A stretch of DNA of 64,000 nucleotides from Bdellovibrionales bacterium. Its GTDB lineage: Bacteria > Bdellovibrionota > UBA1018. The stretch's first letter is position 1. Every line of letters begins with the position of its first letter. The notes below the pieces were generated by a model. That model ran no database searches. It worked only from the letters and a program-made list of their open reading frames with translations, and was not told where the DNA came from. Positions 1 to 64,000 of the stretch are shown in pieces. The position numbers and the translations under genes were made by a program. The stretch covers positions 1-64,000 of the forward strand of contig JAEUWC010000015.1 in assembly GCA_016786465.1 (NCBI GenBank), in the 5' to 3' direction.

Positions 1-630
1 TCAAAGGTCTTTCGCCAGATCAATTTTTCTTTGCATAGCTTTTTCGATAATTTTCCAGATCGTGACCCGACTTTGTATCTGGAAAAAATTTTCGAATTCA
101 CGGATCGAGCGCTGAAAGCACGCCCCGATTTGTATCTGAACTTTCGACTTTGGAATTTAGAAGCAACAGACCGGGCAGGTGAAAAGAATCGCGAAATGCT
201 GAAGCGCATTCAGGCCCGATATCCCTTTCAAATGCCTGAAATTGTGAATGTGAAGAAAGACAAAAGCATCAAGATCCAGGGGCGTCTTTATCTGCACCTG
301 GATACGGAATTCGTTTGGCCAAGTCCGACCGCGGATTTTGTCGGTGAAGCGGGAACTTGCCGCGCGCTTCAGAATCACTTTGGAATCCTGGTCGACGGAA
401 CGGTTGTGCCTTGCTGTCTAGATTCAGAAGGACGCATCCCGCTAGGAAGCGCAAAAGAAAAGCCCATCCAAGATATCCTTCTGGGCGCTGAAGCGCGAAA
501 GATCCTGGACGGCTTTCGACAAAAGAAGCTAGTGAACCCGCTTTGCCAGCGTTGCAATTATGCGACGCGCTTTAAGTCAGTTCGGCCAATTCCGGAGTCT
601 TCAGACTTACCTTCTCGTAGCCCAAGTTGA
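1..630 (+). CDS. Radical SAM/SPASM-domain protein, C-terminal part (5' end outside window)
   Basis: The frame is open from base 1, so the gene starts upstream of the window; the first possible internal start (TTG at 31) is not a real start. The visible 209 residues look like the end of a radical SAM enzyme with a SPASM-type auxiliary Fe-S domain. The pattern is GTCRAL, then a beta-hairpin of the type 'GILVDGTVVPCC', a Gly-rich 'IPLGSAKEKPIQDIL' segment, and a final CQRC. This is the usual order in SPASM proteins: Cys before 'G.v.pCC.D..G...lGn....si.eiw', then CxxC. The core CxxxCxxC cluster that binds SAM would lie upstream, so the substrate cannot be judged. The last 59 bases overlap the 3' end of the convergent symporter gene. 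Confidence 0.8.
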   Translation, partial: SKVFRQINFSLHSFFDNFPDRDPTLYLEKIFEFTDRALKARPDLYLNFRLWNLEATDRAGEKNREMLKRIQARYPFQMPEIVNVKKDKSIKIQGRLYLHLDTEFVWPSPTADFVGEAGTCRALQNHFGILVDGTVVPCCLDSEGRIPLGSAKEKPIQDILLGAEARKILDGFRQKKLVNPLCQRCNYATRFKSVRPIPESSDLPSRSPS

Positions 631-1831
631 TCTTCTCGCTTCTAGCGATCACGGCAGTGGCCAAGCAATTACCCAGAAGATTGACCGCCGTACGGGCCAT
701 GTCCATGAATTCATCCACGGCCAAGATCAAAGTGATGCCTTCAAGTGGAAGCCCAAATGCGGTCAAAGTCCCACTTAGTACAACCAGCGAAGCACGGGGA
801 ACTGCCGCAACGCCTTTCGTGGTCAGCATCAAGGTTCCAAGCATCAGGATCTGCTGGCTAACGGACAGTTCAATTTTTGCGGCTTGCGAAACGAAGACGG
901 CAGCAACCGCTAGATAAAGCGTCGACCCATCCAGGTTGAAGCTGTAACCCAAAGGCAGAACGAAGCTGGAAATGCGACGGGGAACCCCGAAGCGTTCCAT
1001 CGAATCCAGCGCCATCGGATACGCCGATTCAGATGAAGTCGTCGCAAAGGCCAGAAGAATGGCGCTTCGGATCTGGCGGACGAATTCCAAAACAGGAATC
1101 TGATACATCCAGCAAACCGGAAGCAGAACCGCGACCAAGAAAACGACCAGCGCCAGATAAAGCGTTCCTACCAGTTTCAACAGCGGGATCATCACTTGAA
1201 TGCCGTGATCTGCGACGGATGCGGCGATGGCCGCGCCGACTCCTAAAGGGGCCAAATACATGATGTAGCCGGTGAAGCGAAACATGACTTCTGAAAGCGC
1301 TTCAGCGAACTGCAAAATCGGCTTGGACCTTGCGCCTGCTGCCAAGGTCGCTAGTGCAAACAAGGTCGACCAGATCACGATCTGAAGAACGTCACCGCGA
1401 GCGATGGCGTCGACGATGTTCGTGGGCAGAAGGTGTTCCACAAATCCTGCGAAAGTCATTTTTGTGGTGGCAGCTTTCTGAGCGATGTCGGCAACACCGG
1501 TTCCTAATGTCAGGCCGTCACCCGGGCGCATCCAGTTGGCCATCAAAAGTCCGATGATCAGCGCTAGGGTAGTAACGATTTCAAAATAGATGATGGCGCG
1601 CAGACCGATTTTGCCCAGGCTTTTGAAACTGCCCGTGCCGGCGATTCCGGTCACTAGGGTTGCAAAAATCAACGGAGCAATAATGGCCTTGATACCGTGA
1701 AGGAACAATTCCCTAAAAGGCTTCAGGTAAGGAACCCAAGAAGGTAGCCATAGGCCAACGGCCAGTCCGCCAAAAAGGGCGAAGAAGATCATGTGGGTCA
1801 GCGTGGGACGGTAGCCTTTGAGTTTTGCCAT
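572..1831 (-). CDS. Dicarboxylate/amino acid:cation symporter (DAACS family, DctA/GltP-like)
   Basis: A 419-residue inner-membrane transporter of the DAACS (SLC1-type) family, which imports C4-dicarboxylates or acidic amino acids with protons or Na+. The family signatures are present in order: the Ser-rich hairpin as FATTSSESAYP, the 'GYSFNLDGSTLY' motif in the transport domain, and MARTAVNLLGN in the last helix. The SSSES version of the hairpin is commoner in C4-dicarboxylate (DctA) than in glutamate carriers, so I lean to a dicarboxylate substrate, but this is not decisive. Length is normal for the family. The gene is monocistronic, convergent with the SPASM gene (59-base overlap) and 38 bases past the end of the next lipoprotein gene. 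Confidence 0.93.
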   Translation of the reverse strand: MAKLKGYRPTLTHMIFFALFGGLAVGLWLPSWVPYLKPFRELFLHGIKAIIAPLIFATLVTGIAGTGSFKSLGKIGLRAIIYFEIVTTLALIIGLLMANWMRPGDGLTLGTGVADIAQKAATTKMTFAGFVEHLLPTNIVDAIARGDVLQIVIWSTLFALATLAAGARSKPILQFAEALSEVMFRFTGYIMYLAPLGVGAAIAASVADHGIQVMIPLLKLVGTLYLALVVFLVAVLLPVCWMYQIPVLEFVRQIRSAILLAFATTSSESAYPMALDSMERFGVPRRISSFVLPLGYSFNLDGSTLYLAVAAVFVSQAAKIELSVSQQILMLGTLMLTTKGVAAVPRASLVVLSGTLTAFGLPLEGITLILAVDEFMDMARTAVNLLGNCLATAVIARSEKINLGYEKVSLKTPELAELT

Positions 1832-1869
1832 AAATTCAAGACTGTGCCGTCACAGTACTGAAGTCAATC

Positions 1870-2922
1870 TTACAGCTTATACTTCGTGCGCTGAGACTGG
1901 ATCATGCGGTTCACATCCAGGAATTCAGGCTGGCCCTGTTGATTCAGGAATTCGCAAAACACGTCTTTGTAGACGGCTTCGAAGTTATTCAAAGCAGCAC
2001 CGGCGGCAACGCGGTCGCCTTGCGAACCTTTGGCCAACGCGGTCTTAAATTCTTTCCAGAATCGATCTTGGTCATCCATCATGGTTTGGCTGCACTTGTT
2101 CGTGCCAGGTTCGTAAGCCTGCGGATTGCCGGGTTGTGCGCCGGTTGCAGAAGTGGTTGGAATTTTTGACCGCATGTCTGCGATTTCAACGTTTGCAGTA
2201 ATGGACGTGAACTTACTGCCGGATTGCATGTCGCAAACGACGTCGCGGTACTTGGCTTCAAACTGGTCAACCGTGGTACGAGCCTGTGGCAGCTGTTGGG
2301 CTGCGACCTGGGCTAGCGATTGTTGGCGCGCCAGTGAAAGGTCGCTTGCAAAGACAGCGCTGCAAGTGCGGGTTCCTGGAATATAAGCGGCTGGGTTTCC
2401 TGTGACCGTCACGGTCGTGCCCGTTCCTGTGCCGGTGCCAGTCCCCGTTCCGGTTCCCGTGCCCGTACCAGTTCCAGTCCCGGTACCCGTGCCAGTGCCA
2501 GTGCCAGTGCCTGTGCCAGTGCCTGTGCCAGTGCCAGTGCCTGTGCCAGTGCCTGTTCCGGTACCCGTTCCTGTGCCAGTTCCCGTTCCGCCTGGGTTGT
2601 TTGGGCTGAAAGCGGCTTTCGCGCGTTGTGCAGTTTCACGAAGGCGGGCAGCTTCTGATTTCCCGTTCAAGGTTTCTTTTGCGCCGCCACGTTCGCGCGA
2701 CCCCAAGCACTCTTCGCCACCGAAACGCGCTTCGAAATTAGAAATGTTTTGCAGCACGCGATCTGCAGCAGCAGTGCTGGTGATGGTCTTTGTCGAAGAA
2801 CTCAGCTTCTGAATTTCAGTAGTGAATTCTGACGAGCAGTTTTTTGGGTCTTCTTTTCCGCAGCCCATCAGAGACAAGGAAAGGCCTACAACTGCCAAAC
2901 TAATTCCATTTTGAAGCTTCAT
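1870..2922 (-). CDS. Lipoprotein with a 29-fold Gly-Thr repeat
   Basis: A secreted lipoprotein of about 350 residues. I place the start at ATG 2922, which gives a clean type II signal peptide ending in the lipobox LSLMGC; the upstream TTG at 2940 would add six residues without adding signal-peptide features. After a helical, charged N-terminal part (to about residue 110) comes an uninterrupted Gly-Thr run, then two similar segments, each with a conserved Cys and Pro-Gly-Thr pattern ('NPAAYIPGTRTCSAVFASDL' and 'NPQAYEPGTNKCSQTMMDDQ'), so the C-terminal half is an internal duplication. No known family is recognised. The repeat probably acts as a flexible linker that holds the duplicated domain away from the membrane. 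Confidence 0.85.
   Translation of the reverse strand: MKLQNGISLAVVGLSLSLMGCGKEDPKNCSSEFTTEIQKLSSSTKTITSTAAADRVLQNISNFEARFGGEECLGSRERGGAKETLNGKSEAARLRETAQRAKAAFSPNNPGGTGTGTGTGTGTGTGTGTGTGTGTGTGTGTGTGTGTGTGTGTGTGTGTGTGTGTGTGTTVTVTGNPAAYIPGTRTCSAVFASDLSLARQQSLAQVAAQQLPQARTTVDQFEAKYRDVVCDMQSGSKFTSITANVEIADMRSKIPTTSATGAQPGNPQAYEPGTNKCSQTMMDDQDRFWKEFKTALAKGSQGDRVAAGAALNNFEAVYKDVFCEFLNQQGQPEFLDVNRMIQSQRTKYKL
2417..2590 (-). repeat. Hexanucleotide repeat coding for (Gly-Thr)29
   Basis: Twenty-nine consecutive 6-base units of form GTNCCN on the + strand, read on the minus strand as GGN-ACN (Gly-Thr). The third codon positions vary from unit to unit, while the encoded dipeptide never does, so the array is not a fresh slippage product. 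Part of it (about 2491-2560) is nearly uniform (GTGCCA/GTGCCT), suggesting more recent expansion there. Changes in copy number would stay in frame and only alter linker length. Confidence 0.97.
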
Positions 2923-3011
2923 GAGGGGTAGCCTTACCAAGGCTTATGACGCACTGCAAGGTGAAAACAAAGCTTGGGAATTGTCCGGTTTTGTCTTTTA
3001 ATATCGACAAG

Positions 3012-3425
3012 ATGGCAAAAGATGGGTTGAAGACAGGAAAAGAGTCCGTGGTCGACATGTTAAAGGTCATGGATCCTGGCGAGCGCGAGAAACTATTGGG
3101 GAATCTGGCGCAGAAGGACCCGATTCTGGCTGAAGAATTGTCGCGTCGGATGGAATCCATCGAAGACCTATTGAAAGTCGAAGGCCTGATTCTTCAGAAG
3201 TTTCTTCGCGAAGTCCCCGCCCAGCAATTGGCCTTGGCTATGCGAAAAGTTTCAGACGAATTGAAGGCTCATCTTTTTTCGCAGCTTTCGGAAAGAGCCC
3301 GCAAAACACTTCAAGAAGAAATCGACCAGCTTGGGCCGCAAAAGGTCAGCTCAATTCAACAGGCACAGGTCGATATTCGGGCACGTTTTGGGAAGTGGCT
3401 CAGATCTCAAGCCGAGACTTTGTGA
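3012..3425 (+). CDS. Solo FliG C-terminal-domain protein
   Basis: About 137 residues from ATG 3012; an alternative ATG at 2946 adds 22 residues that do not resemble FliG. From about residue 25 the protein follows the FliG C-terminal domain closely: 'DPILAEELSRRMESIEDLL', then 'REVPAQQLALAMRKVSDELK', then 'ERARKTLQEEIDQLGP'. In the flagellar motor this domain carries the charged torque helix that meets MotA. The FliG N and middle domains, which bind FliF and FliM, are absent, so this is not the switch protein itself. It could be a paralogous motor modulator or an unrelated use of the ARM-like fold. The gene ends one base before the acetyltransferase start, so the two are probably cotranscribed. 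Confidence 0.75.
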   Translation: MAKDGLKTGKESVVDMLKVMDPGEREKLLGNLAQKDPILAEELSRRMESIEDLLKVEGLILQKFLREVPAQQLALAMRKVSDELKAHLFSQLSERARKTLQEEIDQLGPQKVSSIQQAQVDIRARFGKWLRSQAETL

Positions 3426-3426
3426 C

Positions 3427-3948
3427 ATGCATTTTCGTCGCGCCACTTTAAACGATATTGAAACCGTGACCCGCCTTTATCGCGAAGTCGCAAGACGTTC
3501 GGGCGGTATTGCGCGGACTGAATCTGAAATCACCGAAAAGTACATCGGTGAATGGGCGCGTTCAAGTATTCAAACCGGATTCTGGATGGTCGCCGAAGTC
3601 GGCGGTAAAGTGATCGGATCCATCCATGCAATTCGTCCGGAAATCGAAATTTTCGCGCACATGCTGACTGCTTTGACGATTGTGATTGATCCGGATCATC
3701 AAGGTAAGCAGGTGGGAAGGGGACTTTTTTCCGCATTTTTAAGCGAAATCATAACGACCCGGCCCGACGTGTTTCGGATTGAACTATTTGCAAAAGAATC
3801 CAATCCCCGCGCGATCGCCTTTTACGAAACGCTGGGATTTCAGCGTGAAGGTCGATTTGTCAATCGCGTGCAAAGGCGTGATGCGAACGGAATTCAAAGC
3901 TTTGTTTCGGACACGCCAATGGCTTGGCTTCGTGCGCCGGGTCACTAG
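3427..3948 (+). CDS. GNAT-family N-acetyltransferase
   Basis: A 173-residue GNAT acetyltransferase with a single domain. ATG 3427, one base after the preceding stop, is chosen because the fold begins at 'MHFRRATLNDIETVTRLYRE', the usual first strand and helix of GNAT proteins. The acetyl-CoA-binding motif A is seen in 'IVIDPDHQGKQVGRGLFSAF' (Q/R-x-x-G-x-G/A type) and the late 'NPRAIAFYETLGFQREGRF' motif is intact. The substrate is unknown. It lies in a likely operon with the FliG-C gene upstream and the desaturase gene 45 bases downstream. Confidence 0.9.
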   Translation: MHFRRATLNDIETVTRLYREVARRSGGIARTESEITEKYIGEWARSSIQTGFWMVAEVGGKVIGSIHAIRPEIEIFAHMLTALTIVIDPDHQGKQVGRGLFSAFLSEIITTRPDVFRIELFAKESNPRAIAFYETLGFQREGRFVNRVQRRDANGIQSFVSDTPMAWLRAPGH

Positions 3949-3992
3949 ATTCGGCTTCTTCAATCGTCAAAGGATACCGAACAGGAAGTCGG

Positions 3993-4952
3993 ATGGACGT
4001 ACCAAAAGACTTCACGGTGGTCTCAAATCCGGACTTACATCGGGAACGTGCGCGCGCATTGGTTGCGGCGCACCCTGAATTGAAAAACTTGATGGGCACG
4101 GACCCTTGGCCCGCCGCGATTATTTTTTTGTTGGTCGCTGCGCAAACCGCAGTCGCGATCGCTTTTGAAGTCTATGACGTCAGTGGGTACTGGATTCTTT
4201 TGACGGCTGTTTTTGTGGGTTCAGTCTTTAACCATTGGCTGGCGATGGGGGTTCATGAATCGTCCCATCAGCTGATCTTTAAAGGATTTGCCGCAAGCCG
4301 CTGGCTTGCAATCTTCGCAAACATGCCCGTGATTGTTCCCGGGGCAATGACCTTTTTTCGCTGGCATATGGATCATCACATCTATTTGGGCCGCGAAAAG
4401 CTGGACAACGATCTACCTTCAAATGCTGAAGCGGACATCGTCGGAAACTCGGGCTTCAAAAAAGCGATGTGGCTTTTCTTTTACCCGTTCTTTGGGACCC
4501 TGGCCCGAGGGTTCATGCGAAAGCCTGACTCGTGGGAATGGAAGAACATTGTTTGCGAAGTCATCTATGTGGGAACGATCGTCTACTTCTTCGGTTGGCT
4601 GCCGATTGGCTACCTTCTTTTATCCAGTTACATCGGTATGGGGCCGCATCCAGTGGCCGCACATTGGATTCACGAGCACTATACTTGGCGCCAGGGACAA
4701 GAAACTTATTCGTACTATGGCCCGCTGAATTGGGTGACCTTCAACGTGGGCTACCATTTTGAACACCATGACTTGATCATGATTCCCGCGAAAAATTTGC
4801 CTAAGGTTCGGAAGATCGCTCCTGAATTTTACGAAGGGAAGGACGGTCACCGTTCTTGGTCGCGAACGATGCTTCGATTCATTTTCGATAAAAGATTGTC
4901 GCACTACTCGCGTCTGGTTCGTCGTCCACAAACGATCGACCCAGGGACCTAA
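3993..4952 (+). CDS. Sphingolipid delta-4 desaturase-like membrane fatty acid desaturase (DES1 family)
   Basis: A 319-residue di-iron membrane desaturase. ATG 3993 follows an AGGA ribosome site at 3983 and yields the N-terminal segment typical of sphingolipid desaturases ('HRERARALVAAHPELKNLMG'). The three His boxes are HESSH (88-92), HMDHH (125-129) and HFEHH (255-259). The region around the third box is strikingly like eukaryotic DES1, which introduces the 4,5-trans double bond of sphingosine: 'GQETYSYYGPLNWVTFNVGY', then EHHD, then 'LPKVRKIAPEFY', and a C-terminal SHYSRLVRR. Ordinary bacterial acyl-lipid desaturases lack this block. I infer action on dihydroceramide or a related sphingoid lipid in the inner membrane. 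The 3' end overlaps the next gene by four bases on the opposite strand. Confidence 0.88.
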   Translation: MDVPKDFTVVSNPDLHRERARALVAAHPELKNLMGTDPWPAAIIFLLVAAQTAVAIAFEVYDVSGYWILLTAVFVGSVFNHWLAMGVHESSHQLIFKGFAASRWLAIFANMPVIVPGAMTFFRWHMDHHIYLGREKLDNDLPSNAEADIVGNSGFKKAMWLFFYPFFGTLARGFMRKPDSWEWKNIVCEVIYVGTIVYFFGWLPIGYLLLSSYIGMGPHPVAAHWIHEHYTWRQGQETYSYYGPLNWVTFNVGYHFEHHDLIMIPAKNLPKVRKIAPEFYEGKDGHRSWSRTMLRFIFDKRLSHYSRLVRRPQTIDPGT

Positions 4953-5530
4953 TAAGGACGCTGATTGTCGCTGGATCGCCAAAGTGCAGGATCCACGGGG
5001 CGGCCTTGTGACTTTGCCGTTTCCACCACGCGAAGGTCGCCGTCGCGAAGAAGTTTCAAGACGCGGTCTTCCAGTTCCTGATCGTCAATCCAGTAGGAAA
5101 ACAGGGTCGCCACTTCGCGCCCGGCTTCGTTGTTAAACAGATCCATTTTTCGGCGCATGACTTTAATCGGGGTATCGGCCGCTGGCGCCGTTTCGTGCGC
5201 ATCGGCCCAGGCCTTGGCCCAAAGCGGCCCTACCCTTCGCTTCATCAGCGCATTCCAGTACGCGTGGCGAAAGGCATCGCCCGGACCATTTTCAATCGAA
5301 TGCGGGTAAAGCTGGGCGGCACGGTCGCGAGCTTGGATAGCGACCTTGGCCACCTGGTAAGCAACCAGGGGGTCCATTACGGCCAGAATCTTTTCTGCGC
5401 GGTTCAGCTTCTTCCACTTCTGAAGAAAGGTTCCTCGCCCTAAATTTCTTTCGCCTTCGTCAGCGGGGGTCTGTGCGTGGGCGACTGTGGCCGTAACTAT
5501 TTGAAAGATAAGAAGAAATAAGGGTCTCAT
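4949..5530 (-). CDS. Secreted protein, DUF6973-like
   Basis: About 193 residues. ATG 5530 gives a Sec signal peptide ending at AHAQ; the longer open frame to 5599 adds a polar stretch in front of it and is rejected. The mature protein has a core with 'NGPGDAFRHAYWNALM', 'KAWADAHE' and 'MDLFNNEAGRE', the pattern I associate with the DUF6973 family: a helical domain with conserved Asp/His/Asn and no known activity. The absence of membrane anchors suggests a periplasmic or exported location. It overlaps the desaturase stop by four bases. Confidence 0.7.
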   Translation of the reverse strand: MRPLFLLIFQIVTATVAHAQTPADEGERNLGRGTFLQKWKKLNRAEKILAVMDPLVAYQVAKVAIQARDRAAQLYPHSIENGPGDAFRHAYWNALMKRRVGPLWAKAWADAHETAPAADTPIKVMRRKMDLFNNEAGREVATLFSYWIDDQELEDRVLKLLRDGDLRVVETAKSQGRPVDPALWRSSDNQRPY

Positions 5531-5623
5531 TTTGAGCCCAAGTAATTTACCAAATTGGTCAACAAAATGCAAATTTTGGATTTTTGAATGGTTTCGCACC
5601 GCGCTAAAGCGTAGATTGCGGCC

Positions 5624-6982
5624 ATGCTTTTTTCAGTTTTGATCTACGCGCTTTCGATTCATAGCGCGAAGGCTTCTTTGGATCCCGTGATGGTGAATTC
5701 CGCCATCGATGTGCTTTCTTACGAATTTCAGATCGATGCGACAAACTATGAAAAGGGCTTAGTCCCGATTCAAGAAAAGATTCAGCTTCGTTTGCAAGCG
5801 TCCGCTTCATCAGTTGAATTCCACGGGAATTCAAAATCGATTCAGATCGAACAAATCACCCAAGGGTCAAAAGTTTTGACGTTTCAGTGGGCGTCAGATG
5901 GAAAGTCGATTCAAGTCCAGCTTCCCCAGGTGCTTTCAGCCGGCCAGTCGACCACGATTCAAGTTCAGTACAAGGTCAAGCCCGTCACAAAAGTCACAGA
6001 AAAAAAAGGCGGGATGGTTCGCACAAAAACATCCAGTGGTACGACGATTCTGAATACGGCGTCTTGGCCGTACTTTTCTAGAAATTGGGCGATCGTAAAT
6101 GATCACCCAACCGATCCTGCGCAAGTCAGCTTCGAAATTTCAACCGCGCCGGGAATTTTGGCCTTCGCCAACGGTACTGCAGCTTTTCCCAAAAGTGGCG
6201 TGACCCGCTGGCAGCAAAAGCAGCCGATTCCGACCTATGGCATGGCGTTCATGGTCGGCGCTTTTCAAACGTACTTTGTGAAAGGGTCGCGTGTACCGGT
6301 CGCGCTGATTTGGGATCCTGCGTATGCGTCCCCGTATGGGTTCACAATCCCTCAGTACAAAACGCAGCTGAAGAAAGTCGCGCTTGCGATGGATTTTTTT
6401 TCAAAGATTTTTTCTGCTTTTCCGAACGACAAACTTTACTTTGGGATCGTTCCCCAGGCTTTCAATATGGAAGCGACATCCCTGGTTGCGGCGGTGGATT
6501 CAGAAGCCTTGGTTCATGAATTGGTCCACCACTGGTGGGGAAACTGGGTACGAATTCAAAACTGGAATGACCTTTGGATTTCTGAAGGGTTAACCACCTA
6601 CTTCACCGGGTATTACGACGAAGTCACGGACGGAAAAAATACTTCGTGTTTCCAAGCCAAGGGAACACTGCGATCCAAGGCTAGCCGTTTGGATCCACTT
6701 TCGGTTTTTGACGACACGCCTTACTGTATGGGTGCTTCAGCGGTGCAGGACCTACGCGAAAGAATCGCCGACCTTTCGGGGCAAAGTCTTGGGACAACAA
6801 CTGAACGCGCAACTTTTGAAAAAGTCATGGGTCGAATCTTTCGTGACCTAAAAGACCGCGCCGTGGATTCAAACGAATTTGCACGTGTGGCGCAGGAAAT
6901 AGGGATCGCCGTTCTGGGCACCGCCAAGACCGTGGATGTTTCAAATGAAATCAAGGCTTGGAAGAAGAAGTGGATTGACTGA
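5624..6982 (+). CDS. Secreted M1-family (gluzincin) metallopeptidase-like protein
   Basis: A 452-residue protein with a Sec signal peptide (cleavage near HSAKA) and the architecture of a short M1 aminopeptidase: an N-terminal beta-sandwich (about 25-220), then a catalytic domain. The zinc site is complete: HELVH at 298-302, followed after 18 residues by the third ligand Glu in 'WISEGLTTYF'. The exopeptidase motif GAMEN is replaced by NMEATS. The alpha-helical C-terminal domain is much reduced against the 850-residue classic enzymes. It may trim peptides in the periplasm. The last 32 bases overlap the convergent VOC gene. Confidence 0.88.
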   Translation: MLFSVLIYALSIHSAKASLDPVMVNSAIDVLSYEFQIDATNYEKGLVPIQEKIQLRLQASASSVEFHGNSKSIQIEQITQGSKVLTFQWASDGKSIQVQLPQVLSAGQSTTIQVQYKVKPVTKVTEKKGGMVRTKTSSGTTILNTASWPYFSRNWAIVNDHPTDPAQVSFEISTAPGILAFANGTAAFPKSGVTRWQQKQPIPTYGMAFMVGAFQTYFVKGSRVPVALIWDPAYASPYGFTIPQYKTQLKKVALAMDFFSKIFSAFPNDKLYFGIVPQAFNMEATSLVAAVDSEALVHELVHHWWGNWVRIQNWNDLWISEGLTTYFTGYYDEVTDGKNTSCFQAKGTLRSKASRLDPLSVFDDTPYCMGASAVQDLRERIADLSGQSLGTTTERATFEKVMGRIFRDLKDRAVDSNEFARVAQEIGIAVLGTAKTVDVSNEIKAWKKKWID

Positions 6983-7673
6983 TTTTCTGAATCGCGTCTG
7001 CGATTAATGCTTCCTGAACCAGGGGCGAATCCAGTGCGCTTGGATGAACTTTGATTTCGATTCCAGAAATTTTTTCTGAAAGCTTCCCGATGACGTCCAG
7101 CTTTTTCAGGTCTGGCACTTTGGTCCTTAATGATTGAATTGCCGCACTAACTTGACTTGCTTGAACGACTTCAAGCGCAGTGTCGGGAAAATTTCTTTTC
7201 CAGCGCGCTACGATTTCCGGTTCGATCGATTCCGTTACGACCAAAATGGCACGGTCTTTTTCCCGAAAAGCCATCGGCGCTTGAGGAATGAAAATGATTT
7301 CGATCTGATTTCCTTCTGAATCCAAAAGGTAGAAACCATAACTTTGGTCACGGTGAAGTTTCGGGGTTCCGATTCCTGGAATTTTCTGTGCTTTCAGTCT
7401 TTCGTTCCATTGATCGACATCTTCACGGGTTTCCAAAACCAGACCCAGATGTCTAGGGTGGGTTCCTTGATTCGCTTGGGGTTCGTCGGTTTGAAGGCGC
7501 TTGGGAAGTTGCACTAGGCTAAGCGTCGTCCCTTCGGTGTGCAGCATGGCCCAGTCGGCGTCTTCGACATGATAGGGCTGAAAGCCCAAGATTTCGGTAT
7601 AAAACCGAATCCCCCGCTTTAGGTCTTTGGCAGGAAGTGCGGCGTGACGAATCCCTAAACTTCGAATGCGCAT
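6951..7673 (-). CDS. VOC (glyoxalase/dioxygenase-fold) protein with an extra C-terminal domain
   Basis: A 240-residue protein. Residues 1-130 form a VOC domain of two beta-alpha-beta-beta-beta units: 'RHAALPAKDLKRGIRFYTEI' opens the first, and 'YGFYLLDSEGNQIEII' with its terminal Glu is the second metal-site strand. Metal ligands His and Glu at the usual places suggest an active dioxygenase or lyase of unknown substrate. The remaining 110 residues (from AILVVTESIEPEI) are not VOC. Their 'VVTES...ALEVVQ' opening and 'HPSALDSPLVQEALI' ending remind me of half of a CbiX-like chelatase fold, but this is a weak impression. Its 3' end overlaps the M1 peptidase gene by 32 bases. Confidence 0.82.
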   Translation of the reverse strand: MRIRSLGIRHAALPAKDLKRGIRFYTEILGFQPYHVEDADWAMLHTEGTTLSLVQLPKRLQTDEPQANQGTHPRHLGLVLETREDVDQWNERLKAQKIPGIGTPKLHRDQSYGFYLLDSEGNQIEIIFIPQAPMAFREKDRAILVVTESIEPEIVARWKRNFPDTALEVVQASQVSAAIQSLRTKVPDLKKLDVIGKLSEKISGIEIKVHPSALDSPLVQEALIADAIQKISQSTSSSKP

Positions 7674-7703
7674 TGGCTTAAAATAGACTAAGTTTGGGCT
7701 TCC

Positions 7704-8657
7704 ATGAAGTTTTTAGTCACAGGCGCCACGGGATTAGTGGGGCGAAAAATTGCGAAACGATGGACTGAAAAGGGCCACGAGCTGGTCGTTTTGACGGGGC
7801 GAATTCAACGCGCGCGCGCCAGTTTTCCATATCCTGCGCGTTTTTTTGAATGGGACGCTGAAAAGGGCGAACCGCCAGCGGACGCATTCGAAGGTGTGCA
7901 TGGAATCATTCACCTGGCCGGCGAATCCGTGGCCCAAGGGCGCTGGAATCCTGAGCGCAAGGCCAGGATCCGTGATTCGCGGGTCGCGGGATCCCGAAAT
8001 CTTTTCACCGCAGCCTTAGAAGCCAAGACATCGGGGCGCGCGCCATTGAAGACGATTGTTTCGGCGTCTGCCATCGGCTTTTACGGCGATCGTGGCCACG
8101 AAATCCTGGACGAAACTTCGGCAAAGGGAAAAGGCTTTTTGTCGGATGTGACCTGGGCTTGGGAAGATGAAACTTTGCATTCGCCTATGGCCTTAGCCCT
8201 GAAGAAACAAGGCGTACGGCTAGCTGCACTTCGGATCGGGATGGTTTTGGCGAAAGAAGGTGGCGCCCTAAAAGAACTTCTACCTTTGTACCGCAAGGGG
8301 CTGGGCGGGCCCGTGGGTTCAGGAAACCAGTGGGTCAGTTGGATCCACATCGAAGACCTGGTGTCGGCCTTTGAAGCAGCCGCGATGTCACCGCAGCTAG
8401 AAGGACCCATCAACGCCGTGGCACCCAAGTGGGTGACCAACGCCCAGTTTGCCAAGACCTTGGGCAAGGCCTTGGATCGGCCTGCTATTTTGCCGGCACC
8501 GGCATTTGCACTGAAGCTTGCGCTGGGCGAGATGTCAGAACTGGTTTTGGGAAGCCAAAGGGTCGACCCGGTACAGCTGAACCGGTCGGGCTTTCAGTTT
8601 CGCTACCCGTCACTAGAAGAGGCTTTCAGGGACCTTTTGGGAAAACCATCCGCGTGA
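7704..8657 (+). CDS. TIGR01777-family NAD(P)-binding epimerase (YfcH/SDR39U1-like)
   Basis: A 317-residue extended short-chain dehydrogenase of the TIGR01777 family, whose substrate is unknown. The Rossmann motif is at the very start (VTGATGLVGRKIA). Further family marks are 'HLAGESVAQGRWNPERKARI', 'SASAIGFYGDRG' and, in the substrate half, 'WVSWIHIEDLVSAFEAA'. In this family the catalytic Tyr sits in the FYGDRG segment. It stands 30 bases from the divergent VOC gene and 13 bases before feoA, in the same direction, so it may be cotranscribed with the iron uptake genes. Confidence 0.92.
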   Translation: MKFLVTGATGLVGRKIAKRWTEKGHELVVLTGRIQRARASFPYPARFFEWDAEKGEPPADAFEGVHGIIHLAGESVAQGRWNPERKARIRDSRVAGSRNLFTAALEAKTSGRAPLKTIVSASAIGFYGDRGHEILDETSAKGKGFLSDVTWAWEDETLHSPMALALKKQGVRLAALRIGMVLAKEGGALKELLPLYRKGLGGPVGSGNQWVSWIHIEDLVSAFEAAAMSPQLEGPINAVAPKWVTNAQFAKTLGKALDRPAILPAPAFALKLALGEMSELVLGSQRVDPVQLNRSGFQFRYPSLEEAFRDLLGKPSA

Positions 8658-8670
8658 TACGAAAAACGCA

Positions 8671-8898
8671 ATGACTTTATCGCATTGCGTCCCTGGCGAC
8701 CGCGTCCGTGTTTCGGCGGTCGACCCGGATCAAAACGTCAGTCAAAGGCTTTTCGAGCTTGGGTTTTTGCCCGGGGCTGTCGTCGACGTGGTTCACGAAG
8801 CTCCGTTTTCAAAAGACCCGATGGCGATCCGAGTCCGTGGAACTTTGATTGCGCTTCGACGTAGCGAAGCCGAACTGATTCGGGTGGAAAAAACATGA
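8671..8898 (+). CDS. feoA: FeoA, ferrous iron transport protein A
   Basis: A 75-residue SH3-like protein of the FeoA family. Typical features are a first strand with 'CVPGDRVRVSAV', then 'QRLFELGFLPGAVVDVVHEA', and a last strand 'DPMAIRVRGTLIALRRSEA'. FeoA is a small cytoplasmic partner that is thought to act on the FeoB G-domain. The stop overlaps the feoB start (ATGA at 8895). No separate ribosome site or Fur box could be recognised in the 13 bases upstream, so transcription may begin at or before the epimerase gene. Confidence 0.95.
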   Translation: MTLSHCVPGDRVRVSAVDPDQNVSQRLFELGFLPGAVVDVVHEAPFSKDPMAIRVRGTLIALRRSEAELIRVEKT

Positions 8899-10799
8899 GC
8901 GATTCGGCTTTGATTCAAGTCGCGCTGATTGGAAATCCGAATTGCGGAAAGACTTCGATTTTCAATGCAATGACGGGAAGCCGCCAACGCGTGGGAAACT
9001 ATGCGGGTGTGACCGTCGATAAGCGCGAAGGGCGTTTTGAAAATTTTACTTTGATCGACCTTCCGGGGACCTATTCGCTTCAACCTAAGACCTTGGACGA
9101 AGAAGTCGCACGCGATGTGATCTTGGGGAAAATTCCTGGAGAATTCTTGCCCGACACCCTGGTCGTCGTTCTAGACGCAACCCAGCTTGAGAGAACCTTA
9201 GCACTGGCGCTTGAAGTGCGCGAAACGATTCAGCGTTCAAATTCAGGGCAAAAATTAATTGCGGCCGTGAATATGATGGATCTTGCACACAAGCGCGGAC
9301 AAGAATTGGACCTTTCAGCACTTGCGAAAGAACTAGGTTTTCCCGTGGTTTCAACGGTGGGGATCTGGGCATCGGGCGTCTTGGGTTTGAAAGACGCCAT
9401 TCGAAAAAATGCGGTGAAATTAGCCCCGGGCAAACCCGCTGATTCGGTGGCCATATCGGGCATTTCGGACGTCCAGGCCCGATACGCTGAAGTGGATCGG
9501 ATTCTTTCGGTCTGCGTGAAGCGCCGATTGGGACCGACGCGGTGGACGGATCGAATCGACCGTTTTGTGCTTCATCCGATTTTTGGAAACTTGTTCTTAC
9601 TAGCCGTCCTAACCCTGGTTTTTCAATCGATCTTCAACTGGGCGACCGTGCCCCAGGACTGGATCGAATCGGGAATCGGGATGCTTTCGGCTTGGGTTTC
9701 CAGAACCTTAGGGCCTGGGCTTTTTACGCAACTTTTGACCGATGGAATTTTAGCTGGCGTGGGGTCGGTTGTGGTTTTCTTGCCCCAGATCCTTCTGCTT
9801 TTTTTCTTCATCTTGATTTTGGAAGACAGCGGCTACATGGCGCGTGCGGCATTTCTGATGGACCGAATGATGGGGCGGGTGGGGCTTCACGGTCGCGCGT
9901 TCATCCCTTTGATTTCGTCTTTTGCATGCGCGATCCCTGGAATCATGGCGACGCGGACGATTGAAAATCGGCGGGACCGACTGACCACCATTTTGATCGC
10001 ACCTTTGATGACTTGTTCGGCGCGGCTGCCGGTTTATTCACTGATCATCGCAGCTTTCATTCCCAACACCGAAGTCTTTGGCCCGTTCAAGCTTCAGGGG
10101 CTGGTGATGCTGGGGCTTTACGGGCTGGGCGTTTTCGGAGCACTGGTCGTTGCCTATATTTTGAAGAAAACGGTTTTGAAGCAATCGCGCCCTCCGTTGA
10201 TTTTGGAAATGCCCACGTACAAATGGCCTGGCCTAATCAGCTTGGTGCTTGGACTTTGGGATCGAGCAAAAAGTTTTCTGACCCGCGCTGGAACGGTGAT
10301 TCTGGGATTGATGATGGCGCTTTGGTTGCTTTCTAATTTTCCAAAGCCACCTGCTGAATGGGAAAACCTGCCCGTGGCCACCCGCGAACCTGCAATTTCT
10401 TACAGCGTTGCCGGACGAATTGGGCATTTCATCGAACCTGTGTTCCGCCCGCTTGGATTTGATTGGAAAATTTCTGTTGCCCTGATTCCGGGATTTGCGG
10501 CGCGCGAAGTGATGGTCGGCGCTTTGGCCACCGTTTACGCCGTCGAATCGTCAGGCGGCCAGGCCGCTGCGATCGAACCCGATCGCGAATCCAAACTGAC
10601 CCGCCAGCTTTCGCAGGCCTGGTCGCTTCCTACGGCGTTGAGCCTTTTGGTTTGGTACGTGTTCGCGATGCAGTGTGCGTCGACGCTTGCGGTGACCCGT
10701 CGAGAAACTCAGTCGTGGAAGTGGCCGGCAGTGCAGCTGGGATACATGACGGTTTTGGCTTATGTTTTTTCAGCGCTGACATTTTGGATCACTCAATGA
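8895..10799 (+). CDS. feoB: FeoB, GTPase-coupled ferrous iron transporter
   Basis: A 634-residue inner-membrane Fe2+ transporter. The N-terminal G-domain has G1 GNPNCGKT (13-20), a switch I Thr in 'NYAGVTVDKREG', G3 DLPGTYSL and a G4-like NMMD. A helical insertion to about 215 follows, then about eight membrane helices with the two 'Gate' regions (one at 'EDSGYMARAAFLMDRMMGR', one near 'FAAREVMVGALATVY'). It is shorter than the 770-residue enterobacterial protein but normal for many bacteria. No FeoC gene follows; a terminator begins right after the stop. Confidence 0.96.
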   Translation: MSDSALIQVALIGNPNCGKTSIFNAMTGSRQRVGNYAGVTVDKREGRFENFTLIDLPGTYSLQPKTLDEEVARDVILGKIPGEFLPDTLVVVLDATQLERTLALALEVRETIQRSNSGQKLIAAVNMMDLAHKRGQELDLSALAKELGFPVVSTVGIWASGVLGLKDAIRKNAVKLAPGKPADSVAISGISDVQARYAEVDRILSVCVKRRLGPTRWTDRIDRFVLHPIFGNLFLLAVLTLVFQSIFNWATVPQDWIESGIGMLSAWVSRTLGPGLFTQLLTDGILAGVGSVVVFLPQILLLFFFILILEDSGYMARAAFLMDRMMGRVGLHGRAFIPLISSFACAIPGIMATRTIENRRDRLTTILIAPLMTCSARLPVYSLIIAAFIPNTEVFGPFKLQGLVMLGLYGLGVFGALVVAYILKKTVLKQSRPPLILEMPTYKWPGLISLVLGLWDRAKSFLTRAGTVILGLMMALWLLSNFPKPPAEWENLPVATREPAISYSVAGRIGHFIEPVFRPLGFDWKISVALIPGFAAREVMVGALATVYAVESSGGQAAAIEPDRESKLTRQLSQAWSLPTALSLLVWYVFAMQCASTLAVTRRETQSWKWPAVQLGYMTVLAYVFSALTFWITQ

Positions 10800-10800
10800 A

Positions 10801-10840
10801 AAAGCCCCGCAGCCAAGGCCGCAGGGCTTTCGTTTTGCTT
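10801..10840. terminator. Bidirectional rho-independent terminator after feoB
   Basis: An inverted repeat spans 10801-10830: AAAGCCC at one end, GGGCTTT at the other, with an inner GCC/GGC part and two mismatches. A T-rich tract follows on the + strand (CGTTTTG), and a T tract follows on the minus strand too (CTTTTTCA). It lies between feoB and the convergent lipoprotein gene and probably stops transcription from both. Confidence 0.8.
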
Positions 10841-10852
10841 ATGTCGTTTTGA

Positions 10853-11203
10853 TCAATCGATTCTGGCAGCCGTTCCCGTGGCCGTAGAACAAAAGCTTGT
10901 GTAAAGAAGTGCGTTCAAACTGTCGGTCATGTGGGTTTGAAAATCGACCACAGCATTTCCGCCCATCTTTTTCGCTTCTTCCAAAAGCTCGTCGTATTCT
11001 TCCCTAGGATCAGTGATCGAAATCGGGATGAAAAACAAAACGACGCGACTGCAGTTTTCTACAGCAACAGGACCGATCCGCTTCACACCCGTGGATGCCC
11101 TTGAATCCGTTGAAATCGTTTTCGGCGATTTAAAGACAGGCGTGGTGCACGCCGAAGCCAGAACCGTCATCGATGCTACAAATAGAAGTTTCAGATTCTT
11201 CAT
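10853..11203 (-). CDS. Small lipoprotein of unknown function
   Basis: A 116-residue protein with a type II signal peptide (lipobox LASAC). The mature part has two Cys (in 'VENCSRVVLFFIP' and 'LYTSFCSTATG') and a helical 'EEYDELLEEAKKMGGNAVVD' segment. The 'A...GGNAVV' pattern recalls small lipoproteins and YbjQ-like proteins where it ends a beta-alpha-beta unit; I cannot name a family. It overlaps the next lipoprotein gene by four bases (ATGA), so the two form an operon. The same 'NGGDAVIEM' motif occurs in the lipoprotein at 13941, hinting that these belong to one loose family. Confidence 0.8.
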   Translation of the reverse strand: MKNLKLLFVASMTVLASACTTPVFKSPKTISTDSRASTGVKRIGPVAVENCSRVVLFFIPISITDPREEYDELLEEAKKMGGNAVVDFQTHMTDSLNALLYTSFCSTATGTAARID

Positions 11204-11589
11204 TTGCGGGCTCCTTTCTTAGCTGGAACGTTTGAAACGTAAGATGCCCGTCTTGCAGGAATTCCCGTGACGTTAACGCAGTGTCGGAAATAGAGAAGCG
11301 GGAACCCCAGCGTGGTCGTCGACATTTCTGCGTTCAGCAGAACTTCGGCGTCATGCTTTTCGAGCATGGTGGCGACCAGCTGTTCGTGGCTGGGTGCCAT
11401 GTCTCCGAACATCACAATCAGTGCCATTTGTTGGCAGACGGATTCTGAAACGGGCTGAGCGGTCAAAGCCTTGTAGGGCTTTCCCGCATTGTTTGAAAGT
11501 AGTGTAAAGCTAGATGCAGGCATCATGGTCGAACAACCCGATACCAGCACCCAGCCTAACAGGCCGGCAACAATTCGAATTTTTTGCAT
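11200..11589 (-). CDS. Small lipoprotein of unknown function
   Basis: A 129-residue protein with a type II signal peptide (lipobox LVSGC) and a short mature domain. 'EKHDAEVLLNAEMSTTT' followed by an aromatic strand with a Cys ('LYFRHCVNVTG') resembles the layout of the adjacent lipoprotein, and the two may be ancient duplicates. The basic C-terminal tail is unremarkable. It is first in a two-gene operon. No known domain is recognised. Confidence 0.8.
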   Translation of the reverse strand: MQKIRIVAGLLGWVLVSGCSTMMPASSFTLLSNNAGKPYKALTAQPVSESVCQQMALIVMFGDMAPSHEQLVATMLEKHDAEVLLNAEMSTTTLGFPLLYFRHCVNVTGIPARRASYVSNVPAKKGARK

Positions 11590-11635
11590 GATTGAAGCCT
11601 AGACGAAGTGGTCTGGGCAAAAAAGTTTTTTCGTC

Positions 11636-12061
11636 TTATTGCGGCTGCGATTCAACGTTTAGACCAAAGCGTGAAAGCCCGGCCTGCCGAAGGTGGTCCA
11701 TCAGTTTCACTACCGTGCCATGTTGGGCGGCTTGGTCAGCGCTGATCATTGCAACCAACTGGGTCGGATCTTTTTCTTTTTTCACGTAATCTGAAACCTT
11801 CGCGACGATTTCAGAAAAATCGATCTTGTCTTTATTCCAGTAGATCTGACCTTCTTTTGAAATCGCGAAATTCAGGGGTGTCTTATCGTTGTTCGCGTCG
11901 CCTTTTTTGACCTGGGGAAGCTGAACCTTAATTGCCGACTGATACAAGACAGGCGCCGTCATCAGGAAGATGACCAAAAGGACCAACACAACGTCGACCA
12001 AAGGCGTGACGTTGATCCCGCTGACGTAATCGTCATCTGATCCGCCGAAAGATCCCGCCAC
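11636..12061 (-). CDS. ExbD/TolR-family biopolymer transport protein
   Basis: A 141-residue inner-membrane protein with one transmembrane helix near residues 19-40, preceded by 'GINVTPLVDVVLVLLVIFLM'. The Asp in this helix (VTPLVDVVLV) is the proton-carrying residue of the family. The periplasmic remainder has the usual ExbD/TolR strand-helix pattern ('LVAMISADQAAQHGTVVKLM'). With the MotA/TolQ/ExbB protein encoded directly upstream it should form a proton-driven stator that energises an outer-membrane process. No TonB, TolA or TolB gene is adjacent, so Tol and Ton roles cannot be separated. Confidence 0.93.
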   Translation of the reverse strand: MAGSFGGSDDDYVSGINVTPLVDVVLVLLVIFLMTAPVLYQSAIKVQLPQVKKGDANNDKTPLNFAISKEGQIYWNKDKIDFSEIVAKVSDYVKKEKDPTQLVAMISADQAAQHGTVVKLMDHLRQAGLSRFGLNVESQPQ

Positions 12062-12727
12062 TTACTTCAAGCTCCGGGCCATTTGACCGACGATGAAACT
12101 TTTCATGGCTTCGGCTTCTCCTAAGGCAGCCTTCACGCGCCTTTGGAAAAAGTTGAACGCAACGACAGCGGGAATAGCGACCAAGATTCCCACCGCAGTG
12201 GCCACCAAGGCTTCGGAAATGCCGGCGGTAACGGTCTGTACGCCTTGTGCTTGTTGTTTCGAAAGATCGTGAAACGCTTTGATGATCCCAAGAACGGTCC
12301 CGAACAGACCCACGAAAGGTGAATTCGAACCAATGGTGGCCAGAACAGAAAGATTTTTTTCCCAGGAAATTTTCGCGCGGACGACTTGGTCTTGGGCGAT
12401 TTCATTCAGGACTTCGACCCCGGCAGTTTTGCCCGATTTCTGGGCATCCAAAAGGGCGGTCACTAGGCCTGTTTCAAGGTCGTGTGCGCCGATCAGTTCT
12501 TGATTTTTGATTCGGGCTTCAGCCGCCTTCAGGGCTGCTGTCCAGTCCTGCGAACCCACCGCAGCTCGAACTTTTTTGCGAAAATCAGCGATTTCTTGGG
12601 TGACGCTTCGATAGAAAAGCACGCGCTCGATGATCAGTCCGACTGAAACCATGGAAAGGATGACCAAAAGGTACAAAACCCATTCCGCTCCCAACAAAGA
12701 AAGGCCCATGAAGACATTGGATAACAT
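12062..12727 (-). CDS. MotA/TolQ/ExbB-family proton channel protein
   Basis: A 221-residue inner-membrane protein with three expected helices: about 13-35, then a pair near 130-150 and 170-190. The conserved block 'NLSVLATIGSNSPFVGLFGT' followed by VLGIIKAF is the TolQ/ExbB signature, and 'SEALVATAVGILVAIPAVVA' forms the last helix with the polar Thr of the proton path. It is immediately followed by the ExbD gene without a gap. Its start is divergent from kamA, with about 110 bases between them. Confidence 0.93.
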   Translation of the reverse strand: MLSNVFMGLSLLGAEWVLYLLVILSMVSVGLIIERVLFYRSVTQEIADFRKKVRAAVGSQDWTAALKAAEARIKNQELIGAHDLETGLVTALLDAQKSGKTAGVEVLNEIAQDQVVRAKISWEKNLSVLATIGSNSPFVGLFGTVLGIIKAFHDLSKQQAQGVQTVTAGISEALVATAVGILVAIPAVVAFNFFQRRVKAALGEAEAMKSFIVGQMARSLK

Positions 12728-12840
12728 CCAGAGAGGTTAAGGCATGACGCGGCGCGGGGTCCAGCGACGAATTTCTGGACGATCGGCATGAGTTCTGGCA
12801 ACACGGTGAGACACCAAATTTTGAGAATTGAGGGAAACGT

Positions 12841-13992
12841 ATGGGTTACAACATTGTCACCAAGAACAACGTGCGCGATCGCTTTGCGCCGGCGCCCCGC
12901 CCCGAAATCTGGAAAGATACTCCGGATAAGGATTGGAATAACTGGATTTGGCAGCAACAGAAGCGCATCAAGTCCATGGATGTTTTGGAAAAAGTGGTGA
13001 AGGTCGACGACGACGAAAGAAACGCGTTCGCGAAAAGCCACGAAATGTTCAACATGGGCATCACCCCATACTATGCGTCGTTGATGGACCCCAACGATCC
13101 GAACTGCCCGATCCGTCTGCAGTCGGTTCCAAAGTCGGGTGAATTGAATATTCTTCCCATGGACCTTGAAGATCCATTGGGTGAAGAACGCGACATGCCC
13201 GTACCGGGCGTGACCCATCGTTATCCGGACCGAGTTCTTTTTTACACAACCCACAACTGCCCAGTGTATTGCCGTCATTGCACGCGCAAGCGCAAGGTTT
13301 CGGATCCGTCATCGTCAGCGGCGAACAAGCAGTTGGAAGACGGACTGGCGTACATCGAATCCCACAAGGAAATTCGCGACGTCGTGATTTCCGGCGGAGA
13401 CCCGCTTTCAAATTCAGACGATCGCTTGGAATACATTCTTTCGCGGCTTCGGGCGATGGATCACATTCAGGTTTTCCGTATTGGAACGCGAAATCTGGTG
13501 ACGCTTCCTCAGCGGATCACCGATAGCTTCGCGCAGATGCTTTCGAAGTATCATCCTGTGTTTGTTCATACCCATTTCAACCACCCGAAAGAATGCACTC
13601 AGGAAACCTTTGATGCCGTTGCTCGTCTGGCGAACGCTGGATGCGTCGTCAACAATCAGATGGTTCTTTTGAAGGGCGTGAACGACGACGCGAAAATCGT
13701 GAAGGAATTGAATCATAAGCTTCTCATGATGCGCGTTCGCCCTTATTATATTTTTCAGTGCGACATGTCTCAGGGCATCAGCCACTTTAGGACTCCGGTC
13801 GAAAAGGGGCTTGAAATCATCGAGAATCTTCGCGGTTGGACGAGCGGCATGGCCGTTCCCCACTACGTGATTGATGCTCCGGGCGGTGGCGGAAAAATCC
13901 CGCTTCTTCCTCAGTACTTGGAAAAGCGCGAAGGAAAGAAATGGCATCTTCGCAATTTCAGAAATCAGAAGTTCGTGTACGAAGAACCTTAA
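12841..13992 (+). CDS. kamA: Lysine 2,3-aminomutase (KamA family)
   Basis: A 383-residue radical SAM, PLP-dependent enzyme that converts L-lysine to L-beta-lysine. The Fe-S/SAM motif is C140PVYC144RHC147, followed by TRKRKV. The PLP lysine is K352 in 'DAPGGGGKIPLLPQY'. 'GGDPLSNSD' and 'RIGTRNLVTLPQR' are also family-typical. The long N-terminal part and full PLP site fit clostridial-type KamA better than the shorter EpmB that modifies elongation factor P, and no epmA or efp is near. The start follows a GAGGG ribosome site. The last 52 bases overlap the following lipoprotein gene. Beta-lysine could serve as a compatible solute precursor or in lysine breakdown; no partner gene is present to decide. 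Confidence 0.92.
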   Translation: MGYNIVTKNNVRDRFAPAPRPEIWKDTPDKDWNNWIWQQQKRIKSMDVLEKVVKVDDDERNAFAKSHEMFNMGITPYYASLMDPNDPNCPIRLQSVPKSGELNILPMDLEDPLGEERDMPVPGVTHRYPDRVLFYTTHNCPVYCRHCTRKRKVSDPSSSAANKQLEDGLAYIESHKEIRDVVISGGDPLSNSDDRLEYILSRLRAMDHIQVFRIGTRNLVTLPQRITDSFAQMLSKYHPVFVHTHFNHPKECTQETFDAVARLANAGCVVNNQMVLLKGVNDDAKIVKELNHKLLMMRVRPYYIFQCDMSQGISHFRTPVEKGLEIIENLRGWTSGMAVPHYVIDAPGGGGKIPLLPQYLEKREGKKWHLRNFRNQKFVYEEP

Positions 13993-14603
13993 GCTTCGGC
14001 CTTGTCGCGGCATTTTGCTTTCAAGCCTGTTCAACGGTTCCCGAACCTAAGAAGGCCAAGCCCGTTCACGTGCCCAAAAACGCGTTTGTCGAAGTGCCCA
14101 ACTATCCCTATGAAGTTTTGGGCGAAGTGAAAACGCGCATTGATTACAACGCTTTGGATTTGGAAAACGACGAATACCTGCTTTGTAAGAATGCATACGC
14201 CCGTGCCGCAAAGGATCTGGTGCGCTTTTCACGCGAAAACGGTGGGGACGCGGTGATTGAAATGCGTTCGGTGGTTTTCAACTTGGACGGATCTACTGAA
14301 AACTTTGAAACGCCTGAATGCACCGATGACGGTGCCGAAGGACAGGTTTTGGCCCGTGGAATCGCCGTTCGTTGGAAAAGGGACGCAAACGGGCGGCCGA
14401 TGGGGCCGATCGAAACCGATCCTGACACCTTGCCCAAGAAGGTGGCTAGTCAAAGTCGGCTTAAGCCGGCGGTTCGAAATCGACCTGCTCGGATGGGTGG
14501 GGGCGTCGTCGGAGAAAAGAAGCCCGGAAAGCCCGTTTATGCTCCGATCGAATCCCAGAAATTCGACAGTCAAAAAACTGACACCGCAAAAAAGGCCGAA
14601 TAG
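13941..14603 (+). CDS. Lipoprotein of unknown function overlapping kamA
   Basis: A 220-residue protein. ATG 13941 directly follows a purine-rich AAGGAAAG site lying inside kamA. The N-terminus has a basic n-region and a lipobox (CFQAC). The central domain (about 50-150) contains 'LCKNAYARAAKDLVRFSREN' and 'GGDAVIEMRSVVF', similar to the two small lipoproteins at 10853-11589; a Cys pair may form a disulphide. The C-terminal 70 residues are low-complexity, Lys/Pro-rich and probably disordered. No family is recognised. Translation is likely coupled to kamA. Confidence 0.78.
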   Translation: MASSQFQKSEVRVRRTLSFGLVAAFCFQACSTVPEPKKAKPVHVPKNAFVEVPNYPYEVLGEVKTRIDYNALDLENDEYLLCKNAYARAAKDLVRFSRENGGDAVIEMRSVVFNLDGSTENFETPECTDDGAEGQVLARGIAVRWKRDANGRPMGPIETDPDTLPKKVASQSRLKPAVRNRPARMGGGVVGEKKPGKPVYAPIESQKFDSQKTDTAKKAE

Positions 14604-14672
14604 GCCCGATTCACTTTAAATTTCAGCTGTTTTGCACCGAAAAGTCTTCAATACAGGAGGCTTTTCCGCGCC

Positions 14673-15182
14673 ATGAAAAATTCAATTCCAGTCTTTACCG
14701 TGATCGCTAGCCTATTGAGCATCAGTCTTTTTGCACGGGTTCTGTCCGCGGAAGAAAGAGCAGACGCCGCCCATTGCGACACCATTCCCATGGTGGATTC
14801 CGCGCTGAAGGGAAAAGCAAAAAGGCAGGCGAAAAAGGCCGCAAGCGAAAACTTTCATTCCTTTTCGCTGACGATCAATCAAAAAGTCGGCGATTACATC
14901 AAGCCCAAGAATGGCTTGGATTCAAGTGGGATGCCTTTTCAAATCGTGTTGACCGGCGGACGTTGGGTCAGCATGTATTCGTACCCTTTTACCGCCGTCA
15001 ATGCGGGTGCAGGAAAGGGACGTTCGCCTTCGACAATCCATTTCAAAAACAAAGAAGGAAAGATGGCGAAACTGACTTACCCAGCAGGGCCTTTTGGCGG
15101 GCTGTCGATGGCTTCCAGTTTCAAGGCAAGCTTCAGCATTGCTAACGAAAATTATGCACTTCAGTGCAGGACGGTGAATTGA
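14673..15182 (+). CDS. Secreted protein of unknown function
   Basis: A 169-residue protein with a Sec signal peptide (cleavage after LSA). A strong AGGAGG site lies at 14655-14660. The mature protein is beta-rich with two Cys ('AAHCDTIPM' and 'ALQCRTVN' at the very end), which probably pair, and a basic 'LKGKAKRQAKKAA' helix. No domain is recognised. It overlaps the VTC-like gene and opens the three-gene exported-protein operon, so it may be a small partner of that system. Confidence 0.8.
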   Translation: MKNSIPVFTVIASLLSISLFARVLSAEERADAAHCDTIPMVDSALKGKAKRQAKKAASENFHSFSLTINQKVGDYIKPKNGLDSSGMPFQIVLTGGRWVSMYSYPFTAVNAGAGKGRSPSTIHFKNKEGKMAKLTYPAGPFGGLSMASSFKASFSIANENYALQCRTVN

Positions 15183-16939
15183 ACTTAATTCGCTTTCCCG
15201 CAGTCTTAGTCTTTTTTGCCTGGAGCACCCTTGCTTTAGTGCCTTCGTCCGCTTGGGCGAAGAAAGTCTTTACGGTCAAGGACTGCACTTTTGATGCATT
15301 GATTAAGTATTCCGAAGGCGGCACGAACAGTACGACGTCGCTGCGTAAAGAATCCAAGTGGATCGTGAAGCAGGAACATCAAGAACAGTTTTTGAATGAA
15401 TTGAAAAAAGACTACGACGGAAAAATCAAGCTTCGCGATGTTCCTGCTGAAGGAACACGAAACGTGACGACGACCGACTATGCGGTCGAAGTCCGGATTC
15501 CTAGCGGCAAGAAGGGCGTTCCGGATCGCCACGCGAAGCTACGGGTTCGTTCGTATGGTTCGCGTTTAGACGGAACTAAGGATCCGATCGAACTGGCAGA
15601 CGCATTCAAGGATAAGGCCAAGGTCGAATTGAAAATCGATCACCCGACCTTGGAAGACGTTGTCTACAAGCCTGGAATTACCATGAAGCGCAAAGATATC
15701 GATTTGCTTCTTGGGGGATATGAATCCTACAAGGCCAATATCAGTAAGGTTCGCGCGTCGACCAAGGCCCTTGAAGAAAACAAGGGACAAGATGGACTAG
15801 TGGACAAGATGTTTGAAAGCATTGAATCGCTTTATGAACAGCGTGCCGCAGCGCTTGGAAAGAATGCGCCCAAGAAATTGTACAACAACGCCAACATTCA
15901 ATACGAACGCGACGCCTATCGAATTGAAATGAAGGACTTGCGGTCAAATCCGCCCAAGAAAGTCGACGTTCAGATCACCATTGATCGCAGTGTTGAATTT
16001 CGAAACCCCAAAAACCCTTACGAAGTTTTGGCATCCTATCCCGATGATTATCGTGCGATTGAAATCAAGGTTCCGGTCGAATACGAAAACATGTCTTTGG
16101 AAGAACTGAAGAATGCGGTTCCTGAACTTTATGAACTGAAAAAGAAGTACGCACTTTTGAAGCAGGTTTCTGATGTCCCAGCTGGAAAGGGCAAGGCGGG
16201 TACTTTGGGGCAGTTGTTGGACGAAAAGAAGTCTTGGACCGAAAAGGTAAGCGAAAAGTTTCAGAAAAATGCGGTTGGGCGATTTGTCGTGGATCGCGCC
16301 TTGAAGACTTACACCAGTCACGCCTTGGTCTGGATTCCGGTGGGGATTTACCTTTACGCTACAACTGACCATTCGAAAGCGGACACAGCGAATATCTGGG
16401 CGAAGGTCAATCCGGTTTATCAAGACGCGGAAACGGGTCTACATGCTTTAGCCGACCGAATTGCCGTCAGCAGCGAGCAGGCGCTTCCCGTTTCCAAAGC
16501 GTTGGACCAGTTTCTTAAGGCAGCAGACGGCGTGCAAAAAACCGCAGGAAGTTCAAATCTTACCGAAAGAAAAGAATACCAGAATTTTGTGGCGTCGGTG
16601 AACGCATCGCTCGAGCGAACGTACTTAATGCGAAAGTCGGCTTACTTCGAACTGATATCGAATATTCAATCCTTAGAAGTGACTCAACCTAAGTTGGCAA
16701 CTAATGCAAAGAGTTCAGCCGAATTCAAGGGCACCGAGCGTGCCTATGTGCGCGACGCGCTCAGGTTCCACCTAGCTAGGACCAATGGTTCAACCGCTGT
16801 TTCCGTGATTCGGGACCAGATTATGAAGGACCTGGCGGGAATCACCGATCAGATGATGATTCGCCGAGAATTGGAAGATGCGATTCGGGAATCCGCGGGC
16901 TTTATTGGTGACCTGAGAAGGGAGCTGGCCAGCGAATGA
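15164..16939 (+). CDS. Exported VTC/triphosphate-tunnel-like domain protein
   Basis: About 590 residues with a Sec signal peptide (cleavage near SAWA). The start is ATG 15164, or TTG 15179, which would overlap the previous stop as TTGA. Residues 60-310 show strands with alternating charged residues as in VTC polyphosphate polymerases and other triphosphate tunnel enzymes: ESKWIV (63-68), KLRVRSYG (125-132), KVELKID (153-159), YERDAYRIE (247-255), VQITIDRSVEF (269-279) and AIEIKVPVE (298-306). The order, ending with an E-x-K strand, matches the VTC domain. A hydrophobic stretch (about 386-400) and a helical C-terminal region follow. VTC enzymes elongate polyphosphate from ATP in the cytosol, so an exported version would have to use another donor, degrade or merely bind polyphosphate. 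Family assignment is by pattern only. Confidence 0.62.
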   Translation: MQDGELNLIRFPAVLVFFAWSTLALVPSSAWAKKVFTVKDCTFDALIKYSEGGTNSTTSLRKESKWIVKQEHQEQFLNELKKDYDGKIKLRDVPAEGTRNVTTTDYAVEVRIPSGKKGVPDRHAKLRVRSYGSRLDGTKDPIELADAFKDKAKVELKIDHPTLEDVVYKPGITMKRKDIDLLLGGYESYKANISKVRASTKALEENKGQDGLVDKMFESIESLYEQRAAALGKNAPKKLYNNANIQYERDAYRIEMKDLRSNPPKKVDVQITIDRSVEFRNPKNPYEVLASYPDDYRAIEIKVPVEYENMSLEELKNAVPELYELKKKYALLKQVSDVPAGKGKAGTLGQLLDEKKSWTEKVSEKFQKNAVGRFVVDRALKTYTSHALVWIPVGIYLYATTDHSKADTANIWAKVNPVYQDAETGLHALADRIAVSSEQALPVSKALDQFLKAADGVQKTAGSSNLTERKEYQNFVASVNASLERTYLMRKSAYFELISNIQSLEVTQPKLATNAKSSAEFKGTERAYVRDALRFHLARTNGSTAVSVIRDQIMKDLAGITDQMMIRRELEDAIRESAGFIGDLRRELASE

Positions 16940-18999
16940 ATCAGCTTCTGAGTTTGGTTTTGATTTTAACGATGGTTCTTCAAACGGCATCGACGGTTGC
17001 GTCTGCTGACGGCGGAACCGAGTTTCGAGTCGCAGAACTGACGAACGCGATGGAGTCCGCATTGGCCTATGATCGTCGCGATTGGTTTGATGGCTTAGGC
17101 GCAGTGGCGCTGGCCATGACCAAGGAACCCGAAGTCCAGGCGCTTCAGAAAGTGGCCGACCGCGATCCGAAAAGTTCGGCTGCGAATGTAATGAAACGGT
17201 TCAACGAATCGTTTACGCGAATTGTGAATTTCAGAAGCATTTCAAATGAAATTGAAGGCAAGTGCGGACCCGAAGGCTTTCAGAATCTAAGTGGAATCGT
17301 GGTCGATGAACTTTCAGGCCAGAAAATTGCGGCTTCCGCTTGCATTCAACCTGCCAAAAGCCAAGCTTTGGATCTGGATCAAATTCAAGAAGGCATCATC
17401 CGTTCGGGGCTTCTTTTGGATGATCGATACCCTTCGGTCAAGCTCGACAAGCAAGAAGATGCTTGGGTTACTCCAAAGTTGGATTTCTACCTGAAGACTA
17501 AAGAAGAAGCTCGCCTAAACGCCTTGGAAACGGCGGTCTATTACCTGCATTCCAAGGGCTTAGGTTTTTCAACGGTCGTTCATCAAGGTCTTCAATCGGC
17601 CTGTGGCGCGGATTCTAGCTGCCGAAAAGATCTGACTTACATGGCCGAAAAGTTCGCGCTGAAATTGGATCATGCAAAGGCGCCCAAGGGATCAAAAGCG
17701 ATTGTTCCTGTTTTGCGCGAAAAGATGAAAGCCATCAACCAGGCCTTGAAGGCCGTCGATTCGCAGATCAATCGACGAGAAACCTGGAAGGGCGGGGAAC
17801 ATGGTAGTCGCGAACTTTCCATCGAGTATTCCTTTAAAGACGATGCGAAGGCCCGCGCCCTTTATGAAAATTATGTCCGGGTCTACAACGAAGCGATTCG
17901 CCAAGGACTGGGAACGCTTCTATTCACCGACGCTGTCGGCACCTTCAACGAATATGCCCAGTTGCGGCCTTTCAAGGCCGAAGTATTGTCGGCCCGCTAT
18001 CAGTTCTTAAAAGACCCCGCTCAGTTGACTGAAGCGCAAGTCGCGGAAGCCTTGCAAGAAGCGGCCGATGGCGTTGCGATGCACGCCAAGGAAACGGTGA
18101 ACACTAATGACTTTGATAGCTTGATCGAAGGGAATCCAGCCGCCGTGTCGCGGGTTTTGATGAACAAGCCGGAATACGCGCAGTATGCTTGTAAATCTTT
18201 AACCCGCATCCAGGACGCCGCGAAGTCTTGGAATAAGAAACGCAAGATTCTGCTTTGGGGTGGGGTCATCGTGGGCGCCGTCTTGACCGGCGGAACATTG
18301 GGCGCTGTTGCCGCTGGGGCTGTAGGTGCCACAACGGGTCTTGCGATCGCAGGAACCGCAGTGACGGCCTTGACTTTGCCTGCTGAAATCGCGGTTGCGC
18401 GTGAAGACTATCGCAATTACACGCTTCTGAAAGGCCGGGGCCTGGCCGAAAATCGGGCCGAAGATCTGGTCGAAGCTGAAAGTGCGTACACTGACTTTCT
18501 TTGGGACACCGGTGGTGCAGCGGCTTCAGCCGTATTCTTGGGCTTTGATGGCTGGACCGCCCTGAAGGGATTGGCCAAGGGTTCAATGGCGGTCAAGGGC
18601 ACTGAAGATGTCATGAAGATGACCGCGAAGGTTGCGAAAGAAGGATTGGATTTAACTGACGTTCGGAAGGTGGTTCCGCTTCTGCAAGACGATCTAGCGA
18701 AAAACGGCGAAAAAGTGATTCGTTCGGGCGATGAACTGATCATTCAACCGGCAAAGTTTGCGGACGATGCAGGATCGCTTAGCCATCTTGCAGGCGTTTT
18801 TCAGGACAAGGCCTTGGCTGGGATGGTTGACCAAATCAAGGTAGCGCCACGAAAATTCTGGGCCAACATGAATGGCAAGGTTGCTCATTTTGATCCGGAT
18901 ACCCGAACCTTGTACCTGGGTCGAGAATGGTTTGAAAACACCGCAGAAGCGGCAGCGAAACGAAAAGAATTCATTTCAAAGATGCTATCGTGTTCCTAA
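16936..18999 (+). CDS. Large exported protein with a Gly/Ala hydrophobic hairpin
   Basis: A 687-residue protein with a Sec signal peptide (cleavage near VASA), ATGA-coupled to the VTC-like gene. Residues 25-430 are mainly helical with scattered Cys (for example 'SACGADSSCRK'). Residues 434-486 form a hydrophobic, Gly/Ala-rich hairpin ('GAVLTGGTLGAVAAGAVGAT'), as in membrane-inserting or glycine-zipper segments. The last 200 residues end in a strand-rich part ('GKVAHFDPDTRTLYLGREWF') and a terminal Cys. The segment around 565-670 resembles the sort of C-terminal domains found in secreted effectors, but I cannot name one. It converges on the CotH-like gene 18 bases downstream. Confidence 0.75.
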   Translation: MNQLLSLVLILTMVLQTASTVASADGGTEFRVAELTNAMESALAYDRRDWFDGLGAVALAMTKEPEVQALQKVADRDPKSSAANVMKRFNESFTRIVNFRSISNEIEGKCGPEGFQNLSGIVVDELSGQKIAASACIQPAKSQALDLDQIQEGIIRSGLLLDDRYPSVKLDKQEDAWVTPKLDFYLKTKEEARLNALETAVYYLHSKGLGFSTVVHQGLQSACGADSSCRKDLTYMAEKFALKLDHAKAPKGSKAIVPVLREKMKAINQALKAVDSQINRRETWKGGEHGSRELSIEYSFKDDAKARALYENYVRVYNEAIRQGLGTLLFTDAVGTFNEYAQLRPFKAEVLSARYQFLKDPAQLTEAQVAEALQEAADGVAMHAKETVNTNDFDSLIEGNPAAVSRVLMNKPEYAQYACKSLTRIQDAAKSWNKKRKILLWGGVIVGAVLTGGTLGAVAAGAVGATTGLAIAGTAVTALTLPAEIAVAREDYRNYTLLKGRGLAENRAEDLVEAESAYTDFLWDTGGAAASAVFLGFDGWTALKGLAKGSMAVKGTEDVMKMTAKVAKEGLDLTDVRKVVPLLQDDLAKNGEKVIRSGDELIIQPAKFADDAGSLSHLAGVFQDKALAGMVDQIKVAPRKFWANMNGKVAHFDPDTRTLYLGREWFENTAEAAAKRKEFISKMLSCS

Positions 19000-19017
19000 C
19001 CCGCTGGGGTCCGGTCA

Positions 19018-20592
19018 TCACTTCAGCATCGATTCAAGAACTTTGAAGAAGTCTTCGACGTGGGCCTTCAAGCCGGGTCCAAAGTTGACTGGAAGCTTGT
19101 CGACTTCTTCCAGCATCTTTTTCTTCTGGGCCAGCATTTCTTTTCCGTACTTGTTGAATTCTTCCTTCCAGCGCCCTTTGTTTCCTTTGGATAGGTCAGA
19201 ATCGCTCCATCCGGATTCCCAGTGGACCGTCTTTGCATCGCGCACCCCTTCAAGTTCGGTCCGAATCAGTGTCAGATCACCGGGCACGTGATCGATGGCT
19301 TTCGAATATCCCATAGCCATGTCATAGGGGATGGGCGACCAGTAAATCGCTTTATCTTTGAAGTCTTTTTCTTCTTCCTTCTTCATCTTGTCGACTAGGA
19401 TCAAAGTGTTTTTTCGAATCCCAATCCAGTAATCGCGGTTCAATGCCAGGGCTTCGATCAACATCATTGGAATTCCCCGGGTTGGATCCGCTTTTTCGTT
19501 CGCCAGGTAATCAAAGAAGGTTTCGTAACCGGGCGTGCGATCGGAAATCATGGTCTTGTCATAACGTTTTTGTAGGTCCTTGTTGGGTTCCAGAAAAATT
19601 CCATAGTTCTTGTTCCAGACCTGATTCGTCTTTGAATCAATGTAAGTCATCATCACCAAGCGGGATTTCAAGTGGGGAAACCCGGTGGCTTCAGCCCACT
19701 TTTGTGTCAAGTATTCGTACAAGATCACCTTTTGGCCCCAGGCTTCTTTGCAGTGTGAAACCCATTTGATGTCATTGTCTTTCAGTGGATCAAAAAGAGT
19801 TCCCTGCACCGCAGGGTCGTCCTTCTTCCATTCGATTTTCAAAAGCGGAACCGGGCAGCTTCCACGGCCATGACCACGACGGCCAATTTTGACAGGAATA
19901 TCAGCCTTCTGATGCGGAATAATTAAGCGCGCATCCGATAACGGGGCGTCTTCGGCCCCGTAGCTTCGGTTAAAGCCTTCGACCGCTAATGCCGGCGACG
20001 AAAAAGGCCCATGAATTTCCATTTCCAAAACGGAATCGTCGTCAAAAAGACCGTTTCCTTTTTTCTTTTTCGCTTTCGCATCGGCTTCCAAGATGAAATC
20101 GCCCTTTAATTCCTGCATTCGACGCTTGATCATTTCTTCCAAGCGGCATTTCAGTTCTTGGTTCATTCGGGCGGTGTACTGTTCGATCGCTTTTTTGGGA
20201 TCCAGAATTCGAAGATCCAAGTCTTTCGCGTCAAGGTCGCCCTTAAAGACAATAGGTTGGTAGTCTTTACAAAGCGGGCGATTCTTATTGCCGCGAAAGT
20301 CTAGATCCAAATCTTTACCGCCCGTCAGCTTTAGGCGTTTGGCGCGATCGGGTTCAACGTCGCTCAGTTTAAATGCGTTTCCTTCACAATCGATGTATCG
20401 AAAAATGGAAATCTGGATTCCATCCATTCGGGCTGCCACGTCCTTGAATAGTTGCGCCGATTCGGCATCGGTCAATTGGGGCAGATTCGATCGATTTGCG
20501 GCTTCCAGGACCTGTGCTTCTTTTGCGTTCTTCTGGGCCCACGCGGTGGTCGAAAAAAACAATAATGTTGCGGCAACTAGAGCTGGCTTCAT
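19018..20592 (-). CDS. Exported CotH-kinase-like protein with N-terminal domain A
   Basis: A 524-residue protein from ATG 20592, which gives a clean signal peptide (TTAWA); the open frame to 20658 adds a polar extension and is rejected. Residues 37-106 (domain A) are closely similar to residues 28-97 of the protein at 21795: shared 'LF.DVA.R', DC.G..F.LS.VEPD, LTGG and G.KNR..C. Residues 185-440 resemble CotH proteins: 'VKIGRRGHGRG' as the Gly-rich loop, 'YEYLTQKWAEATGFPHLKSR' with 'NYGIFLEPNKDL' as the N-lobe to hinge region, then N385 and 'IYWSPIPYDMAMGY' in the place of the catalytic and metal-binding segments. CotH proteins are atypical secreted kinases. The second metal Asp of the usual D-x-D is not obvious, so activity is uncertain. 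Confidence 0.65.
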   Translation of the reverse strand: MKPALVAATLLFFSTTAWAQKNAKEAQVLEAANRSNLPQLTDAESAQLFKDVAARMDGIQISIFRYIDCEGNAFKLSDVEPDRAKRLKLTGGKDLDLDFRGNKNRPLCKDYQPIVFKGDLDAKDLDLRILDPKKAIEQYTARMNQELKCRLEEMIKRRMQELKGDFILEADAKAKKKKGNGLFDDDSVLEMEIHGPFSSPALAVEGFNRSYGAEDAPLSDARLIIPHQKADIPVKIGRRGHGRGSCPVPLLKIEWKKDDPAVQGTLFDPLKDNDIKWVSHCKEAWGQKVILYEYLTQKWAEATGFPHLKSRLVMMTYIDSKTNQVWNKNYGIFLEPNKDLQKRYDKTMISDRTPGYETFFDYLANEKADPTRGIPMMLIEALALNRDYWIGIRKNTLILVDKMKKEEEKDFKDKAIYWSPIPYDMAMGYSKAIDHVPGDLTLIRTELEGVRDAKTVHWESGWSDSDLSKGNKGRWKEEFNKYGKEMLAQKKKMLEEVDKLPVNFGPGLKAHVEDFFKVLESMLK

Positions 20593-20736
20593 CAGTTGCT
20601 TTTCGGTCCCCAGGGACCACTTCTTTAAAGGAAGGGTGTTTGCCCAGGGAAGCGTCATTCCTTTGGCATATTGCAGTTTCGCCTAAAGATTCAGGATCTC
20701 TAGGGAAGTGCCGAAAAGTCTCAAAAGGCTATAAGT

Positions 20737-21807
20737 ATGAAGAACAGAAAAATTCAATTCGTGGGCACATGGGCACTGGCTGTTTTTCTGATGGGCGGGG
20801 TTGCATCGCCGTTGCGGGCTGACGACAAAAAGTTGGACGCCGCTTTTCGCAAGGCCAGCAAGGCTATCAAAAAACTAGAGGCCGACTATACTGACGAAGT
20901 TTGCCAAAGCTGCGTACAGGACATGAAAAATGAACCCAAGTCAGGCGCCGCACGCTTTAGTGACCTTTTGGGGCGAATCAAAAAAGCACTGACGAATATT
21001 GATCCAAACGATCAGGGTGCGCTGGATCGTCTTCGTGCGGATTTATACCTGCTTCAGGCAGAACTGCGGCTGTTCATGAACTACACCAGCGCCGGCGTTG
21101 GCAAGGACCAATACACCAACTATGCCGGCGAAATGTCGGGAATGAACGCGCAGGTCAAGCAACTAGAAGATTCAATTGGCGGCTACCTAGAAACCCTTCG
21201 TTTGGGAAATAATGGAAACGCCGCCCTGGATCGAATCAAGGAAAGTCTGAAAAATGATGGCTGGCTGACTAGCGCAGATGGAAGCAACGCCAAGGTGGAT
21301 GGAATTCAAAAGTCGCTTGAAGCCATGAAATGGCAGGATGCGAAGACCGAGCGAAACATGCTTTTGGATCGCGTCGCCCAGCAGCTGGAATATGTTCAGA
21401 ACACGCACTATGACATGAACGAAGTTGAAGAAGGAATCCACGCCCTTCGCAAAGAGATGCGCTGGTACCGTTACTATGTTTCGGCCCTAACAACCTTGGA
21501 CGCCGAAGGAAATTCAGTCGCGCTATTAGCAACGACGGATGATCACTGTCCGTCGCAAGGGCGCGCTCCGGCGGCAGATGCCTTCAAGACGGGGTATACC
21601 TGCAAAGTTTCGGCTTGCTTGGTTCAGGATTACCGTTCGTTGGAAAGCGAAATGACCGGACTGAAGAAGCGGGGAGCAGACGCGATGAATGCCGGAAAGA
21701 AAGCCGGTGACGAAATCACAAAGCGGGCTGACGAAATCATGAAAAGCCTTCATGCGAAGAAAATTCCCCAGCTTCTGGCAAACCAGGTGCGAGCATGCAA
21801 ACTTTAG
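20737..21807 (+). CDS. Exported CHAD-like helical protein with Cys-rich C-terminal domain B
   Basis: A 356-residue protein with a Sec signal peptide (cleavage near LRA). It is almost wholly helical. 'EEGIHALRKEMRWYRYYVSA' (231-250) fits the second His motif of CHAD domains (H-x-x-R-x-x-x-K/R-x-x-R-Y) residue for residue: H235, R238, R242, R245, Y246. 'LDRLRADLYLLQAELRLF' (96-113) could be the matching first helix without its His. CHAD domains bind polyphosphate. After it comes a Cys cluster (C271, C289, C294, C354) that is repeated in the next protein. The gene is divergent from the CotH-like gene and overlaps the next one by 13 bases. Confidence 0.68.
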   Translation: MKNRKIQFVGTWALAVFLMGGVASPLRADDKKLDAAFRKASKAIKKLEADYTDEVCQSCVQDMKNEPKSGAARFSDLLGRIKKALTNIDPNDQGALDRLRADLYLLQAELRLFMNYTSAGVGKDQYTNYAGEMSGMNAQVKQLEDSIGGYLETLRLGNNGNAALDRIKESLKNDGWLTSADGSNAKVDGIQKSLEAMKWQDAKTERNMLLDRVAQQLEYVQNTHYDMNEVEEGIHALRKEMRWYRYYVSALTTLDAEGNSVALLATTDDHCPSQGRAPAADAFKTGYTCKVSACLVQDYRSLESEMTGLKKRGADAMNAGKKAGDEITKRADEIMKSLHAKKIPQLLANQVRACKL

Positions 21808-23252
21808 TTTCGATTCTTGTATTGGCACTGGCAAGCCCGGCTTTCGCACAGAAGCAGGTGCAGAAACCTTTGACATCAATGCAGCTAAAGAAGCTTTTCA
21901 ACGACGTCGCCGGACGACTAAGCCAGGAACAGCGTCAGCGTTTTCGTCAGTTGGACTGCCAAGGAATGGGCTTTACGCTTAGCCAGGTTGAACCGGATGC
22001 AGCCGCCCGGGCGACGTTGACAGGTGGATTGATGGACGACTTGGCCTTTAAAGGGGACAAGAATCGCGACATCTGCGCCGAAATTCGCTTGGCCCAGGAA
22101 AAGGTTGCGAAGGCGATGGAAGAAGCCGTAGTTCCGCAAAACGAATTGAATCAGGTGGATGTAAATCCTGAAAAAGTCGCGAAAGAACTGGAAGATATTA
22201 AAATTGAAGTTCTGAAAGAAAAACGGGAACCACCCAAGTGGTTGATGGATGCGATTTCATTGGTCGAAAGCCGATTGAAGTCCGTGGATACTAAAAATAA
22301 GTCGGCCTATGCGGTTCGCGACGAAAGTTTTCGAATTGCTTTGTTTAATTTGGAATATCAACTGAAGGCTTACCGAGGAATCTACAAAGTCAAAAAAAGT
22401 GGTGACGAAAAGGAAAAAAGTCACGGTGATGATCAATCACAGGTAGCCGGTGTCGTTGTTGCGGCAAAAGTTGAAGCAAAGAAAGACGACGACAAGGGCG
22501 AAAAGAAAAAGAACAAAGGAAAAGAAAAGAAGGACAAAGGTGCTAAAAAGAGCGACGCAAAGAAAGACCAAGATGCGCCATCCGGCGCAGATCAAGTTTT
22601 GAAGGCGGGACTTTTTAAAACTTCGGATGACCTTTACGAGCGCGTGAAGGGACTTGAAGACGCGTATTCACACGGCGCTTCGGATTCGGAATTCTACAAG
22701 ACCCTTTGCAAGGACAAGTGGATCGAAGCAGACAAGACGATTCTTAGCGAAATCAAAGATTTCACAGGAATTCTGAAGTTTAACGATGAAAAAGCCGAGC
22801 GAGCCGCAATCTTTAATTCGATTGGTAAGTGGATGAAGGGTGTTCACGAAAAAGTCGAAAACACGGTCCAGAAAAAGGGTAAAGAAGAAGATCGCTACGA
22901 CTTTGCAAAGAAGGAAGAAGGCGTTCACGAATTCCGTCGTGACATTCGCGGGTTCACCTATTTCCAACGCGCTTTTCCAGGGTTCTTTGAAACCAGTTCA
23001 GAAAGCTGCCCGCTGAAGGGTGGCAAGTACACACCAGGTCGTGTGAACGATCATGGGGCTTGCGTGCTTTCCGAATGCTTGGTGTACGACGCGGCCCACA
23101 CGCAAGGATCGGTTTGGGGAAGCTATCGTGAAAACAACGATGGCAAAGACGTCTATGACCTTGCCGAAAAGATCTATAAAAACGAAACCCTGCTGCTTTT
23201 GTCGCGTCAGCTGAAAGAATGCGGCGGCAAGACGTTTTCAGACGGAAAATAA
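21795..23252 (+). CDS. Exported two-domain protein: domain A, Lys-rich linker, CHAD-like domain B
   Basis: A 485-residue protein with a Sec signal peptide (cleavage after AFA). Residues 28-97 repeat domain A of the CotH-like protein encoded nearby. Residues 200-262 are a Lys/Asp/Glu linker of low complexity ('EKKKNKGKEKKDKGAKKSDA'), suited to contact polyanions. Residues 373-476 repeat domain B of the preceding protein, starting at EEGVHEFRRDIR and keeping the Cys pattern (C405, C423, C428, C475). It is therefore a mosaic linking its two neighbours, which argues that all three proteins work together. Its start lies inside the preceding gene, so translation is coupled. Confidence 0.7.
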   Translation: MQTLVSILVLALASPAFAQKQVQKPLTSMQLKKLFNDVAGRLSQEQRQRFRQLDCQGMGFTLSQVEPDAAARATLTGGLMDDLAFKGDKNRDICAEIRLAQEKVAKAMEEAVVPQNELNQVDVNPEKVAKELEDIKIEVLKEKREPPKWLMDAISLVESRLKSVDTKNKSAYAVRDESFRIALFNLEYQLKAYRGIYKVKKSGDEKEKSHGDDQSQVAGVVVAAKVEAKKDDDKGEKKKNKGKEKKDKGAKKSDAKKDQDAPSGADQVLKAGLFKTSDDLYERVKGLEDAYSHGASDSEFYKTLCKDKWIEADKTILSEIKDFTGILKFNDEKAERAAIFNSIGKWMKGVHEKVENTVQKKGKEEDRYDFAKKEEGVHEFRRDIRGFTYFQRAFPGFFETSSESCPLKGGKYTPGRVNDHGACVLSECLVYDAAHTQGSVWGSYRENNDGKDVYDLAEKIYKNETLLLLSRQLKECGGKTFSDGK

Positions 23253-23280
23253 GCAGCCAATTCTTTGACGCAGATGCGCC

Positions 23281-23300
23281 AAAAGTAGCAGGCACCTTTA
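23281..23300 (-). repeat. Interspersed hairpin-like repeat, copy 1
   Basis: Read on the minus strand this is TAAAGGTGCCTGCTACTTTT. Its 18-base core is identical to the copy at 58705 and differs by one base from the copy at 28422. The sequence is nearly self-complementary (AAAG...CTTT ends, GC/GC inner pairs). It lies in the 99-base gap between two + strand genes. Confidence 0.85.
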
Positions 23301-23351
23301 GCCCTGGGCAGGTCTTGCCGATGAGACCTAGGACAGGGGTGACACAGTTTC

Positions 23352-24263
23352 ATGCGTTCAGCCGCAGCGAAGAAAAAATCAGGTCCTTTTGCTAAGACCA
23401 ACGCCGAGTATTCCGATCTGCTGGCCAAGCTGCAGGACATTCCGACGCTTCCCGTGGTTGCTATGCGGGTCAATGAGCTGATCAACGACCCGACGTCTTC
23501 GAGCGTCGACATTGCGGACGTCTTAAAAAAGGACCAAGTCCTGACCGCTAAGATTCTTCGCCTAGTCAATTCTTCTTACTACGCGATTCCTGGGGGCGTA
23601 TCCGATGTCCAGCGTGCGCTGGCGTTCTTGGGTTTCAACACGCTGGCACAATTGGTTCTTGGCCTTTCGGTCTTTTCAGTCTTTACCGGCGAAGACACCG
23701 AACAATTTTCGATGGTCGACTTTTGGCGCCACGCTTTGGCCACTGCGATTTGCAGCGAAGTATTGGCCAAGCGTCTGGACTATCCAAAGCCCGAAGAAGC
23801 TTTCACTTGTGGGCTTTTGCACGACATCGGCAAGTTGGTTCTTCATCAAATCGATAAAGATCGCTTGCTTGCAATCGTCGCCGAAGCCAATCGTCGTGAA
23901 AGCACTTTCGTGGAAGTTGAACGGGAATGGGACCTTCCTGGGCATTCGTTTCTGGGCGAAGTCATTGCAACCAAATGGGGATTGCCCCAAGTGATTCGTT
24001 TGGCCATTCGCTATCACCACTTTGATGTCACCAACATGCAAAGCATCTTGGCGTCCGCAAAGCCCGTCATTCAGATGGTTCGTTTGGCAAACCAGATCTG
24101 CATCAAGAATCAAATGGGAAAATCGGGCGACTGTTCCAAGGGTGAAATCACCGAAGACATGTTGAAGCCTTTGGGCCTGAAGTTAACCGATATCCCCGGA
24201 ATCGAAGAACAAGTCGGAAAAGATATGGAAAGGGCAGGAGCATTCTTCAGTGCCTACCGCTAA
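23352..24263 (+). CDS. HDOD-domain signalling protein
   Basis: A 303-residue cytoplasmic protein with one HDOD domain (about 20-220), a catalytically altered relative of HD phosphohydrolases used as a signalling or scaffolding module. Family marks are LPVVAMRVNELI, 'DQVLTAKILRLVNSSYYAIP' and 'GLLHDIGKLVL' (H157, D158). The first HD ligand positions are otherwise not typical of HD-GYP, so I do not expect c-di-GMP hydrolysis. It is first in a three-gene operon with a histidine kinase (14-base overlap) and an NtrC-type regulator and may feed into that pathway. Confidence 0.93.
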   Translation: MRSAAAKKKSGPFAKTNAEYSDLLAKLQDIPTLPVVAMRVNELINDPTSSSVDIADVLKKDQVLTAKILRLVNSSYYAIPGGVSDVQRALAFLGFNTLAQLVLGLSVFSVFTGEDTEQFSMVDFWRHALATAICSEVLAKRLDYPKPEEAFTCGLLHDIGKLVLHQIDKDRLLAIVAEANRRESTFVEVEREWDLPGHSFLGEVIATKWGLPQVIRLAIRYHHFDVTNMQSILASAKPVIQMVRLANQICIKNQMGKSGDCSKGEITEDMLKPLGLKLTDIPGIEEQVGKDMERAGAFFSAYR

Positions 24264-25515
24264 GAAACTAACCAAGAAATCGCATCTGAAAGTGGTTTCG
24301 CCGGCGCTGGCGGCGTCGATCGGCACCGCGCGTGCCCGACCATCCGACCGTTACCAGGTTCTTTTCGAACAAGCATCGGACGCAATCCTGACCGTGAACG
24401 CCGACGGAATGATCGATGCGGTTAACCAGGCCGCGGAAGACCTGACGGGTTTTGTTCGCGAAGAACTTTTGAAACAGTCGATTGAAATATTGATTCCCGA
24501 TCCAGCGGCCCACCGTATTCCGGATCGTGCGCGCCCCATCAGTTTGGATTGCTTTCAGGTTTCAGGAACTTTTGAAGACATCGCAATCTTGCGTAAAGAC
24601 GGATATGTTCGTTTGGTCGAACTTTCTGTTCGCCTGGTCGAAGCTTCGGGAAAAGGTTTGGCCATCGTTCTGCTTCGCGACGTTTCAGAAAAGAAACGCA
24701 TGGAACGCGAACTGATCACCAAGCACGCTGAACTGCGAAACGCCTATTTTCAGCTAGAAAAAAAGAATGCCGAACTTCAATCGATGCAGGAAACCCTGGT
24801 TCAAGCGGGCAAGATGGCAGCATTGGGTGAATTGGCAGCCGGGATTGCTCACGAACTGAATCAACCGCTGCAAGGGATTCGCGGTTATGCCCAGGAACTT
24901 CAGGCGATTTTGCCGCCATCGAAGAACACGGGAAATGCCGAAGTGCAGTCTTTCTTGGGCGAAATCACGTCAAACGTCGACAAGATGGCGTCGATTATCG
25001 ATTACCTTCGCACTTTCGTTCGCAAGTCGACCGAAGATTTTGAATGGGTCGACGTTCATGGCGCGATTGACGAAGCTTTGAAAATGCTTGCGCGTCAGTT
25101 TCAAGTTCGCGGAATTAAGGTTGAACGGCATTATTCGGGGCATCTTCCAAAGATCTACGCAAACCCGCTTCAGTTAGAACAAGTTTTCATCAACCTGGCA
25201 ACCAACGCACGCGATGCTATCGAAGCTTCCGGACGCGGCTGGGGCAAGATCACCATCGGAACCAAGGTGCTTCCGAATGGCTTTGTCGAAGTGGATTTTC
25301 ACGACGACGGGGTAGGGATGAATGAAAAGACCAAGGCAAAAGCCTTTAACCCATTCTTCACAACCAAAGAAGTCGGTAAGGGAATGGGGCTGGGGCTAAG
25401 CCTAAGCTATGGAATGATTTCCAAGCTTCACGGATCCATTGTTGTGGAAAGCGAAGTGGGCAAAGGGGCGACATTCCTTGTCCGCCTTCCAAAAGATTTT
25501 CGAGAACTGGCTTAA
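24250..25515 (+). CDS. PAS-domain sensor histidine kinase (soluble)
   Basis: A 421-residue kinase starting at GTG 24250 inside the HDOD gene. It has no membrane segment, so it senses a cytoplasmic signal. A PAS domain covers about 30-150 ('ILTVNADGMIDAVNQAAEDL'), a short coiled coil follows, then the H-box 'GIAHELNQPLQGIRGYAQEL' with the phosphorylated H201. The ATP-binding part has 'INLATNARDAIEAS' (N box), DDGVGM, 'FNPFFTTKEVGKGMGLGLSL' and a final GATF motif. The H-box type is the one usually paired with NtrC-like regulators, and such a regulator follows 18 bases downstream. Confidence 0.95.
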   Translation: MPTAKKLTKKSHLKVVSPALAASIGTARARPSDRYQVLFEQASDAILTVNADGMIDAVNQAAEDLTGFVREELLKQSIEILIPDPAAHRIPDRARPISLDCFQVSGTFEDIAILRKDGYVRLVELSVRLVEASGKGLAIVLLRDVSEKKRMERELITKHAELRNAYFQLEKKNAELQSMQETLVQAGKMAALGELAAGIAHELNQPLQGIRGYAQELQAILPPSKNTGNAEVQSFLGEITSNVDKMASIIDYLRTFVRKSTEDFEWVDVHGAIDEALKMLARQFQVRGIKVERHYSGHLPKIYANPLQLEQVFINLATNARDAIEASGRGWGKITIGTKVLPNGFVEVDFHDDGVGMNEKTKAKAFNPFFTTKEVGKGMGLGLSLSYGMISKLHGSIVVESEVGKGATFLVRLPKDFRELA

Positions 25516-25533
25516 GACCAAGAGGAGAGAGAA

Positions 25534-27036
25534 ATGAAACCGAGAGTCCTGATCGTCGATGATGAAGAAACCATCCGCAAACTTTTGAAGTCTCGTATGG
25601 AACGAGAAGGTTTCGATGTTCTGACGGCCTCGCAAGGGGATGAAGCCCAAGGTCATTTCAAGACAGGCGACATCGCCGTTGTGATCACGGACCTGCGTAT
25701 GCCGGTTTTGGACGGATTTGGTTTGATGAAGTGGGTCCACGAATCGGGGTACAAAGCGCAAGTGATCGTGATCACGGGACACGGTGAAAAAGAAGTTGCG
25801 GTGCAGGCGCTTCGCCAGGGTGCAGCTGACTATTTGGAAAAGCCATTTGATATGGACGAACTTTCACATTCTGTGAAGCGTTGCTATCGCGAATATCAAT
25901 TGAAGCGTGAAAACGACGAACTGGTAGGTCGCCTGGAAGCCCGGGTCGAACGCGTTGAAGGCAAGGCCGAAGATCATTCCTGGTTTGTTTCAAAATCAGC
26001 ATCAATGACCAAGGTCAACGAATGGCTGACTGTTCTTCGCCGTGAATCGCTTCGCGGAAATGCGGAAGAACCCAGTGTTCTGATTTTGGGCGAAAGCGGT
26101 ACCGGTAAAGAAGGGATCGCGCGAATGGTTCACGCAGGTTCACGCCGTGCGAAAGGACCTTGGATCGCTGTGAACTGTGCGAACTTCAATGAACAGCTTC
26201 TAGAAAGCGAACTTTTCGGTCACGAAAAAGGGTCTTTCACGGGGGCGACCCAATTGAAGCGCGGGCTTTTTGAAATCGCAAAAGGCGGAACGCTGTTTCT
26301 GGATGAATTGGGCGAAATGGACATCAAGGTCCAGGCTAAGCTTCTTCGTGTGCTTCAGGAAAAAATCTTCCGCCGCGTAGGTGGAACGGTGGATCTGGAA
26401 TCCGATGTGCGCGTGGTTGCTGCGACCAACGTCAATCTGAAAGAAAAAGCGGCTGCAGGAAAATTTCGCGAAGACCTTTACCATCGATTGACTCGCGTCG
26501 AGATTGAAATCCCTGCACTTCGCGAACGCACGGACGATATTGCAGCGATGGCCCAGCAGTTTGCAGAAAAAGCCTTCCGTTCACGCGGTAAGACTTTTTC
26601 AGGATTCACGTCTGAAGCCATTCAAGCGCTTCAGGCTTACAACTGGCCAGGTAACGTTCGTGAACTTTTGAACGTGGTCGAACGAATCGCGCTCTTGGCG
26701 GAAGGGAGCGCTCCGGTTTCTGCAAAGGCCTTGGCGATTCCCGCAGTCACGCGAACAACGGCTACGGCAATTCAGGGAAGTGCAAACGGAACGGCGAAGC
26801 TCGAGCTGGTCAGCTCTCCTTTCCAGTCCCCCGGGGAAAGCGGCGCATTCGGTTACATGGAATTGAAAAAGCGTTGGTCGGATTCCTTCGAAAAGGAATA
26901 CCTTCAGGCGGCCTTGGCCCGAAACGGTGGAAACGTTTCGGCTGCCGCACGCGAAGCGAAGCTGGATCGAAGCAACTTTCTTAGGCTTCTGCGCCGTCAT
27001 CGATTGGTGGCGCAAGAATTCCGTAAAGTCGCATAA
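25534..27036 (+). CDS. NtrC-type sigma-54-dependent response regulator
   Basis: A 500-residue activator behind an AGGAGAG ribosome site. It has a receiver domain (1-120; phosphorylated D53 in ITDLRMP), a sigma-54 interaction AAA+ domain (about 155-385; Walker [10 protein letters not shown] near 186, the loop that touches sigma-54 written GSFTGAT instead of GAFTGA, and '[12 protein letters not shown]' Walker B) and a Fis-type helix-turn-helix at the C-terminus ('[20 protein letters not shown]'). It should be phosphorylated by the kinase just upstream. The Ala-to-Ser change in the loop is found in some functional members. Target promoters cannot be named; no clear -24/-12 element was found in nearby gaps. 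Confidence 0.95.
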
Positions 27037-27043
27037 CCTGCGC

Positions 27044-27077
27044 CTGCGGTGTCCGGCTGTCTGCGGTGTCTGGCCAC
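27044..27077. repeat. Two imperfect tandem copies of a 17-base unit
   Basis: The unit CTGCGGTGTCCGGCTGT at 27044 is followed at once by CTGCGGTGTCTGGCCAC. It sits just downstream of the NtrC-type gene. It may be chance or a decayed binding site. Confidence 0.5.
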
Positions 27078-27140
27078 TTTTGTATAGTCGGCGCGTCACA
27101 AATGGCTGAAATCCGGTCGGTCCTGGGATTGTGTTCTTAT

Positions 27141-27168
27141 TTATCAAGTAAATACAAATACTTATAAA
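27141..27168 (+). promoter_or_regulatory. Candidate sigma-70 promoter for the serine protease gene
   Basis: TTATCA at 27141-27146 and TATAAA at 27163-27168, separated by 16 bases, in the only AT-rich stretch of a 191-base gap. An inverted repeat (AAGTA / TACTT) lies between the two boxes and could be an operator. The match is by eye. Confidence 0.45.
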
Positions 27169-27227
27169 TCATGCAGTGCGTCAATATTTAGGTTTACGCA
27201 CGCCCAGGCCTTCGGTAAGACGACCGG

Positions 27228-28424
27228 ATGTTTGGGGAGTATCGAAGGGTTACGGGGATTTTGGGTCTGTTGGCGTCAGCGGCAACGTTGGCGGCGCCTG
27301 CCATGGCCGAATGGACAAATTACCGCGAAGTGAAGGGCGCTGAACTTCAGCAAGCCCCCTTCCGTTCGCTTGGGCGAATGATTTTGGACTGGGGCGATGT
27401 TCGCGGAAGCAGTCCGACTGAAACCTTCAAGGTCAGTGGTCAGTGCTCGGGCACATTGATCAGTGATCGTTGGATCTTAACGGCTCTACATTGCATCAAC
27501 AATTCGTCAGACACTCAGCACGGAAGCGAAAGCAGTTCGATTGCGCAAACAGGGCGAACCTGGGTGCAGGCCGCGACCTTCCAGTTTTCAACCGAAGTCG
27601 ATAGCACCACCGTGCGAAGCATTCGCCGAATTTGGGGACCTCAGTTTAAGCAACCCAGAAATGCGGATACTGACTGGGCGATGATTGAATTGACCGTTCC
27701 TGTTTCAACGCCATCCCTTTTGATGGGTTCTCCAAGAAGCATGAACGAGCGCACTTGCTTAACCGGATATCCCGGAAAAAATCTGGGATTCAATGTCAGT
27801 GTTCAAGGCAGCGCCGCAGTGGAATCGTGCGCGGACGTCGAAATCAAGGACCCTGCGCAAACAGGATTTCTTGGAATGGGTTTTGACATCAATACCGGTC
27901 ATAGCGGTTCATCGATTTGGTTGAAGAATCCGGTCACACAGCTTTTTGAAGTCGTCGGGATTGCCAGCATGGGAAAGACTCGCACTTCGATTTCGAAGGG
28001 AAGTACCGCGACCCCTTACGGGAAAGGGCGGTACTTGAACGCGGAAATCATCGGCTGGATTCAATCGCGCTTGACCGGTGCGGTCTACACCAAAAAAGGG
28101 GATGCCGATCTGGGATTGCTCAATTTCGCGTCCGGCCGCTTGACCCGGATTGCGTCGCTGGGATCGGTGACCTACGAAACACTTCCGACTTCGTTCTCGG
28201 TTTTTCTGGATCTTCGTGAAAACGGGACCGCTCCGAAAAAATCTTCACTTTCAATGCGTATGAAATGCGACCGCTCAGGCGGCAGTCAAAAAGTCGGATT
28301 GGTGAAATTCAAAAAGAAGTTTTCCAAATCTCAGCGCGATCAGCTGAAATCTGTGGGTGGGATCGAACTGAAATTCGAAAAGGTTCCATCGTCCGCGACC
28401 GCTTGTCAGTTGCGGATGCTTTAA
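27228..28424 (+). CDS. Secreted trypsin-like (S1 family) serine protease
   Basis: A 398-residue protein with a Sec signal peptide (cleavage near AMA). The catalytic triad is readable: H88 in TALHC, D149 in 'DTDWAMIEL', S226 in 'GHSGSSIW'. Two Cys pairs are placed as in other bacterial S1 proteases. After the protease domain (to about 270) there is a 125-residue beta-rich C-terminal domain with Cys near each end that I do not recognise and that may bind substrate or the cell surface. In a predatory or scavenging bacterium such enzymes are common. It is monocistronic. Confidence 0.92.
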   Translation: MFGEYRRVTGILGLLASAATLAAPAMAEWTNYREVKGAELQQAPFRSLGRMILDWGDVRGSSPTETFKVSGQCSGTLISDRWILTALHCINNSSDTQHGSESSSIAQTGRTWVQAATFQFSTEVDSTTVRSIRRIWGPQFKQPRNADTDWAMIELTVPVSTPSLLMGSPRSMNERTCLTGYPGKNLGFNVSVQGSAAVESCADVEIKDPAQTGFLGMGFDINTGHSGSSIWLKNPVTQLFEVVGIASMGKTRTSISKGSTATPYGKGRYLNAEIIGWIQSRLTGAVYTKKGDADLGLLNFASGRLTRIASLGSVTYETLPTSFSVFLDLRENGTAPKKSSLSMRMKCDRSGGSQKVGLVKFKKKFSKSQRDQLKSVGGIELKFEKVPSSATACQLRML

Positions 28425-28441
28425 AGGTGCCTGCTCCTTTT
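28422..28441 (+). repeat. Interspersed hairpin-like repeat, copy 2
   Basis: TAAAGGTGCCTGCTCCTTTT, overlapping the protease stop codon. It is the most symmetrical of the three copies (AAAGG/CCTTT and GC/GC pair with one T-T mismatch). A second, wider inverted repeat AGGTGC/GCACCT (28425-28450) encloses it, so it may also act as a terminator for the protease gene. Confidence 0.8.
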
Positions 28442-28626
28442 GGCGCACCTGCGTCACATGTGTCACGTCCGACACAGATCAAACTTACAGCCTGTTTTGG
28501 CCAAAAAGGCCGCATTTTCCTGTGATTTCAAGCGCCGGCGACTTGGCCCACCACGTGCTTTATCTACCTGCGTGACTGGACGGCGTCAGACGACGTCAGC
28601 CGGTCGCACCAGAAAGCGAGCACACT

Positions 28627-29274
28627 ATGAAGAACTCCAGAACGTCTGAGCAGGCCAGCCTTGAGGGAATTCGCCAACTCCTCTCACACCTCCACGGCGA
28701 AGTCACAGCGCTTGAGGAAACCTATACTCAGGTTCTAGGAGTTCTTCAGAAGCTTGAAGGAGCAGCAAACCACGACGACCTGACTGGACTTCTTCGCCGT
28801 CGTCCCTTCTTCAAACTTTGGGAAGCGCTTCTTTCGGAATGCCAGCGCCTGGGTGAAAGCTGCGGACTTTTGATGGTCGACATCGACTTCTTCAAAAAGA
28901 TCAACGACACCCACGGACACCCGACTGGCGACGAAGTCATCAAGCGCGTCGCCCAGCTTCTGAAGTCCTTTGAATCCGACCGGGTTCTGGTTTCACGTTA
29001 CGGCGGCGAAGAATTCGCCGTCGCCATTCGCGGAACAGATGCTGAAATCCTGGGTACCGCCGAAATGATTCGTCGAAATGCTGAAAAGCTTCATGGCCCC
29101 GTGATCGAAGAAGGGGGTAAGCCATCGGATGTGGTTCAGTGGCGCTGCACGCTTTCGATCGGAATGGCGTCGTCCGCGCGCGAAGGGTACGAAACCGCAC
29201 GACTGATGAAATCTGCGGATGAAGCCCTTTATGCTGCTAAGCAAAGTGGCCGCAACCAGGTGAAGGCCGCGTGA
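28627..29274 (+). CDS. Diguanylate cyclase (GGDEF domain)
   Basis: A 215-residue soluble protein with a short helical N-terminus (about 1-50) and one GGDEF domain. The active-site loop is GGEEF (126-130), and 'DHDDLTGLLRRR'-type and 'DIDFFKKINDTHGHPTGDEV' motifs are intact, so it should make c-di-GMP from two GTP. The RxxD inhibitory site upstream of the loop is missing, so product inhibition is not expected. The 202-base gap upstream shows no c-di-GMP riboswitch. The stop overlaps the creatininase-family start (TGATG). Confidence 0.95.
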   Translation: MKNSRTSEQASLEGIRQLLSHLHGEVTALEETYTQVLGVLQKLEGAANHDDLTGLLRRRPFFKLWEALLSECQRLGESCGLLMVDIDFFKKINDTHGHPTGDEVIKRVAQLLKSFESDRVLVSRYGGEEFAVAIRGTDAEILGTAEMIRRNAEKLHGPVIEEGGKPSDVVQWRCTLSIGMASSAREGYETARLMKSADEALYAAKQSGRNQVKAA

Positions 29275-30080
29275 TGAAAAAATCCGTAGCCAGTCTGGGG
29301 TGGATCTTCCAGAATAGAAAAATGTTTTGGGATGCATCCACCAGTCAGGAAATTCTAGACGAAGTTCACCGGGGTCGCGATACGGCGATTCTTCCACTAG
29401 GAGCAATCGAGCAACACGGGGCCCATCTGGTCACGGGTTACGATTCTTGGATTGCGAAAAGAATTGCGACGGATCTTTCGAAAAAAGTGAAGGCCTGGGT
29501 TCTGCCCAGCTTTGAATTCGGCACCAGCGATCACCACCGGGGTTTTCACGGAACCCTGACCCTGCGTGAATCAACCGTGATGGCGATGATGCAGGACCTG
29601 ATGCAAAGTCTTTGCGAAAGCGAAATCAAACGCCTGATCCTGGTGAATGGACACGGTGGAAATTATTCGTGGATGCGAAAGCTGGGAAACCAGTTCAAGG
29701 GCATGCGCATTGTGCAAGATGGCGATCGGCCCATTCTGTTTTCAGTGATTCGAGAACTTGAAATCGAATACCCTGCTGCGGCGCTTGGCCTTCACGCCGG
29801 GCTTTTTGAAACATCGATGGCGCTGCACACGCACACCGACGCAGTCCGGAAGAATTTAATGAAGGCGGGACTAGTTCCCGCCAATCCCGAAAAAGCGTGG
29901 ACCGACGAAGAAATTCGCGGCTTCATCGCAGTCGGGTTAAAGAATTCATCTCCTAACGGGATCATCGGCGACCCAAGTCAGGCTAGCTTGGAATTGGGCA
30001 GAAAGTTTTATGACCGCGTTCTAGAAAGATTCTTGGAACTGGTCACAGAGTCTTCATATCAATCACGAAGCGATACTTGA
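29274..30080 (+). CDS. Creatininase-family amidohydrolase
   Basis: About 268 residues from ATG 29274 (the GTG at 29271 is in the same frame). Metal-site motifs of the creatininase family are present: 'LPLGAIEQHGAHL' (Glu and His), Asp in 'TGYDSWIAKRIA', 'SDHHRGFHGTLTL', 'LVNGHGGN' and the late Glu in 'LGLHAGLFETSMAL'. Members hydrolyse creatinine or formamide intermediates in cofactor synthesis such as mycofactocin or riboflavin-type pathways; nothing in the context selects one. The last 38 bases overlap the convergent alcohol dehydrogenase gene. Confidence 0.9.
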   Translation: MKKSVASLGWIFQNRKMFWDASTSQEILDEVHRGRDTAILPLGAIEQHGAHLVTGYDSWIAKRIATDLSKKVKAWVLPSFEFGTSDHHRGFHGTLTLRESTVMAMMQDLMQSLCESEIKRLILVNGHGGNYSWMRKLGNQFKGMRIVQDGDRPILFSVIRELEIEYPAAALGLHAGLFETSMALHTHTDAVRKNLMKAGLVPANPEKAWTDEEIRGFIAVGLKNSSPNGIIGDPSQASLELGRKFYDRVLERFLELVTESSYQSRSDT

Positions 30081-31086
30081 CCTGGCTTTTGATGGTTCGT
30101 TCGTAGGCTTCATTGATCATCGACGCGGGAATCGTTTCGATGTCCGAAAAAACTTTCTTGCGGACGCAAAAATCCAACATTTCCTGGGTTTCTTTGATCC
30201 CTCCGATCAGGGATCCCACCATTTTTTTGCGTCCGAAAATCAGGCCGAATGCGGCAAACTGGTTCGGTTCAGGAGCGCCGCCCACAAGCGCCATCGTGCC
30301 GTCTAGTTTCAAAGTACCCAAGTAGGGCGTTACGTCGTGCGCCGCGGATACGGTGTTTACGATCAGATCCAGTTTTCCGGTCCACGCCGCGAACTGTGCG
30401 GGGTCTTTGGTCATGACGAAATTCTTCGCGCCTAGCTTGCGCGCGTCGGCTTCTTTTCCTGGTGAAGTGCTGAAAACGGTGACTTCAGCGCCCATCGCTT
30501 TCGCGATCTTCACGGCCATGTGACCTAGGCCACCTAGTCCGACGACGCCGACTTTCTTGCCTTTCTTTGTTCCGTAACGTTTTAAAGGAGAATACGTCGT
30601 GATCCCCGCACACAGAAGGGGCGCGATTCGATCCAGCGGCGCCCCTTTTTTGATTTTCAGAACGTAATCCTGTTTGACGGTGATGTGGGACGAATAGCCG
30701 CCTTGAGTTGGGGTCTTTCCATCCAGTTCCGTGCTGTTGTAAGTGAAGCAAGTTTTGACTTCGCAGAATTGTTGTTCTTGGTTTTTACAGTTTTTGCATT
30801 TGCCGCAGGAATCAACAAAACATCCGACGCCGGCCAGGTCTCCGACTTTGAACTTTTTTACTTTCTTCCCAACCTGAATGACGTGTCCGACGATTTCGTG
30901 GCCGGGTACGCAAGGGTAATAGGCAGGGCCCCATTCACTGCGGGCCGTGTGGATGTCGGAATGGCAGATGCCGCAATAATCGATTTCGACGACGACATCG
31001 TTTGGGCCAGGGGCACGGCGGGTGAAAGTGTAGGGAGCCAACGGGGAAGTTGCTGATTGGGCAGCGTAAGCTTTGGTGGTGATCAT
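30043..31086 (-). CDS. Zinc-dependent NADP alcohol dehydrogenase (YahK/cinnamyl alcohol dehydrogenase type)
   Basis: A 347-residue medium-chain dehydrogenase. The catalytic zinc residues are C38 (YCGICHSD), His in 'PGHEIVGHVI' and a late Cys in 'PLLCAGITTYSPLKRYG'. The four structural-zinc Cys lie in 'DSCGKCKNCKNQEQQFC'. The cofactor fold has 'VGVVGLGGLGHMAVKIAKAM' and a downstream FSTSPGK, which favours NADP. This subfamily reduces a wide range of aldehydes. It lies 12 bases downstream of the YceI-like gene in the same direction, so the two are probably cotranscribed. Confidence 0.95.
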   Translation of the reverse strand: MITTKAYAAQSATSPLAPYTFTRRAPGPNDVVVEIDYCGICHSDIHTARSEWGPAYYPCVPGHEIVGHVIQVGKKVKKFKVGDLAGVGCFVDSCGKCKNCKNQEQQFCEVKTCFTYNSTELDGKTPTQGGYSSHITVKQDYVLKIKKGAPLDRIAPLLCAGITTYSPLKRYGTKKGKKVGVVGLGGLGHMAVKIAKAMGAEVTVFSTSPGKEADARKLGAKNFVMTKDPAQFAAWTGKLDLIVNTVSAAHDVTPYLGTLKLDGTMALVGGAPEPNQFAAFGLIFGRKKMVGSLIGGIKETQEMLDFCVRKKVFSDIETIPASMINEAYERTIKSQVKYRFVIDMKTL

Positions 31087-31098
31087 GGATGAAGTTCC

Positions 31099-31683
31099 TT
31101 ATTTTTTATCGCAGTGTGTGGGAAGGGTTATTTTCAAATCAACGGTTGTCCAAAGTTTCGAAATTCCATCGGCGCCTTTATGAAGGTCTTTGCAAAGAGC
31201 CTGAATGGATTCAAAAGGTGCCGAAGCTTTTAGGTCTTCGAGCACGTCAATTGTGGATTCCAGCAAAACTTCCTTATCGTTTTCGATCATCTTGAAAGTG
31301 ACAGTGCGGGTCGAACCATTCATTTTCAGTTGGGCCTTCACCTGATTCTTCTTCACCGAAGTAAACGAAACACGGATTTCGGGTCCGCCTTTCATTTTCT
31401 CAAAAAACCCTGACGCGATATTTGCGTTTCTGCCTGGGTCACCCGTTTCAACGCTGCGGCCATCAATCTTTGCTTGGGTCCCCAAAATTAGCGTTGAAAG
31501 ATTTTTTGGGTCTTTGGGCAGAGTGATCTCGGTCTTTGAAAAGGAACCTTTGACCGCCTTTTTTTCAGTGAACTTAAAGGCAGTCCATTCGGACTTGATG
31601 AGTTTTGGATCGACCGTCAAGCAATTGGCGGAGGAGTTTGTTGCAAATACAAATGCGACTAGAAAAACTAGGTATTGGGCCAT
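31099..31683 (-). CDS. Exported YceI-like lipid-binding protein
   Basis: A 194-residue protein with a Sec signal peptide (cleavage near SSA). The mature part has the YceI lipocalin-like pattern: 'SEWTAFKFTEKKAVKGSF', then 'IDGRSVETGDPGRNANIASG', then a late strand with 'TFKMIENDKEVLLESTIDVL'. YceI proteins bind isoprenoid or other lipids in the periplasm. Cys residues at each end (C21, C191 region) may form a disulphide. The start is divergent from the GCS2-like gene, 107 bases away. Codon use here is that of the main genome, unlike the block that follows. Confidence 0.8.
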   Translation of the reverse strand: MAQYLVFLVAFVFATNSSANCLTVDPKLIKSEWTAFKFTEKKAVKGSFSKTEITLPKDPKNLSTLILGTQAKIDGRSVETGDPGRNANIASGFFEKMKGGPEIRVSFTSVKKNQVKAQLKMNGSTRTVTFKMIENDKEVLLESTIDVLEDLKASAPFESIQALCKDLHKGADGISKLWTTVDLKITLPTHCDKK

Positions 31684-31790
31684 GGCTTATTCCTTGTTGG
31701 GTTGTATCTCCCCTGTAAAGTAATCCGTCAAGTGTTGTAAGTGGTCGACTTTTTAACATTTTCTGAGTCGCGAACCGATAAGCATTTACC

Positions 31791-32981
31791 ATGAAAATAG
31801 TCGACCGTAAGGTTTCGTTGGACCTTGCACAAGAATGGTTGCAACGACTTTCAAAGGCTCGTGACTTCACCGTTGGTGTTGAGCATGAGTTTTTTCTTTT
31901 CACCAAAAAAAGCAAATTAGCTTCTCTCGCACAATCACAAGCGTTTTTGTCTGCACTCGCACAAATGCCTGGATGGAGTGTAAGGGGATCAGGCGTGGAA
32001 GTAGGAATTGAGCGGGTCAGTTACCAGTCAGTTGCTGGTCGCTACGTTGCCGTGAAGTATGAGTATGCTCCACATTTGATGGAAGTGGCCTTCAGTTACC
32101 ATGAATCGTTGTTGGAGCTACAAAAAGAGGTAACGTGGGTCTGTTCGGCTATGTCCAAGGCGGCCGATAGTGTCGGGTTGAAGATGTGCAATTTCGACTC
32201 AATCGAAGGCCTTGTTCCTCAGACCCTGATAAATTTGCCACTTACGAGTTCAGGTCAAGCACTTCAAAAAACTAGGGAGAGACTTTTTCGTCAGAGTACA
32301 GTCAAAGTTGGTGAACCAGGTGCAGATGTTACAAAGTTTCCGGCCTTCACCGCCGCTACTCAAGTTCATATCGGTGGCCTCGGGCGAGAAGAGATCGAAG
32401 ACGTAGTCAATACTTTGTACAGTTACGAACTTGAGATCTCATGCCTAGTGGCGTTTGCAAGCTATGACTTTGCTTACTCAATGGAGTCTTTGAGAAGACG
32501 CTGGCTTCGCTACTATCAGGTATTTTCTTCACTGCCATTGCTTGGAATACCGAAAGTTCAAAATTGGACAGTTCAAGGTTGGGTTGACTCGCTGTTGAGT
32601 TGCCCAACTTTAGAGGGGACTCAAACCACGCTTGATGCGCTAATTAGCAAAGCTAAAGACCTTCAGTTTATTAGACCGAAGGCGTTTGGAACTATAGAGT
32701 TTCGGGCAAGCGGGGCCGCTAAAGATGGAGACGGTATAGTTCGAGTAGCAGAAATTAGGCTGGCTCTTGTGAAATTAGCTCGCGCAAAGAAACTTCCATC
32801 GAAAGATCTTTCTGGCCAGAGAGAGCGGTGGCTGCGATTTGTTGAGCGTGGTCTCGATCTTCGCCTAATGGACTTCGACTTTGTTGATGAAATGCTCTCT
32901 ATTCTAAGCAGTGAAACAGCAGACAGGCTTAAAGTAGCTCTTGAGGCAATGACGGCATATGAAGCCAAAAGAGTTGGATGA
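31791..32981 (+). CDS. GCS2-type glutamate-cysteine ligase-like protein
   Basis: A 396-residue protein with the fold marks of the carboxylate-amine ligases of the GCS2/YbdK group: 'TVGVEHEFFLF' (27-37) for the first ATP/metal strand, KYEYAPHLMEVAFSY (89-103), 'TAATQVHIG' (187-195) and 'GTIEFRASG' (300-308) with Glu/Arg. Known members join glutamate or another acid to an amine, using ATP. The 'EHE' in place of 'EEE' and the company of signalling genes suggest a divergent role. It uses many GAG codons, unlike genes left of 31.7 kb. The next gene starts 23 bases before its stop. Confidence 0.75.
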   Translation: MKIVDRKVSLDLAQEWLQRLSKARDFTVGVEHEFFLFTKKSKLASLAQSQAFLSALAQMPGWSVRGSGVEVGIERVSYQSVAGRYVAVKYEYAPHLMEVAFSYHESLLELQKEVTWVCSAMSKAADSVGLKMCNFDSIEGLVPQTLINLPLTSSGQALQKTRERLFRQSTVKVGEPGADVTKFPAFTAATQVHIGGLGREEIEDVVNTLYSYELEISCLVAFASYDFAYSMESLRRRWLRYYQVFSSLPLLGIPKVQNWTVQGWVDSLLSCPTLEGTQTTLDALISKAKDLQFIRPKAFGTIEFRASGAAKDGDGIVRVAEIRLALVKLARAKKLPSKDLSGQRERWLRFVERGLDLRLMDFDFVDEMLSILSSETADRLKVALEAMTAYEAKRVG

Positions 32982-34857
32982 TATAAGGCTTATTGCAGGA
33001 GTATTTAGAGAGGCGCTATTCCTAGGTCTAAGTGTCGAGTTCGAAACTGTTACAGGGGAAATTAGGAGCTCAAAGATTCTTGCTATCGATGAGAAGGATA
33101 CCCGATCTACAACCGAGACCAAGTTTTTGATTCTCGCCGAGAGCGTTGACGGAATTTTGGATTCCCAAAAGGGTTTCAGGGTTCGATTTCCAGGATTCGT
33201 TGCCCAATGGATCCCTTGTGGCGATTTTTTTGGTTCTTCTAAGATTCCAGTTCCTAGTTTGGTTCAGATTCGGAACGAGCGAGTTAGTAAGCGAATGATG
33301 GTCGGCGCATCTAGTGACTGCTCCGATGTTCTACTCGAGGACGGACACCTCGCCACACGAGGTTTAATTAAAGTGGTCGACGTGAGCAAAAACGGCCTAG
33401 GGGCCGAGCTTGAAGTCCCTACTCAGTTTCCAATTCATTTAGATACCAAAGTGAGAGGTATTGTAGAGATCCAAAATGGGGTTCGTTTGGCTGTGTCGGG
33501 CACTGTTGTACAGGCAACGCTTGTGGAGGAAAATGGCAGTAAGGCACTATATCGAGTAGGCGTTAAGCAAGGGACAACTAGTGAAGCAGTTTCCAACATA
33601 AATCCCCGATTTCCTGTCGAGGGAAAGTTGGTTATCGAGCTTGTGTCGCAGCTCAATTCGTCCATCAGGGCCAGCTTTGCGGTTTTGGAGTCCTCCGTTT
33701 CGGGTTTCTCCGGAGTTTGTGTTGATTCGAGAGACGTTGATGTTCTTTCGTTGGGGCTTTCGTTTGGTATTCGCGGAACTAGTTTGACCTGCCGTTTGAT
33801 CGAAGCAGAGGAAAGAAAACATACCTTTGCTCTCCTTGTTTCAGACATGTCCCAGATGAAACAGTGGATCTCAATTACGGATATGAAGGGGTTTTCAACA
33901 AGACGTGCGCTATCATTAGATCGCACCGAGTTATTGAGACTTTTTTGCGAGGCAGGGGCGCTCGGGTCCCAATTTCTCAAGCAAGCTAACTCCCATTCAA
34001 AGAAAATGCTTTCTGTTATTGACGAGGGGGGGAAATCTGGATTTTGGATCCATCGTTGGATTGAGGAGGACGCCGAAGAGGGGATTCGAGGCCATGCGGC
34101 CGCCTATCGAATGGGCGACAATATGTGGCTTATTGGTGACATCGTTGGTTCAACTGACTCAAAGAAAAAGATTTCCAAAAAACTAATTCCGGGCTTTCTG
34201 TCAAGTTTTGGAGAACAGAGCCTCTCGAGTTCGCCATCTCCTCTGTCGATGATCATGTGGAAGAGGGGGCATCCCTTCTGGAGGGCCTTTGAAGAACACC
34301 TAAAGGAGTGCAACTACGTACTTGGAAGATTCACTGTATCCTACGCGCGCTTTGAAGAGTTTTCTGAGTCGGCTCAAGTGCGATCATTGTTCTCAGAAGT
34401 AAAGTCGAGCGATTTCAGCACCATTAAGAGTATTGGTGGCATCGCCGAGACCTGTGGTGTGGGTAGCTTCATTAGAGCTTTTGACTTTGACTACGATCGT
34501 TTCGCGAGCCCGGTTCTGCGTTCGGAGTTTGAGAAGGCCGAGCTCAATTTTTTTCGAAAGTACTTTATTCTCCAAACAGAGGGCGGTCAGATTGCCGCGT
34601 TGGTGATTGTAAATAAATTTCCAATGAACGGTAGTCTAATTCGTTCGACAGACAGTGTTTGGCTAGTGCCGTTTCTTAAAGAGGGACTACCTCCTTCGAC
34701 GATTCATGGCTGTGCATTGCTTGCGGCTGAGTACGGAGTTGCGTCGCACGGGCTGCGAGTTGTCAGTGCAGTTGGATTTGAGCCGAGAGAGTTTTCGAGT
34801 CTTGTCAAATTAGAATGTTTTCTGGGAACTCCTTTAATTTGGAGGTTCTTTACATGA
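32959..34857 (+). CDS. PilZ-domain protein with long C-terminal region (possible GNAT-like fold)
   Basis: A 632-residue soluble protein. A PilZ c-di-GMP-binding domain lies at about 103-205, with R108VSKR112 (RxxxR) and D141VSKNG146 (D-x-S-x-x-G) conserved, so binding is expected. Residues 1-100 form another small beta domain that may be a PilZ-N-like partner. A further beta part follows (215-310). From about 330 to the end are two alpha/beta stretches, with 'GHAAAYRMGDNMWLIGDIVG' and 'IHGCALLAAEYGVASHGLRV', which look to me like tandem acyltransferase-type folds. It overlaps both flanking genes and shares their unusual codon use. Confidence 0.72.
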   Translation: MKPKELDDIRLIAGVFREALFLGLSVEFETVTGEIRSSKILAIDEKDTRSTTETKFLILAESVDGILDSQKGFRVRFPGFVAQWIPCGDFFGSSKIPVPSLVQIRNERVSKRMMVGASSDCSDVLLEDGHLATRGLIKVVDVSKNGLGAELEVPTQFPIHLDTKVRGIVEIQNGVRLAVSGTVVQATLVEENGSKALYRVGVKQGTTSEAVSNINPRFPVEGKLVIELVSQLNSSIRASFAVLESSVSGFSGVCVDSRDVDVLSLGLSFGIRGTSLTCRLIEAEERKHTFALLVSDMSQMKQWISITDMKGFSTRRALSLDRTELLRLFCEAGALGSQFLKQANSHSKKMLSVIDEGGKSGFWIHRWIEEDAEEGIRGHAAAYRMGDNMWLIGDIVGSTDSKKKISKKLIPGFLSSFGEQSLSSSPSPLSMIMWKRGHPFWRAFEEHLKECNYVLGRFTVSYARFEEFSESAQVRSLFSEVKSSDFSTIKSIGGIAETCGVGSFIRAFDFDYDRFASPVLRSEFEKAELNFFRKYFILQTEGGQIAALVIVNKFPMNGSLIRSTDSVWLVPFLKEGLPPSTIHGCALLAAEYGVASHGLRVVSAVGFEPREFSSLVKLECFLGTPLIWRFFT

Positions 34858-37700
34858 GAGCAAAGTACCTGATATTTAGTTTTTTTTCGCTATTCCTTGG
34901 TTTTGGCGCTGAATGGGCACCTACCTATTTGTCAATATTTGCCTCGACGGACTATCGCGTTCTAGGAGAGCTAAAGAACTACCAGAGTATATGCGATTTG
35001 CCTGGAACCGATAATGCGGTTTGCACTCATGAGTACAGAATTCCTACTGCCGACTTTGTATCCGGATCAGCAGAGAATCTCAGTTTAGGAATTGGAATTG
35101 TTCTGAATGCCAGTCGAGTTTGGTGCGTTGGTTCATCGGGAAAGGTCCTCGCAGAGTTTGGGGACATCAGAAGACCAGGGGCTATATATGATCTAATGAA
35201 TCTTTACCAGTCGGTTAGAATTCCCTCTGAGGGATGCTCAGAAGTAAGAATTGAAGCGTGGAGCGCGCGTGGTGCGAGGAGGACTGGTTATGTTGGCGGA
35301 AAGCTAGCTGTCGGTCGGACTTACGAGATCGAGCGGCTTTCACGGCTGATCTCATTTTTGAATTCTGACCTGCGACTCTTTGTCGCGCTAATCTTTATCG
35401 CGTTCTTCTTCTTGTCTCGGTCCGTTAGTTCAATTGGTGCGCAAGAGGTCGAGAGCGATCCTTTTGAGCGGTACATCGCGAGTTGGGTAATGTTTCTTGT
35501 ACTTTCAAGTGGCTTTGTGCAGGCTATTTTTCCTCTGACTAGCCACCAGTCTCTTTTTTCGAGAGTGTCCGCATTTTTTAGTCTTGTTGCACACTTTCTC
35601 CCGGTCTTCTCCTTCATTAACTCGGCTGGATTCTTACCCGCATTTAGTAGCTTTATGCTCCGGCCGTTACTGAGAAGAAAGTTTTTAGGGGTGTTCGAGA
35701 TAAGTCCCGGTTTTCTATTTTTTTTCGCGATTTCTATTTCCCCTTGGTACATTTCTCTATTCGCTTATTCTGGGATTATTCTCTCATTGCTAGCGGTTTT
35801 TTCCGGTGCATTTCGGTCCTCAGTTATTCTGCTTTCCTACGGAAGCCTTCTTTTGGTCAATTGGCTAAAGATCTTCGGATTTACCGGTCTGCCTCATTCA
35901 CATGTGGCCTCGCTTTTTGTGGCGGCTTACTTCGCACAGAGGTTTCACGATAAATACAGAGCCGGCAGGAAGTTGAACGCAACAATTGATTGGGCAAGGA
36001 GGATCGGGCATTCACCGACCGAGTCTGACAGTCTTCTTGGTGTATTGGCCGACTTCAAGGAGCGATTTTCTTTAGGACAAGTGTCTCTGCTAAGGGTGTT
36101 GGACGGCGGAAGGTGCAGAGTTGACGTTCTCAAGGGCAGCTGTTTCGAAGTCGTTCAGCTTGAAAGTCCGCCGCCCGTATTTGCGCACGTGCTTTCGACC
36201 AGAGAGATGCTGTGGAATATTCATGAAGATTCAATTCTGGCTCTCAATCTAAAGACGAAGGAAAATAAAGAGTTCAATTATTCTGGAAAGCTTTTTACCG
36301 TGGTTCCACTGACGTCCCATGACCAGGTTGTCGGCGCCTTCAGTTTTACGGGGTATGACTTGGTTCATTTAACCGATGTGGATAGACTGAATGAGATAAG
36401 AGCAGCAATAGAATTAATTAGGCCCGTGATCTCGCGTGAAATTGAGAAGTCTGGCCTTCAACAGGAATCAGATTGGACGCGTGTCCAGATTGAAATATCG
36501 GACCAGATTACTGCCATGGCGTCTGCCCCTTTGCGTGAGGGGACTGAGTATTGGGCAAAGTTGAGCGACATATTATTTGAGGGTTTGGCTGCAAGCGGTT
36601 TTGTTGCACGTTTGGACTATTCAACGCGTAGGTATCAGATTCTAGGCATTTCTGGCTATTCTATGGAGTTAAAGGAAGAGTATCTAAAGCGTAATCTGTA
36701 TGCTTTCAGTCACAATGAACAGGGTCCGTTAGCGTTGGTAGTATCAAAGGAGAAGCCCATAGTTATTTCGGATCTTAGATGGATAAAGGGACTGCTTTAC
36801 CCTGGGTCTCGCGAGCTTCTTGAGCGGAACGGAACTGGTTCGTGCGCTGCGGTCCCAATTTTTGATGATCAGCGAAGCGGGCGATCTGTTTGGGGAGTGA
36901 TTTGGATTGAGCGTTCGAAGGGAGCAGAGGTTCTAACGCCGTGGTTTGAGCAAGGGCTTACGAAGCTGGCAAACGCTGTTGAGGTGTTTTTGAAGGCTGA
37001 GCGTGTTGCACGGGTCAATACAGAGATTGAACTTGTTTTGGCACCCTTTGTTCCAAGTCGAGTACGCGAGAAATTAATTGCAGGAAAGTCAGTTAGAGAG
37101 GACGACAACGGACTCCTGATGATGGTTGATATAAGGGGAAGTACTAGGCTTTCCCAAAAGATTGGTGGCAAGGAGTGGGAGGCCTTCGCTGGAATACTTT
37201 CCGAAAGAGTTTCCGAGATCTGTAAGTCGGCAGGTTATGTCTTGCAAGCGACTGTCTGGGATGCATTCTTTATTACGAAGTCGACGGCACAAATTGGTAT
37301 TTCTGACGACGATGTCGCGCTAATGAACAAGATTGAGGAGTTGGTTAGAGTCGAGCTTCTGTCCCGATATGATGCTGATGTTGTTGACCTTAATCATGAA
37401 GGTCGGGCTGTTCGCGTGTGTGCAGTTTATGGGGACATTTCGAGAGATTTGGTAAGCGGAGTTACTAAAAGCTGGACGATTGTCGGTACAGCCATGGCAT
37501 CCGTTCATAAACTTGAGCAGGCATGTAAAGGTCAAAGCGGCTGGGTCTTTTCTGACAAATCGTGTTTGTCGCTTTCGGATACGGATAGTTGGAAACCAAT
37601 AAACGTTGAGATTTCTGGAAAAGATACGGTCGTATATCGCCTTCGAGAAGCGAACAATTTTCAAGTAGTACTAAATGACGATGATAAGAAGGCGGCTTAG
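34854..37700 (+). CDS. Membrane class III nucleotide cyclase with GAF-like domains
   Basis: About 948 residues. ATG 34854 overlaps the preceding stop (ATGA) and gives a hydrophobic N-terminus; the frame open from 34815 is longer but less likely. A signal anchor is followed by an extracytoplasmic domain with three or four Cys (to about 165), then about seven membrane helices (175-380), then two GAF-like regions (about 390-540 and 560-720, with 'SCAAVPIFDDQRSGRSVWGV'). The class III cyclase domain starts near 750: the first metal Asp in 'MMVDIRGST', the second in 'ATVWDAFFI', where the usual Gly-Asp is Trp-Asp. I infer a sensor that makes cAMP or cGMP. Its stop overlaps the convergent kinase stop by four bases. 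Confidence 0.85.
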   Translation: MRAKYLIFSFFSLFLGFGAEWAPTYLSIFASTDYRVLGELKNYQSICDLPGTDNAVCTHEYRIPTADFVSGSAENLSLGIGIVLNASRVWCVGSSGKVLAEFGDIRRPGAIYDLMNLYQSVRIPSEGCSEVRIEAWSARGARRTGYVGGKLAVGRTYEIERLSRLISFLNSDLRLFVALIFIAFFFLSRSVSSIGAQEVESDPFERYIASWVMFLVLSSGFVQAIFPLTSHQSLFSRVSAFFSLVAHFLPVFSFINSAGFLPAFSSFMLRPLLRRKFLGVFEISPGFLFFFAISISPWYISLFAYSGIILSLLAVFSGAFRSSVILLSYGSLLLVNWLKIFGFTGLPHSHVASLFVAAYFAQRFHDKYRAGRKLNATIDWARRIGHSPTESDSLLGVLADFKERFSLGQVSLLRVLDGGRCRVDVLKGSCFEVVQLESPPPVFAHVLSTREMLWNIHEDSILALNLKTKENKEFNYSGKLFTVVPLTSHDQVVGAFSFTGYDLVHLTDVDRLNEIRAAIELIRPVISREIEKSGLQQESDWTRVQIEISDQITAMASAPLREGTEYWAKLSDILFEGLAASGFVARLDYSTRRYQILGISGYSMELKEEYLKRNLYAFSHNEQGPLALVVSKEKPIVISDLRWIKGLLYPGSRELLERNGTGSCAAVPIFDDQRSGRSVWGVIWIERSKGAEVLTPWFEQGLTKLANAVEVFLKAERVARVNTEIELVLAPFVPSRVREKLIAGKSVREDDNGLLMMVDIRGSTRLSQKIGGKEWEAFAGILSERVSEICKSAGYVLQATVWDAFFITKSTAQIGISDDDVALMNKIEELVRVELLSRYDADVVDLNHEGRAVRVCAVYGDISRDLVSGVTKSWTIVGTAMASVHKLEQACKGQSGWVFSDKSCLSLSDTDSWKPINVEISGKDTVVYRLREANNFQVVLNDDDKKAA

Positions 37701-39442
37701 CCTCCGAATCTCAAGCGAACAGTTAGCCCGCGTGGATTTGATTTCTGAAATACCACCGAGCCTCCCCATGAACCCATTGCTGCTTTGACGAAGCCGAGAC
37801 CGAGTCCTGATCCTCCCGCTTTGTTGTATGTAAAGTGGTCAACTCCTAGATTCTTTAGGACATGGTCAGTAATTTCGCTGCAGGTGTCTGAGAAGACGAC
37901 CTCAGTGATTTTGCCATGCTGCTGGGCCGTAATTTTTATCTGCACGACTTGTTCGGAAGAAGCATCCAATGAATTGTTTAAAATATTTGAGAAAACACGA
38001 AGTAAATCGCTCTTGTTCGCGATTACGCTCATGTCCGTGGAGTCAACTGCGACCTGTGTCTCGAGAGTTTTGTTTTTCTGTAGACATTCTATGCGGGCCT
38101 CCGACAGAGCTAACTGAATGCATTCATTCAATTCGATTTTGGTTGATTCGACAGCCCCCTCGGATTTTAGGGTTTGGTAGATGGCAGTAATTCGGTCGAT
38201 CACATGGACGGAGAGGTCTCGCGACTCTCCTGAGAGGCTCTTTTGAATGAATCGGAGAGCAGCCACTGGCGACTTTAGGTCGTGACCGATACGGCGATAT
38301 ACGAGCCGTTTTTGCTCCAGGCTGTCACTCCTTTCGCTTTCATTGATGAGTGCCTGAGCAACGAAAACTACAGAGTAGAAGAGTAGCGGAGGCGTACAGA
38401 AGCGAGACAAAAAGATTGGCTGGTAGCCGATGGAAAATGCTTGGGCGACCAGTTTTATCGAATCGCTCAACTGGCCGAGATCCGCGATCAAAGTCAGCGC
38501 AAAAAGCAACTTTCCTCCGGGTCTCCGCGTACTCGGAACTAGGCAGTAAAGTGCGTAGAAGTTGGACAAGTTTAGGATGCTGTAACTTATCGTTTGGAAT
38601 GGACCGAACTGGGTTCCAATAAATAGCTGTAGACAGAAAACTGCGCCGAACAGAACTGCGACTTTCGATACTTTTTTGGAATCGATCTTGGCCAACGAAG
38701 CAAGGAAATAGAACTGAAGACCCCCAACTAGGAGCCGAAAGGGGAAGTGAACTATACTTCCTAATGTGGGAAAGTTGTGTCTAATCGCACCAAAAAGGAA
38801 CAGAAAGAAAATACTCCATCCCGTTAGGTAAAGAACGAAGGGCCAAAAAAGGTGCCTATAGTTATTGGAGAATAATAGGGGTGGACCAACAGTTGCTGCT
38901 AGTACAATAAAGATTAAGGCGAGCGCGGCGGGAAGAACTTGCTGACGCAATCTAGTCCAAAAGAATTGGTCGATAATGGAACCTAGCTCTCCAATTTTTG
39001 GTTTTGAGTTCCATGGACCCGCGAAACTAGATTTAGGGCTATCGATTTCAATTTCAGCTGTGAGGTGTGTGGCGCCCTTTTGAATTACCGCAACAATGCC
39101 TTTGCTTGAATAGTCGGAGTCGTCTAGTTGTAGCTTTTGTCCATTTATCCACACTGCTTTTGCGCCCCCGATTTCAGGAAGCAAAAGGGCCGGCGTATCG
39201 TAGCTGTCGATAGATTTAAGTATTGCAAGTTCGGTGGTCGAGAAAGCCGCAATACCGACGCAACAAGCAGCCGAATCGGGTAGCTGATTAGAAAGGGGCC
39301 TTCCAGGATAGAAACTGAACCATTCTGCAGAACCCGTCGGGCGGAATCGCCACTGCGTATCGATAGTAACGAGACTGGATGTTGAATTTGCAGCAATAGA
39401 AGCCCCTACAAGTAACGTTTGCAATAAAGGTGTTATGTTCAT
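37697..39442 (-). CDS. Membrane sensor histidine kinase with extracytoplasmic beta domain and 7TM region
   Basis: A 581-residue kinase. After a signal sequence comes an extracytoplasmic jelly-roll-like domain (25-160) with 'AVWINGQKLQLDDSDYS', then about seven membrane helices (165-370), as in 7TMR-DISM receptors. The H-box has H387 in 'RRIGHDLKSPVAALRFI'. The ATP-binding part has 'NILNNSLDAS' and 'GGSGLGLGFVKAAMGSWGGS'; its D-box is the unusual FSDTCSE. No response regulator is adjacent. Codon use matches the three + strand genes facing it. The start codon overlaps the stop of the LysR gene (ATGA at 39442). Confidence 0.9.
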   Translation of the reverse strand: MNITPLLQTLLVGASIAANSTSSLVTIDTQWRFRPTGSAEWFSFYPGRPLSNQLPDSAACCVGIAAFSTTELAILKSIDSYDTPALLLPEIGGAKAVWINGQKLQLDDSDYSSKGIVAVIQKGATHLTAEIEIDSPKSSFAGPWNSKPKIGELGSIIDQFFWTRLRQQVLPAALALIFIVLAATVGPPLLFSNNYRHLFWPFVLYLTGWSIFFLFLFGAIRHNFPTLGSIVHFPFRLLVGGLQFYFLASLAKIDSKKVSKVAVLFGAVFCLQLFIGTQFGPFQTISYSILNLSNFYALYCLVPSTRRPGGKLLFALTLIADLGQLSDSIKLVAQAFSIGYQPIFLSRFCTPPLLFYSVVFVAQALINESERSDSLEQKRLVYRRIGHDLKSPVAALRFIQKSLSGESRDLSVHVIDRITAIYQTLKSEGAVESTKIELNECIQLALSEARIECLQKNKTLETQVAVDSTDMSVIANKSDLLRVFSNILNNSLDASSEQVVQIKITAQQHGKITEVVFSDTCSEITDHVLKNLGVDHFTYNKAGGSGLGLGFVKAAMGSWGGSVVFQKSNPRGLTVRLRFGG

Positions 39443-40317
39443 TTCGATTCACCCAATCTGATCACGTGTCCACCCAACCCCCTCATCACTTCAAGAACCG
39501 CCTTTACAGCTGCGCTGCTCGGCAGGTCATGTCGATAAACCAAAGCCAGTTCGTCCTGATAGCTGGGGTACCGATCCTGAAGAACCAGGTCGGGCGTTAA
39601 CGCTCCAACAATTCGCCCGGGAAGAATTCCTGTTCCAAGTCCGGATTCAACCAGTTTTGCAATGACTTCCAAACTGTCAGACGTCACCGTGCGTTTGAAG
39701 GCCTTCTTTCCCTGAATCTTTTTTAGAAGCGCACCTGTTTGCAGAAGATTCGGATTGTAAATCAAAACGTCGTCCAAGCCGTTCTTCGATTTCCAGAAAC
39801 CCACCTGATCGTCCAACAACTTTTTGATCACCAGATCCGGGTGGCGAACCGGATTAATGACCAATCCAAAATCAATGTCACCGGAAATAATCTTTTCGCC
39901 CACCTGCCTGGACAGGCCATGCACCAGTTCCAATTCGATCTGCGGGAAATTTTGATAAACTTTTTTCAGAAGCGGGCCCAAAGTATAGATCGCCACCGAA
40001 GGGTGACACCCCAACCTAAAGCGTCCACGCAATTCGGTCGTTGATCCCAGTGCTCGATTCGCGACGTCCTGCCACTTGGCCAAAAGCCCCGACGCTTCTT
40101 TGGCCAATACATTGCCGGATTCGGTCATCACCATTCCCCGTGAACGGCGGATAAACAGATCGACCCCTAAAAGTGTTTCCAGGCGCTTAATCGCCAAGCT
40201 TAGGGCGGGCTGACCGACCCCCAGTTTTTCGGAAGCACGCGACAAATTGCCCGTTTTCGCCACTTCTAGGAAATAAGTCAGGTCCCATGGGTCAGGATAG
40301 CTATTAATATTCTTCAT
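39439..40317 (-). CDS. LysR-family transcriptional regulator
   Basis: A 292-residue LysR regulator. The winged helix-turn-helix is at 12-70 ('TYFLEVAKTGNLSRASEKLG' then 'QPALSLAIKRLETLLGVDLF'), followed by a two-lobed effector domain beginning 'GRFRLGCHPSVAIYTLGPLL'. Codon use is that of the main genome. It is upstream of, and overlaps, the histidine kinase gene. The neighbour across the divergent gap is the exported protein at 40485; either may be a target. Confidence 0.94.
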   Translation of the reverse strand: MKNINSYPDPWDLTYFLEVAKTGNLSRASEKLGVGQPALSLAIKRLETLLGVDLFIRRSRGMVMTESGNVLAKEASGLLAKWQDVANRALGSTTELRGRFRLGCHPSVAIYTLGPLLKKVYQNFPQIELELVHGLSRQVGEKIISGDIDFGLVINPVRHPDLVIKKLLDDQVGFWKSKNGLDDVLIYNPNLLQTGALLKKIQGKKAFKRTVTSDSLEVIAKLVESGLGTGILPGRIVGALTPDLVLQDRYPSYQDELALVYRHDLPSSAAVKAVLEVMRGLGGHVIRLGESK

Positions 40318-40330
40318 AGATAAGTGATTT

Positions 40331-40343
40331 ACTATTAAATAGT
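40331..40343. promoter_or_regulatory. Palindrome upstream of the LysR gene, candidate operator
   Basis: ACTATTAAATAGT is a perfect 13-base palindrome 14 bases upstream of the LysR start codon, in an AT-rich stretch between divergent genes. LysR proteins often bind such interrupted dyads and repress their own gene. The assignment is by position only. Confidence 0.5.
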
Positions 40344-40484
40344 GGAAAATGAAAGAACTGGGTACATCCTTTTTCGGGCGGGACGGGTTAAAGCCTCCCC
40401 TTTGAGCGGTCTAGGTCGTTGGGTTTCCTTGGATCGCGCGTCACCCGAACCGCCCCAACCACAAATCAATCGGAAGGGTGTCCT

Positions 40485-41105
40485 ATGTTTTCTTTAGTTG
40501 TCAGTGCGGTTCTGGGATTTTCAGGTGCTAACGCAAGCGTCGCTACCAGCAGCCTGGGCGATCAATCCATCCAGTGTTCGAACAATATGTACCGTGAATC
40601 TTCACTTCAGATTTGGCGTCACCAAGGCGTGATTCAGCAGATTCAGATCAAAGATTCCCATGTTCAAAACGGACAGGACGCCACAAAAGCTGTGATCGCA
40701 ACACATTTCCCAGGACTGAATCCTTGGGGACGAAACTACTTACTGGAAATCGATGCTCGAAAGTTGAAGTGCACAGGTACACTTTCTGATTTGGAATGCG
40801 AATCGGTGGCTAAAAATACGCCTGCAAAGTGGGTGACTGATGTTTTCATCAGCGAAAACAAGCTTCAAGGAATGTCAGGAATTGCCACCTTGGGAATCGA
40901 CGCTAAAATTTCAGAAGTGAAGGTTCGTATTCGTGAAGAAAAGGCGAACCCTCAGTGGCCACGTCAGGACACCTTGTATGTGACTGTTTCGGCTACCGTG
41001 AACGTCCGCGGAACCTTGATCCCGATGGCCTGGGATACCTTCTTTTATTCCAGTCAGCAGTTGACCGCGCAGCAAGCGACTTTGTCTGGGTGCGACAGCC
41101 AGTAA
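40485..41105 (+). CDS. Small exported protein of unknown function
   Basis: About 206 residues. ATG 40485 is chosen: it follows a GGAAGGG ribosome site and opens a Sec signal peptide (MFSLVVSAVLGFSGANAS). The longer frame from 40419 adds a polar extension. The mature protein is beta-rich with four Cys (first in 'SIQCSNNMYRESSLQIW', last at the C-terminus) that probably pair. No family is recognised. It is alone between the LysR and CheX genes. Confidence 0.78.
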   Translation: MFSLVVSAVLGFSGANASVATSSLGDQSIQCSNNMYRESSLQIWRHQGVIQQIQIKDSHVQNGQDATKAVIATHFPGLNPWGRNYLLEIDARKLKCTGTLSDLECESVAKNTPAKWVTDVFISENKLQGMSGIATLGIDAKISEVKVRIREEKANPQWPRQDTLYVTVSATVNVRGTLIPMAWDTFFYSSQQLTAQQATLSGCDSQ

Positions 41106-41242
41106 AAGGTCCCGATTTTCAACCTTTCGGGCGGGTGAAAAACCGCGTCACGTCAACGACTTGGCGCGGTCTTCACTAAAAATTGACCACTTGTTCATTC
41201 AGATTCAGGCATACTGAATGAAGGGCTCAAACCACCCTAACT

Positions 41243-42262
41243 ATGCCAATTGACAAAAGTTTTCTGAAGCCATTCATCGTCGGCGCGATTCGCACTGTGA
41301 AAGACCTTTGCGGAATCGACGTGCAGTTTGAAACGATGGGTCCTTCTGCGTCCTTCAACGAGCGTTACCGCGTGGACATCGCGGGTGTGATTGGAATCAC
41401 CGGAACACGCTTCAAAGGGGCGATGACTCTTTGTTTTCCGAAGGAAGTTTTCCTTCTGATCATGAATAAAATGTTGGGCGAGAATCACACGGAACTGACT
41501 CGCGAACTAGAAGACGGTGCTGCCGAACTTTCCAACATCATCTTTGGTCAGGCCAAGGCCGCTTTGAATCAAGCGGGTCACCAAATCAAGATGGCGATTC
41601 CTTCGGTGATTCGCGGCGAACGTCTTGAATCCGGCTGCCCGACTTCGACCAGCGGTGATCTTGTGATTTTGAAAACGCCTGCCGGTCCGTTCATCATCGA
41701 ATTTGCCGGAGCACTGATGGACGAAGACAAGGCCGAAGCTTTGGCTGAAGCGCAGGCCAAGCGCGGAAAAGAAATCCCAAAGCTAGACGCCCAAGTTCTT
41801 CTTCACTTTGTCGACGGCATTCGAAAAACATTGCGCGTTCAATGCAACGTCGAACCCATTCCAGGGAAGCCTTACCCCCGAAAGGGACTAGAAGGGGACT
41901 TCACCTTTCAGATTGGTGGAATCATCGGGATCACAAGCGCATCGTTTGGCGGAACTTTTTCAATTTGCTTTGAAAAGGATGTTTTCCTGCAGCTGGTTTA
42001 CAACCTGACGGGTGAACAGTTCACCGAAATCACCAAAGATATCGAAGACGCTGCGGCCGAAATCGTAAACATTTGCTTTGGCACTGCAAAGAAACTTCTG
42101 AACGCCGATGGGTACGTGGTTCAATCCGCGATCCCCACGATCGTTCGTGGAATCAATCTGCATTCCGCGCATCCGGCAAACAAGCCACCGATCGTGATGC
42201 CTTTCAGCGTTTTCAACGGATTCTTCTGGGTTGAATTCGCGTTCGAGCACCTGCTGGAATAG
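41243..42262 (+). CDS. Tandem CheX-like (chemotaxis phosphatase) protein
   Basis: A 339-residue protein made of two CheX/CheC-type domains of about 165 residues. The phosphatase signature E-x-x-N is present in both: 'DGAAELSNIIFGQAK' and 'DAAAEIVNICFGTAK', each followed by the same 'AIPSVIRGE'/'AIPTIVRGI' strand. CheX proteins dephosphorylate CheY and usually dimerise; here the dimer seems to be fused in one chain. No che genes are in the window. It converges on the PP2C gene, 67 bases away. Confidence 0.9.
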   Translation: MPIDKSFLKPFIVGAIRTVKDLCGIDVQFETMGPSASFNERYRVDIAGVIGITGTRFKGAMTLCFPKEVFLLIMNKMLGENHTELTRELEDGAAELSNIIFGQAKAALNQAGHQIKMAIPSVIRGERLESGCPTSTSGDLVILKTPAGPFIIEFAGALMDEDKAEALAEAQAKRGKEIPKLDAQVLLHFVDGIRKTLRVQCNVEPIPGKPYPRKGLEGDFTFQIGGIIGITSASFGGTFSICFEKDVFLQLVYNLTGEQFTEITKDIEDAAAEIVNICFGTAKKLLNADGYVVQSAIPTIVRGINLHSAHPANKPPIVMPFSVFNGFFWVEFAFEHLLE

Positions 42263-42312
42263 GGCTCAATGGCGACGTCCGAATTTCGGACGAAATTGAT
42301 GCGGCAGGCATC

Positions 42313-42334
42313 AAAAGGTGCTCAGACACCTATT
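42313..42334. terminator. Inverted repeat between convergent CheX and PP2C genes
   Basis: AAAAGGTG then CTCAGA then CACCTATT: a 5-base perfect stem (AGGTG/CACCT) with A- and T-rich ends. It overlaps the PP2C stop codon. It resembles, loosely, the 18-base interspersed repeat found elsewhere and may be a weak bidirectional terminator. Confidence 0.45.
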
Positions 42335-43604
42335 CGTCTAGCTCGATCTGAAAAGGCGTGTGGCCTTCGTGGAAAGGGCTGTCGGGCGCGCGGGCTTCGA
42401 CCAGGTTCTGAGTCGTTTCCTTCAGGCGATCGTTCTGAGCGCTGCAAATCGCCCAAAGAAGTTTCACCGCAAGCCGGGGTTCTTTTTGCATCAAAGCAAA
42501 AAGCGGATCGCGTTGAATGCGTAAAAGCGCGGAGGGTTTGCTTGCGACCACCGACGCAAAGCGCGCCGAATTATCGATCATCGCCATTTCGCCCAAGACT
42601 TCGCCCGTTCCGCGTTTGGCGATATGGGTCTGGTCTTTGCGTACTGAAAGTTCGCCGGACAGGACCACGAACATGTCGGTACCGGTTGCGCCTTGCTGGA
42701 TGATCACCGACCCTTCGGGCACTTCCATTTTCTTGGAAACTTCCATGACTTTTAAAAGTTCGGCGTAAGAAAGGTATTTGAAAACGTGAACACCCGAAAG
42801 GATGTCCATCTTTCGATTCGCGGTCAGGTCTTGTGAAATGGTTCTTTCGGTTTGATCCAATTCGTCAACCCAGACCACCACTGCAGACGCGTCGTCGCGG
42901 GTAGAAATCGCGGCTGATTGAGCGATCACGGATTGTACGGCCGGCGCGCCATCCAACTTGGTCAAAGGCTGAATCGCGGTTCGCATCTTTGCGTCGCCCA
43001 GAGGATCATGAATCCCGTCTGTTGAAAGAAAGAAAACGTCGCCAGCCGACAGTTCAACTGAAAGTAGATCAACCTGCACATAGTCAGCCGCACCCAGTGC
43101 GCGGGTCAAAGTGTTTCCATAAGGGCTTTTGCGCGCTTGATCCAGCGTCCACATTCCTTTTCGGATCATGTCCGCGCCATAGCTATGGTCTTCGGTCAGA
43201 AGGCGCACGACATTGGATCGAATCAAGTAGGCACGCGAATCCCCGATATGAGCAATCGAAGCCCAACCATTTTTCAGCAAAACGGCTGTGGCCGTCGTGG
43301 CAGGGCGGCTTTTGGGGTCACCATCTTTGGCTTTGGACGTGGCCAAGATCGCGTTGTTGGCTTCGATAAATGCTTTTTCCAGAACCTGGGTCGCATCCGC
43401 TGTCGATCTGACTTTTCCGATTTCCGCGCGAACCACGTTGAAGATCGTCTTGATCGCAGTCTGGCTGGCTAGGTTGGCGCTAGCGTGTCCGCTGACGCCG
43501 TCACAGCAGATGAACAACCCTGTTTCGGGATCGGCCCAGACTGCGTCCCCATTCACGGAATTCCCTTTGCCCGGAATGCTTGTGGATGCGGAACGAAGCT
43601 TCAT
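42330..43604 (-). CDS. PP2C-type protein phosphatase fused to a cyclic-nucleotide-binding domain
   Basis: A 424-residue soluble protein. Residues 1-245 are a PP2C Ser/Thr phosphatase with its metal residues in place: SVNGDAVWAD, 'FICCDGVSGHASANLASQTA', 'SIAHIGDSRAYLI', FLSTDGIHD and RDDASAVVV. Residues 265-385 are a cyclic-nucleotide-binding domain ('YLSYAELLKVMEVSKKMEVP'); the phosphate cassette 'LGEMAMIDNSARFASVVA' keeps the Glu and the Arg that contact the cyclic phosphate. The nucleotide probably gates the phosphatase. The start overlaps by four bases (ATGA) the stop of a cyclase gene, a likely source of the ligand. Confidence 0.93.
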   Translation of the reverse strand: MKLRSASTSIPGKGNSVNGDAVWADPETGLFICCDGVSGHASANLASQTAIKTIFNVVRAEIGKVRSTADATQVLEKAFIEANNAILATSKAKDGDPKSRPATTATAVLLKNGWASIAHIGDSRAYLIRSNVVRLLTEDHSYGADMIRKGMWTLDQARKSPYGNTLTRALGAADYVQVDLLSVELSAGDVFFLSTDGIHDPLGDAKMRTAIQPLTKLDGAPAVQSVIAQSAAISTRDDASAVVVWVDELDQTERTISQDLTANRKMDILSGVHVFKYLSYAELLKVMEVSKKMEVPEGSVIIQQGATGTDMFVVLSGELSVRKDQTHIAKRGTGEVLGEMAMIDNSARFASVVASKPSALLRIQRDPLFALMQKEPRLAVKLLWAICSAQNDRLKETTQNLVEARAPDSPFHEGHTPFQIELDE

Positions 43605-46006
43605 GCTGCTGCAGCCCTTTCTGTTTCAAGAAGTTGGTTGGCTAATAGTAGCGCAATTTCAGGAGCCAAAAGTTGAATCTTCTGGAAGTCGTCGGGTTCG
43701 AACATTTTTCCATTCGCTTTTTCCGTCAGCGTAACTAGGCCCACAAACTGGTCGCTGACCAAAAGTGGGAAAACAATGCAGGACCCTGTCGGGTAGGCCA
43801 CACTTTCTTCACCTGAACGGCCACGGACCAGATCACGAAAGCGAAGGTCATTTTCAATGTCTTGAACCAGCACAGGGGTCCTTCGGCGATAGGCATATCC
43901 GACAATGCCGTCTTCAAGCGGAAGTTCTTGTGCGACCCGACCGACGTTTTCCGGCGGGGCAATGATGCATTCAGCGAAAAGCTTTTCAGCATCAAAGGAC
44001 TTGGCGACGTATAGTGTCGAACGGTTTACGCCCAGGTGCATGCAGATCGCTTGGTGAAGCTGTCGAACTTTGTCTTTTGTACGCCCGCGGGAAGAAATGA
44101 TTTCCGCAATTCGAAGCGACAAGCCATTTTGTTCTTCCGCATCTGCCGCTTTCTTTGAAAGGCGCAGTCTTTCGATCAGCATGGATGAAATGATGACGGC
44201 ACCAAAGGAAATGGGTCCAAAGACCAAAAGCTGACTGAAGACCGACCGAAGTTCCGACGGCAGCTGAATTGCGGCCATGCCACGGATTGAATTCAGTGCG
44301 AAAAGGCCGTTCACGATCAAGTAAGTCGCGATCAAGCGGCCACTGAAGTCACCAAATCGCTTTGAACCGACTTTTTCCCGAAGGAAACGAAAGCCAGCGC
44401 CAAAGCTGTAAACGGCCGTAGCAAGGTAAGCTAAGTTCAGTCGTTCCTGAAGCAGTCGGGATGAATTCACGCCAGTCAGTACCCAGATCGAAACAGCAGC
44501 ACCCACCAGAATCGCTGAAATATTGTGGGTGGTTTCACCGCTGTGGTTCTTTCGCATGGCTGCGTGTGCTGATGCCAGAACCGGCGCCATCAACCAAAGT
44601 GGAAGCGCTTTCAAAAGTCCGAAGTAGCGTGCGTTGAACGAATCCGAAAGAAGTGGCGATTGGTACAGGTACATCAGAAAGCTGACGACGCCAAAGATTG
44701 CAAAGTACAGAAATTCACGCGACGTCGGGTTGAAAGTAAAGTAAATCACGGAAAGCAAAGTCAGGACCGACATCGCTGCCAGAAGCGCAGTTCGAAGCAG
44801 GTGAAACACTAGCAGATCTTGATGGGTTGCTTGAAAGATTTCGCTGAATTCTCCGATGCGAATGCCAATTCGGGGAACCACGGTCAATCCTGCCCTTGGG
44901 TTTTCATGCGAAATCGCCTTCACCAAGATCGTATTGGCCTGACCGTACTTCAAGATCTTCGGATCAATCGAATACACGGGAACTGGATTTTGCCTTTCAG
45001 CGCCGCCGACCCAGATCCCATTGACGTACACGCGATGACGTTCAGGAACCAGACCCAAGACCAGCGTAGGTTCTTGGTATGAAACGTCTAGTTCCAATTC
45101 AGTTTTCATCCAGTATTCGCCGTTGATTTCCGCGCGCACGGATTCACGTTCATTGGGGTCGATGTCGATCCAATGTCCAGGTTCAGTTCTTGGATTCGGC
45201 GCAAGTTTCCAGTTTTGGGCCAGCGACTGAGAAGCCCCACGACCTGCAGGCCCACGTGTACCGGCCAAGAAAGAATCCGGGTAGCGTGTGATTTCTAAAC
45301 TTTTTGCAATCGGCGCGATGAAACCAAAAAGCGAAGCCAAAACCGAAAGCCCTAGAATCGTTGCGGTCACGGAACTTCGATTGGCAGTCACGGTTTTCCA
45401 AACCACATTGGCTTGGCTTAATCGAAGGCGCAATCCGGCATAGGCTGACATTCGCCTTTCCCAAGGCATGGCCACCCGATAAACGATGATGGGTTTGGAC
45501 ATGTTCTTCAGCTTGAATTTGCCGACTTTGTCGAAATGCAGATCTGCTTTTCCGGAAACTTGGTCACGAACGATTTCACTGACACAAATTCCGCCGGGGC
45601 TTGCTAACGCTTCTAAGCGGGCGGAAACGTTCACTTCATGTCCGTGTGCTTCGCCGTTCAAATCCAATACGTCGCCCAGATGAATTCCGATTCGGGTCAA
45701 GATGCGAAGCCCGTTGGGAAGGGTCGCGTTCCATTCTGACATCTGGCTTTGGATTTCAACGGCGCATTGAACTGCATCGACCGCGCTTGAAAATTCGACA
45801 AAGAAGCCGTCGCCCATCACGCGAACTTCGCGTCCGGAATTCTTGATCAAGATTCGACGAAATAATGTCCGGTATTTTTCCAGTGCGCGGTGAAATTCAC
45901 CTTCGGCTTTTTCCGTCATCGAGCTGTACCCGACGATGTCCGAAAAAAGAATCGCTGCTAGACGTCTGCTTTGCGGGGCTTGGGAATCCGGTTCAACTCG
46001 ATTCAT
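43601..46006 (-). CDS. Adenylate/guanylate cyclase with membrane receptor region and C-terminal GAF domain
   Basis: An 801-residue protein with an unusual order. A class III cyclase domain comes first (14-180): D23 in 'ILFSDIVGYSSM', the second metal Asp in 'VMGDGFFVEF', and 'HGHEVNVSARLEALA' with the transition-state Asn. Then a membrane helix (about 210-232), an extracytoplasmic jelly-roll domain (to about 385, with 'HRVYVNGIWVGGAERQN'), about seven helices (390-620) and a cytoplasmic GAF domain (640-790). A complete active site suggests cAMP synthesis controlled by an outside ligand. It is second in an operon: FN3-like protein, cyclase, PP2C-CNB. Confidence 0.93.
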   Translation of the reverse strand: MNRVEPDSQAPQSRRLAAILFSDIVGYSSMTEKAEGEFHRALEKYRTLFRRILIKNSGREVRVMGDGFFVEFSSAVDAVQCAVEIQSQMSEWNATLPNGLRILTRIGIHLGDVLDLNGEAHGHEVNVSARLEALASPGGICVSEIVRDQVSGKADLHFDKVGKFKLKNMSKPIIVYRVAMPWERRMSAYAGLRLRLSQANVVWKTVTANRSSVTATILGLSVLASLFGFIAPIAKSLEITRYPDSFLAGTRGPAGRGASQSLAQNWKLAPNPRTEPGHWIDIDPNERESVRAEINGEYWMKTELELDVSYQEPTLVLGLVPERHRVYVNGIWVGGAERQNPVPVYSIDPKILKYGQANTILVKAISHENPRAGLTVVPRIGIRIGEFSEIFQATHQDLLVFHLLRTALLAAMSVLTLLSVIYFTFNPTSREFLYFAIFGVVSFLMYLYQSPLLSDSFNARYFGLLKALPLWLMAPVLASAHAAMRKNHSGETTHNISAILVGAAVSIWVLTGVNSSRLLQERLNLAYLATAVYSFGAGFRFLREKVGSKRFGDFSGRLIATYLIVNGLFALNSIRGMAAIQLPSELRSVFSQLLVFGPISFGAVIISSMLIERLRLSKKAADAEEQNGLSLRIAEIISSRGRTKDKVRQLHQAICMHLGVNRSTLYVAKSFDAEKLFAECIIAPPENVGRVAQELPLEDGIVGYAYRRRTPVLVQDIENDLRFRDLVRGRSGEESVAYPTGSCIVFPLLVSDQFVGLVTLTEKANGKMFEPDDFQKIQLLAPEIALLLANQLLETERAAAA

Positions 46007-46046
46007 CTACTGGACTTATCGAGATTTTTTCAGGATTTCTGAAGTG

Positions 46047-46676
46047 TCAGCGTTTTGGCGGTTTCACCAAAAGAACGGTCGCCGCGGCGCCCAAGCCATC
46101 GATATGGACCTGTCCGACGACCTCGTCACCCAAAGCTTCAACCTGAATTTCATAGGCCCCCTGCGGAAGCTTTGGGGGCTTCACCCGGTTTTGTCGAATC
46201 AGACTATCCAGCAAGATGGCTCCGGCAGAATTAAAGATTCTCACCCGGTACATCAACTGATGGTCGGGATGCGCGTCTTTTGGGGGCTGCCATTCGACCC
46301 ATTCTTGAGCGACCCGGTCTTCGGTCGTTTCGATTAGGCTTGGAATTCTGGGCGAAAGCGTCGGACGCGTGGCTAAAAGTGAAAAGGGTGTGACGGCCTG
46401 GTTGCCCTTGATGCCACGGATGCGCGCAAACTTAGGAAGGGCCTTAATGTCGGGCGCGATTTCTCCTAATTCCTTGATGCGGTATTTCTTGGGTTCTTTT
46501 GAAAACCTTGAATCGTTGGCGGTCTGAACTTCGTAAGCATCGGCTTCGGCAACGCCCGACCAGATAATTCTGATTTTATGCGGTGGTGCAGGAATGAAGA
46601 TGGCCGTGCCTTTCGAAGGTGTCGGAGAAGGTGCAGCAAAGGCGGCAAGGCTCGAGAAAACCAGAAGAAGATTCAT
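46047..46676 (-). CDS. Exported protein with fibronectin III-like repeats
   Basis: A 209-residue protein with a short Sec signal peptide (cleavage near AFA). Two beta domains are visible: 'IRIIWSGVAEADAYEVQTAN' and 'EWVEWQPPKDAHPDHQLMYR' are typical starts of FN3-like sandwiches ('W..v..a..Y.vq.a.d..F'). Similar repeats occur in FecR-type proteins that lie beside cyclases in other bacteria, so it may be the periplasmic partner or ligand of the cyclase encoded 40 bases downstream. This is an inference from order alone. Confidence 0.75.
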   Translation of the reverse strand: MNLLLVFSSLAAFAAPSPTPSKGTAIFIPAPPHKIRIIWSGVAEADAYEVQTANDSRFSKEPKKYRIKELGEIAPDIKALPKFARIRGIKGNQAVTPFSLLATRPTLSPRIPSLIETTEDRVAQEWVEWQPPKDAHPDHQLMYRVRIFNSAGAILLDSLIRQNRVKPPKLPQGAYEIQVEALGDEVVGQVHIDGLGAAATVLLVKPPKR

Positions 46677-46710
46677 GAAGTTAAATTTTGCAGTGAGTTC
46701 TAGAAACAGT

Positions 46711-46742
46711 AAAGGACCCTGAGGATAACCTCAGGGTCCTTT
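46711..46742 (-). terminator. Perfect 14-bp hairpin terminator
   Basis: AAAGGACCCTGAGG, loop ATAA, CCTCAGGGTCCTTT: a 14-base-pair stem without mismatch. On the minus strand it follows the adenosine deaminase gene by about 100 bases and precedes the FN3-like gene. The T run is short (part of the stem), but the A/T base of a GC-rich stem is the usual form. It separates the fabI-deaminase operon from the cyclase operon. Confidence 0.88.
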
Positions 46743-46848
46743 ATCGCCACGGAACCTCTTCATAGTGTGGGGGGAAGTGGGGACCCGTGGATAACTTTTG
46801 AAGTGATTGTAGATTTATCGTGGTCTGGCGAAACCGACAAGGAAATTT

Positions 46849-47802
46849 TTACAAGAAGCTTGAACGTTTTGCATGGTCGAAGCAGGCGTTGATTTCTTCC
46901 TGCGTCATTTCCAGTTCTTTTTGGCAGATTCTGATTTCGTCCTGAAGCGTGTTTCCAAAAAATCCTGGGTCATCGGTGTTGATTGAAACAGGGACCCCCG
47001 CGCGCAATAGCGCTGGCAGTGGCTGGTCTTTCCAGGTTTTAGCCGACTGGGTTAACCAATTCGAAATTGGACAAATTTCTAAGCAAATCGAATGCTTGCG
47101 TAGGTATTCGACTAGCTTTGGGTCTTGAATCGACGCAATTCCATGTCCAATTCTGCGGGCGCCCAGATTTTCAATGGCGTACCAAACGGCGTCCGCAGTG
47201 GTGCCTTCACCTGCGTGGATTGTGATCGGGATTCCCGCCTTTTTTGCTCGGGCAAAGGGGGCCTCGTAAGCTCGGGACGCGTCGGCGGTTTCGTCACCCG
47301 CCAAGTCGACCCCAATGATTTTGTCGCGGTTTGCGATCGCTAGATCGATGGTTTTTTCGGCGGCTTCGGATCCGAATTCGCGCGACGAAATCAAGATCAA
47401 CCCGGCTTTGAAGTCGGGGTGTGCCTTTGAAAATTTTTGAATGCCTTGATGAAAGCCGCCCAAAGCTTTGGTCCAATCGATTTTCGATTTCGCCGTCGCA
47501 AATGCCGGCGAAAAGCGAAATTCCATAAACCGAGTTCCTTCGCGATAGGCATCTTCAGACGCTTCAAACCCGACGCGTTCAAAAACCGATTCATCACTGA
47601 AAAGCCCCTGAAAAAGTTCGAAGGTCGAAAGAACTTCGCCCAGGCTTCCCAATGGTTTTGAAATGATGATTTTGTCGCGAAAGGACTGAAGCGAAGTACT
47701 TTCGCCGATCATTCCGGTTTTCTTGGCCAGTTCCCAGGCCGTTTCAATTCGAAGACTGACGTCGATGTGGCGGTGCAGTTCAGTTTGATTTGGAATCTTC
47801 AT
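46849..47802 (-). CDS. add: Adenosine deaminase-family protein
   Basis: A 317-residue metal-dependent deaminase of the adenosine/AMP deaminase family. ATG 47802 is taken because the metal-binding HRHID follows at once; ATG 47811 is in the same frame. Zinc and catalytic residues are present: HxH in 'LHRHIDVSLR', His and Glu in 'ITIHAGEGTTADA', His in 'GARRIGHGIAS' and Asp-Asp in 'SINTDDPGFFGNTL'. The usual HLDG is HIDV, a small change that leaves adenosine against adenine or other purines open. It overlaps the fabI gene by 23 bases, and a terminator follows. Confidence 0.88.
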   Translation of the reverse strand: MKIPNQTELHRHIDVSLRIETAWELAKKTGMIGESTSLQSFRDKIIISKPLGSLGEVLSTFELFQGLFSDESVFERVGFEASEDAYREGTRFMEFRFSPAFATAKSKIDWTKALGGFHQGIQKFSKAHPDFKAGLILISSREFGSEAAEKTIDLAIANRDKIIGVDLAGDETADASRAYEAPFARAKKAGIPITIHAGEGTTADAVWYAIENLGARRIGHGIASIQDPKLVEYLRKHSICLEICPISNWLTQSAKTWKDQPLPALLRAGVPVSINTDDPGFFGNTLQDEIRICQKELEMTQEEINACFDHAKRSSFL

Positions 47803-48604
47803 GAAAGCCACCGGCCAAAATATGTAGACCGCTGTCTACGTAAAGCGTCGCGCCGGTGATGTGTTTGCCACCTACTCCGCAAAGAAAAGTTCCTAAGTAT
47901 CCCACGTCATCGGCGCTGATGTTTTCACGCAACGGAGTCGATTGTTCTGCAGAACCCAAGATGTTTCGAAAGCCGCGAATTCCAGCCGCAGCAAGCGTTT
48001 TCACGGGACCGGCGCTAATGGCGTTGACCCGAATTTTCTTGGGTCCCAGATCGTTGGCCAAATAACGGACTGACGATTCAAGCGCTGCTTTAGCTACACC
48101 CATCACGTTGTAATTTTTGACGACCTTTTCTGCGCCGTAATACGAAAGGGTAACGCAGCTTCCGCCGCCAGCCAGTTCCATCAACGGTTCAGCTTCACGT
48201 AAAAGCGCGACCAACGAATAAGCGCTGATGTCCATCGCCTTTCGGAATCCTTCGCGTGAAGTGTCTGCAAATCTTCCTTCCAGGTCCTGTTTGTCCGCAA
48301 ACGCAACCGAATGAATCAGAATGTCCAGTTTTCCAAAATCTTTTTTGTAGGCTGCAAAACAGCGCTGAATATCGGCGTCGCTTCCGACGTCCATTTGTTG
48401 AATCCAGGGTTTGGATCCAGTGTTCAAATTCGGCAGGGATTCAACTAGCGGCTTGATACGCTTTTCGATGGCTTCGCCCTGGTACGTGAACGCGCACTGA
48501 ACACCGTTTTCGTGCAAAAGCTTGGCAATGGACCAAGCTAGGCTGCGTTCGTTGGCAACGCCGACAATCAGGGCGTTTTTACCGCGCAAAGTGGAATCGA
48601 TCAT
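47780..48604 (-). CDS. fabI: Enoyl-ACP reductase FabI
   Basis: A 274-residue NADH-dependent enoyl-[acyl carrier protein] reductase, the last step of each fatty acid elongation round. The nucleotide motif is the FabI-type 'ALIVGVANERSLAWSIAKLL'. The catalytic pair is Y156 and K163, at the same numbers as in E. coli FabI, in 'SYYGAEKVVKNYNVMGVAKA'. 'NAISAGPVKTLAAAGI' is also diagnostic. The C-terminus is about ten residues longer than usual because it runs into the deaminase gene. It starts an operon with that gene. Confidence 0.96.
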   Translation of the reverse strand: MIDSTLRGKNALIVGVANERSLAWSIAKLLHENGVQCAFTYQGEAIEKRIKPLVESLPNLNTGSKPWIQQMDVGSDADIQRCFAAYKKDFGKLDILIHSVAFADKQDLEGRFADTSREGFRKAMDISAYSLVALLREAEPLMELAGGGSCVTLSYYGAEKVVKNYNVMGVAKAALESSVRYLANDLGPKKIRVNAISAGPVKTLAAAGIRGFRNILGSAEQSTPLRENISADDVGYLGTFLCGVGGKHITGATLYVDSGLHILAGGFHEDSKSN

Positions 48605-48613
48605 TTTTAACCC

Positions 48614-49192
48614 TTACCAACTGTGGGGAATCTGGTCAGCAAGAATCCTAATCGATTCAGGCAGGGTTTCACGGTCTAAAGGATTGGGTTTTCCGACGTG
48701 AAGGGCCAAATTCCTAGCATTTGCAGCACAAAGTGCGCGAATGGTCGGGTGGGTTTCTTCTTTACGCGCACACTGCAAAAAGAACTCGATTCCAGAATCC
48801 ACGGTTCCGGGTTTGGTCTTGTTTTTATCAATGTACGTGGCCAGGTCGCCTAGTGCTCGGCCGGCAGCACGAACACTGGGCGCTGCAGCTGAATGCGGGT
48901 AAGATTCACCGGCCTGTTCGCGAGAATCTTCGGCTTGCTGAAGCGTCGGAATTCTTTGCCAGGTTTGATCGACCAGCCCTTTCCAAACGGCGTCATCATT
49001 AACGACGGTCGGGCTAGCGGAAGGTTGCTGCGCCGCCAGTGGCGTTGCAGTCACAATCGGCTGTGCGCTGCTATGTGTTTCCGGTCCTGAACTGAAATGG
49101 GGCGACGAAGCATCCTTCGGAAATTTCACCCAAATAAAGACGGCAACCGCCACTAAGATTGCGGCAACTGCGACGATCGCTTTACGATTCAC
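48614..49192 (-). CDS. Single-pass membrane protein of unknown function
   Basis: About 192 residues from GTG 49192, one base past the preceding stop; this avoids a 50-base overlap needed by ATG 49243. One membrane helix lies at the N-terminus (about 5-23), then a Ser/Pro/Thr-rich stretch to about 70, probably periplasmic linker. The folded part is helical with two Cys ('FLQCARKEETHPTIRALCAA') and a pattern like HEAT or armadillo-type helical pairs. No family is recognised. Confidence 0.75.
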   Translation of the reverse strand: MNRKAIVAVAAILVAVAVFIWVKFPKDASSPHFSSGPETHSSAQPIVTATPLAAQQPSASPTVVNDDAVWKGLVDQTWQRIPTLQQAEDSREQAGESYPHSAAAPSVRAAGRALGDLATYIDKNKTKPGTVDSGIEFFLQCARKEETHPTIRALCAANARNLALHVGKPNPLDRETLPESIRILADQIPHSW

Positions 49193-49193
49193 T

Positions 49194-50183
49194 TTACTGC
49201 CGTTGTCCTTCTGGTTTTGGATCCAGTTCGCCGGTCGTTCCATCTAGAACGCGGCGGAAAGAATCCAAATAATCAGCACGCAAGTAGTTCGCGTCGCCGC
49301 GATCGCACTGGCCAGAATGAAAACAGTGTTCCGTCATGACTTGTTCTGCGACGGCGCCAATGGTGTAAGAACCGTTCAATGTGTCTTCGCAGGCTTCAGT
49401 TCCAGCGAAACCGGGATACGACCTTGGGCAAACTGCATGAGGAAAACCGATGTGTTCGCTGTTTCCATCGCTGTGGCGTGCTTCGTGGAAAAGGGTCGCA
49501 AGGCGATTGATTTTGTTCACAACACTGCGCGGGTCTTTTCCTTCATACTTGAAAAGACCAGGGCCCACACGAAGGATCCCCGTGCGGAACGATGAAACAG
49601 GAACCACACCGTGGCCGGGAATTCTTGCACCGACCAACCGGCGATTCATTTTTCCCGTCAGATAAAAGCTTCCGCCGACGTTCGACATGACGACGTAAGC
49701 GCCACCGGCGTTGAAGGTGAACCCCATCGGCGCGGCATCCCAGCATCCCGGGCAAATCGACGGATTTTCAAACTGGTGAGGCCCAAGGAAGACGTAGTTG
49801 TTGCGATCGCGAAGGTCGTAGCTTTGGTCGACGACGTAACCAATGCGGTCTTGTAGCCATTGATAAAGTTCGGCACCGCTGAAGCTTTGAACGCCCAGCA
49901 AACGTTTCGCTTCGTCGATCAGGTTTTTGCGGTTGGCGGCTGCTAATTTTTCTGACCCTTTGGTTGCGATCCAGATTTCAGCCGGAGGAGTGTGGTCATT
50001 GTCTTTCAGGAAGTTGACGTCCTGAGAAAGAAGTACTTTTTGTTCATGAGGTAGGTCTTCACCTAGGCCCAAAAAACTTGCTGGAATCGGTTCAAGATCC
50101 AATCCTTTTTTTTCTTCCTTACAGGCAGTAAAAAGCACCGCGGAAATCGCGATCAAAGCTGAAATACGAAGCTGAACTTTCAT
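49194..50183 (-). CDS. Lipoprotein with an HExxH motif, possible metallopeptidase
   Basis: About 329 residues; ATG 50183 gives a type II signal peptide (lipobox LFTAC), and the longer frame to 50216 is rejected. The mature protein has 'ATLFHEARHSDGNSEHIGF' at about 230: HEARH fits HExxH, with a following Asp/Glu and His that could complete a zinc site. 'ICPGCWDA', 'HAVCPRSY' and 'EHCFHSGQCD' supply at least six Cys, probably disulphides. No full family match comes to mind, so peptidase activity is only suggested. Confidence 0.72.
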   Translation of the reverse strand: MKVQLRISALIAISAVLFTACKEEKKGLDLEPIPASFLGLGEDLPHEQKVLLSQDVNFLKDNDHTPPAEIWIATKGSEKLAAANRKNLIDEAKRLLGVQSFSGAELYQWLQDRIGYVVDQSYDLRDRNNYVFLGPHQFENPSICPGCWDAAPMGFTFNAGGAYVVMSNVGGSFYLTGKMNRRLVGARIPGHGVVPVSSFRTGILRVGPGLFKYEGKDPRSVVNKINRLATLFHEARHSDGNSEHIGFPHAVCPRSYPGFAGTEACEDTLNGSYTIGAVAEQVMTEHCFHSGQCDRGDANYLRADYLDSFRRVLDGTTGELDPKPEGQRQ

Positions 50184-50307
50184 GAGAACCCCTTTAAACG
50201 CGAGCGGGAATATCATTCATGGTTTCATGCGTCAAACTTTGTATTCATTACTTGTCGCATTGCGCTAAAGCATGAAAAAATGACAAGGTTGGGGGCTGGT
50301 AAGCTGT

Positions 50308-53256
50308 TTAAATCGATCCTAGAACTAAGTTCAGAAAGCCCAGGGATTCGCCCCCCTGCTTTCGGTTCAACCCCAAGACGACCCCCAATTCGATGTCAAA
50401 GGGCAGGTAGGAAAAGAAGATGCTGTTGTAGGTCAGCCGGAACGTGGCGGTGGGTAAAAGCCTTTGGTCCTGGCTTCTTCTGGGCAGGTACGCGGTCGCA
50501 AGCGAAGTTGAACCGAATATGTTTCGCATGAAGTAGGGCAGAGTGCCGACGCCGCGAAAAATTCGGAAAACGGGAAACCGAAAAGTGGTGCCAAGGCTTC
50601 CCATCAAACCCGTCGATATCGAAGGGTAGCCAAACCCGGAAAGGCTGGTTGCTTGTGGGATCGGGAAAAACGATTTCGAATTTGGAGCAATTCTTCTTTG
50701 GACCGCGGATGACAGCATCATCTGTGCCGTCAGAAAATCGGAATCTTCGGCGGTTTTATCCCAGGCCCAAGTCGCAAAGGGACTGATCGTCGTATGCGTG
50801 TCCAGGCGATGCGCCGATGTAAAGTTAGCGCTTAAGCGAAGATTTGGATTTGTAAAACCCAGCCAAGTCGCGTCGATCGAAGTTGAAATTCCGCGCTCGG
50901 CGCCCACGCCAAGACGTGTGAATTCTTGGTTGTCGTACTGAAGCGAAACCGTTCCGGTCTTAAAGCCGCGGCTTTGTGAATCGAATTCTTGAATCTGTTC
51001 CAGCGTCCCATAGGCGTTCACGCGGAAGTTCGAAAAGGTTCCCTGAAAGTTGTACCCCAAGCTAAAAGTGGCGACTTTATTTCTAGTCAAGTTCGCCAGT
51101 GCGCCGCTGCTTTTGAAGTAACTGAAACCGGAAATCAAATCGTTGTAACTGACCCGAATCGGGGTGGGCAACATTCGGTTGGTGTAAACCAGTTGGTACA
51201 CCGGAGACTTTGAATCCAAATCGTAGCGAAGATTTAGGTCGTAGCGATGGTATTCCACGGCATCAAAACCCTGGATGTCTAAACCGAACTGGTAGGATCG
51301 ACCCAATTGACTGAACTGCGGAAGCCAAACGCGGGGAAGAATGGAAGGCCAAATCGAATAGGGTTTTGAAGTTTTTGGTTCTTCCGTTTTGGGTGCTTGA
51401 AAGGGTTCTTCGATGGGAAGTGCGACGCTGGGAAGGGACTTTTTTTCTTCGGTCTTCAGTTCAGCTAGATCCCAACCGCCGCTGGAAAGGACGCTTGCGT
51501 AAAGTGTGTCGCGTGAAAAAGTCGGCAAAATCATCGAGCGATCCAGGTGGGTCACCGCAATCCAGTTTGAATCGCCCCCCAGTGATTCAGACGCAAATCG
51601 GCGTTCAATGGGTTGAGCACGGTAAAGATTGTCGACGCCGTTTTCGTCGCTCACGACGTGAAGTCGCCCCTGTCCGTCAAAAGCAGGAAAGCGATGAAAC
51701 ACTCCGTTCTTTGCGCGAATTTTTTCTTTTTTCTGTGTGGGAATGTGGATCTTCCAAAGGTCTTCTTGGAACTTTCCGTTTTCGTGAAAAGTGAAATAGA
51801 TCGACTGACCGTCGGGCGAAAACTTGGGGTTTGCCACGCGATCCAAAACCGCGGGGTCAAACAGAACGGTCGCTTCACCCAATCGGACCTGGTCCCCGTC
51901 GTTTTCCAGTCGCGCGATTTCAAGCCGATTTCTGCCGGTGTCTGCTTTGACGTAAGCGACCCACTTTCCGTCTCGCGAAACGTCGGGGTCACGCGCGCGA
52001 CCGTGGGTTGTGATCCATCGCCAAGTTCTAGAAGGCAGATCATAGGCAACCAGGTCAGAATACAAATAGAAAGGGGATCGTCGGCGAAGGGCGCTCATCA
52101 CCACGGTTTTTGAATCGGGCGTGAAGGCCATTCCCACGCCTGAAAATTTGTCATCCAACCAGGTGATCTTCTTTTTTTCGACGTCGTAAAGATAAAGTCC
52201 CGGCCGGCGATCCAAAGAATCCTGGGAATAGACGACCCACTTTCCGTCAGGTGATGCTGCCGAACCCAGGGCTTCGAACCCTGCTTCAGTGATTCTTCGA
52301 ACTTCGGTCGTTTTTTCTTTTTTCAATACTTCTAATTCGCGGCCCATTTGGTTGCGGGTCTTTGCGACGAAGTCATCCCAAAGCTGATACCAGGATTTTC
52401 CAACTAGATTTTCAGCGTGGCCATTCAGGAAAAAGGGTACGCGGGCGCCGGATTCAAAGCTCATTTTTCCTAGAATCTGGTCGCCGGCCTGGCCCGTTCC
52501 TGCGGTCTGGGCCATCTGATTCATCAGGTGGTATCCAAAAAGATAGTGGGTTTCGGCGCCTGGAAAATAGGGATTCTGCGGATGCAGGCGATCCAGGGTG
52601 ATGAAGGATTGGGTGTCTAAGGTTTTTTCTTCAACGGAAGCACGAAGCACCGAATTCCAATAAGGGCTTCTTCCACGACCGCCTTGACCCAAACGGGTTT
52701 CATAGTAAACGGCCAGACCTTCGATCATCCAAAAGGGCCAAATACCATTCACCGTCAGCCAGTCGCCCGAAAGGGTTCGTGCCCACTTGTAGACCCATCC
52801 CGTGGTGGTGTCGATGTTCAGCAAATGCACGTATTCGTGGTAGGCCAAAACCTTAAGCCAGTCGTCGTAATAGTACAGGCTGGACCAGCTGTCCGGCGGA
52901 GTCACGTAAAGAACAATCCCCAGTCGGTAAGACGCGACCGCATACCCGTTTGATGAATCTTGATTGTCGATCACTAATACTTGGGTCTTGGTTCTAGGTT
53001 TCCATTGAAAGACGGGTGAAAGAAGTGTGTGCGCTTCTTCTAGGTACTTTGCAGATTTTTCCGCGACTTCCTTTAAAGGGCGGTCATAGGTCACACGGAA
53101 GTTTTCAGTTTCAAGCGTCTGGTAATCCCAAAGCGGATCGATTCCTGAAAGGCTTGCAGGCCCAGGAAGATTCACGGACTGGGAAGCGGCATTGGCCAAA
53201 GTGGAAATGGCGAGCGCCAAGATGCTCGACGCAAGGGTCCTAGCCCTGGGAAACAC
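50308..53256 (-). CDS. Secreted peptidase MA-like / TolB-propeller / outer-membrane barrel protein
   Basis: A 982-residue protein with a Sec signal peptide (cleavage near ANA). Three parts are visible. Residues 40-310 resemble the peptidase MA family: 'LAYHEYVHLLNIDTT' (HExxH) with a downstream Glu in 'FWMIEGLAVYYET'. Residues 320-630 contain TolB-like WD40 blades ('GSAASPDGKWVVYSQDSL', 'NPKFSPDGQSIYFTF'). Residues 680-982 are alternating strands that end in an aromatic-rich barrel-like C-terminus, as in BamA/surface-antigen proteins. Such proteins are typical of Bdellovibrio-like bacteria. It probably sits in the outer membrane. It overlaps the YgfZ gene by 17 bases. Confidence 0.85.
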   Translation of the reverse strand: MFPRARTLASSILALAISTLANAASQSVNLPGPASLSGIDPLWDYQTLETENFRVTYDRPLKEVAEKSAKYLEEAHTLLSPVFQWKPRTKTQVLVIDNQDSSNGYAVASYRLGIVLYVTPPDSWSSLYYYDDWLKVLAYHEYVHLLNIDTTTGWVYKWARTLSGDWLTVNGIWPFWMIEGLAVYYETRLGQGGRGRSPYWNSVLRASVEEKTLDTQSFITLDRLHPQNPYFPGAETHYLFGYHLMNQMAQTAGTGQAGDQILGKMSFESGARVPFFLNGHAENLVGKSWYQLWDDFVAKTRNQMGRELEVLKKEKTTEVRRITEAGFEALGSAASPDGKWVVYSQDSLDRRPGLYLYDVEKKKITWLDDKFSGVGMAFTPDSKTVVMSALRRRSPFYLYSDLVAYDLPSRTWRWITTHGRARDPDVSRDGKWVAYVKADTGRNRLEIARLENDGDQVRLGEATVLFDPAVLDRVANPKFSPDGQSIYFTFHENGKFQEDLWKIHIPTQKKEKIRAKNGVFHRFPAFDGQGRLHVVSDENGVDNLYRAQPIERRFASESLGGDSNWIAVTHLDRSMILPTFSRDTLYASVLSSGGWDLAELKTEEKKSLPSVALPIEEPFQAPKTEEPKTSKPYSIWPSILPRVWLPQFSQLGRSYQFGLDIQGFDAVEYHRYDLNLRYDLDSKSPVYQLVYTNRMLPTPIRVSYNDLISGFSYFKSSGALANLTRNKVATFSLGYNFQGTFSNFRVNAYGTLEQIQEFDSQSRGFKTGTVSLQYDNQEFTRLGVGAERGISTSIDATWLGFTNPNLRLSANFTSAHRLDTHTTISPFATWAWDKTAEDSDFLTAQMMLSSAVQRRIAPNSKSFFPIPQATSLSGFGYPSISTGLMGSLGTTFRFPVFRIFRGVGTLPYFMRNIFGSTSLATAYLPRRSQDQRLLPTATFRLTYNSIFFSYLPFDIELGVVLGLNRKQGGESLGFLNLVLGSI

Positions 53257-54148
53257 GAATCACCTGACCTTCCTTCAAACGAAGGCCTTCTTTAGCGTGA
53301 ATTTTTTTGATCAGGGCCAGACCCAGGCGCAGTCCCTGTGAATTCGGACCTAAAAGGCTGGTCACGATTCCCACTTCTTGCGCAGGTTCAGCGTCGTTCA
53401 TCAAAGGTTGGGGTAGGTCGCGGTCTTCTTTGACTTCAACCAAACAAAGCCGACGCGCCGGGCTTCCAAGACTGATAATTCTTTCGATGACTTCTTGTCC
53501 GGGATAGCAGCCTTTGTTTTCGGCGACGCCGTCTTTCAGTCCGATTTCAAGCGGCGTGGTTTCAAAGGTCATTTCAAGGCCTGCTCGGGGACGCAGATTT
53601 CGAATTCGCATTTCGTCTAAGTCGATATCTAGGGCTTCAGTCGCGTTAGGAAACTGGTCGGCGACCCAAGGCCCCAAGGCTTCTTTCAATCCCCAAAGAC
53701 TTAACCAAAGTTTTCCAAAATCCTTTCGGCCGTGATTGCAGATTCGAACGCCACCGGGTGCCGCCAAAGTGTCGCCTTCGGTCGTTCCAAAGCCGTCCGC
53801 GTCTTCGTCAGTCAGGATCCAAACGTTTTCCAGGACGGCGACATCATGGACTTCGATCTTTTCGGCAAAGGTCAATTGGTCAATGGTGGAACAAAGTGCC
53901 TTCTTCCATTCTTCCGGGCCAAAGACTTCAAAACCAAATTCATTTTCGGCGGTATTCCAAACGTCAAAAGCAGCTAGGATCTTTCCGTTGGCTTGCAAGA
54001 AAAATCCTTTTTTTCCTTTTCCGACTTCCAGGATCTTGGCGTTGACGGTCGTTACTCGTTGCAGAAAGTCTCGGGCATCCGCGCCGACCATGTGTACCCA
54101 AGAGCTTGGCCATTTTTGAAGCTGAGGGTAGAAGATACGTTGGCTCAT
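53240..54148 (-). CDS. ygfZ: YgfZ/GcvT-like folate-binding protein
   Basis: A 302-residue protein of the YgfZ family, tetrahydrofolate-binding proteins that help maintain or repair Fe-S clusters, notably of radical SAM enzymes such as MiaB. The signature K-G-C-Y-x-G-Q-E is present in 'NKGCYPGQEVIERIISLG'. The N-terminal half has the GcvT-type 'ARDFLQRVTTVNAKIL' and 'GKKGFFLQANGKILAAFDVW'. It is encoded first, with the 982-residue outer-membrane protein downstream. Radical SAM enzymes elsewhere in the window (KamA, SPASM protein) could be clients. Confidence 0.9.
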   Translation of the reverse strand: MSQRIFYPQLQKWPSSWVHMVGADARDFLQRVTTVNAKILEVGKGKKGFFLQANGKILAAFDVWNTAENEFGFEVFGPEEWKKALCSTIDQLTFAEKIEVHDVAVLENVWILTDEDADGFGTTEGDTLAAPGGVRICNHGRKDFGKLWLSLWGLKEALGPWVADQFPNATEALDIDLDEMRIRNLRPRAGLEMTFETTPLEIGLKDGVAENKGCYPGQEVIERIISLGSPARRLCLVEVKEDRDLPQPLMNDAEPAQEVGIVTSLLGPNSQGLRLGLALIKKIHAKEGLRLKEGQVIRVSQG

Positions 54149-54203
54149 AAAATTGCTGAAACTGTGGCTTGCAGGGTTTTTGGGGCTCCCTTAGACTTAC
54201 TGC

Positions 54204-54854
54204 ATGGCCAAGAAAACACAAGCACCCCAGAAAGCGGCACGTCAGCCTGCAAAGGCAGCCTCGAAATCTGGCCCTCAATCTACGAAGTCATCTGCAAAGA
54301 ACGCAAAAGCAGCAGCTACACCTGCACCTAAAGTTGCCAAAGGAAAACCTGCCGCACCTGCTCAGAAGGGCAAGGCAAAGGCGGAAAAGGGAGGAATTCC
54401 CAAGGCTGTTCCATTGGGCGGGTCGCCCGTAAAAATGTCGGGCAAGCAGATCCATCATTACGCGGCTGATCAAATGTTCCAAGACGCTTGGGCACCGGGT
54501 CGTGTTTGCATGAACGCGTGTTCCGACAAGTCGTGCAAGCCCTTGATCGAAGCCACGGGTTATTGCCGCATGTACTACATCAAGAACTGGGGCACGATTC
54601 AAAAGAAGAAGCAGATTCTTTCGGACGGTCAGCTGGATCGTTACATCAAGGAAGTCGTCGAAAAGTATCCCGACAAGTACATCGATGTGATCCGCGAAGA
54701 CCTTTCATCCCCGATTGCGTTTCAACGCGTGGTCGAAACCTTGGAACTTTCCGATGAAGTCGATGTCGAAGGCGCAGGTTCAGCCGACGAGGAAGCAGAA
54801 GACATCATTGAGAACGTGAAGGGCGAAATCGCTGAAGACGATTTTGACGGTTAA
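54204..54854 (+). CDS. Protein with Lys/Ala/Pro-rich histone-like tail and a four-Cys domain
   Basis: A 216-residue protein, cytoplasmic (no signal). Residues 1-65 are Lys/Ala/Pro-rich ('KAAATPAPKVAKGKPAAPAQ'), like histone H1-type tails, and are probably disordered and nucleic-acid-binding. Residues 95-185 form a compact domain with C102, C106, C111 and C121, a likely metal site, then 'CRMYYIKNW', 'ILSDGQLDRYIKEVVEKYPD' and 'DLSSPIAFQRVVETLELSDE'. The last 30 residues are acidic. I do not recognise the family. Its layout, basic tail, Cys4 domain and acidic end, suits a DNA- or RNA-associated factor. Confidence 0.82.
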   Translation: MAKKTQAPQKAARQPAKAASKSGPQSTKSSAKNAKAAATPAPKVAKGKPAAPAQKGKAKAEKGGIPKAVPLGGSPVKMSGKQIHHYAADQMFQDAWAPGRVCMNACSDKSCKPLIEATGYCRMYYIKNWGTIQKKKQILSDGQLDRYIKEVVEKYPDKYIDVIREDLSSPIAFQRVVETLELSDEVDVEGAGSADEEAEDIIENVKGEIAEDDFDG

Positions 54855-54873
54855 GACCTAAAAACGGTTCGCT

Positions 54874-57621
54874 TTACGCGACACCACGGCCGTCGGTCGA
54901 TTCGTCAAATTCCGCCAATGGCCACAGAGCCGCCTGGCCCAAAGCTTTTTGGGTCAAGGCCTCGTGCACCATCGCGACCCGCGTCGGCAAAACACGGAAG
55001 GGCGATGCGCTGACATAGTCCAATCCCTTTTGCAGACAAAATCCCAAGGTCGCGCGGTCGCCGCCCTGTTCACCACAGATTCCGTAGCTGGCATCCGGAC
55101 GCATGCGGCGTCCGCGTTGCACGGCTGCTTGAATCAGTTCGCGAACGGGTGGGGCCAAAACCTTAAACGGGTCAGCGGCCATGATTCCGTTTTCAATGTA
55201 GAACGGCAGGTAATGAGCGCTGTCGTCGCGTGAAATTCCAAGCGTCGTCTGCGTCAGATCGTTGGTACCAAAGGCAAAGAATTCTCCGACACGAGCCAGT
55301 TGATCGGCGGCCAAGCTGGCAGCCGGCGTTTCAACCATCGAACCCACGCGGATCTTCAATTTTGACTTGTACGGAATTCGAAGTTCTTCGCGAATCTTTT
55401 CATCCATTTCGATGACGTAATTTCGAAGCTTCGTCAGTTCTGCTTCACTGATCACCAACGGGAACATAATCCCGGGGTTCACAGCCATGCCGGTCTGCCC
55501 GACAGCGTACGCCGCACGAATGATCGCGCGAATCTGCATCAAGTAGACCTGTGGAACCAAAAGTCCGAAGCGGCAGGCGCGAAGCCCTAGCATCGGATTG
55601 TGTTCCTTCAGTCCTTCGGCAACAAACTTCAAATGTTCCAGATCCAAGTGATTCAGCTGGGCCGCAAGCGCAGCAAAATCTTCTTCCTTCTGGGGAACAA
55701 AGTCGTGAAGCGGAAGGTCCATCAAACGGATATTGACCACGCGATCACGCATGACTTCGAAGATTTTCTTAAAATCTTGGAACTGAATTTCTTCTAGTCG
55801 TTTGAAGCTTTCATCGCACTTGGCTGCGTCGCGGGTAAAGATCACGTTGCGAATTTCGCGAAGCGATTCCGCTTCCATGAACATGTTTTCAGTTCGGCAA
55901 AGACCAACGCCATCCGCGCCAAAGTTCAAGCCCGTTTCGGCATCTTTTGCGTTGTTGATGTTCACGCGGACTTCCAAGGGAATCTTTTCCTTTTGGATCA
56001 CGCGATTCATCAAAAGCGCAACGTCCCGAACGACGCCTTCTTTGAAGGACAGGTTCTGAAGTTTGCCTTCGCCCAGGTAAAGCTTTCCTTCTCCGCCGGC
56101 TTCCAAAGTAATGAAGGTTCCAGCTTTGATTTTTTCACCATTGATCAACATGCAGTTGTTCTTGGGGTCAAAATCCAAGCCCTTGTAGCCCACGATGCAC
56201 GGAATTCCGTTTGCGCGCGCCATAACAGCTGCGTGCGAAGCGATCCCGGCCGCTTTGGTGACTAGTCCGCTGATGATCCCCAACCCCGGCGTATCCGAAA
56301 TCAGAAGTTCGTTTGCAATCAGAATCACGCGCTTGTCGGTCTTCTTCTTGATGGCGTTTTGATAATGCTCAATCGCGTCCACCATCCGAAAATAAATGTG
56401 GCCAACCGCAGTTCCCGGCGCAGCCGTGACGCCGTTTGATCCCAGATCTTGAAGCGTTTTTCTAGACGCATCATCCAGGGTTGGGTGCAAAAGCACTTCG
56501 ACGTCAGCAGGTTTGATTCTTTGGGCCGCGGTCAGATCATTGATCTTGCCGGCACGGTTCAGGTCAACTGCTGCAACGACCGTTGCCTTTGCTGTCGTGT
56601 TCGCCTTGTCAAAAGCAATGAAGAAAAGGTGTCCGTCTTCGTCGGTGACGAATTCGGCTTCCATCACGTCGTGAAAGCAGCCTTCGATTTCAGGAAGGTA
56701 GCGTTTGATCTGAGCATGCGTTTCTGGAAAACGATTGCGCAGACACTTTGGTTCTGGGTCGTCGCCATCCAAGATTTCAATCGGATGCTTTTTTGCTTCG
56801 GCCCCCGATTGATACACGCCGTAAAGATCCGTCTTACCTGTGAAGGGGTTACGTGTGTACGCAACGCCGTGGGTGCTTTGGCCAAAGACCGAACGGTGCA
56901 ACTGCACCTTCAGGAAAAGTTCGTCGCCGCCGGCTTCTTTCGCCGCTTTCGCACAATGAATCAAGGCTGCCAGCAACTGGCGTTCCGGAGTATCATTGAA
57001 AGGGCGTCCAATTTTCTGAGAAACCAGGTTCTGGTACAGCTTCACTTTTTCCAAGAACTGATCTTCTGAAAGTTCAACCAATCCGCCCGGACCGCCTTCG
57101 CGATCAACGCGGATTTCAAAAGTTTTACGGAAGTCAATGCGTGGGCAACCCAGAACGATTGACGAATAGCTTTCTAGAAAGTCGACGTAAAGGCTATAGG
57201 CCACGGCGTCGCCATAATGGTGAACCAAAGCCTTCAAGCCGGCAGGGTGCACGCCGATGTTTCGAATCGCGCCGGACAAGTCGCCCTGCACGGTCAAAAG
57301 TAGAGGAAAGTCGCGGCCACCAAACTGCTGACGGGTCAGTTTTTCAAAACGCTGGATCGTGGTGCCTAATTCTTCAAAAAAGTCGCCAGGAAGTTTGTTC
57401 AAAGCCACGTTTTGAATGGCTGACGTGATGTAGGCTTTTGGCGCAAGCGGAATGCGGGATCCCAAAAGTTCGATCGTTCTGGCCAAGGTTCCGTCAGTTG
57501 CGCCGACGGCTTCTTTTAGTTCACGAATGACTTCGATGGGAACTTCGTTGTCCAAAGTCCAGAAATAGTTCGTGCAAAGCTTTTCTGTGTTACGACGTGC
57601 GTTTTTTTGAAGGCTATTCAT
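54874..57621 (-). CDS. Pyruvate, phosphate dikinase-like protein with degenerate ATP-grasp half
   Basis: A 915-residue relative of PPDK, which interconverts pyruvate + ATP + Pi and PEP + AMP + PPi. The C-terminal PEP/pyruvate barrel is intact: GLCRTEN, 'VNIRLMDLPLHDFVPQKEED', GSMVETPAAS, 'FFAFGTNDLTQTTLGISRDD' and GICGEQGGD with the catalytic Cys near 845. The swivelling domain keeps its phosphorylated His in 'KAAGIASHAAVMAR' (near 460). The N-terminal ATP-grasp half is not intact. The 'GGKG.NLAEM' motif is absent, the 'VRSGARASMPGMMDT' block is VQGDLSGAIRN, and the Q-T-R triplet after the metal Glu is replaced. It may lack ATP-dependent activity. It overlaps the upstream gene by eight bases. 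Confidence 0.88.
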   Translation of the reverse strand: MNSLQKNARRNTEKLCTNYFWTLDNEVPIEVIRELKEAVGATDGTLARTIELLGSRIPLAPKAYITSAIQNVALNKLPGDFFEELGTTIQRFEKLTRQQFGGRDFPLLLTVQGDLSGAIRNIGVHPAGLKALVHHYGDAVAYSLYVDFLESYSSIVLGCPRIDFRKTFEIRVDREGGPGGLVELSEDQFLEKVKLYQNLVSQKIGRPFNDTPERQLLAALIHCAKAAKEAGGDELFLKVQLHRSVFGQSTHGVAYTRNPFTGKTDLYGVYQSGAEAKKHPIEILDGDDPEPKCLRNRFPETHAQIKRYLPEIEGCFHDVMEAEFVTDEDGHLFFIAFDKANTTAKATVVAAVDLNRAGKINDLTAAQRIKPADVEVLLHPTLDDASRKTLQDLGSNGVTAAPGTAVGHIYFRMVDAIEHYQNAIKKKTDKRVILIANELLISDTPGLGIISGLVTKAAGIASHAAVMARANGIPCIVGYKGLDFDPKNNCMLINGEKIKAGTFITLEAGGEGKLYLGEGKLQNLSFKEGVVRDVALLMNRVIQKEKIPLEVRVNINNAKDAETGLNFGADGVGLCRTENMFMEAESLREIRNVIFTRDAAKCDESFKRLEEIQFQDFKKIFEVMRDRVVNIRLMDLPLHDFVPQKEEDFAALAAQLNHLDLEHLKFVAEGLKEHNPMLGLRACRFGLLVPQVYLMQIRAIIRAAYAVGQTGMAVNPGIMFPLVISEAELTKLRNYVIEMDEKIREELRIPYKSKLKIRVGSMVETPAASLAADQLARVGEFFAFGTNDLTQTTLGISRDDSAHYLPFYIENGIMAADPFKVLAPPVRELIQAAVQRGRRMRPDASYGICGEQGGDRATLGFCLQKGLDYVSASPFRVLPTRVAMVHEALTQKALGQAALWPLAEFDESTDGRGVA

Positions 57622-58654
57622 GCGCGACCTTGTCCATTTGGGTGTACTTGTTGGTTTTCTTGGCTAGTTCTTTTGCGAATTCGTCACCGGGCTGCGGTCC
57701 GAAAAAGTCGTACACGACGGTTTCGCCGTTACGCACTTCTGCGCCCCAGATGCTGTCGGCATCCAACATGATGGGGTGCTTTTCGCCCCGAAGGACGAAC
57801 ATGCGAATCGACCCAGGGTAGTCGCGGATATGCTGCAAAATCAGGTGAGCATTTCCGGCGTGCACGAAAGTGTCCATCTTGTTGATGGTCACTTTCAGTG
57901 AATAGACCGGAGGCCCACTTGGCGTTGGCCCAGCAGCAGGCGTTGCCTTCCAAAGCGAAGCAGCGGGTTTTTTTGCGGCGCCGTTGGATTTTCCGTTGGC
58001 GTGGCCATTTGCGTGGCCATTGCCCAGGGGTTTGGCGACGCCGGTCTTCAGTTGAACCACCGGAGCCGGCTGGTTTTCGATCACCAGCGAACGGTCTTGA
58101 ACGGTTTCAAAAGCTGCTTCACAACGTTCAAGCGCAAGAAGTTCGTTGGCTGCACTTTCCTTGCCCTGAACGGTTCGAAGGTAAGCGGTGATCAGCGTGC
58201 CGGCAGGCAAAAGTTGAAGCGTTTTCCACGCGTCGGCCTTGGATGGATTCAGCTGCGTCCAGTCGGCCACGTTAGGTGGGCTGATCCAGAAAAAGACTTG
58301 GAACTGCTTCCAGCCGCCCAGCATGCGGTACAGGAATTCAAACTTTCTGGGCGAATCAATATCCTGGCGAAGCGTGAAACTGAGCTTTTGAAATTTTTCC
58401 GTCGCAAGCCCACGGATCCACTGAAGTGTTTGATGAAAGTCCTGTTCGCCAAAACTTTGCTTCAACGAAGCGATGACCGATGGTTCTCCGAAAATTTCAC
58501 TGGGGTGCGCGCCTCGGTCGATCGCGCCGATGATTTTGTCGACTTTGTCGAAAGCTTTTTTTGCTTGGGCGAATTGCGTTTTCGAACGGATCAGTTGATC
58601 CCAATTCTGGGTCGCAAAGCCTGGGGTGGGTGCCGGTGCCGGTTTTGCTGTCAT
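57614..58654 (-). CDS. Hypothetical protein with Asn-Gly-His-Ala repeats
   Basis: A 346-residue protein without signal or membrane helix. Residues 10-190 are mostly helical ('TQFAQAKKAFDKVDKIIGAI', 'YRMLGGWKQFQVFFWISPPN'). A low-complexity linker (about 205-245) contains NGHANGHANGKSNG and Ala/Pro stretches. The last 100 residues form a small beta domain ('SLKVTINKMDTFVHAGNAHL', 'GETVVYDFFGPQPGDEF'). No family is recognised. It is cotranscribed with the PPDK-like gene, eight bases overlapping, so a partner or regulator of that enzyme is a fair guess. Confidence 0.75.
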   Translation of the reverse strand: MTAKPAPAPTPGFATQNWDQLIRSKTQFAQAKKAFDKVDKIIGAIDRGAHPSEIFGEPSVIASLKQSFGEQDFHQTLQWIRGLATEKFQKLSFTLRQDIDSPRKFEFLYRMLGGWKQFQVFFWISPPNVADWTQLNPSKADAWKTLQLLPAGTLITAYLRTVQGKESAANELLALERCEAAFETVQDRSLVIENQPAPVVQLKTGVAKPLGNGHANGHANGKSNGAAKKPAASLWKATPAAGPTPSGPPVYSLKVTINKMDTFVHAGNAHLILQHIRDYPGSIRMFVLRGEKHPIMLDADSIWGAEVRNGETVVYDFFGPQPGDEFAKELAKKTNKYTQMDKVAHE

Positions 58655-58704
58655 TTCAAAGCTCCTTGTACTCAGGAACTTATCGGCGTCCGGTTTCCGG
58701 ATCT

Positions 58705-58724
58705 AAAAGGTGCCTGCTACTTTA
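58705..58724 (+). repeat. Interspersed hairpin-like repeat, copy 3
   Basis: AAAAGGTGCCTGCTACTTTA. The 18-base core is identical to copy 1 (on the other strand) at 23281. It lies downstream of the outer-membrane-like gene and overlaps that gene's stop codon (58722-58724), so it could act as its terminator. Confidence 0.85.
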
Positions 58725-60101
58725 GTATTCGATTTGAAGCCCGGCTGTCAGGTTCGTGGCGGTGATTACCCGCGCCGCGGTGCCGGTCAGGGGTTCGGCG
58801 ATGTTCAGCGATCCTAACTGCACCCACCATGACCAGGGAACAAAGCGGTCGCCCCATTCGCGCCAGGTAAAGGGGATGAAGAATGCGACGTTGATTTCGC
58901 GCTGAACCAAAGAAAATCCGATGATGTCGTCGGGATAGGTGGCCAGTTCCAAGCGCCATTCGATTGGCGGTGCAGCGGCGCGAATCCACTGACCGCTTAG
59001 GGAAAATTCAGGTCCAAGTCGACGCGTAAATCCGTACGGCCGAATTTCTCCGACCATGGGCACCAGGATCCCTGCGCCGGCTAGGCCCAGCCCGAAGCGA
59101 ATCGTATAGTTCCTGGCCTGCGATCCTAAAAGCCAGGTCAGTCCAGAACTGAATCGCCAAGTGCGCGCAACCGGTAAGTCACCCACAATTCCAAGGCCGA
59201 CCATCTGACCTTCCATTGATCCGCGAAGAAGCGTGCGATCACCGATCAAGGTTGCTCCGGCCAATCGTCCTATGACGCTTCCCCAGCTGACGCCGTTTGT
59301 GGGATCGCGGTATTCAGTGAAGCTTGCACCCAACGCCGCAGAAATGTTCCAGGGTAAAGGACGATCGCGGTACATGGGCTGGCCATAGGTCAAGTCATAC
59401 AAAGTCGGGTATTCGGCGCCTTCTTCTAGAAGTCCGATCGTCCCTAATTTTCGTTTTGTGATTTCGCGAACAGGAATCGACCACAGAAAATTGCGGTCGG
59501 ATTCTTCGGTGACTTCTGCAATGGGGCTGCTGATTTCCTTGAACTTGTGGTCACTGGGTTTGGCTACATAGATGTGCAACGTTTCAGGCGTCGGTTGTTC
59601 GCAAGTCAGGCCAATGAATAGCGGCCGTTTGATTCCTTGCGGGGCCAGCACCCGAATCCCGTGTCCTAAGCAGACCGAGTGAAGAAGAATCTGTGAATGC
59701 TTGGCTTTGATTTCGATCCGCGCCGTGGCATACGTCGTTCCTTTTTCGGTTTTGACTTCGACATCCCATTGCACGCGACGGCGATCAATCCACGTCTTTA
59801 GCTTTTGGCCCTGAGCCGCGGTGAAAATTCCGTCGTCATTCTTGAAAGTGACGGAAAGGGCTTCCTTGGGTAATGCGATTTCAATTTCTAACCTGGGGTG
59901 TTCAAAAGGGGTCGCGCGGGTTTCTTCTGCCCAGTTCCATGCGACTTCGTATGCCCAGGGAAAAGCATAGATTCCTTTTTCAGTGACCCAGGCCATCGTC
60001 ACTTCGGAAGGATCCACTTTGGGGACAGGTTCTTCGGTCTTGGTTTTCGCAAATACGCCCGAAGTCCCAAGCAAGGTGGCAACGACCAAGTGCAAGATCA
60101 T
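58722..60101 (-). CDS. Probable outer-membrane beta-barrel protein
   Basis: A 459-residue protein with a Sec signal peptide (cleavage near VFA). Residues 20-235 form a periplasmic domain with beta strands and two Cys. From about 240 the sequence alternates in the manner of a barrel ('WNISAALGASFTEYRDPTNG', 'RTWRFSSGLTWLLGSQARNY', 'PEFSLSGQWIRAAAPPIEWR') and ends in an aromatic residue (LQIEY), the usual BAM recognition end. No family is named. It lies nine bases after the ceramidase-family gene and is probably translated with it. Confidence 0.72.
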   Translation of the reverse strand: MILHLVVATLLGTSGVFAKTKTEEPVPKVDPSEVTMAWVTEKGIYAFPWAYEVAWNWAEETRATPFEHPRLEIEIALPKEALSVTFKNDDGIFTAAQGQKLKTWIDRRRVQWDVEVKTEKGTTYATARIEIKAKHSQILLHSVCLGHGIRVLAPQGIKRPLFIGLTCEQPTPETLHIYVAKPSDHKFKEISSPIAEVTEESDRNFLWSIPVREITKRKLGTIGLLEEGAEYPTLYDLTYGQPMYRDRPLPWNISAALGASFTEYRDPTNGVSWGSVIGRLAGATLIGDRTLLRGSMEGQMVGLGIVGDLPVARTWRFSSGLTWLLGSQARNYTIRFGLGLAGAGILVPMVGEIRPYGFTRRLGPEFSLSGQWIRAAAPPIEWRLELATYPDDIIGFSLVQREINVAFFIPFTWREWGDRFVPWSWWVQLGSLNIAEPLTGTAARVITATNLTAGLQIEY

Positions 60102-60110
60102 GGATCGATT

Positions 60111-60857
60111 CTAAATCCGATGACTGTGTTGTCGGAAATGGAAAAACGAGAAAAGTAGACCTAATGCGCTCATCAAGTGCCAAACCGCGTGGCCTTGAAG
60201 CACGTGATTTTCAGGATTGCAGGCCATACGGGTCACATCCAGTGTCGAGGCGGTGATTCCGGCCACAAAGCAAAGTAGCGAAACGAAGAAGTAGGGGCTT
60301 CGTGAAGATGGAAAAAAGCTGCCATGGTCCTGGATCGCAATGGCGATTTCAAAACCCGTGATCACCAAAATCATTGCCAAGATGATCAACTGGATCGGAA
60401 GGTGAAGCTGGTCCATCACAACCGTCAGAACGACGATGATCGCCGATGCGATCAAAATCCAGACCGGAGCAATTTTGAAGTACCGCAAATGCAGCCTTCG
60501 AAGTCCTGCTAAGATCAAAAGAACGCAAAAGACATCCATCACAAAGAAGTCGACCAGCTGGCTGTAGAAATTGATCGATGCGTGATAAAACCCTGACCCG
60601 ATTCCGACCAAAATCGCTGCTGGGCCAAACCATTGGATCAGGCTGTTTTTAGGCAATTTTCTTGAAAGCTGGATCATGATCAAGCCAGCCACGATGTAAG
60701 CCAGGTTGGACCAAGTCAAAGCAGGTTCGGCAATCCACGAACAAAGGGATTCTTCACACCATTTGACGTTGGGTGGCGCTGCGGAAGCGATGGATTCCCA
60801 AGGGCAACCCTTGGCCAAGGTAGACTTCGGATGGTGGCTGAAATCGAAAAGATTCAT
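60111..60857 (-). CDS. Alkaline ceramidase-family (CREST) membrane hydrolase
   Basis: A 248-residue protein with about seven membrane helices. The alkaline ceramidase pattern is complete: 'WCEESLCSWIAEPALTWSNL' at 33-52 (as the WCE...EF.NT.SN motif of ACER enzymes), S88-x-x-x-H92 in 'GSGFYHAS', Asp in 'LVDFFVMD', and H223-x-x-x-H227 in 'QGHAVWHLMSA'. In human ACER3 the equivalent Ser, His, Asp and two His hold the catalytic zinc. It should cleave ceramide or a related N-acyl lipid. With the DES1-like desaturase it points to sphingolipid metabolism. Confidence 0.88.
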   Translation of the reverse strand: MNLFDFSHHPKSTLAKGCPWESIASAAPPNVKWCEESLCSWIAEPALTWSNLAYIVAGLIMIQLSRKLPKNSLIQWFGPAAILVGIGSGFYHASINFYSQLVDFFVMDVFCVLLILAGLRRLHLRYFKIAPVWILIASAIIVVLTVVMDQLHLPIQLIILAMILVITGFEIAIAIQDHGSFFPSSRSPYFFVSLLCFVAGITASTLDVTRMACNPENHVLQGHAVWHLMSALGLLFSFFHFRQHSHRI

Positions 60858-60910
60858 GAGCCATCCAGCTTAGCGCAGACACGAGCGCCCTGGCTACACC
60901 CCCCCGAAGC

Positions 60911-62209
60911 TTACGCGCCCTTTTTAAATGGGATCAGCTTGCCTTCTTTGACGACGTACTGCGGCAGCTTTTCAATGTCTGCTTCAGTGATCGGTTTTTC
61001 TGCAGCTTGGTTCTGACCCTTCTTCCACATTTCGTATTCCAAATCTGGATCGAACGAAGCTTCCTTCGCGGCGATCTTCGAAAGGTGAAGGATGTACTTG
61101 GTCATGATCGCCTGCATGCGGTCCTTGACGATGTGGTAGTCCTTCAAGGTCGAAACTTCGATCAAGAAAAGAAGACCTTCATCCAATTGGTTTGGATCAG
61201 GGGTGGTTCCGATGAAGAAGTCGCGTTCTTGAACCAGATTCAAGTGCTTTTTCTTCATCGCCAGGAAGCGATCCGAAATGTCGTCTTTCGAATAACCCTG
61301 CATTTGCTTTTCCACTTTCGCGATCTTGGCGTTGTAGTCGGCAACGATCGCGTTGTAAGGACCTTGCATTTCTTTGATGCGGTCCATGGTGTTGTAATCC
61401 AGCGTAAATGAAAAGTATTCGTCTGGAAGATGTGCGGTTGAACGCAGATCTTGCTTCATGACGAAACGTCCGTAGTGACGGTCGTTCTTCACGTACTTTG
61501 GCTTAAGTCCCGTCGTCGCAATGATCTGGGCAAGGCTGTTCACAGCGTCATCCCAGGTGGCTTGCAGCGGCGTACGAAGATCTTCGTCGTCCACGGTTTC
61601 AGCGATCTTCTTTTTGCCTTTTGCCCACGATTTTTCGGAAGGAAGGGCAGGGCCAGCAGCCGGCGTGCCTTTAGCCATTGGCGCAACGGGCATTTCCCAC
61701 GCGCGCTTCAATTCGAAGTTCGGCAAATTGATCGAGAAGATCAGGCGTTCACGGTAGTCGTGCTTCGGATCTTCTTCTTCTAAAAACACGACCGTGCTAC
61801 GAGCAAAGCAAGCCTTCAGCTGACTGCTGAAGCCGCCCAAGCCTGCAAGCAGGTGGTTGATTTCTTCCACGCGTTCTTCCACCGAGCGGGTCAATTTGTT
61901 CTGGGTCTGCTTCAAACCGCGAGCGAAACTGCGTTCAGTTTCGTGCATGTTCAAAGATTCAGACATGATCGGCGACAGGTTTCCAGGTTGATGGAAAGGG
62001 GTCGCGCCTTTCTGATTCACTTCATTTTCGTTCTGAACGCGCGCGGCGAACTGTTCGACCTTCTTGCGTTCGAAATCTTTAAAAGCGGTGATCAGGAATT
62101 CCTGAAGAGCTTGCTTGTTAGTTCCGTCTTTCAGGAACTCGACGACGTTTTCAGCGAACTGCTTCAGTTCTTCTGGGGCTTCGGCGAGTCTTTTTTTACT
62201 GTCGGACAT
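60911..62209 (-). CDS. Cytoplasmic protein of unknown family, paralogue of the next gene
   Basis: A 432-residue soluble, charged protein behind an AGGAGT ribosome site. It aligns along its length with the product of 62310-63614: shared 'ATPFHQPG' against 'STPFYKPG', 'GLKPKYVKND' (identical), 'ERDFFIGTTPDP' against 'ERDFYIGTHPDP', and 'MTKYILHLSKIA' against 'MTKYILALSKIA'. A linker near residue 180 (Ala/Pro/Lys-rich) is extra in this copy. Parts look coiled-coil ('EERVEEINHLLAGLGG'). No family is recognised. Two copies in tandem suggest a hetero-oligomer. Confidence 0.85.
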   Translation of the reverse strand: MSDSKKRLAEAPEELKQFAENVVEFLKDGTNKQALQEFLITAFKDFERKKVEQFAARVQNENEVNQKGATPFHQPGNLSPIMSESLNMHETERSFARGLKQTQNKLTRSVEERVEEINHLLAGLGGFSSQLKACFARSTVVFLEEEDPKHDYRERLIFSINLPNFELKRAWEMPVAPMAKGTPAAGPALPSEKSWAKGKKKIAETVDDEDLRTPLQATWDDAVNSLAQIIATTGLKPKYVKNDRHYGRFVMKQDLRSTAHLPDEYFSFTLDYNTMDRIKEMQGPYNAIVADYNAKIAKVEKQMQGYSKDDISDRFLAMKKKHLNLVQERDFFIGTTPDPNQLDEGLLFLIEVSTLKDYHIVKDRMQAIMTKYILHLSKIAAKEASFDPDLEYEMWKKGQNQAAEKPITEADIEKLPQYVVKEGKLIPFKKGA

Positions 62210-62263
62210 ACTTAACTCCTGACTAATTTACTTAACGAATCAGTGCGTCAATTCCGCACCTAA

Positions 62264-62299
62264 AAAGAGGGGATCGCAGGCCATAAGCCCACGATCCCC
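62264..62299 (-). terminator. Rho-independent terminator between the two paralogues
   Basis: GGGGATCG (62269-62276) pairs with CGATCCCC (62292-62299), with an inner GGC/GCC pair. On the minus strand a TCTTTTTA tract follows. It is just downstream of the first paralogue (62310) and before the second, so the two may be separately or partly independently transcribed. Confidence 0.85.
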
Positions 62300-62309
62300 C
62301 GGTTACTTC

Positions 62310-63614
62310 TTAGCGTCTAAAGCGTCCGCCACCGGCGGCTGCTTTTTTGCGGACAAGGTCGTCTTTCATCACGACGACTTTTTCTCCGCCTTCACCTGCA
62401 TCACCATTCACAGCGGCGTCCATCTTCTGGAAGTCTTTCGCCTTCTTCTGTGCGTGTTGATAAACGGTGCTGACTTGTTGATCCAACGACTTGTCGACTG
62501 CGATCTTCGACAAAGCCAAGATGTATTTGGTCATGATGACTTGCATCTTGTCTTTGGTCACGCCGTAGTCCTTCAAAGTGTTGACCGCGATCGAGAAGAT
62601 CAATCCGGTGTCCATTTCGACTGGATCTGGGTGAGTGCCGATGTAGAAGTCGCGCTCTTTTTCCAACATGATCAAACGATCTTGTGCTTCGAGCTTGGTC
62701 TTACGGCCGACCCACAGGCTTCCCACGATCTTGCGGCACTTAGCGATTTCAGCTTCGTATCCTGCGATCGTTGCCTTGTATTCCGCTGCCATTTTTTCGC
62801 GCATCTCTTCGTTCACGTGACGAAGGTCGAAGGTGAAAAATTCATCCGGAGTCTTGTCGTTCTCCGAAAGAAGGTACTGGCGCATCAAGAACATGCAGCT
62901 GTTCTTGTCGTTCTTCACGTATTTTGGCTTCAATCCCGTGTTAGAAACGATTTCGGCAAGGGTGTTGACGGCTTCGTCCCAAACCATTCGACGAACAGTC
63001 CGGCCATCTTCAACCATACGCTCATCCGCGGTTTCGTCCATCGGGTAGCGTAATTCGAAGTCGCCCAAGTTGACGGTGAAAATGACTTTTTCACGGTGCT
63101 TGTGGTGCGGGTCTTCTTGCTCAAGGTAGATGACTGCGCTGCGGGAAAAGCTGGCCTTGATCTGGCGGTTAAAGCCTCCGACGCCGCGTAGAAGGGTGTT
63201 GATTTCATCAACCTTCTGCTGAACCGTTTTGACCATCGATGATTTGGTGTGTTGCAAACCGCTGACGAATGCGGCTTCGACACCAATCATGTTCAGGTAT
63301 TCATACATCAAGGGTCCGATGTGCCCTGGCTTGTAGAACGGAGTCGAACCACGCATTTCGCTTTCATGCTCGTGCATGACGCGATTGATGGTGCGATCCA
63401 CTGATTCTTCTTCGTACTTTTTATAGGTTTCTTCGAGGAAGTCGGTCAGCTTGCGCTTGTCGCGAGGATACTGGAGGAATTCCACCAGTTTCGCTTTGTC
63501 GCGCTCGAAAGCTTCTGGCGACATATCGTCGTTTCCTGCGGTTGCCTGATCTTGCGCCTCCGCCTGTTGTCCCTCTTCGTCATCTAGGTTAAACCGATTT
63601 TGATTGTCGCTCAT
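62310..63614 (-). CDS. Cytoplasmic protein of unknown family, paralogue of the previous gene
   Basis: A 434-residue soluble protein. An acidic, Gln/Glu-rich N-terminus (1-35) precedes the domain shared with the 60911 product. Conserved features include 'STPFYKPGHIGPLMYEYLNM', 'INTLLRGVGGFNRQIKASFS', 'GLKPKYVKND' and 'KDKMQVIMTKYILALSKIA'. A basic tail with Gly/Arg (GGGRFRR) closes the chain, a type often found in nucleic-acid-binding proteins. No known domain is recognised. Codon use is that of a well-expressed gene. Confidence 0.85.
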   Translation of the reverse strand: MSDNQNRFNLDDEEGQQAEAQDQATAGNDDMSPEAFERDKAKLVEFLQYPRDKRKLTDFLEETYKKYEEESVDRTINRVMHEHESEMRGSTPFYKPGHIGPLMYEYLNMIGVEAAFVSGLQHTKSSMVKTVQQKVDEINTLLRGVGGFNRQIKASFSRSAVIYLEQEDPHHKHREKVIFTVNLGDFELRYPMDETADERMVEDGRTVRRMVWDEAVNTLAEIVSNTGLKPKYVKNDKNSCMFLMRQYLLSENDKTPDEFFTFDLRHVNEEMREKMAAEYKATIAGYEAEIAKCRKIVGSLWVGRKTKLEAQDRLIMLEKERDFYIGTHPDPVEMDTGLIFSIAVNTLKDYGVTKDKMQVIMTKYILALSKIAVDKSLDQQVSTVYQHAQKKAKDFQKMDAAVNGDAGEGGEKVVVMKDDLVRKKAAAGGGRFRR

Positions 63615-63736
63615 ACTTCCCCCTCTGGATTCCTTGTCGTCACTTCAGGACGTATTGTTAAAAAAAACTTCTCGAAATTAACTTTCTAGACTCTTTTCGA
63701 CGGAAAGCCCTTATTACTTGAGCGTTTTCGTCCGTA

Positions 63737-64000
63737 TTAGGCAGCACGCGATTCTTTACCCTTCCTCTTCAAATACTTACGCAATTTTTTTGGAACCAAA
63801 GAATGGTAGCCCGGCTGATTTGCGACTTCGCCATCTTCGTAATGAATCAAGGACTTATCGATTTTGTATTCTTCCACAGGGCGCTTCTTAAAATGGTGAA
63901 GCTGGCCACGAGTCCATTCGTCTTCTTCTTCCTCTTCATCATCCAAGATCTCGCCGTTCGGTCCTACGTTACGGAAATAGACGACACCGTTTTCATCCGT
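63737..64000 (-). CDS. Acidic/basic protein of unknown function, 3' part (5' end outside window)
   Basis: The frame is open to the window edge (reading ...DENGVVYFRNVGPNGEIL, then an acidic DDEEEEEDEW), so the TTG at 63946 is not the true start. The visible 87 residues end in a Lys/Arg-rich tail ('KKLRKYLKRKGKES'). No family can be named from this fragment. Confidence 0.7.
   Translation of the reverse strand, partial: TDENGVVYFRNVGPNGEILDDEEEEEDEWTRGQLHHFKKRPVEEYKIDKSLIHYEDGEVANQPGYHSLVPKKLRKYLKRKGKESRAA

Follow-up and report, generated by a model that had tools for sequence, protein, structure and literature searches.

The 64,000-nucleotide stretch of Bdellovibrionales DNA analyzed here (the window) carries a gene whose product was described in a first-pass annotation as a homolog of DES1, the eukaryotic sphingolipid delta4-desaturase. 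This raises the question of whether a bacterium might place the same double bond in sphingoid bases of its own. Descriptions of bacterial sphingolipids generally give them saturated bases, and a search of the available literature turned up no paper on a bacterial delta4-desaturase. The gene and its surroundings carry the following features.

2946..3425, plus strand: gene for a FliG_C-domain protein (PF01706), first of a same-strand run, with no known link to lipid chemistry
3427..3948, plus strand: gene for a small GNAT acetyltransferase (PF13508/PF00583), directly upstream of the desaturase gene with a 44-bp gap
3983..3986, plus strand: Shine-Dalgarno-like AGGA, 6 nucleotides before the ATG at 3993, noted by reading the sequence
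3993..4952, plus strand: gene for a DES-family membrane desaturase of the His-type (P0001), 319 amino acids, over the curated cut-offs of PF08557 and PF00487
4005..4109, plus strand: N-terminal Lipid_DES domain, residues 5-39 (PF08557 match)
4254..4268, plus strand: histidine box 1, HESSH, residues 88-92; H88 and H92 invariant in a 17-row alignment and nearly invariant in a 59-row alignment
4365..4379, plus strand: histidine box 2, HMDHH, residues 125-129; H125, H128 and H129 invariant in both alignments
4647..4679, plus strand: HPVAAHWIHEH segment, residues 219-229, with the His/Arg marker residue 224 at 4662-4664
4755..4769, plus strand: histidine box 3, HFEHH, residues 255-259; H255, H258 and H259 invariant in both alignments

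The open reading frame at 3993-4952 begins with ATG, and its translation contains every motif that had been quoted for it, including LHRERARALVAAHPELKNLM, ETYSYYGPLNWVTFNVGYHFEHHD and LPKVRKIAPEFY and the block with ETYSYYGPLN and GYHxEHHD. Its likeness to DES proteins is not due to chance, as evident by Pfam scores of 31.6 bits for Lipid_DES (PF08557; cut-off 23, E 1.1e-7) and 71.3 bits for FA_desaturase (PF00487; E 1.4e-19, residues 66-283). The 17-row alignment comprises the window protein and 16 homologs from its own and related genomes, and all histidine-box residues are kept in 16 of these 16 homologs. A model generated by AlphaFold from this bacterial alignment (pLDDT 88.5, pTM 0.87) predicts a membrane di-iron fold, with structural matches to 8xks_K (Z 19.6) and AlkB (8f6t, Z 16.0), and to SCD1 (4ymk) at only Z 6.2. 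When a solved DES structure was sought by sequence, none was found. Given its Lipid_DES and FA_desaturase domains and the HX3H, HX2HH, HX2HH and EHY histidines, the protein is a DES-family membrane di-iron desaturase.

For comparison with the eukaryotic enzyme we used a provisional human DEGS1 sequence, written out rather than taken from a database record, that is the sole eukaryote in our comparisons and trees. This provisional sequence gives a full-length match of 74 bits to PF08557, and thus is credible, if not proved letter for letter. It is 39% identical to the window protein over 313 amino acids, end to end, and the HMDHH box is the same in both. Across the 59-row alignment, 44 near-invariant positions, the histidine boxes among them, are common to the bacterial and human sequences. 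The proposed homology to DES1 is upheld by these data, and the protein does not group with ordinary acyl-lipid desaturases, the placement that the annotation had named as a refutation: the ordinary desaturases of the host genome fall outside the DES group in our tree.

The same annotation regarded such proteins as rarely seen in bacteria, and this claim must be rejected. A scan of a genome collection confirmed at least 580 bacterial relatives, the best 80 of which come from Bacteroidota, Verrucomicrobiota, Myxococcota, Acidobacteriota and Bdellovibrionota, plus a record whose only label is Pseudomonadota. A relative is present in 61 of the 369 genomes of the window's own phylum, and the DES family is therefore not rare in bacteria. 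What is sparse is only the branch that holds the window protein. A careful maximum-likelihood tree (unrooted) splits the family in two with support of 100/99, giving 14 rows of a His-type, which include both the window protein and the provisional human sequence, and 28 rows of an Arg-type. The branches are marked by residue 224 (window numbering), which is His in all His-type rows, human included, and Arg in every one of the 49 remaining bacterial rows of the 59-row alignment; 79 distinct strings of this motif divide into 67 with Arg and 12 with His. The Arg-type is abundant, whereas few genomes hold the His-type. With a window-clade profile that was built with both the window and the G032 proteins included, only the window genome and G032 exceed 500 bits among the 369 phylum genomes. 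Mucilaginibacter flavus has genes of both types (L060 and L077). The host genome, which has 12 FA_desaturase matches in all, also carries one DES gene of each type, the second being as follows.

G000:C1:53792-54724; L026:1492-2517 and L040:9284-10312, plus strand (L026, L040): second DES-family gene, Arg-type, its product sharing 42% identity with the window protein

A sphingoid-base route likely exists in this host, as suggested by a serine palmitoyltransferase (SPT)-type enzyme whose gene clusters with those for an SDR and an FA2H-like hydroxylase at a separate locus.

L039:8171-14230 (G000:C20): sphingolipid-like cluster encoding a 561-amino-acid protein, an SDR, a TetR-like regulator, SPT, an FA2H-like hydroxylase and a methyltransferase

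The best solved match of the SPT-type enzyme is a Sphingobacterium-type SPT (E 5e-109), which supports a likely sphingolipid context for the desaturase. We count SPT as present in the host, with a score on the NCBIfam model SerpalmtaseCFB (467 bits) that is below the curated NCBI cut-off of 640; an SPT-like match occurs in 53 of 58 relatives. The 561-amino-acid protein has no Pfam match and looks like a C45/NTN hydrolase. Elsewhere in the genome, apart from the SPT cluster, is a GNAT of 379 amino acids that is 39% identical to a GNAT encoded inside a DES operon. Searches of the host genome showed PF04339, the Caulobacter-type bacterial ceramide synthase, to be absent, and did not find cytochrome b5.

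Operon links between DES and sphingolipid genes occur in other bacteria. In a Saprospiraceae locus (L063), genes for FA2H, SPT, GNAT, DES, an epimerase and PgpA overlap on one strand in this order, and the SPT scores 647 bits, over the curated NCBI cut-off. A Verrucomicrobia locus (L073) has the order DES, FA2H, alpha-oxoamine synthase, CDP-alcohol transferase, GNAT, CDP-alcohol transferase, with a synthase that is not assignable to SPT by NCBIfam. Ten Verrucomicrobia loci similar to L073 largely conserve this gene order, and their synthase likewise fits no curated SPT model. Parts of the same gene set occur in an acidobacterial locus (L103) and two from Bdellovibrionota (L102 and L163). In 15 of the 80 best loci (of at least 580), from four phyla, an SPT-like gene is found no more than 6 kb away from DES, an excess over chance that holds even when the 15 are reduced to five events. 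All of these DES loci with sphingolipid operon genes or a nearby SPT-like gene are of the Arg-type.

The window gene itself has neighbors that are not lipid genes, as judged from their Pfam matches. The GNAT gene immediately upstream is possibly co-transcribed with it, and no homolog of this GNAT was found near other DES genes. The FliG_C-domain protein stands alone, with no flagellar genes visible in the stretch read; on the minus strand at 1870-2940 is a lipoprotein-like open reading frame with a long Thr-Gly run (GT dinucleotides), the other strand of which would read as Pro-Val repeats. No His-type DES gene was found to adjoin SPT, and a search for a conserved neighborhood of this branch yielded none except the DES-PAP2 pair in G032.

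L041:2009-2743 and 2631-3584, minus strand for both: overlap between a PAP2_3 gene and the 3′ end of the His-type DES gene of G032

The PAP2_3 superfamily includes IPC synthases, and the product of the G032 gene is a candidate ceramide head-group transferase.

Taken together, these data lead us to favor the reading that the window gene probably encodes a bacterial sphingoid-base C4 desaturase, which would give a 4-ene base as does eukaryotic DES1. This reading draws on the demonstrated family membership, the intact histidine set, the di-iron fold, the SPT/SDR/FA2H-like cluster of the host and the operon linkage of other DES members. It is weakened by the fact that the operon evidence is all Arg-type, by the non-lipid neighbors of the window gene, by a host SPT below cut-off, by the DES-carrying genomes that lack a clear SPT, and by the failure to find PF04339 or cytochrome b5. 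The predicted enzyme would act on a sphingoid base, presumably as dihydroceramide or free sphinganine, by removing two hydrogens at C4-C5, and would leave a 4E double bond rather than a C4 hydroxyl. N-acylation may be carried out by the 379-amino-acid GNAT related to that of the DES operons, and electrons would come from a donor other than cytochrome b5.

The outcome of the reaction could nevertheless differ, as the same family includes DEGS2, a sphingolipid delta4-desaturase/C4-monooxygenase (PMC13161914). A sphingoid-base C4-hydroxylase, or a bifunctional, DES2-like desaturase/hydroxylase, would make phytoceramide-type lipids, and the two outcomes are not separable by sequence alone; the two DES-type enzymes of the host, which belong to different branches, could even divide the desaturase and hydroxylase work between them. 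However, no positive evidence speaks for hydroxylation, and members of the DES family more commonly carry out plain delta4 desaturation. We consider a hydroxylating enzyme unlikely.

The desaturase or hydroxylase chemistry of this fold might alternatively be directed at another substrate, such as a sulfonolipid base, an acyl lipid or, as for GntB, an amino acid. The L-arginine gamma-hydroxylase GntB (NF041365) is in fact the nearest NCBIfam model to the window protein, but the match is partial (residues 29-154 only) and its 28.1 bits are far under the cut-off of 380. The acyl-lipid delta5 desaturase model DesA (NF052548) yields 15.2 bits against a cut-off of 500. In addition, 20 of 38 DES-carrying genomes are without a clear SPT (score below 430 bits), which indicates that some DES members may act on other lipids, and the window neighborhood is no lipid cluster. 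The association of DES with SPT in Bacteroidota depends on the threshold. At the loose one (SPT-like matches of 430 or more bits) there is no significant link (18 of 22 DES-positive genomes versus 279 of 373 others, p 0.32), whereas curated-level SPT, at the strict DES threshold, occurs in 7 of 22 DES-positive versus 10 of 373 other genomes (p 8e-6, with kinship ignored). This last association, the PF08557 match, the end-to-end identity to the provisional DES1 sequence and the SPT cluster of the host all argue for a sphingoid substrate, and we judge an enzyme for some other substrate to be quite improbable.

The placement of the protein within the His-type branch also bears on its origin. Its clade (support 99/97) holds seven other bacterial proteins, namely L010 from the same family, L057, L062, two from Aureispira and two from Mucilaginibacter. 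In the maximum-likelihood tree the sister clade comprises human DES1, a protein encoded on L139 and L189 and four Bacteroidota proteins, so that the human enzyme sits among bacterial ones. The L139/L189 protein (L189:9157-10212, genome G216, Bdellovibrionota) is 48-49% identical to the provisional human DEGS1 and is encoded on a contig whose genes look bacterial. The window gene has a GC content of 0.505, as compared to 0.511 ± 0.023 for the window's open reading frames, and its composition is thus native, with no compositional sign of transfer.

Origin by transfer from a eukaryote had been left open in the annotation. A recent gene capture of this kind by the bacterium is very unlikely: it could account for the His224 shared with human DES1 and lacking in Arg-type relatives, for the patchy occurrence above 500 bits, for the rejected grouping with the host's other DES as a close paralog (AU p 0.00015), and it agrees with a clade of window, human and L139 proteins that is not rejected (AU p 0.31), but the protein lies in a bacterial-only clade beside rather than within that of human DES1, is closer to its clade mates (42-47% identity) than to the provisional human sequence (38%), and is encoded by a native-looking gene with no intron. 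No DES relatives were found in viral contigs searched as a source of a virus-borne eukaryotic DES. A tree that separates human DES1 from the window clade and L139 is not rejected either (AU p 0.19). For the His-type branch as a whole, an older transfer across the divide between bacteria and eukaryotes, in either direction, is plausible. If anything, eukaryotic DES would appear to nest among bacterial DES proteins, as judged from one provisional, long-branched eukaryotic sequence. We entertain, as a tentative and rather doubtful scenario, that eukaryotic ceramide delta4-desaturase arose within the bacterial His-type branch, which would survive sparsely in Bdellovibrionota, Bacteroidota and the record labelled Pseudomonadota. 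The 4,5-unsaturated ceramide would then be a bacterial invention, and these bacteria would make eukaryote-type sphingosine ceramides today.

An uncultured Bdellovibrio-like bacterium thus possesses a true homolog of the enzyme responsible for the characteristic ceramide double bond in animals and plants. The two branches of the bacterial family offer direct candidates for testing whether bacteria make sphingosine-type ceramides, and both the operon-linked Arg-type and the sparse, human-containing His-type bear on the origin of eukaryotic ceramide desaturation.

Among known enzymes, DES1/DEGS1 (PF08557 and PF00487; EC 1.14.19.17) shares with the window protein the Lipid_DES domain, the three histidine boxes, the HPxxxHxxxEHY segment, ETYSYYGPLN, length and collinearity. 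The window enzyme differs in being bacterial, in lacking the human MGxxxS N-terminus, in its lower Lipid_DES score (31.6 versus 74 bits for the provisional human sequence) and in a host genome where cytochrome b5 was not found. The Arg-type bacterial proteins (such as L063 of Saprospiraceae, L073 of Verrucomicrobia and L026 of the host itself) are about 40% identical to it and have the same histidine set, but carry Arg for His at residue 224 and form a separate branch. Another Bdellovibrio-like organism, Bacteriovorax (Bdellovibrio) stolpii, has a characterized SPT and sphingophosphonolipids, and the available portion of the source describes no desaturase and claims no double bond for its lipid (PMC6148460). 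The myxobacterial FA2H orthologs set a precedent, being eukaryote-like di-iron enzymes that modify sphingolipids in bacteria (reviewed in PMC10002949, with reference to Ring et al., 2009). They belong to a different family (PF04116) and hydroxylate the fatty acid rather than the base, and the window's host also has an FA_hydroxylase gene beside its SPT.
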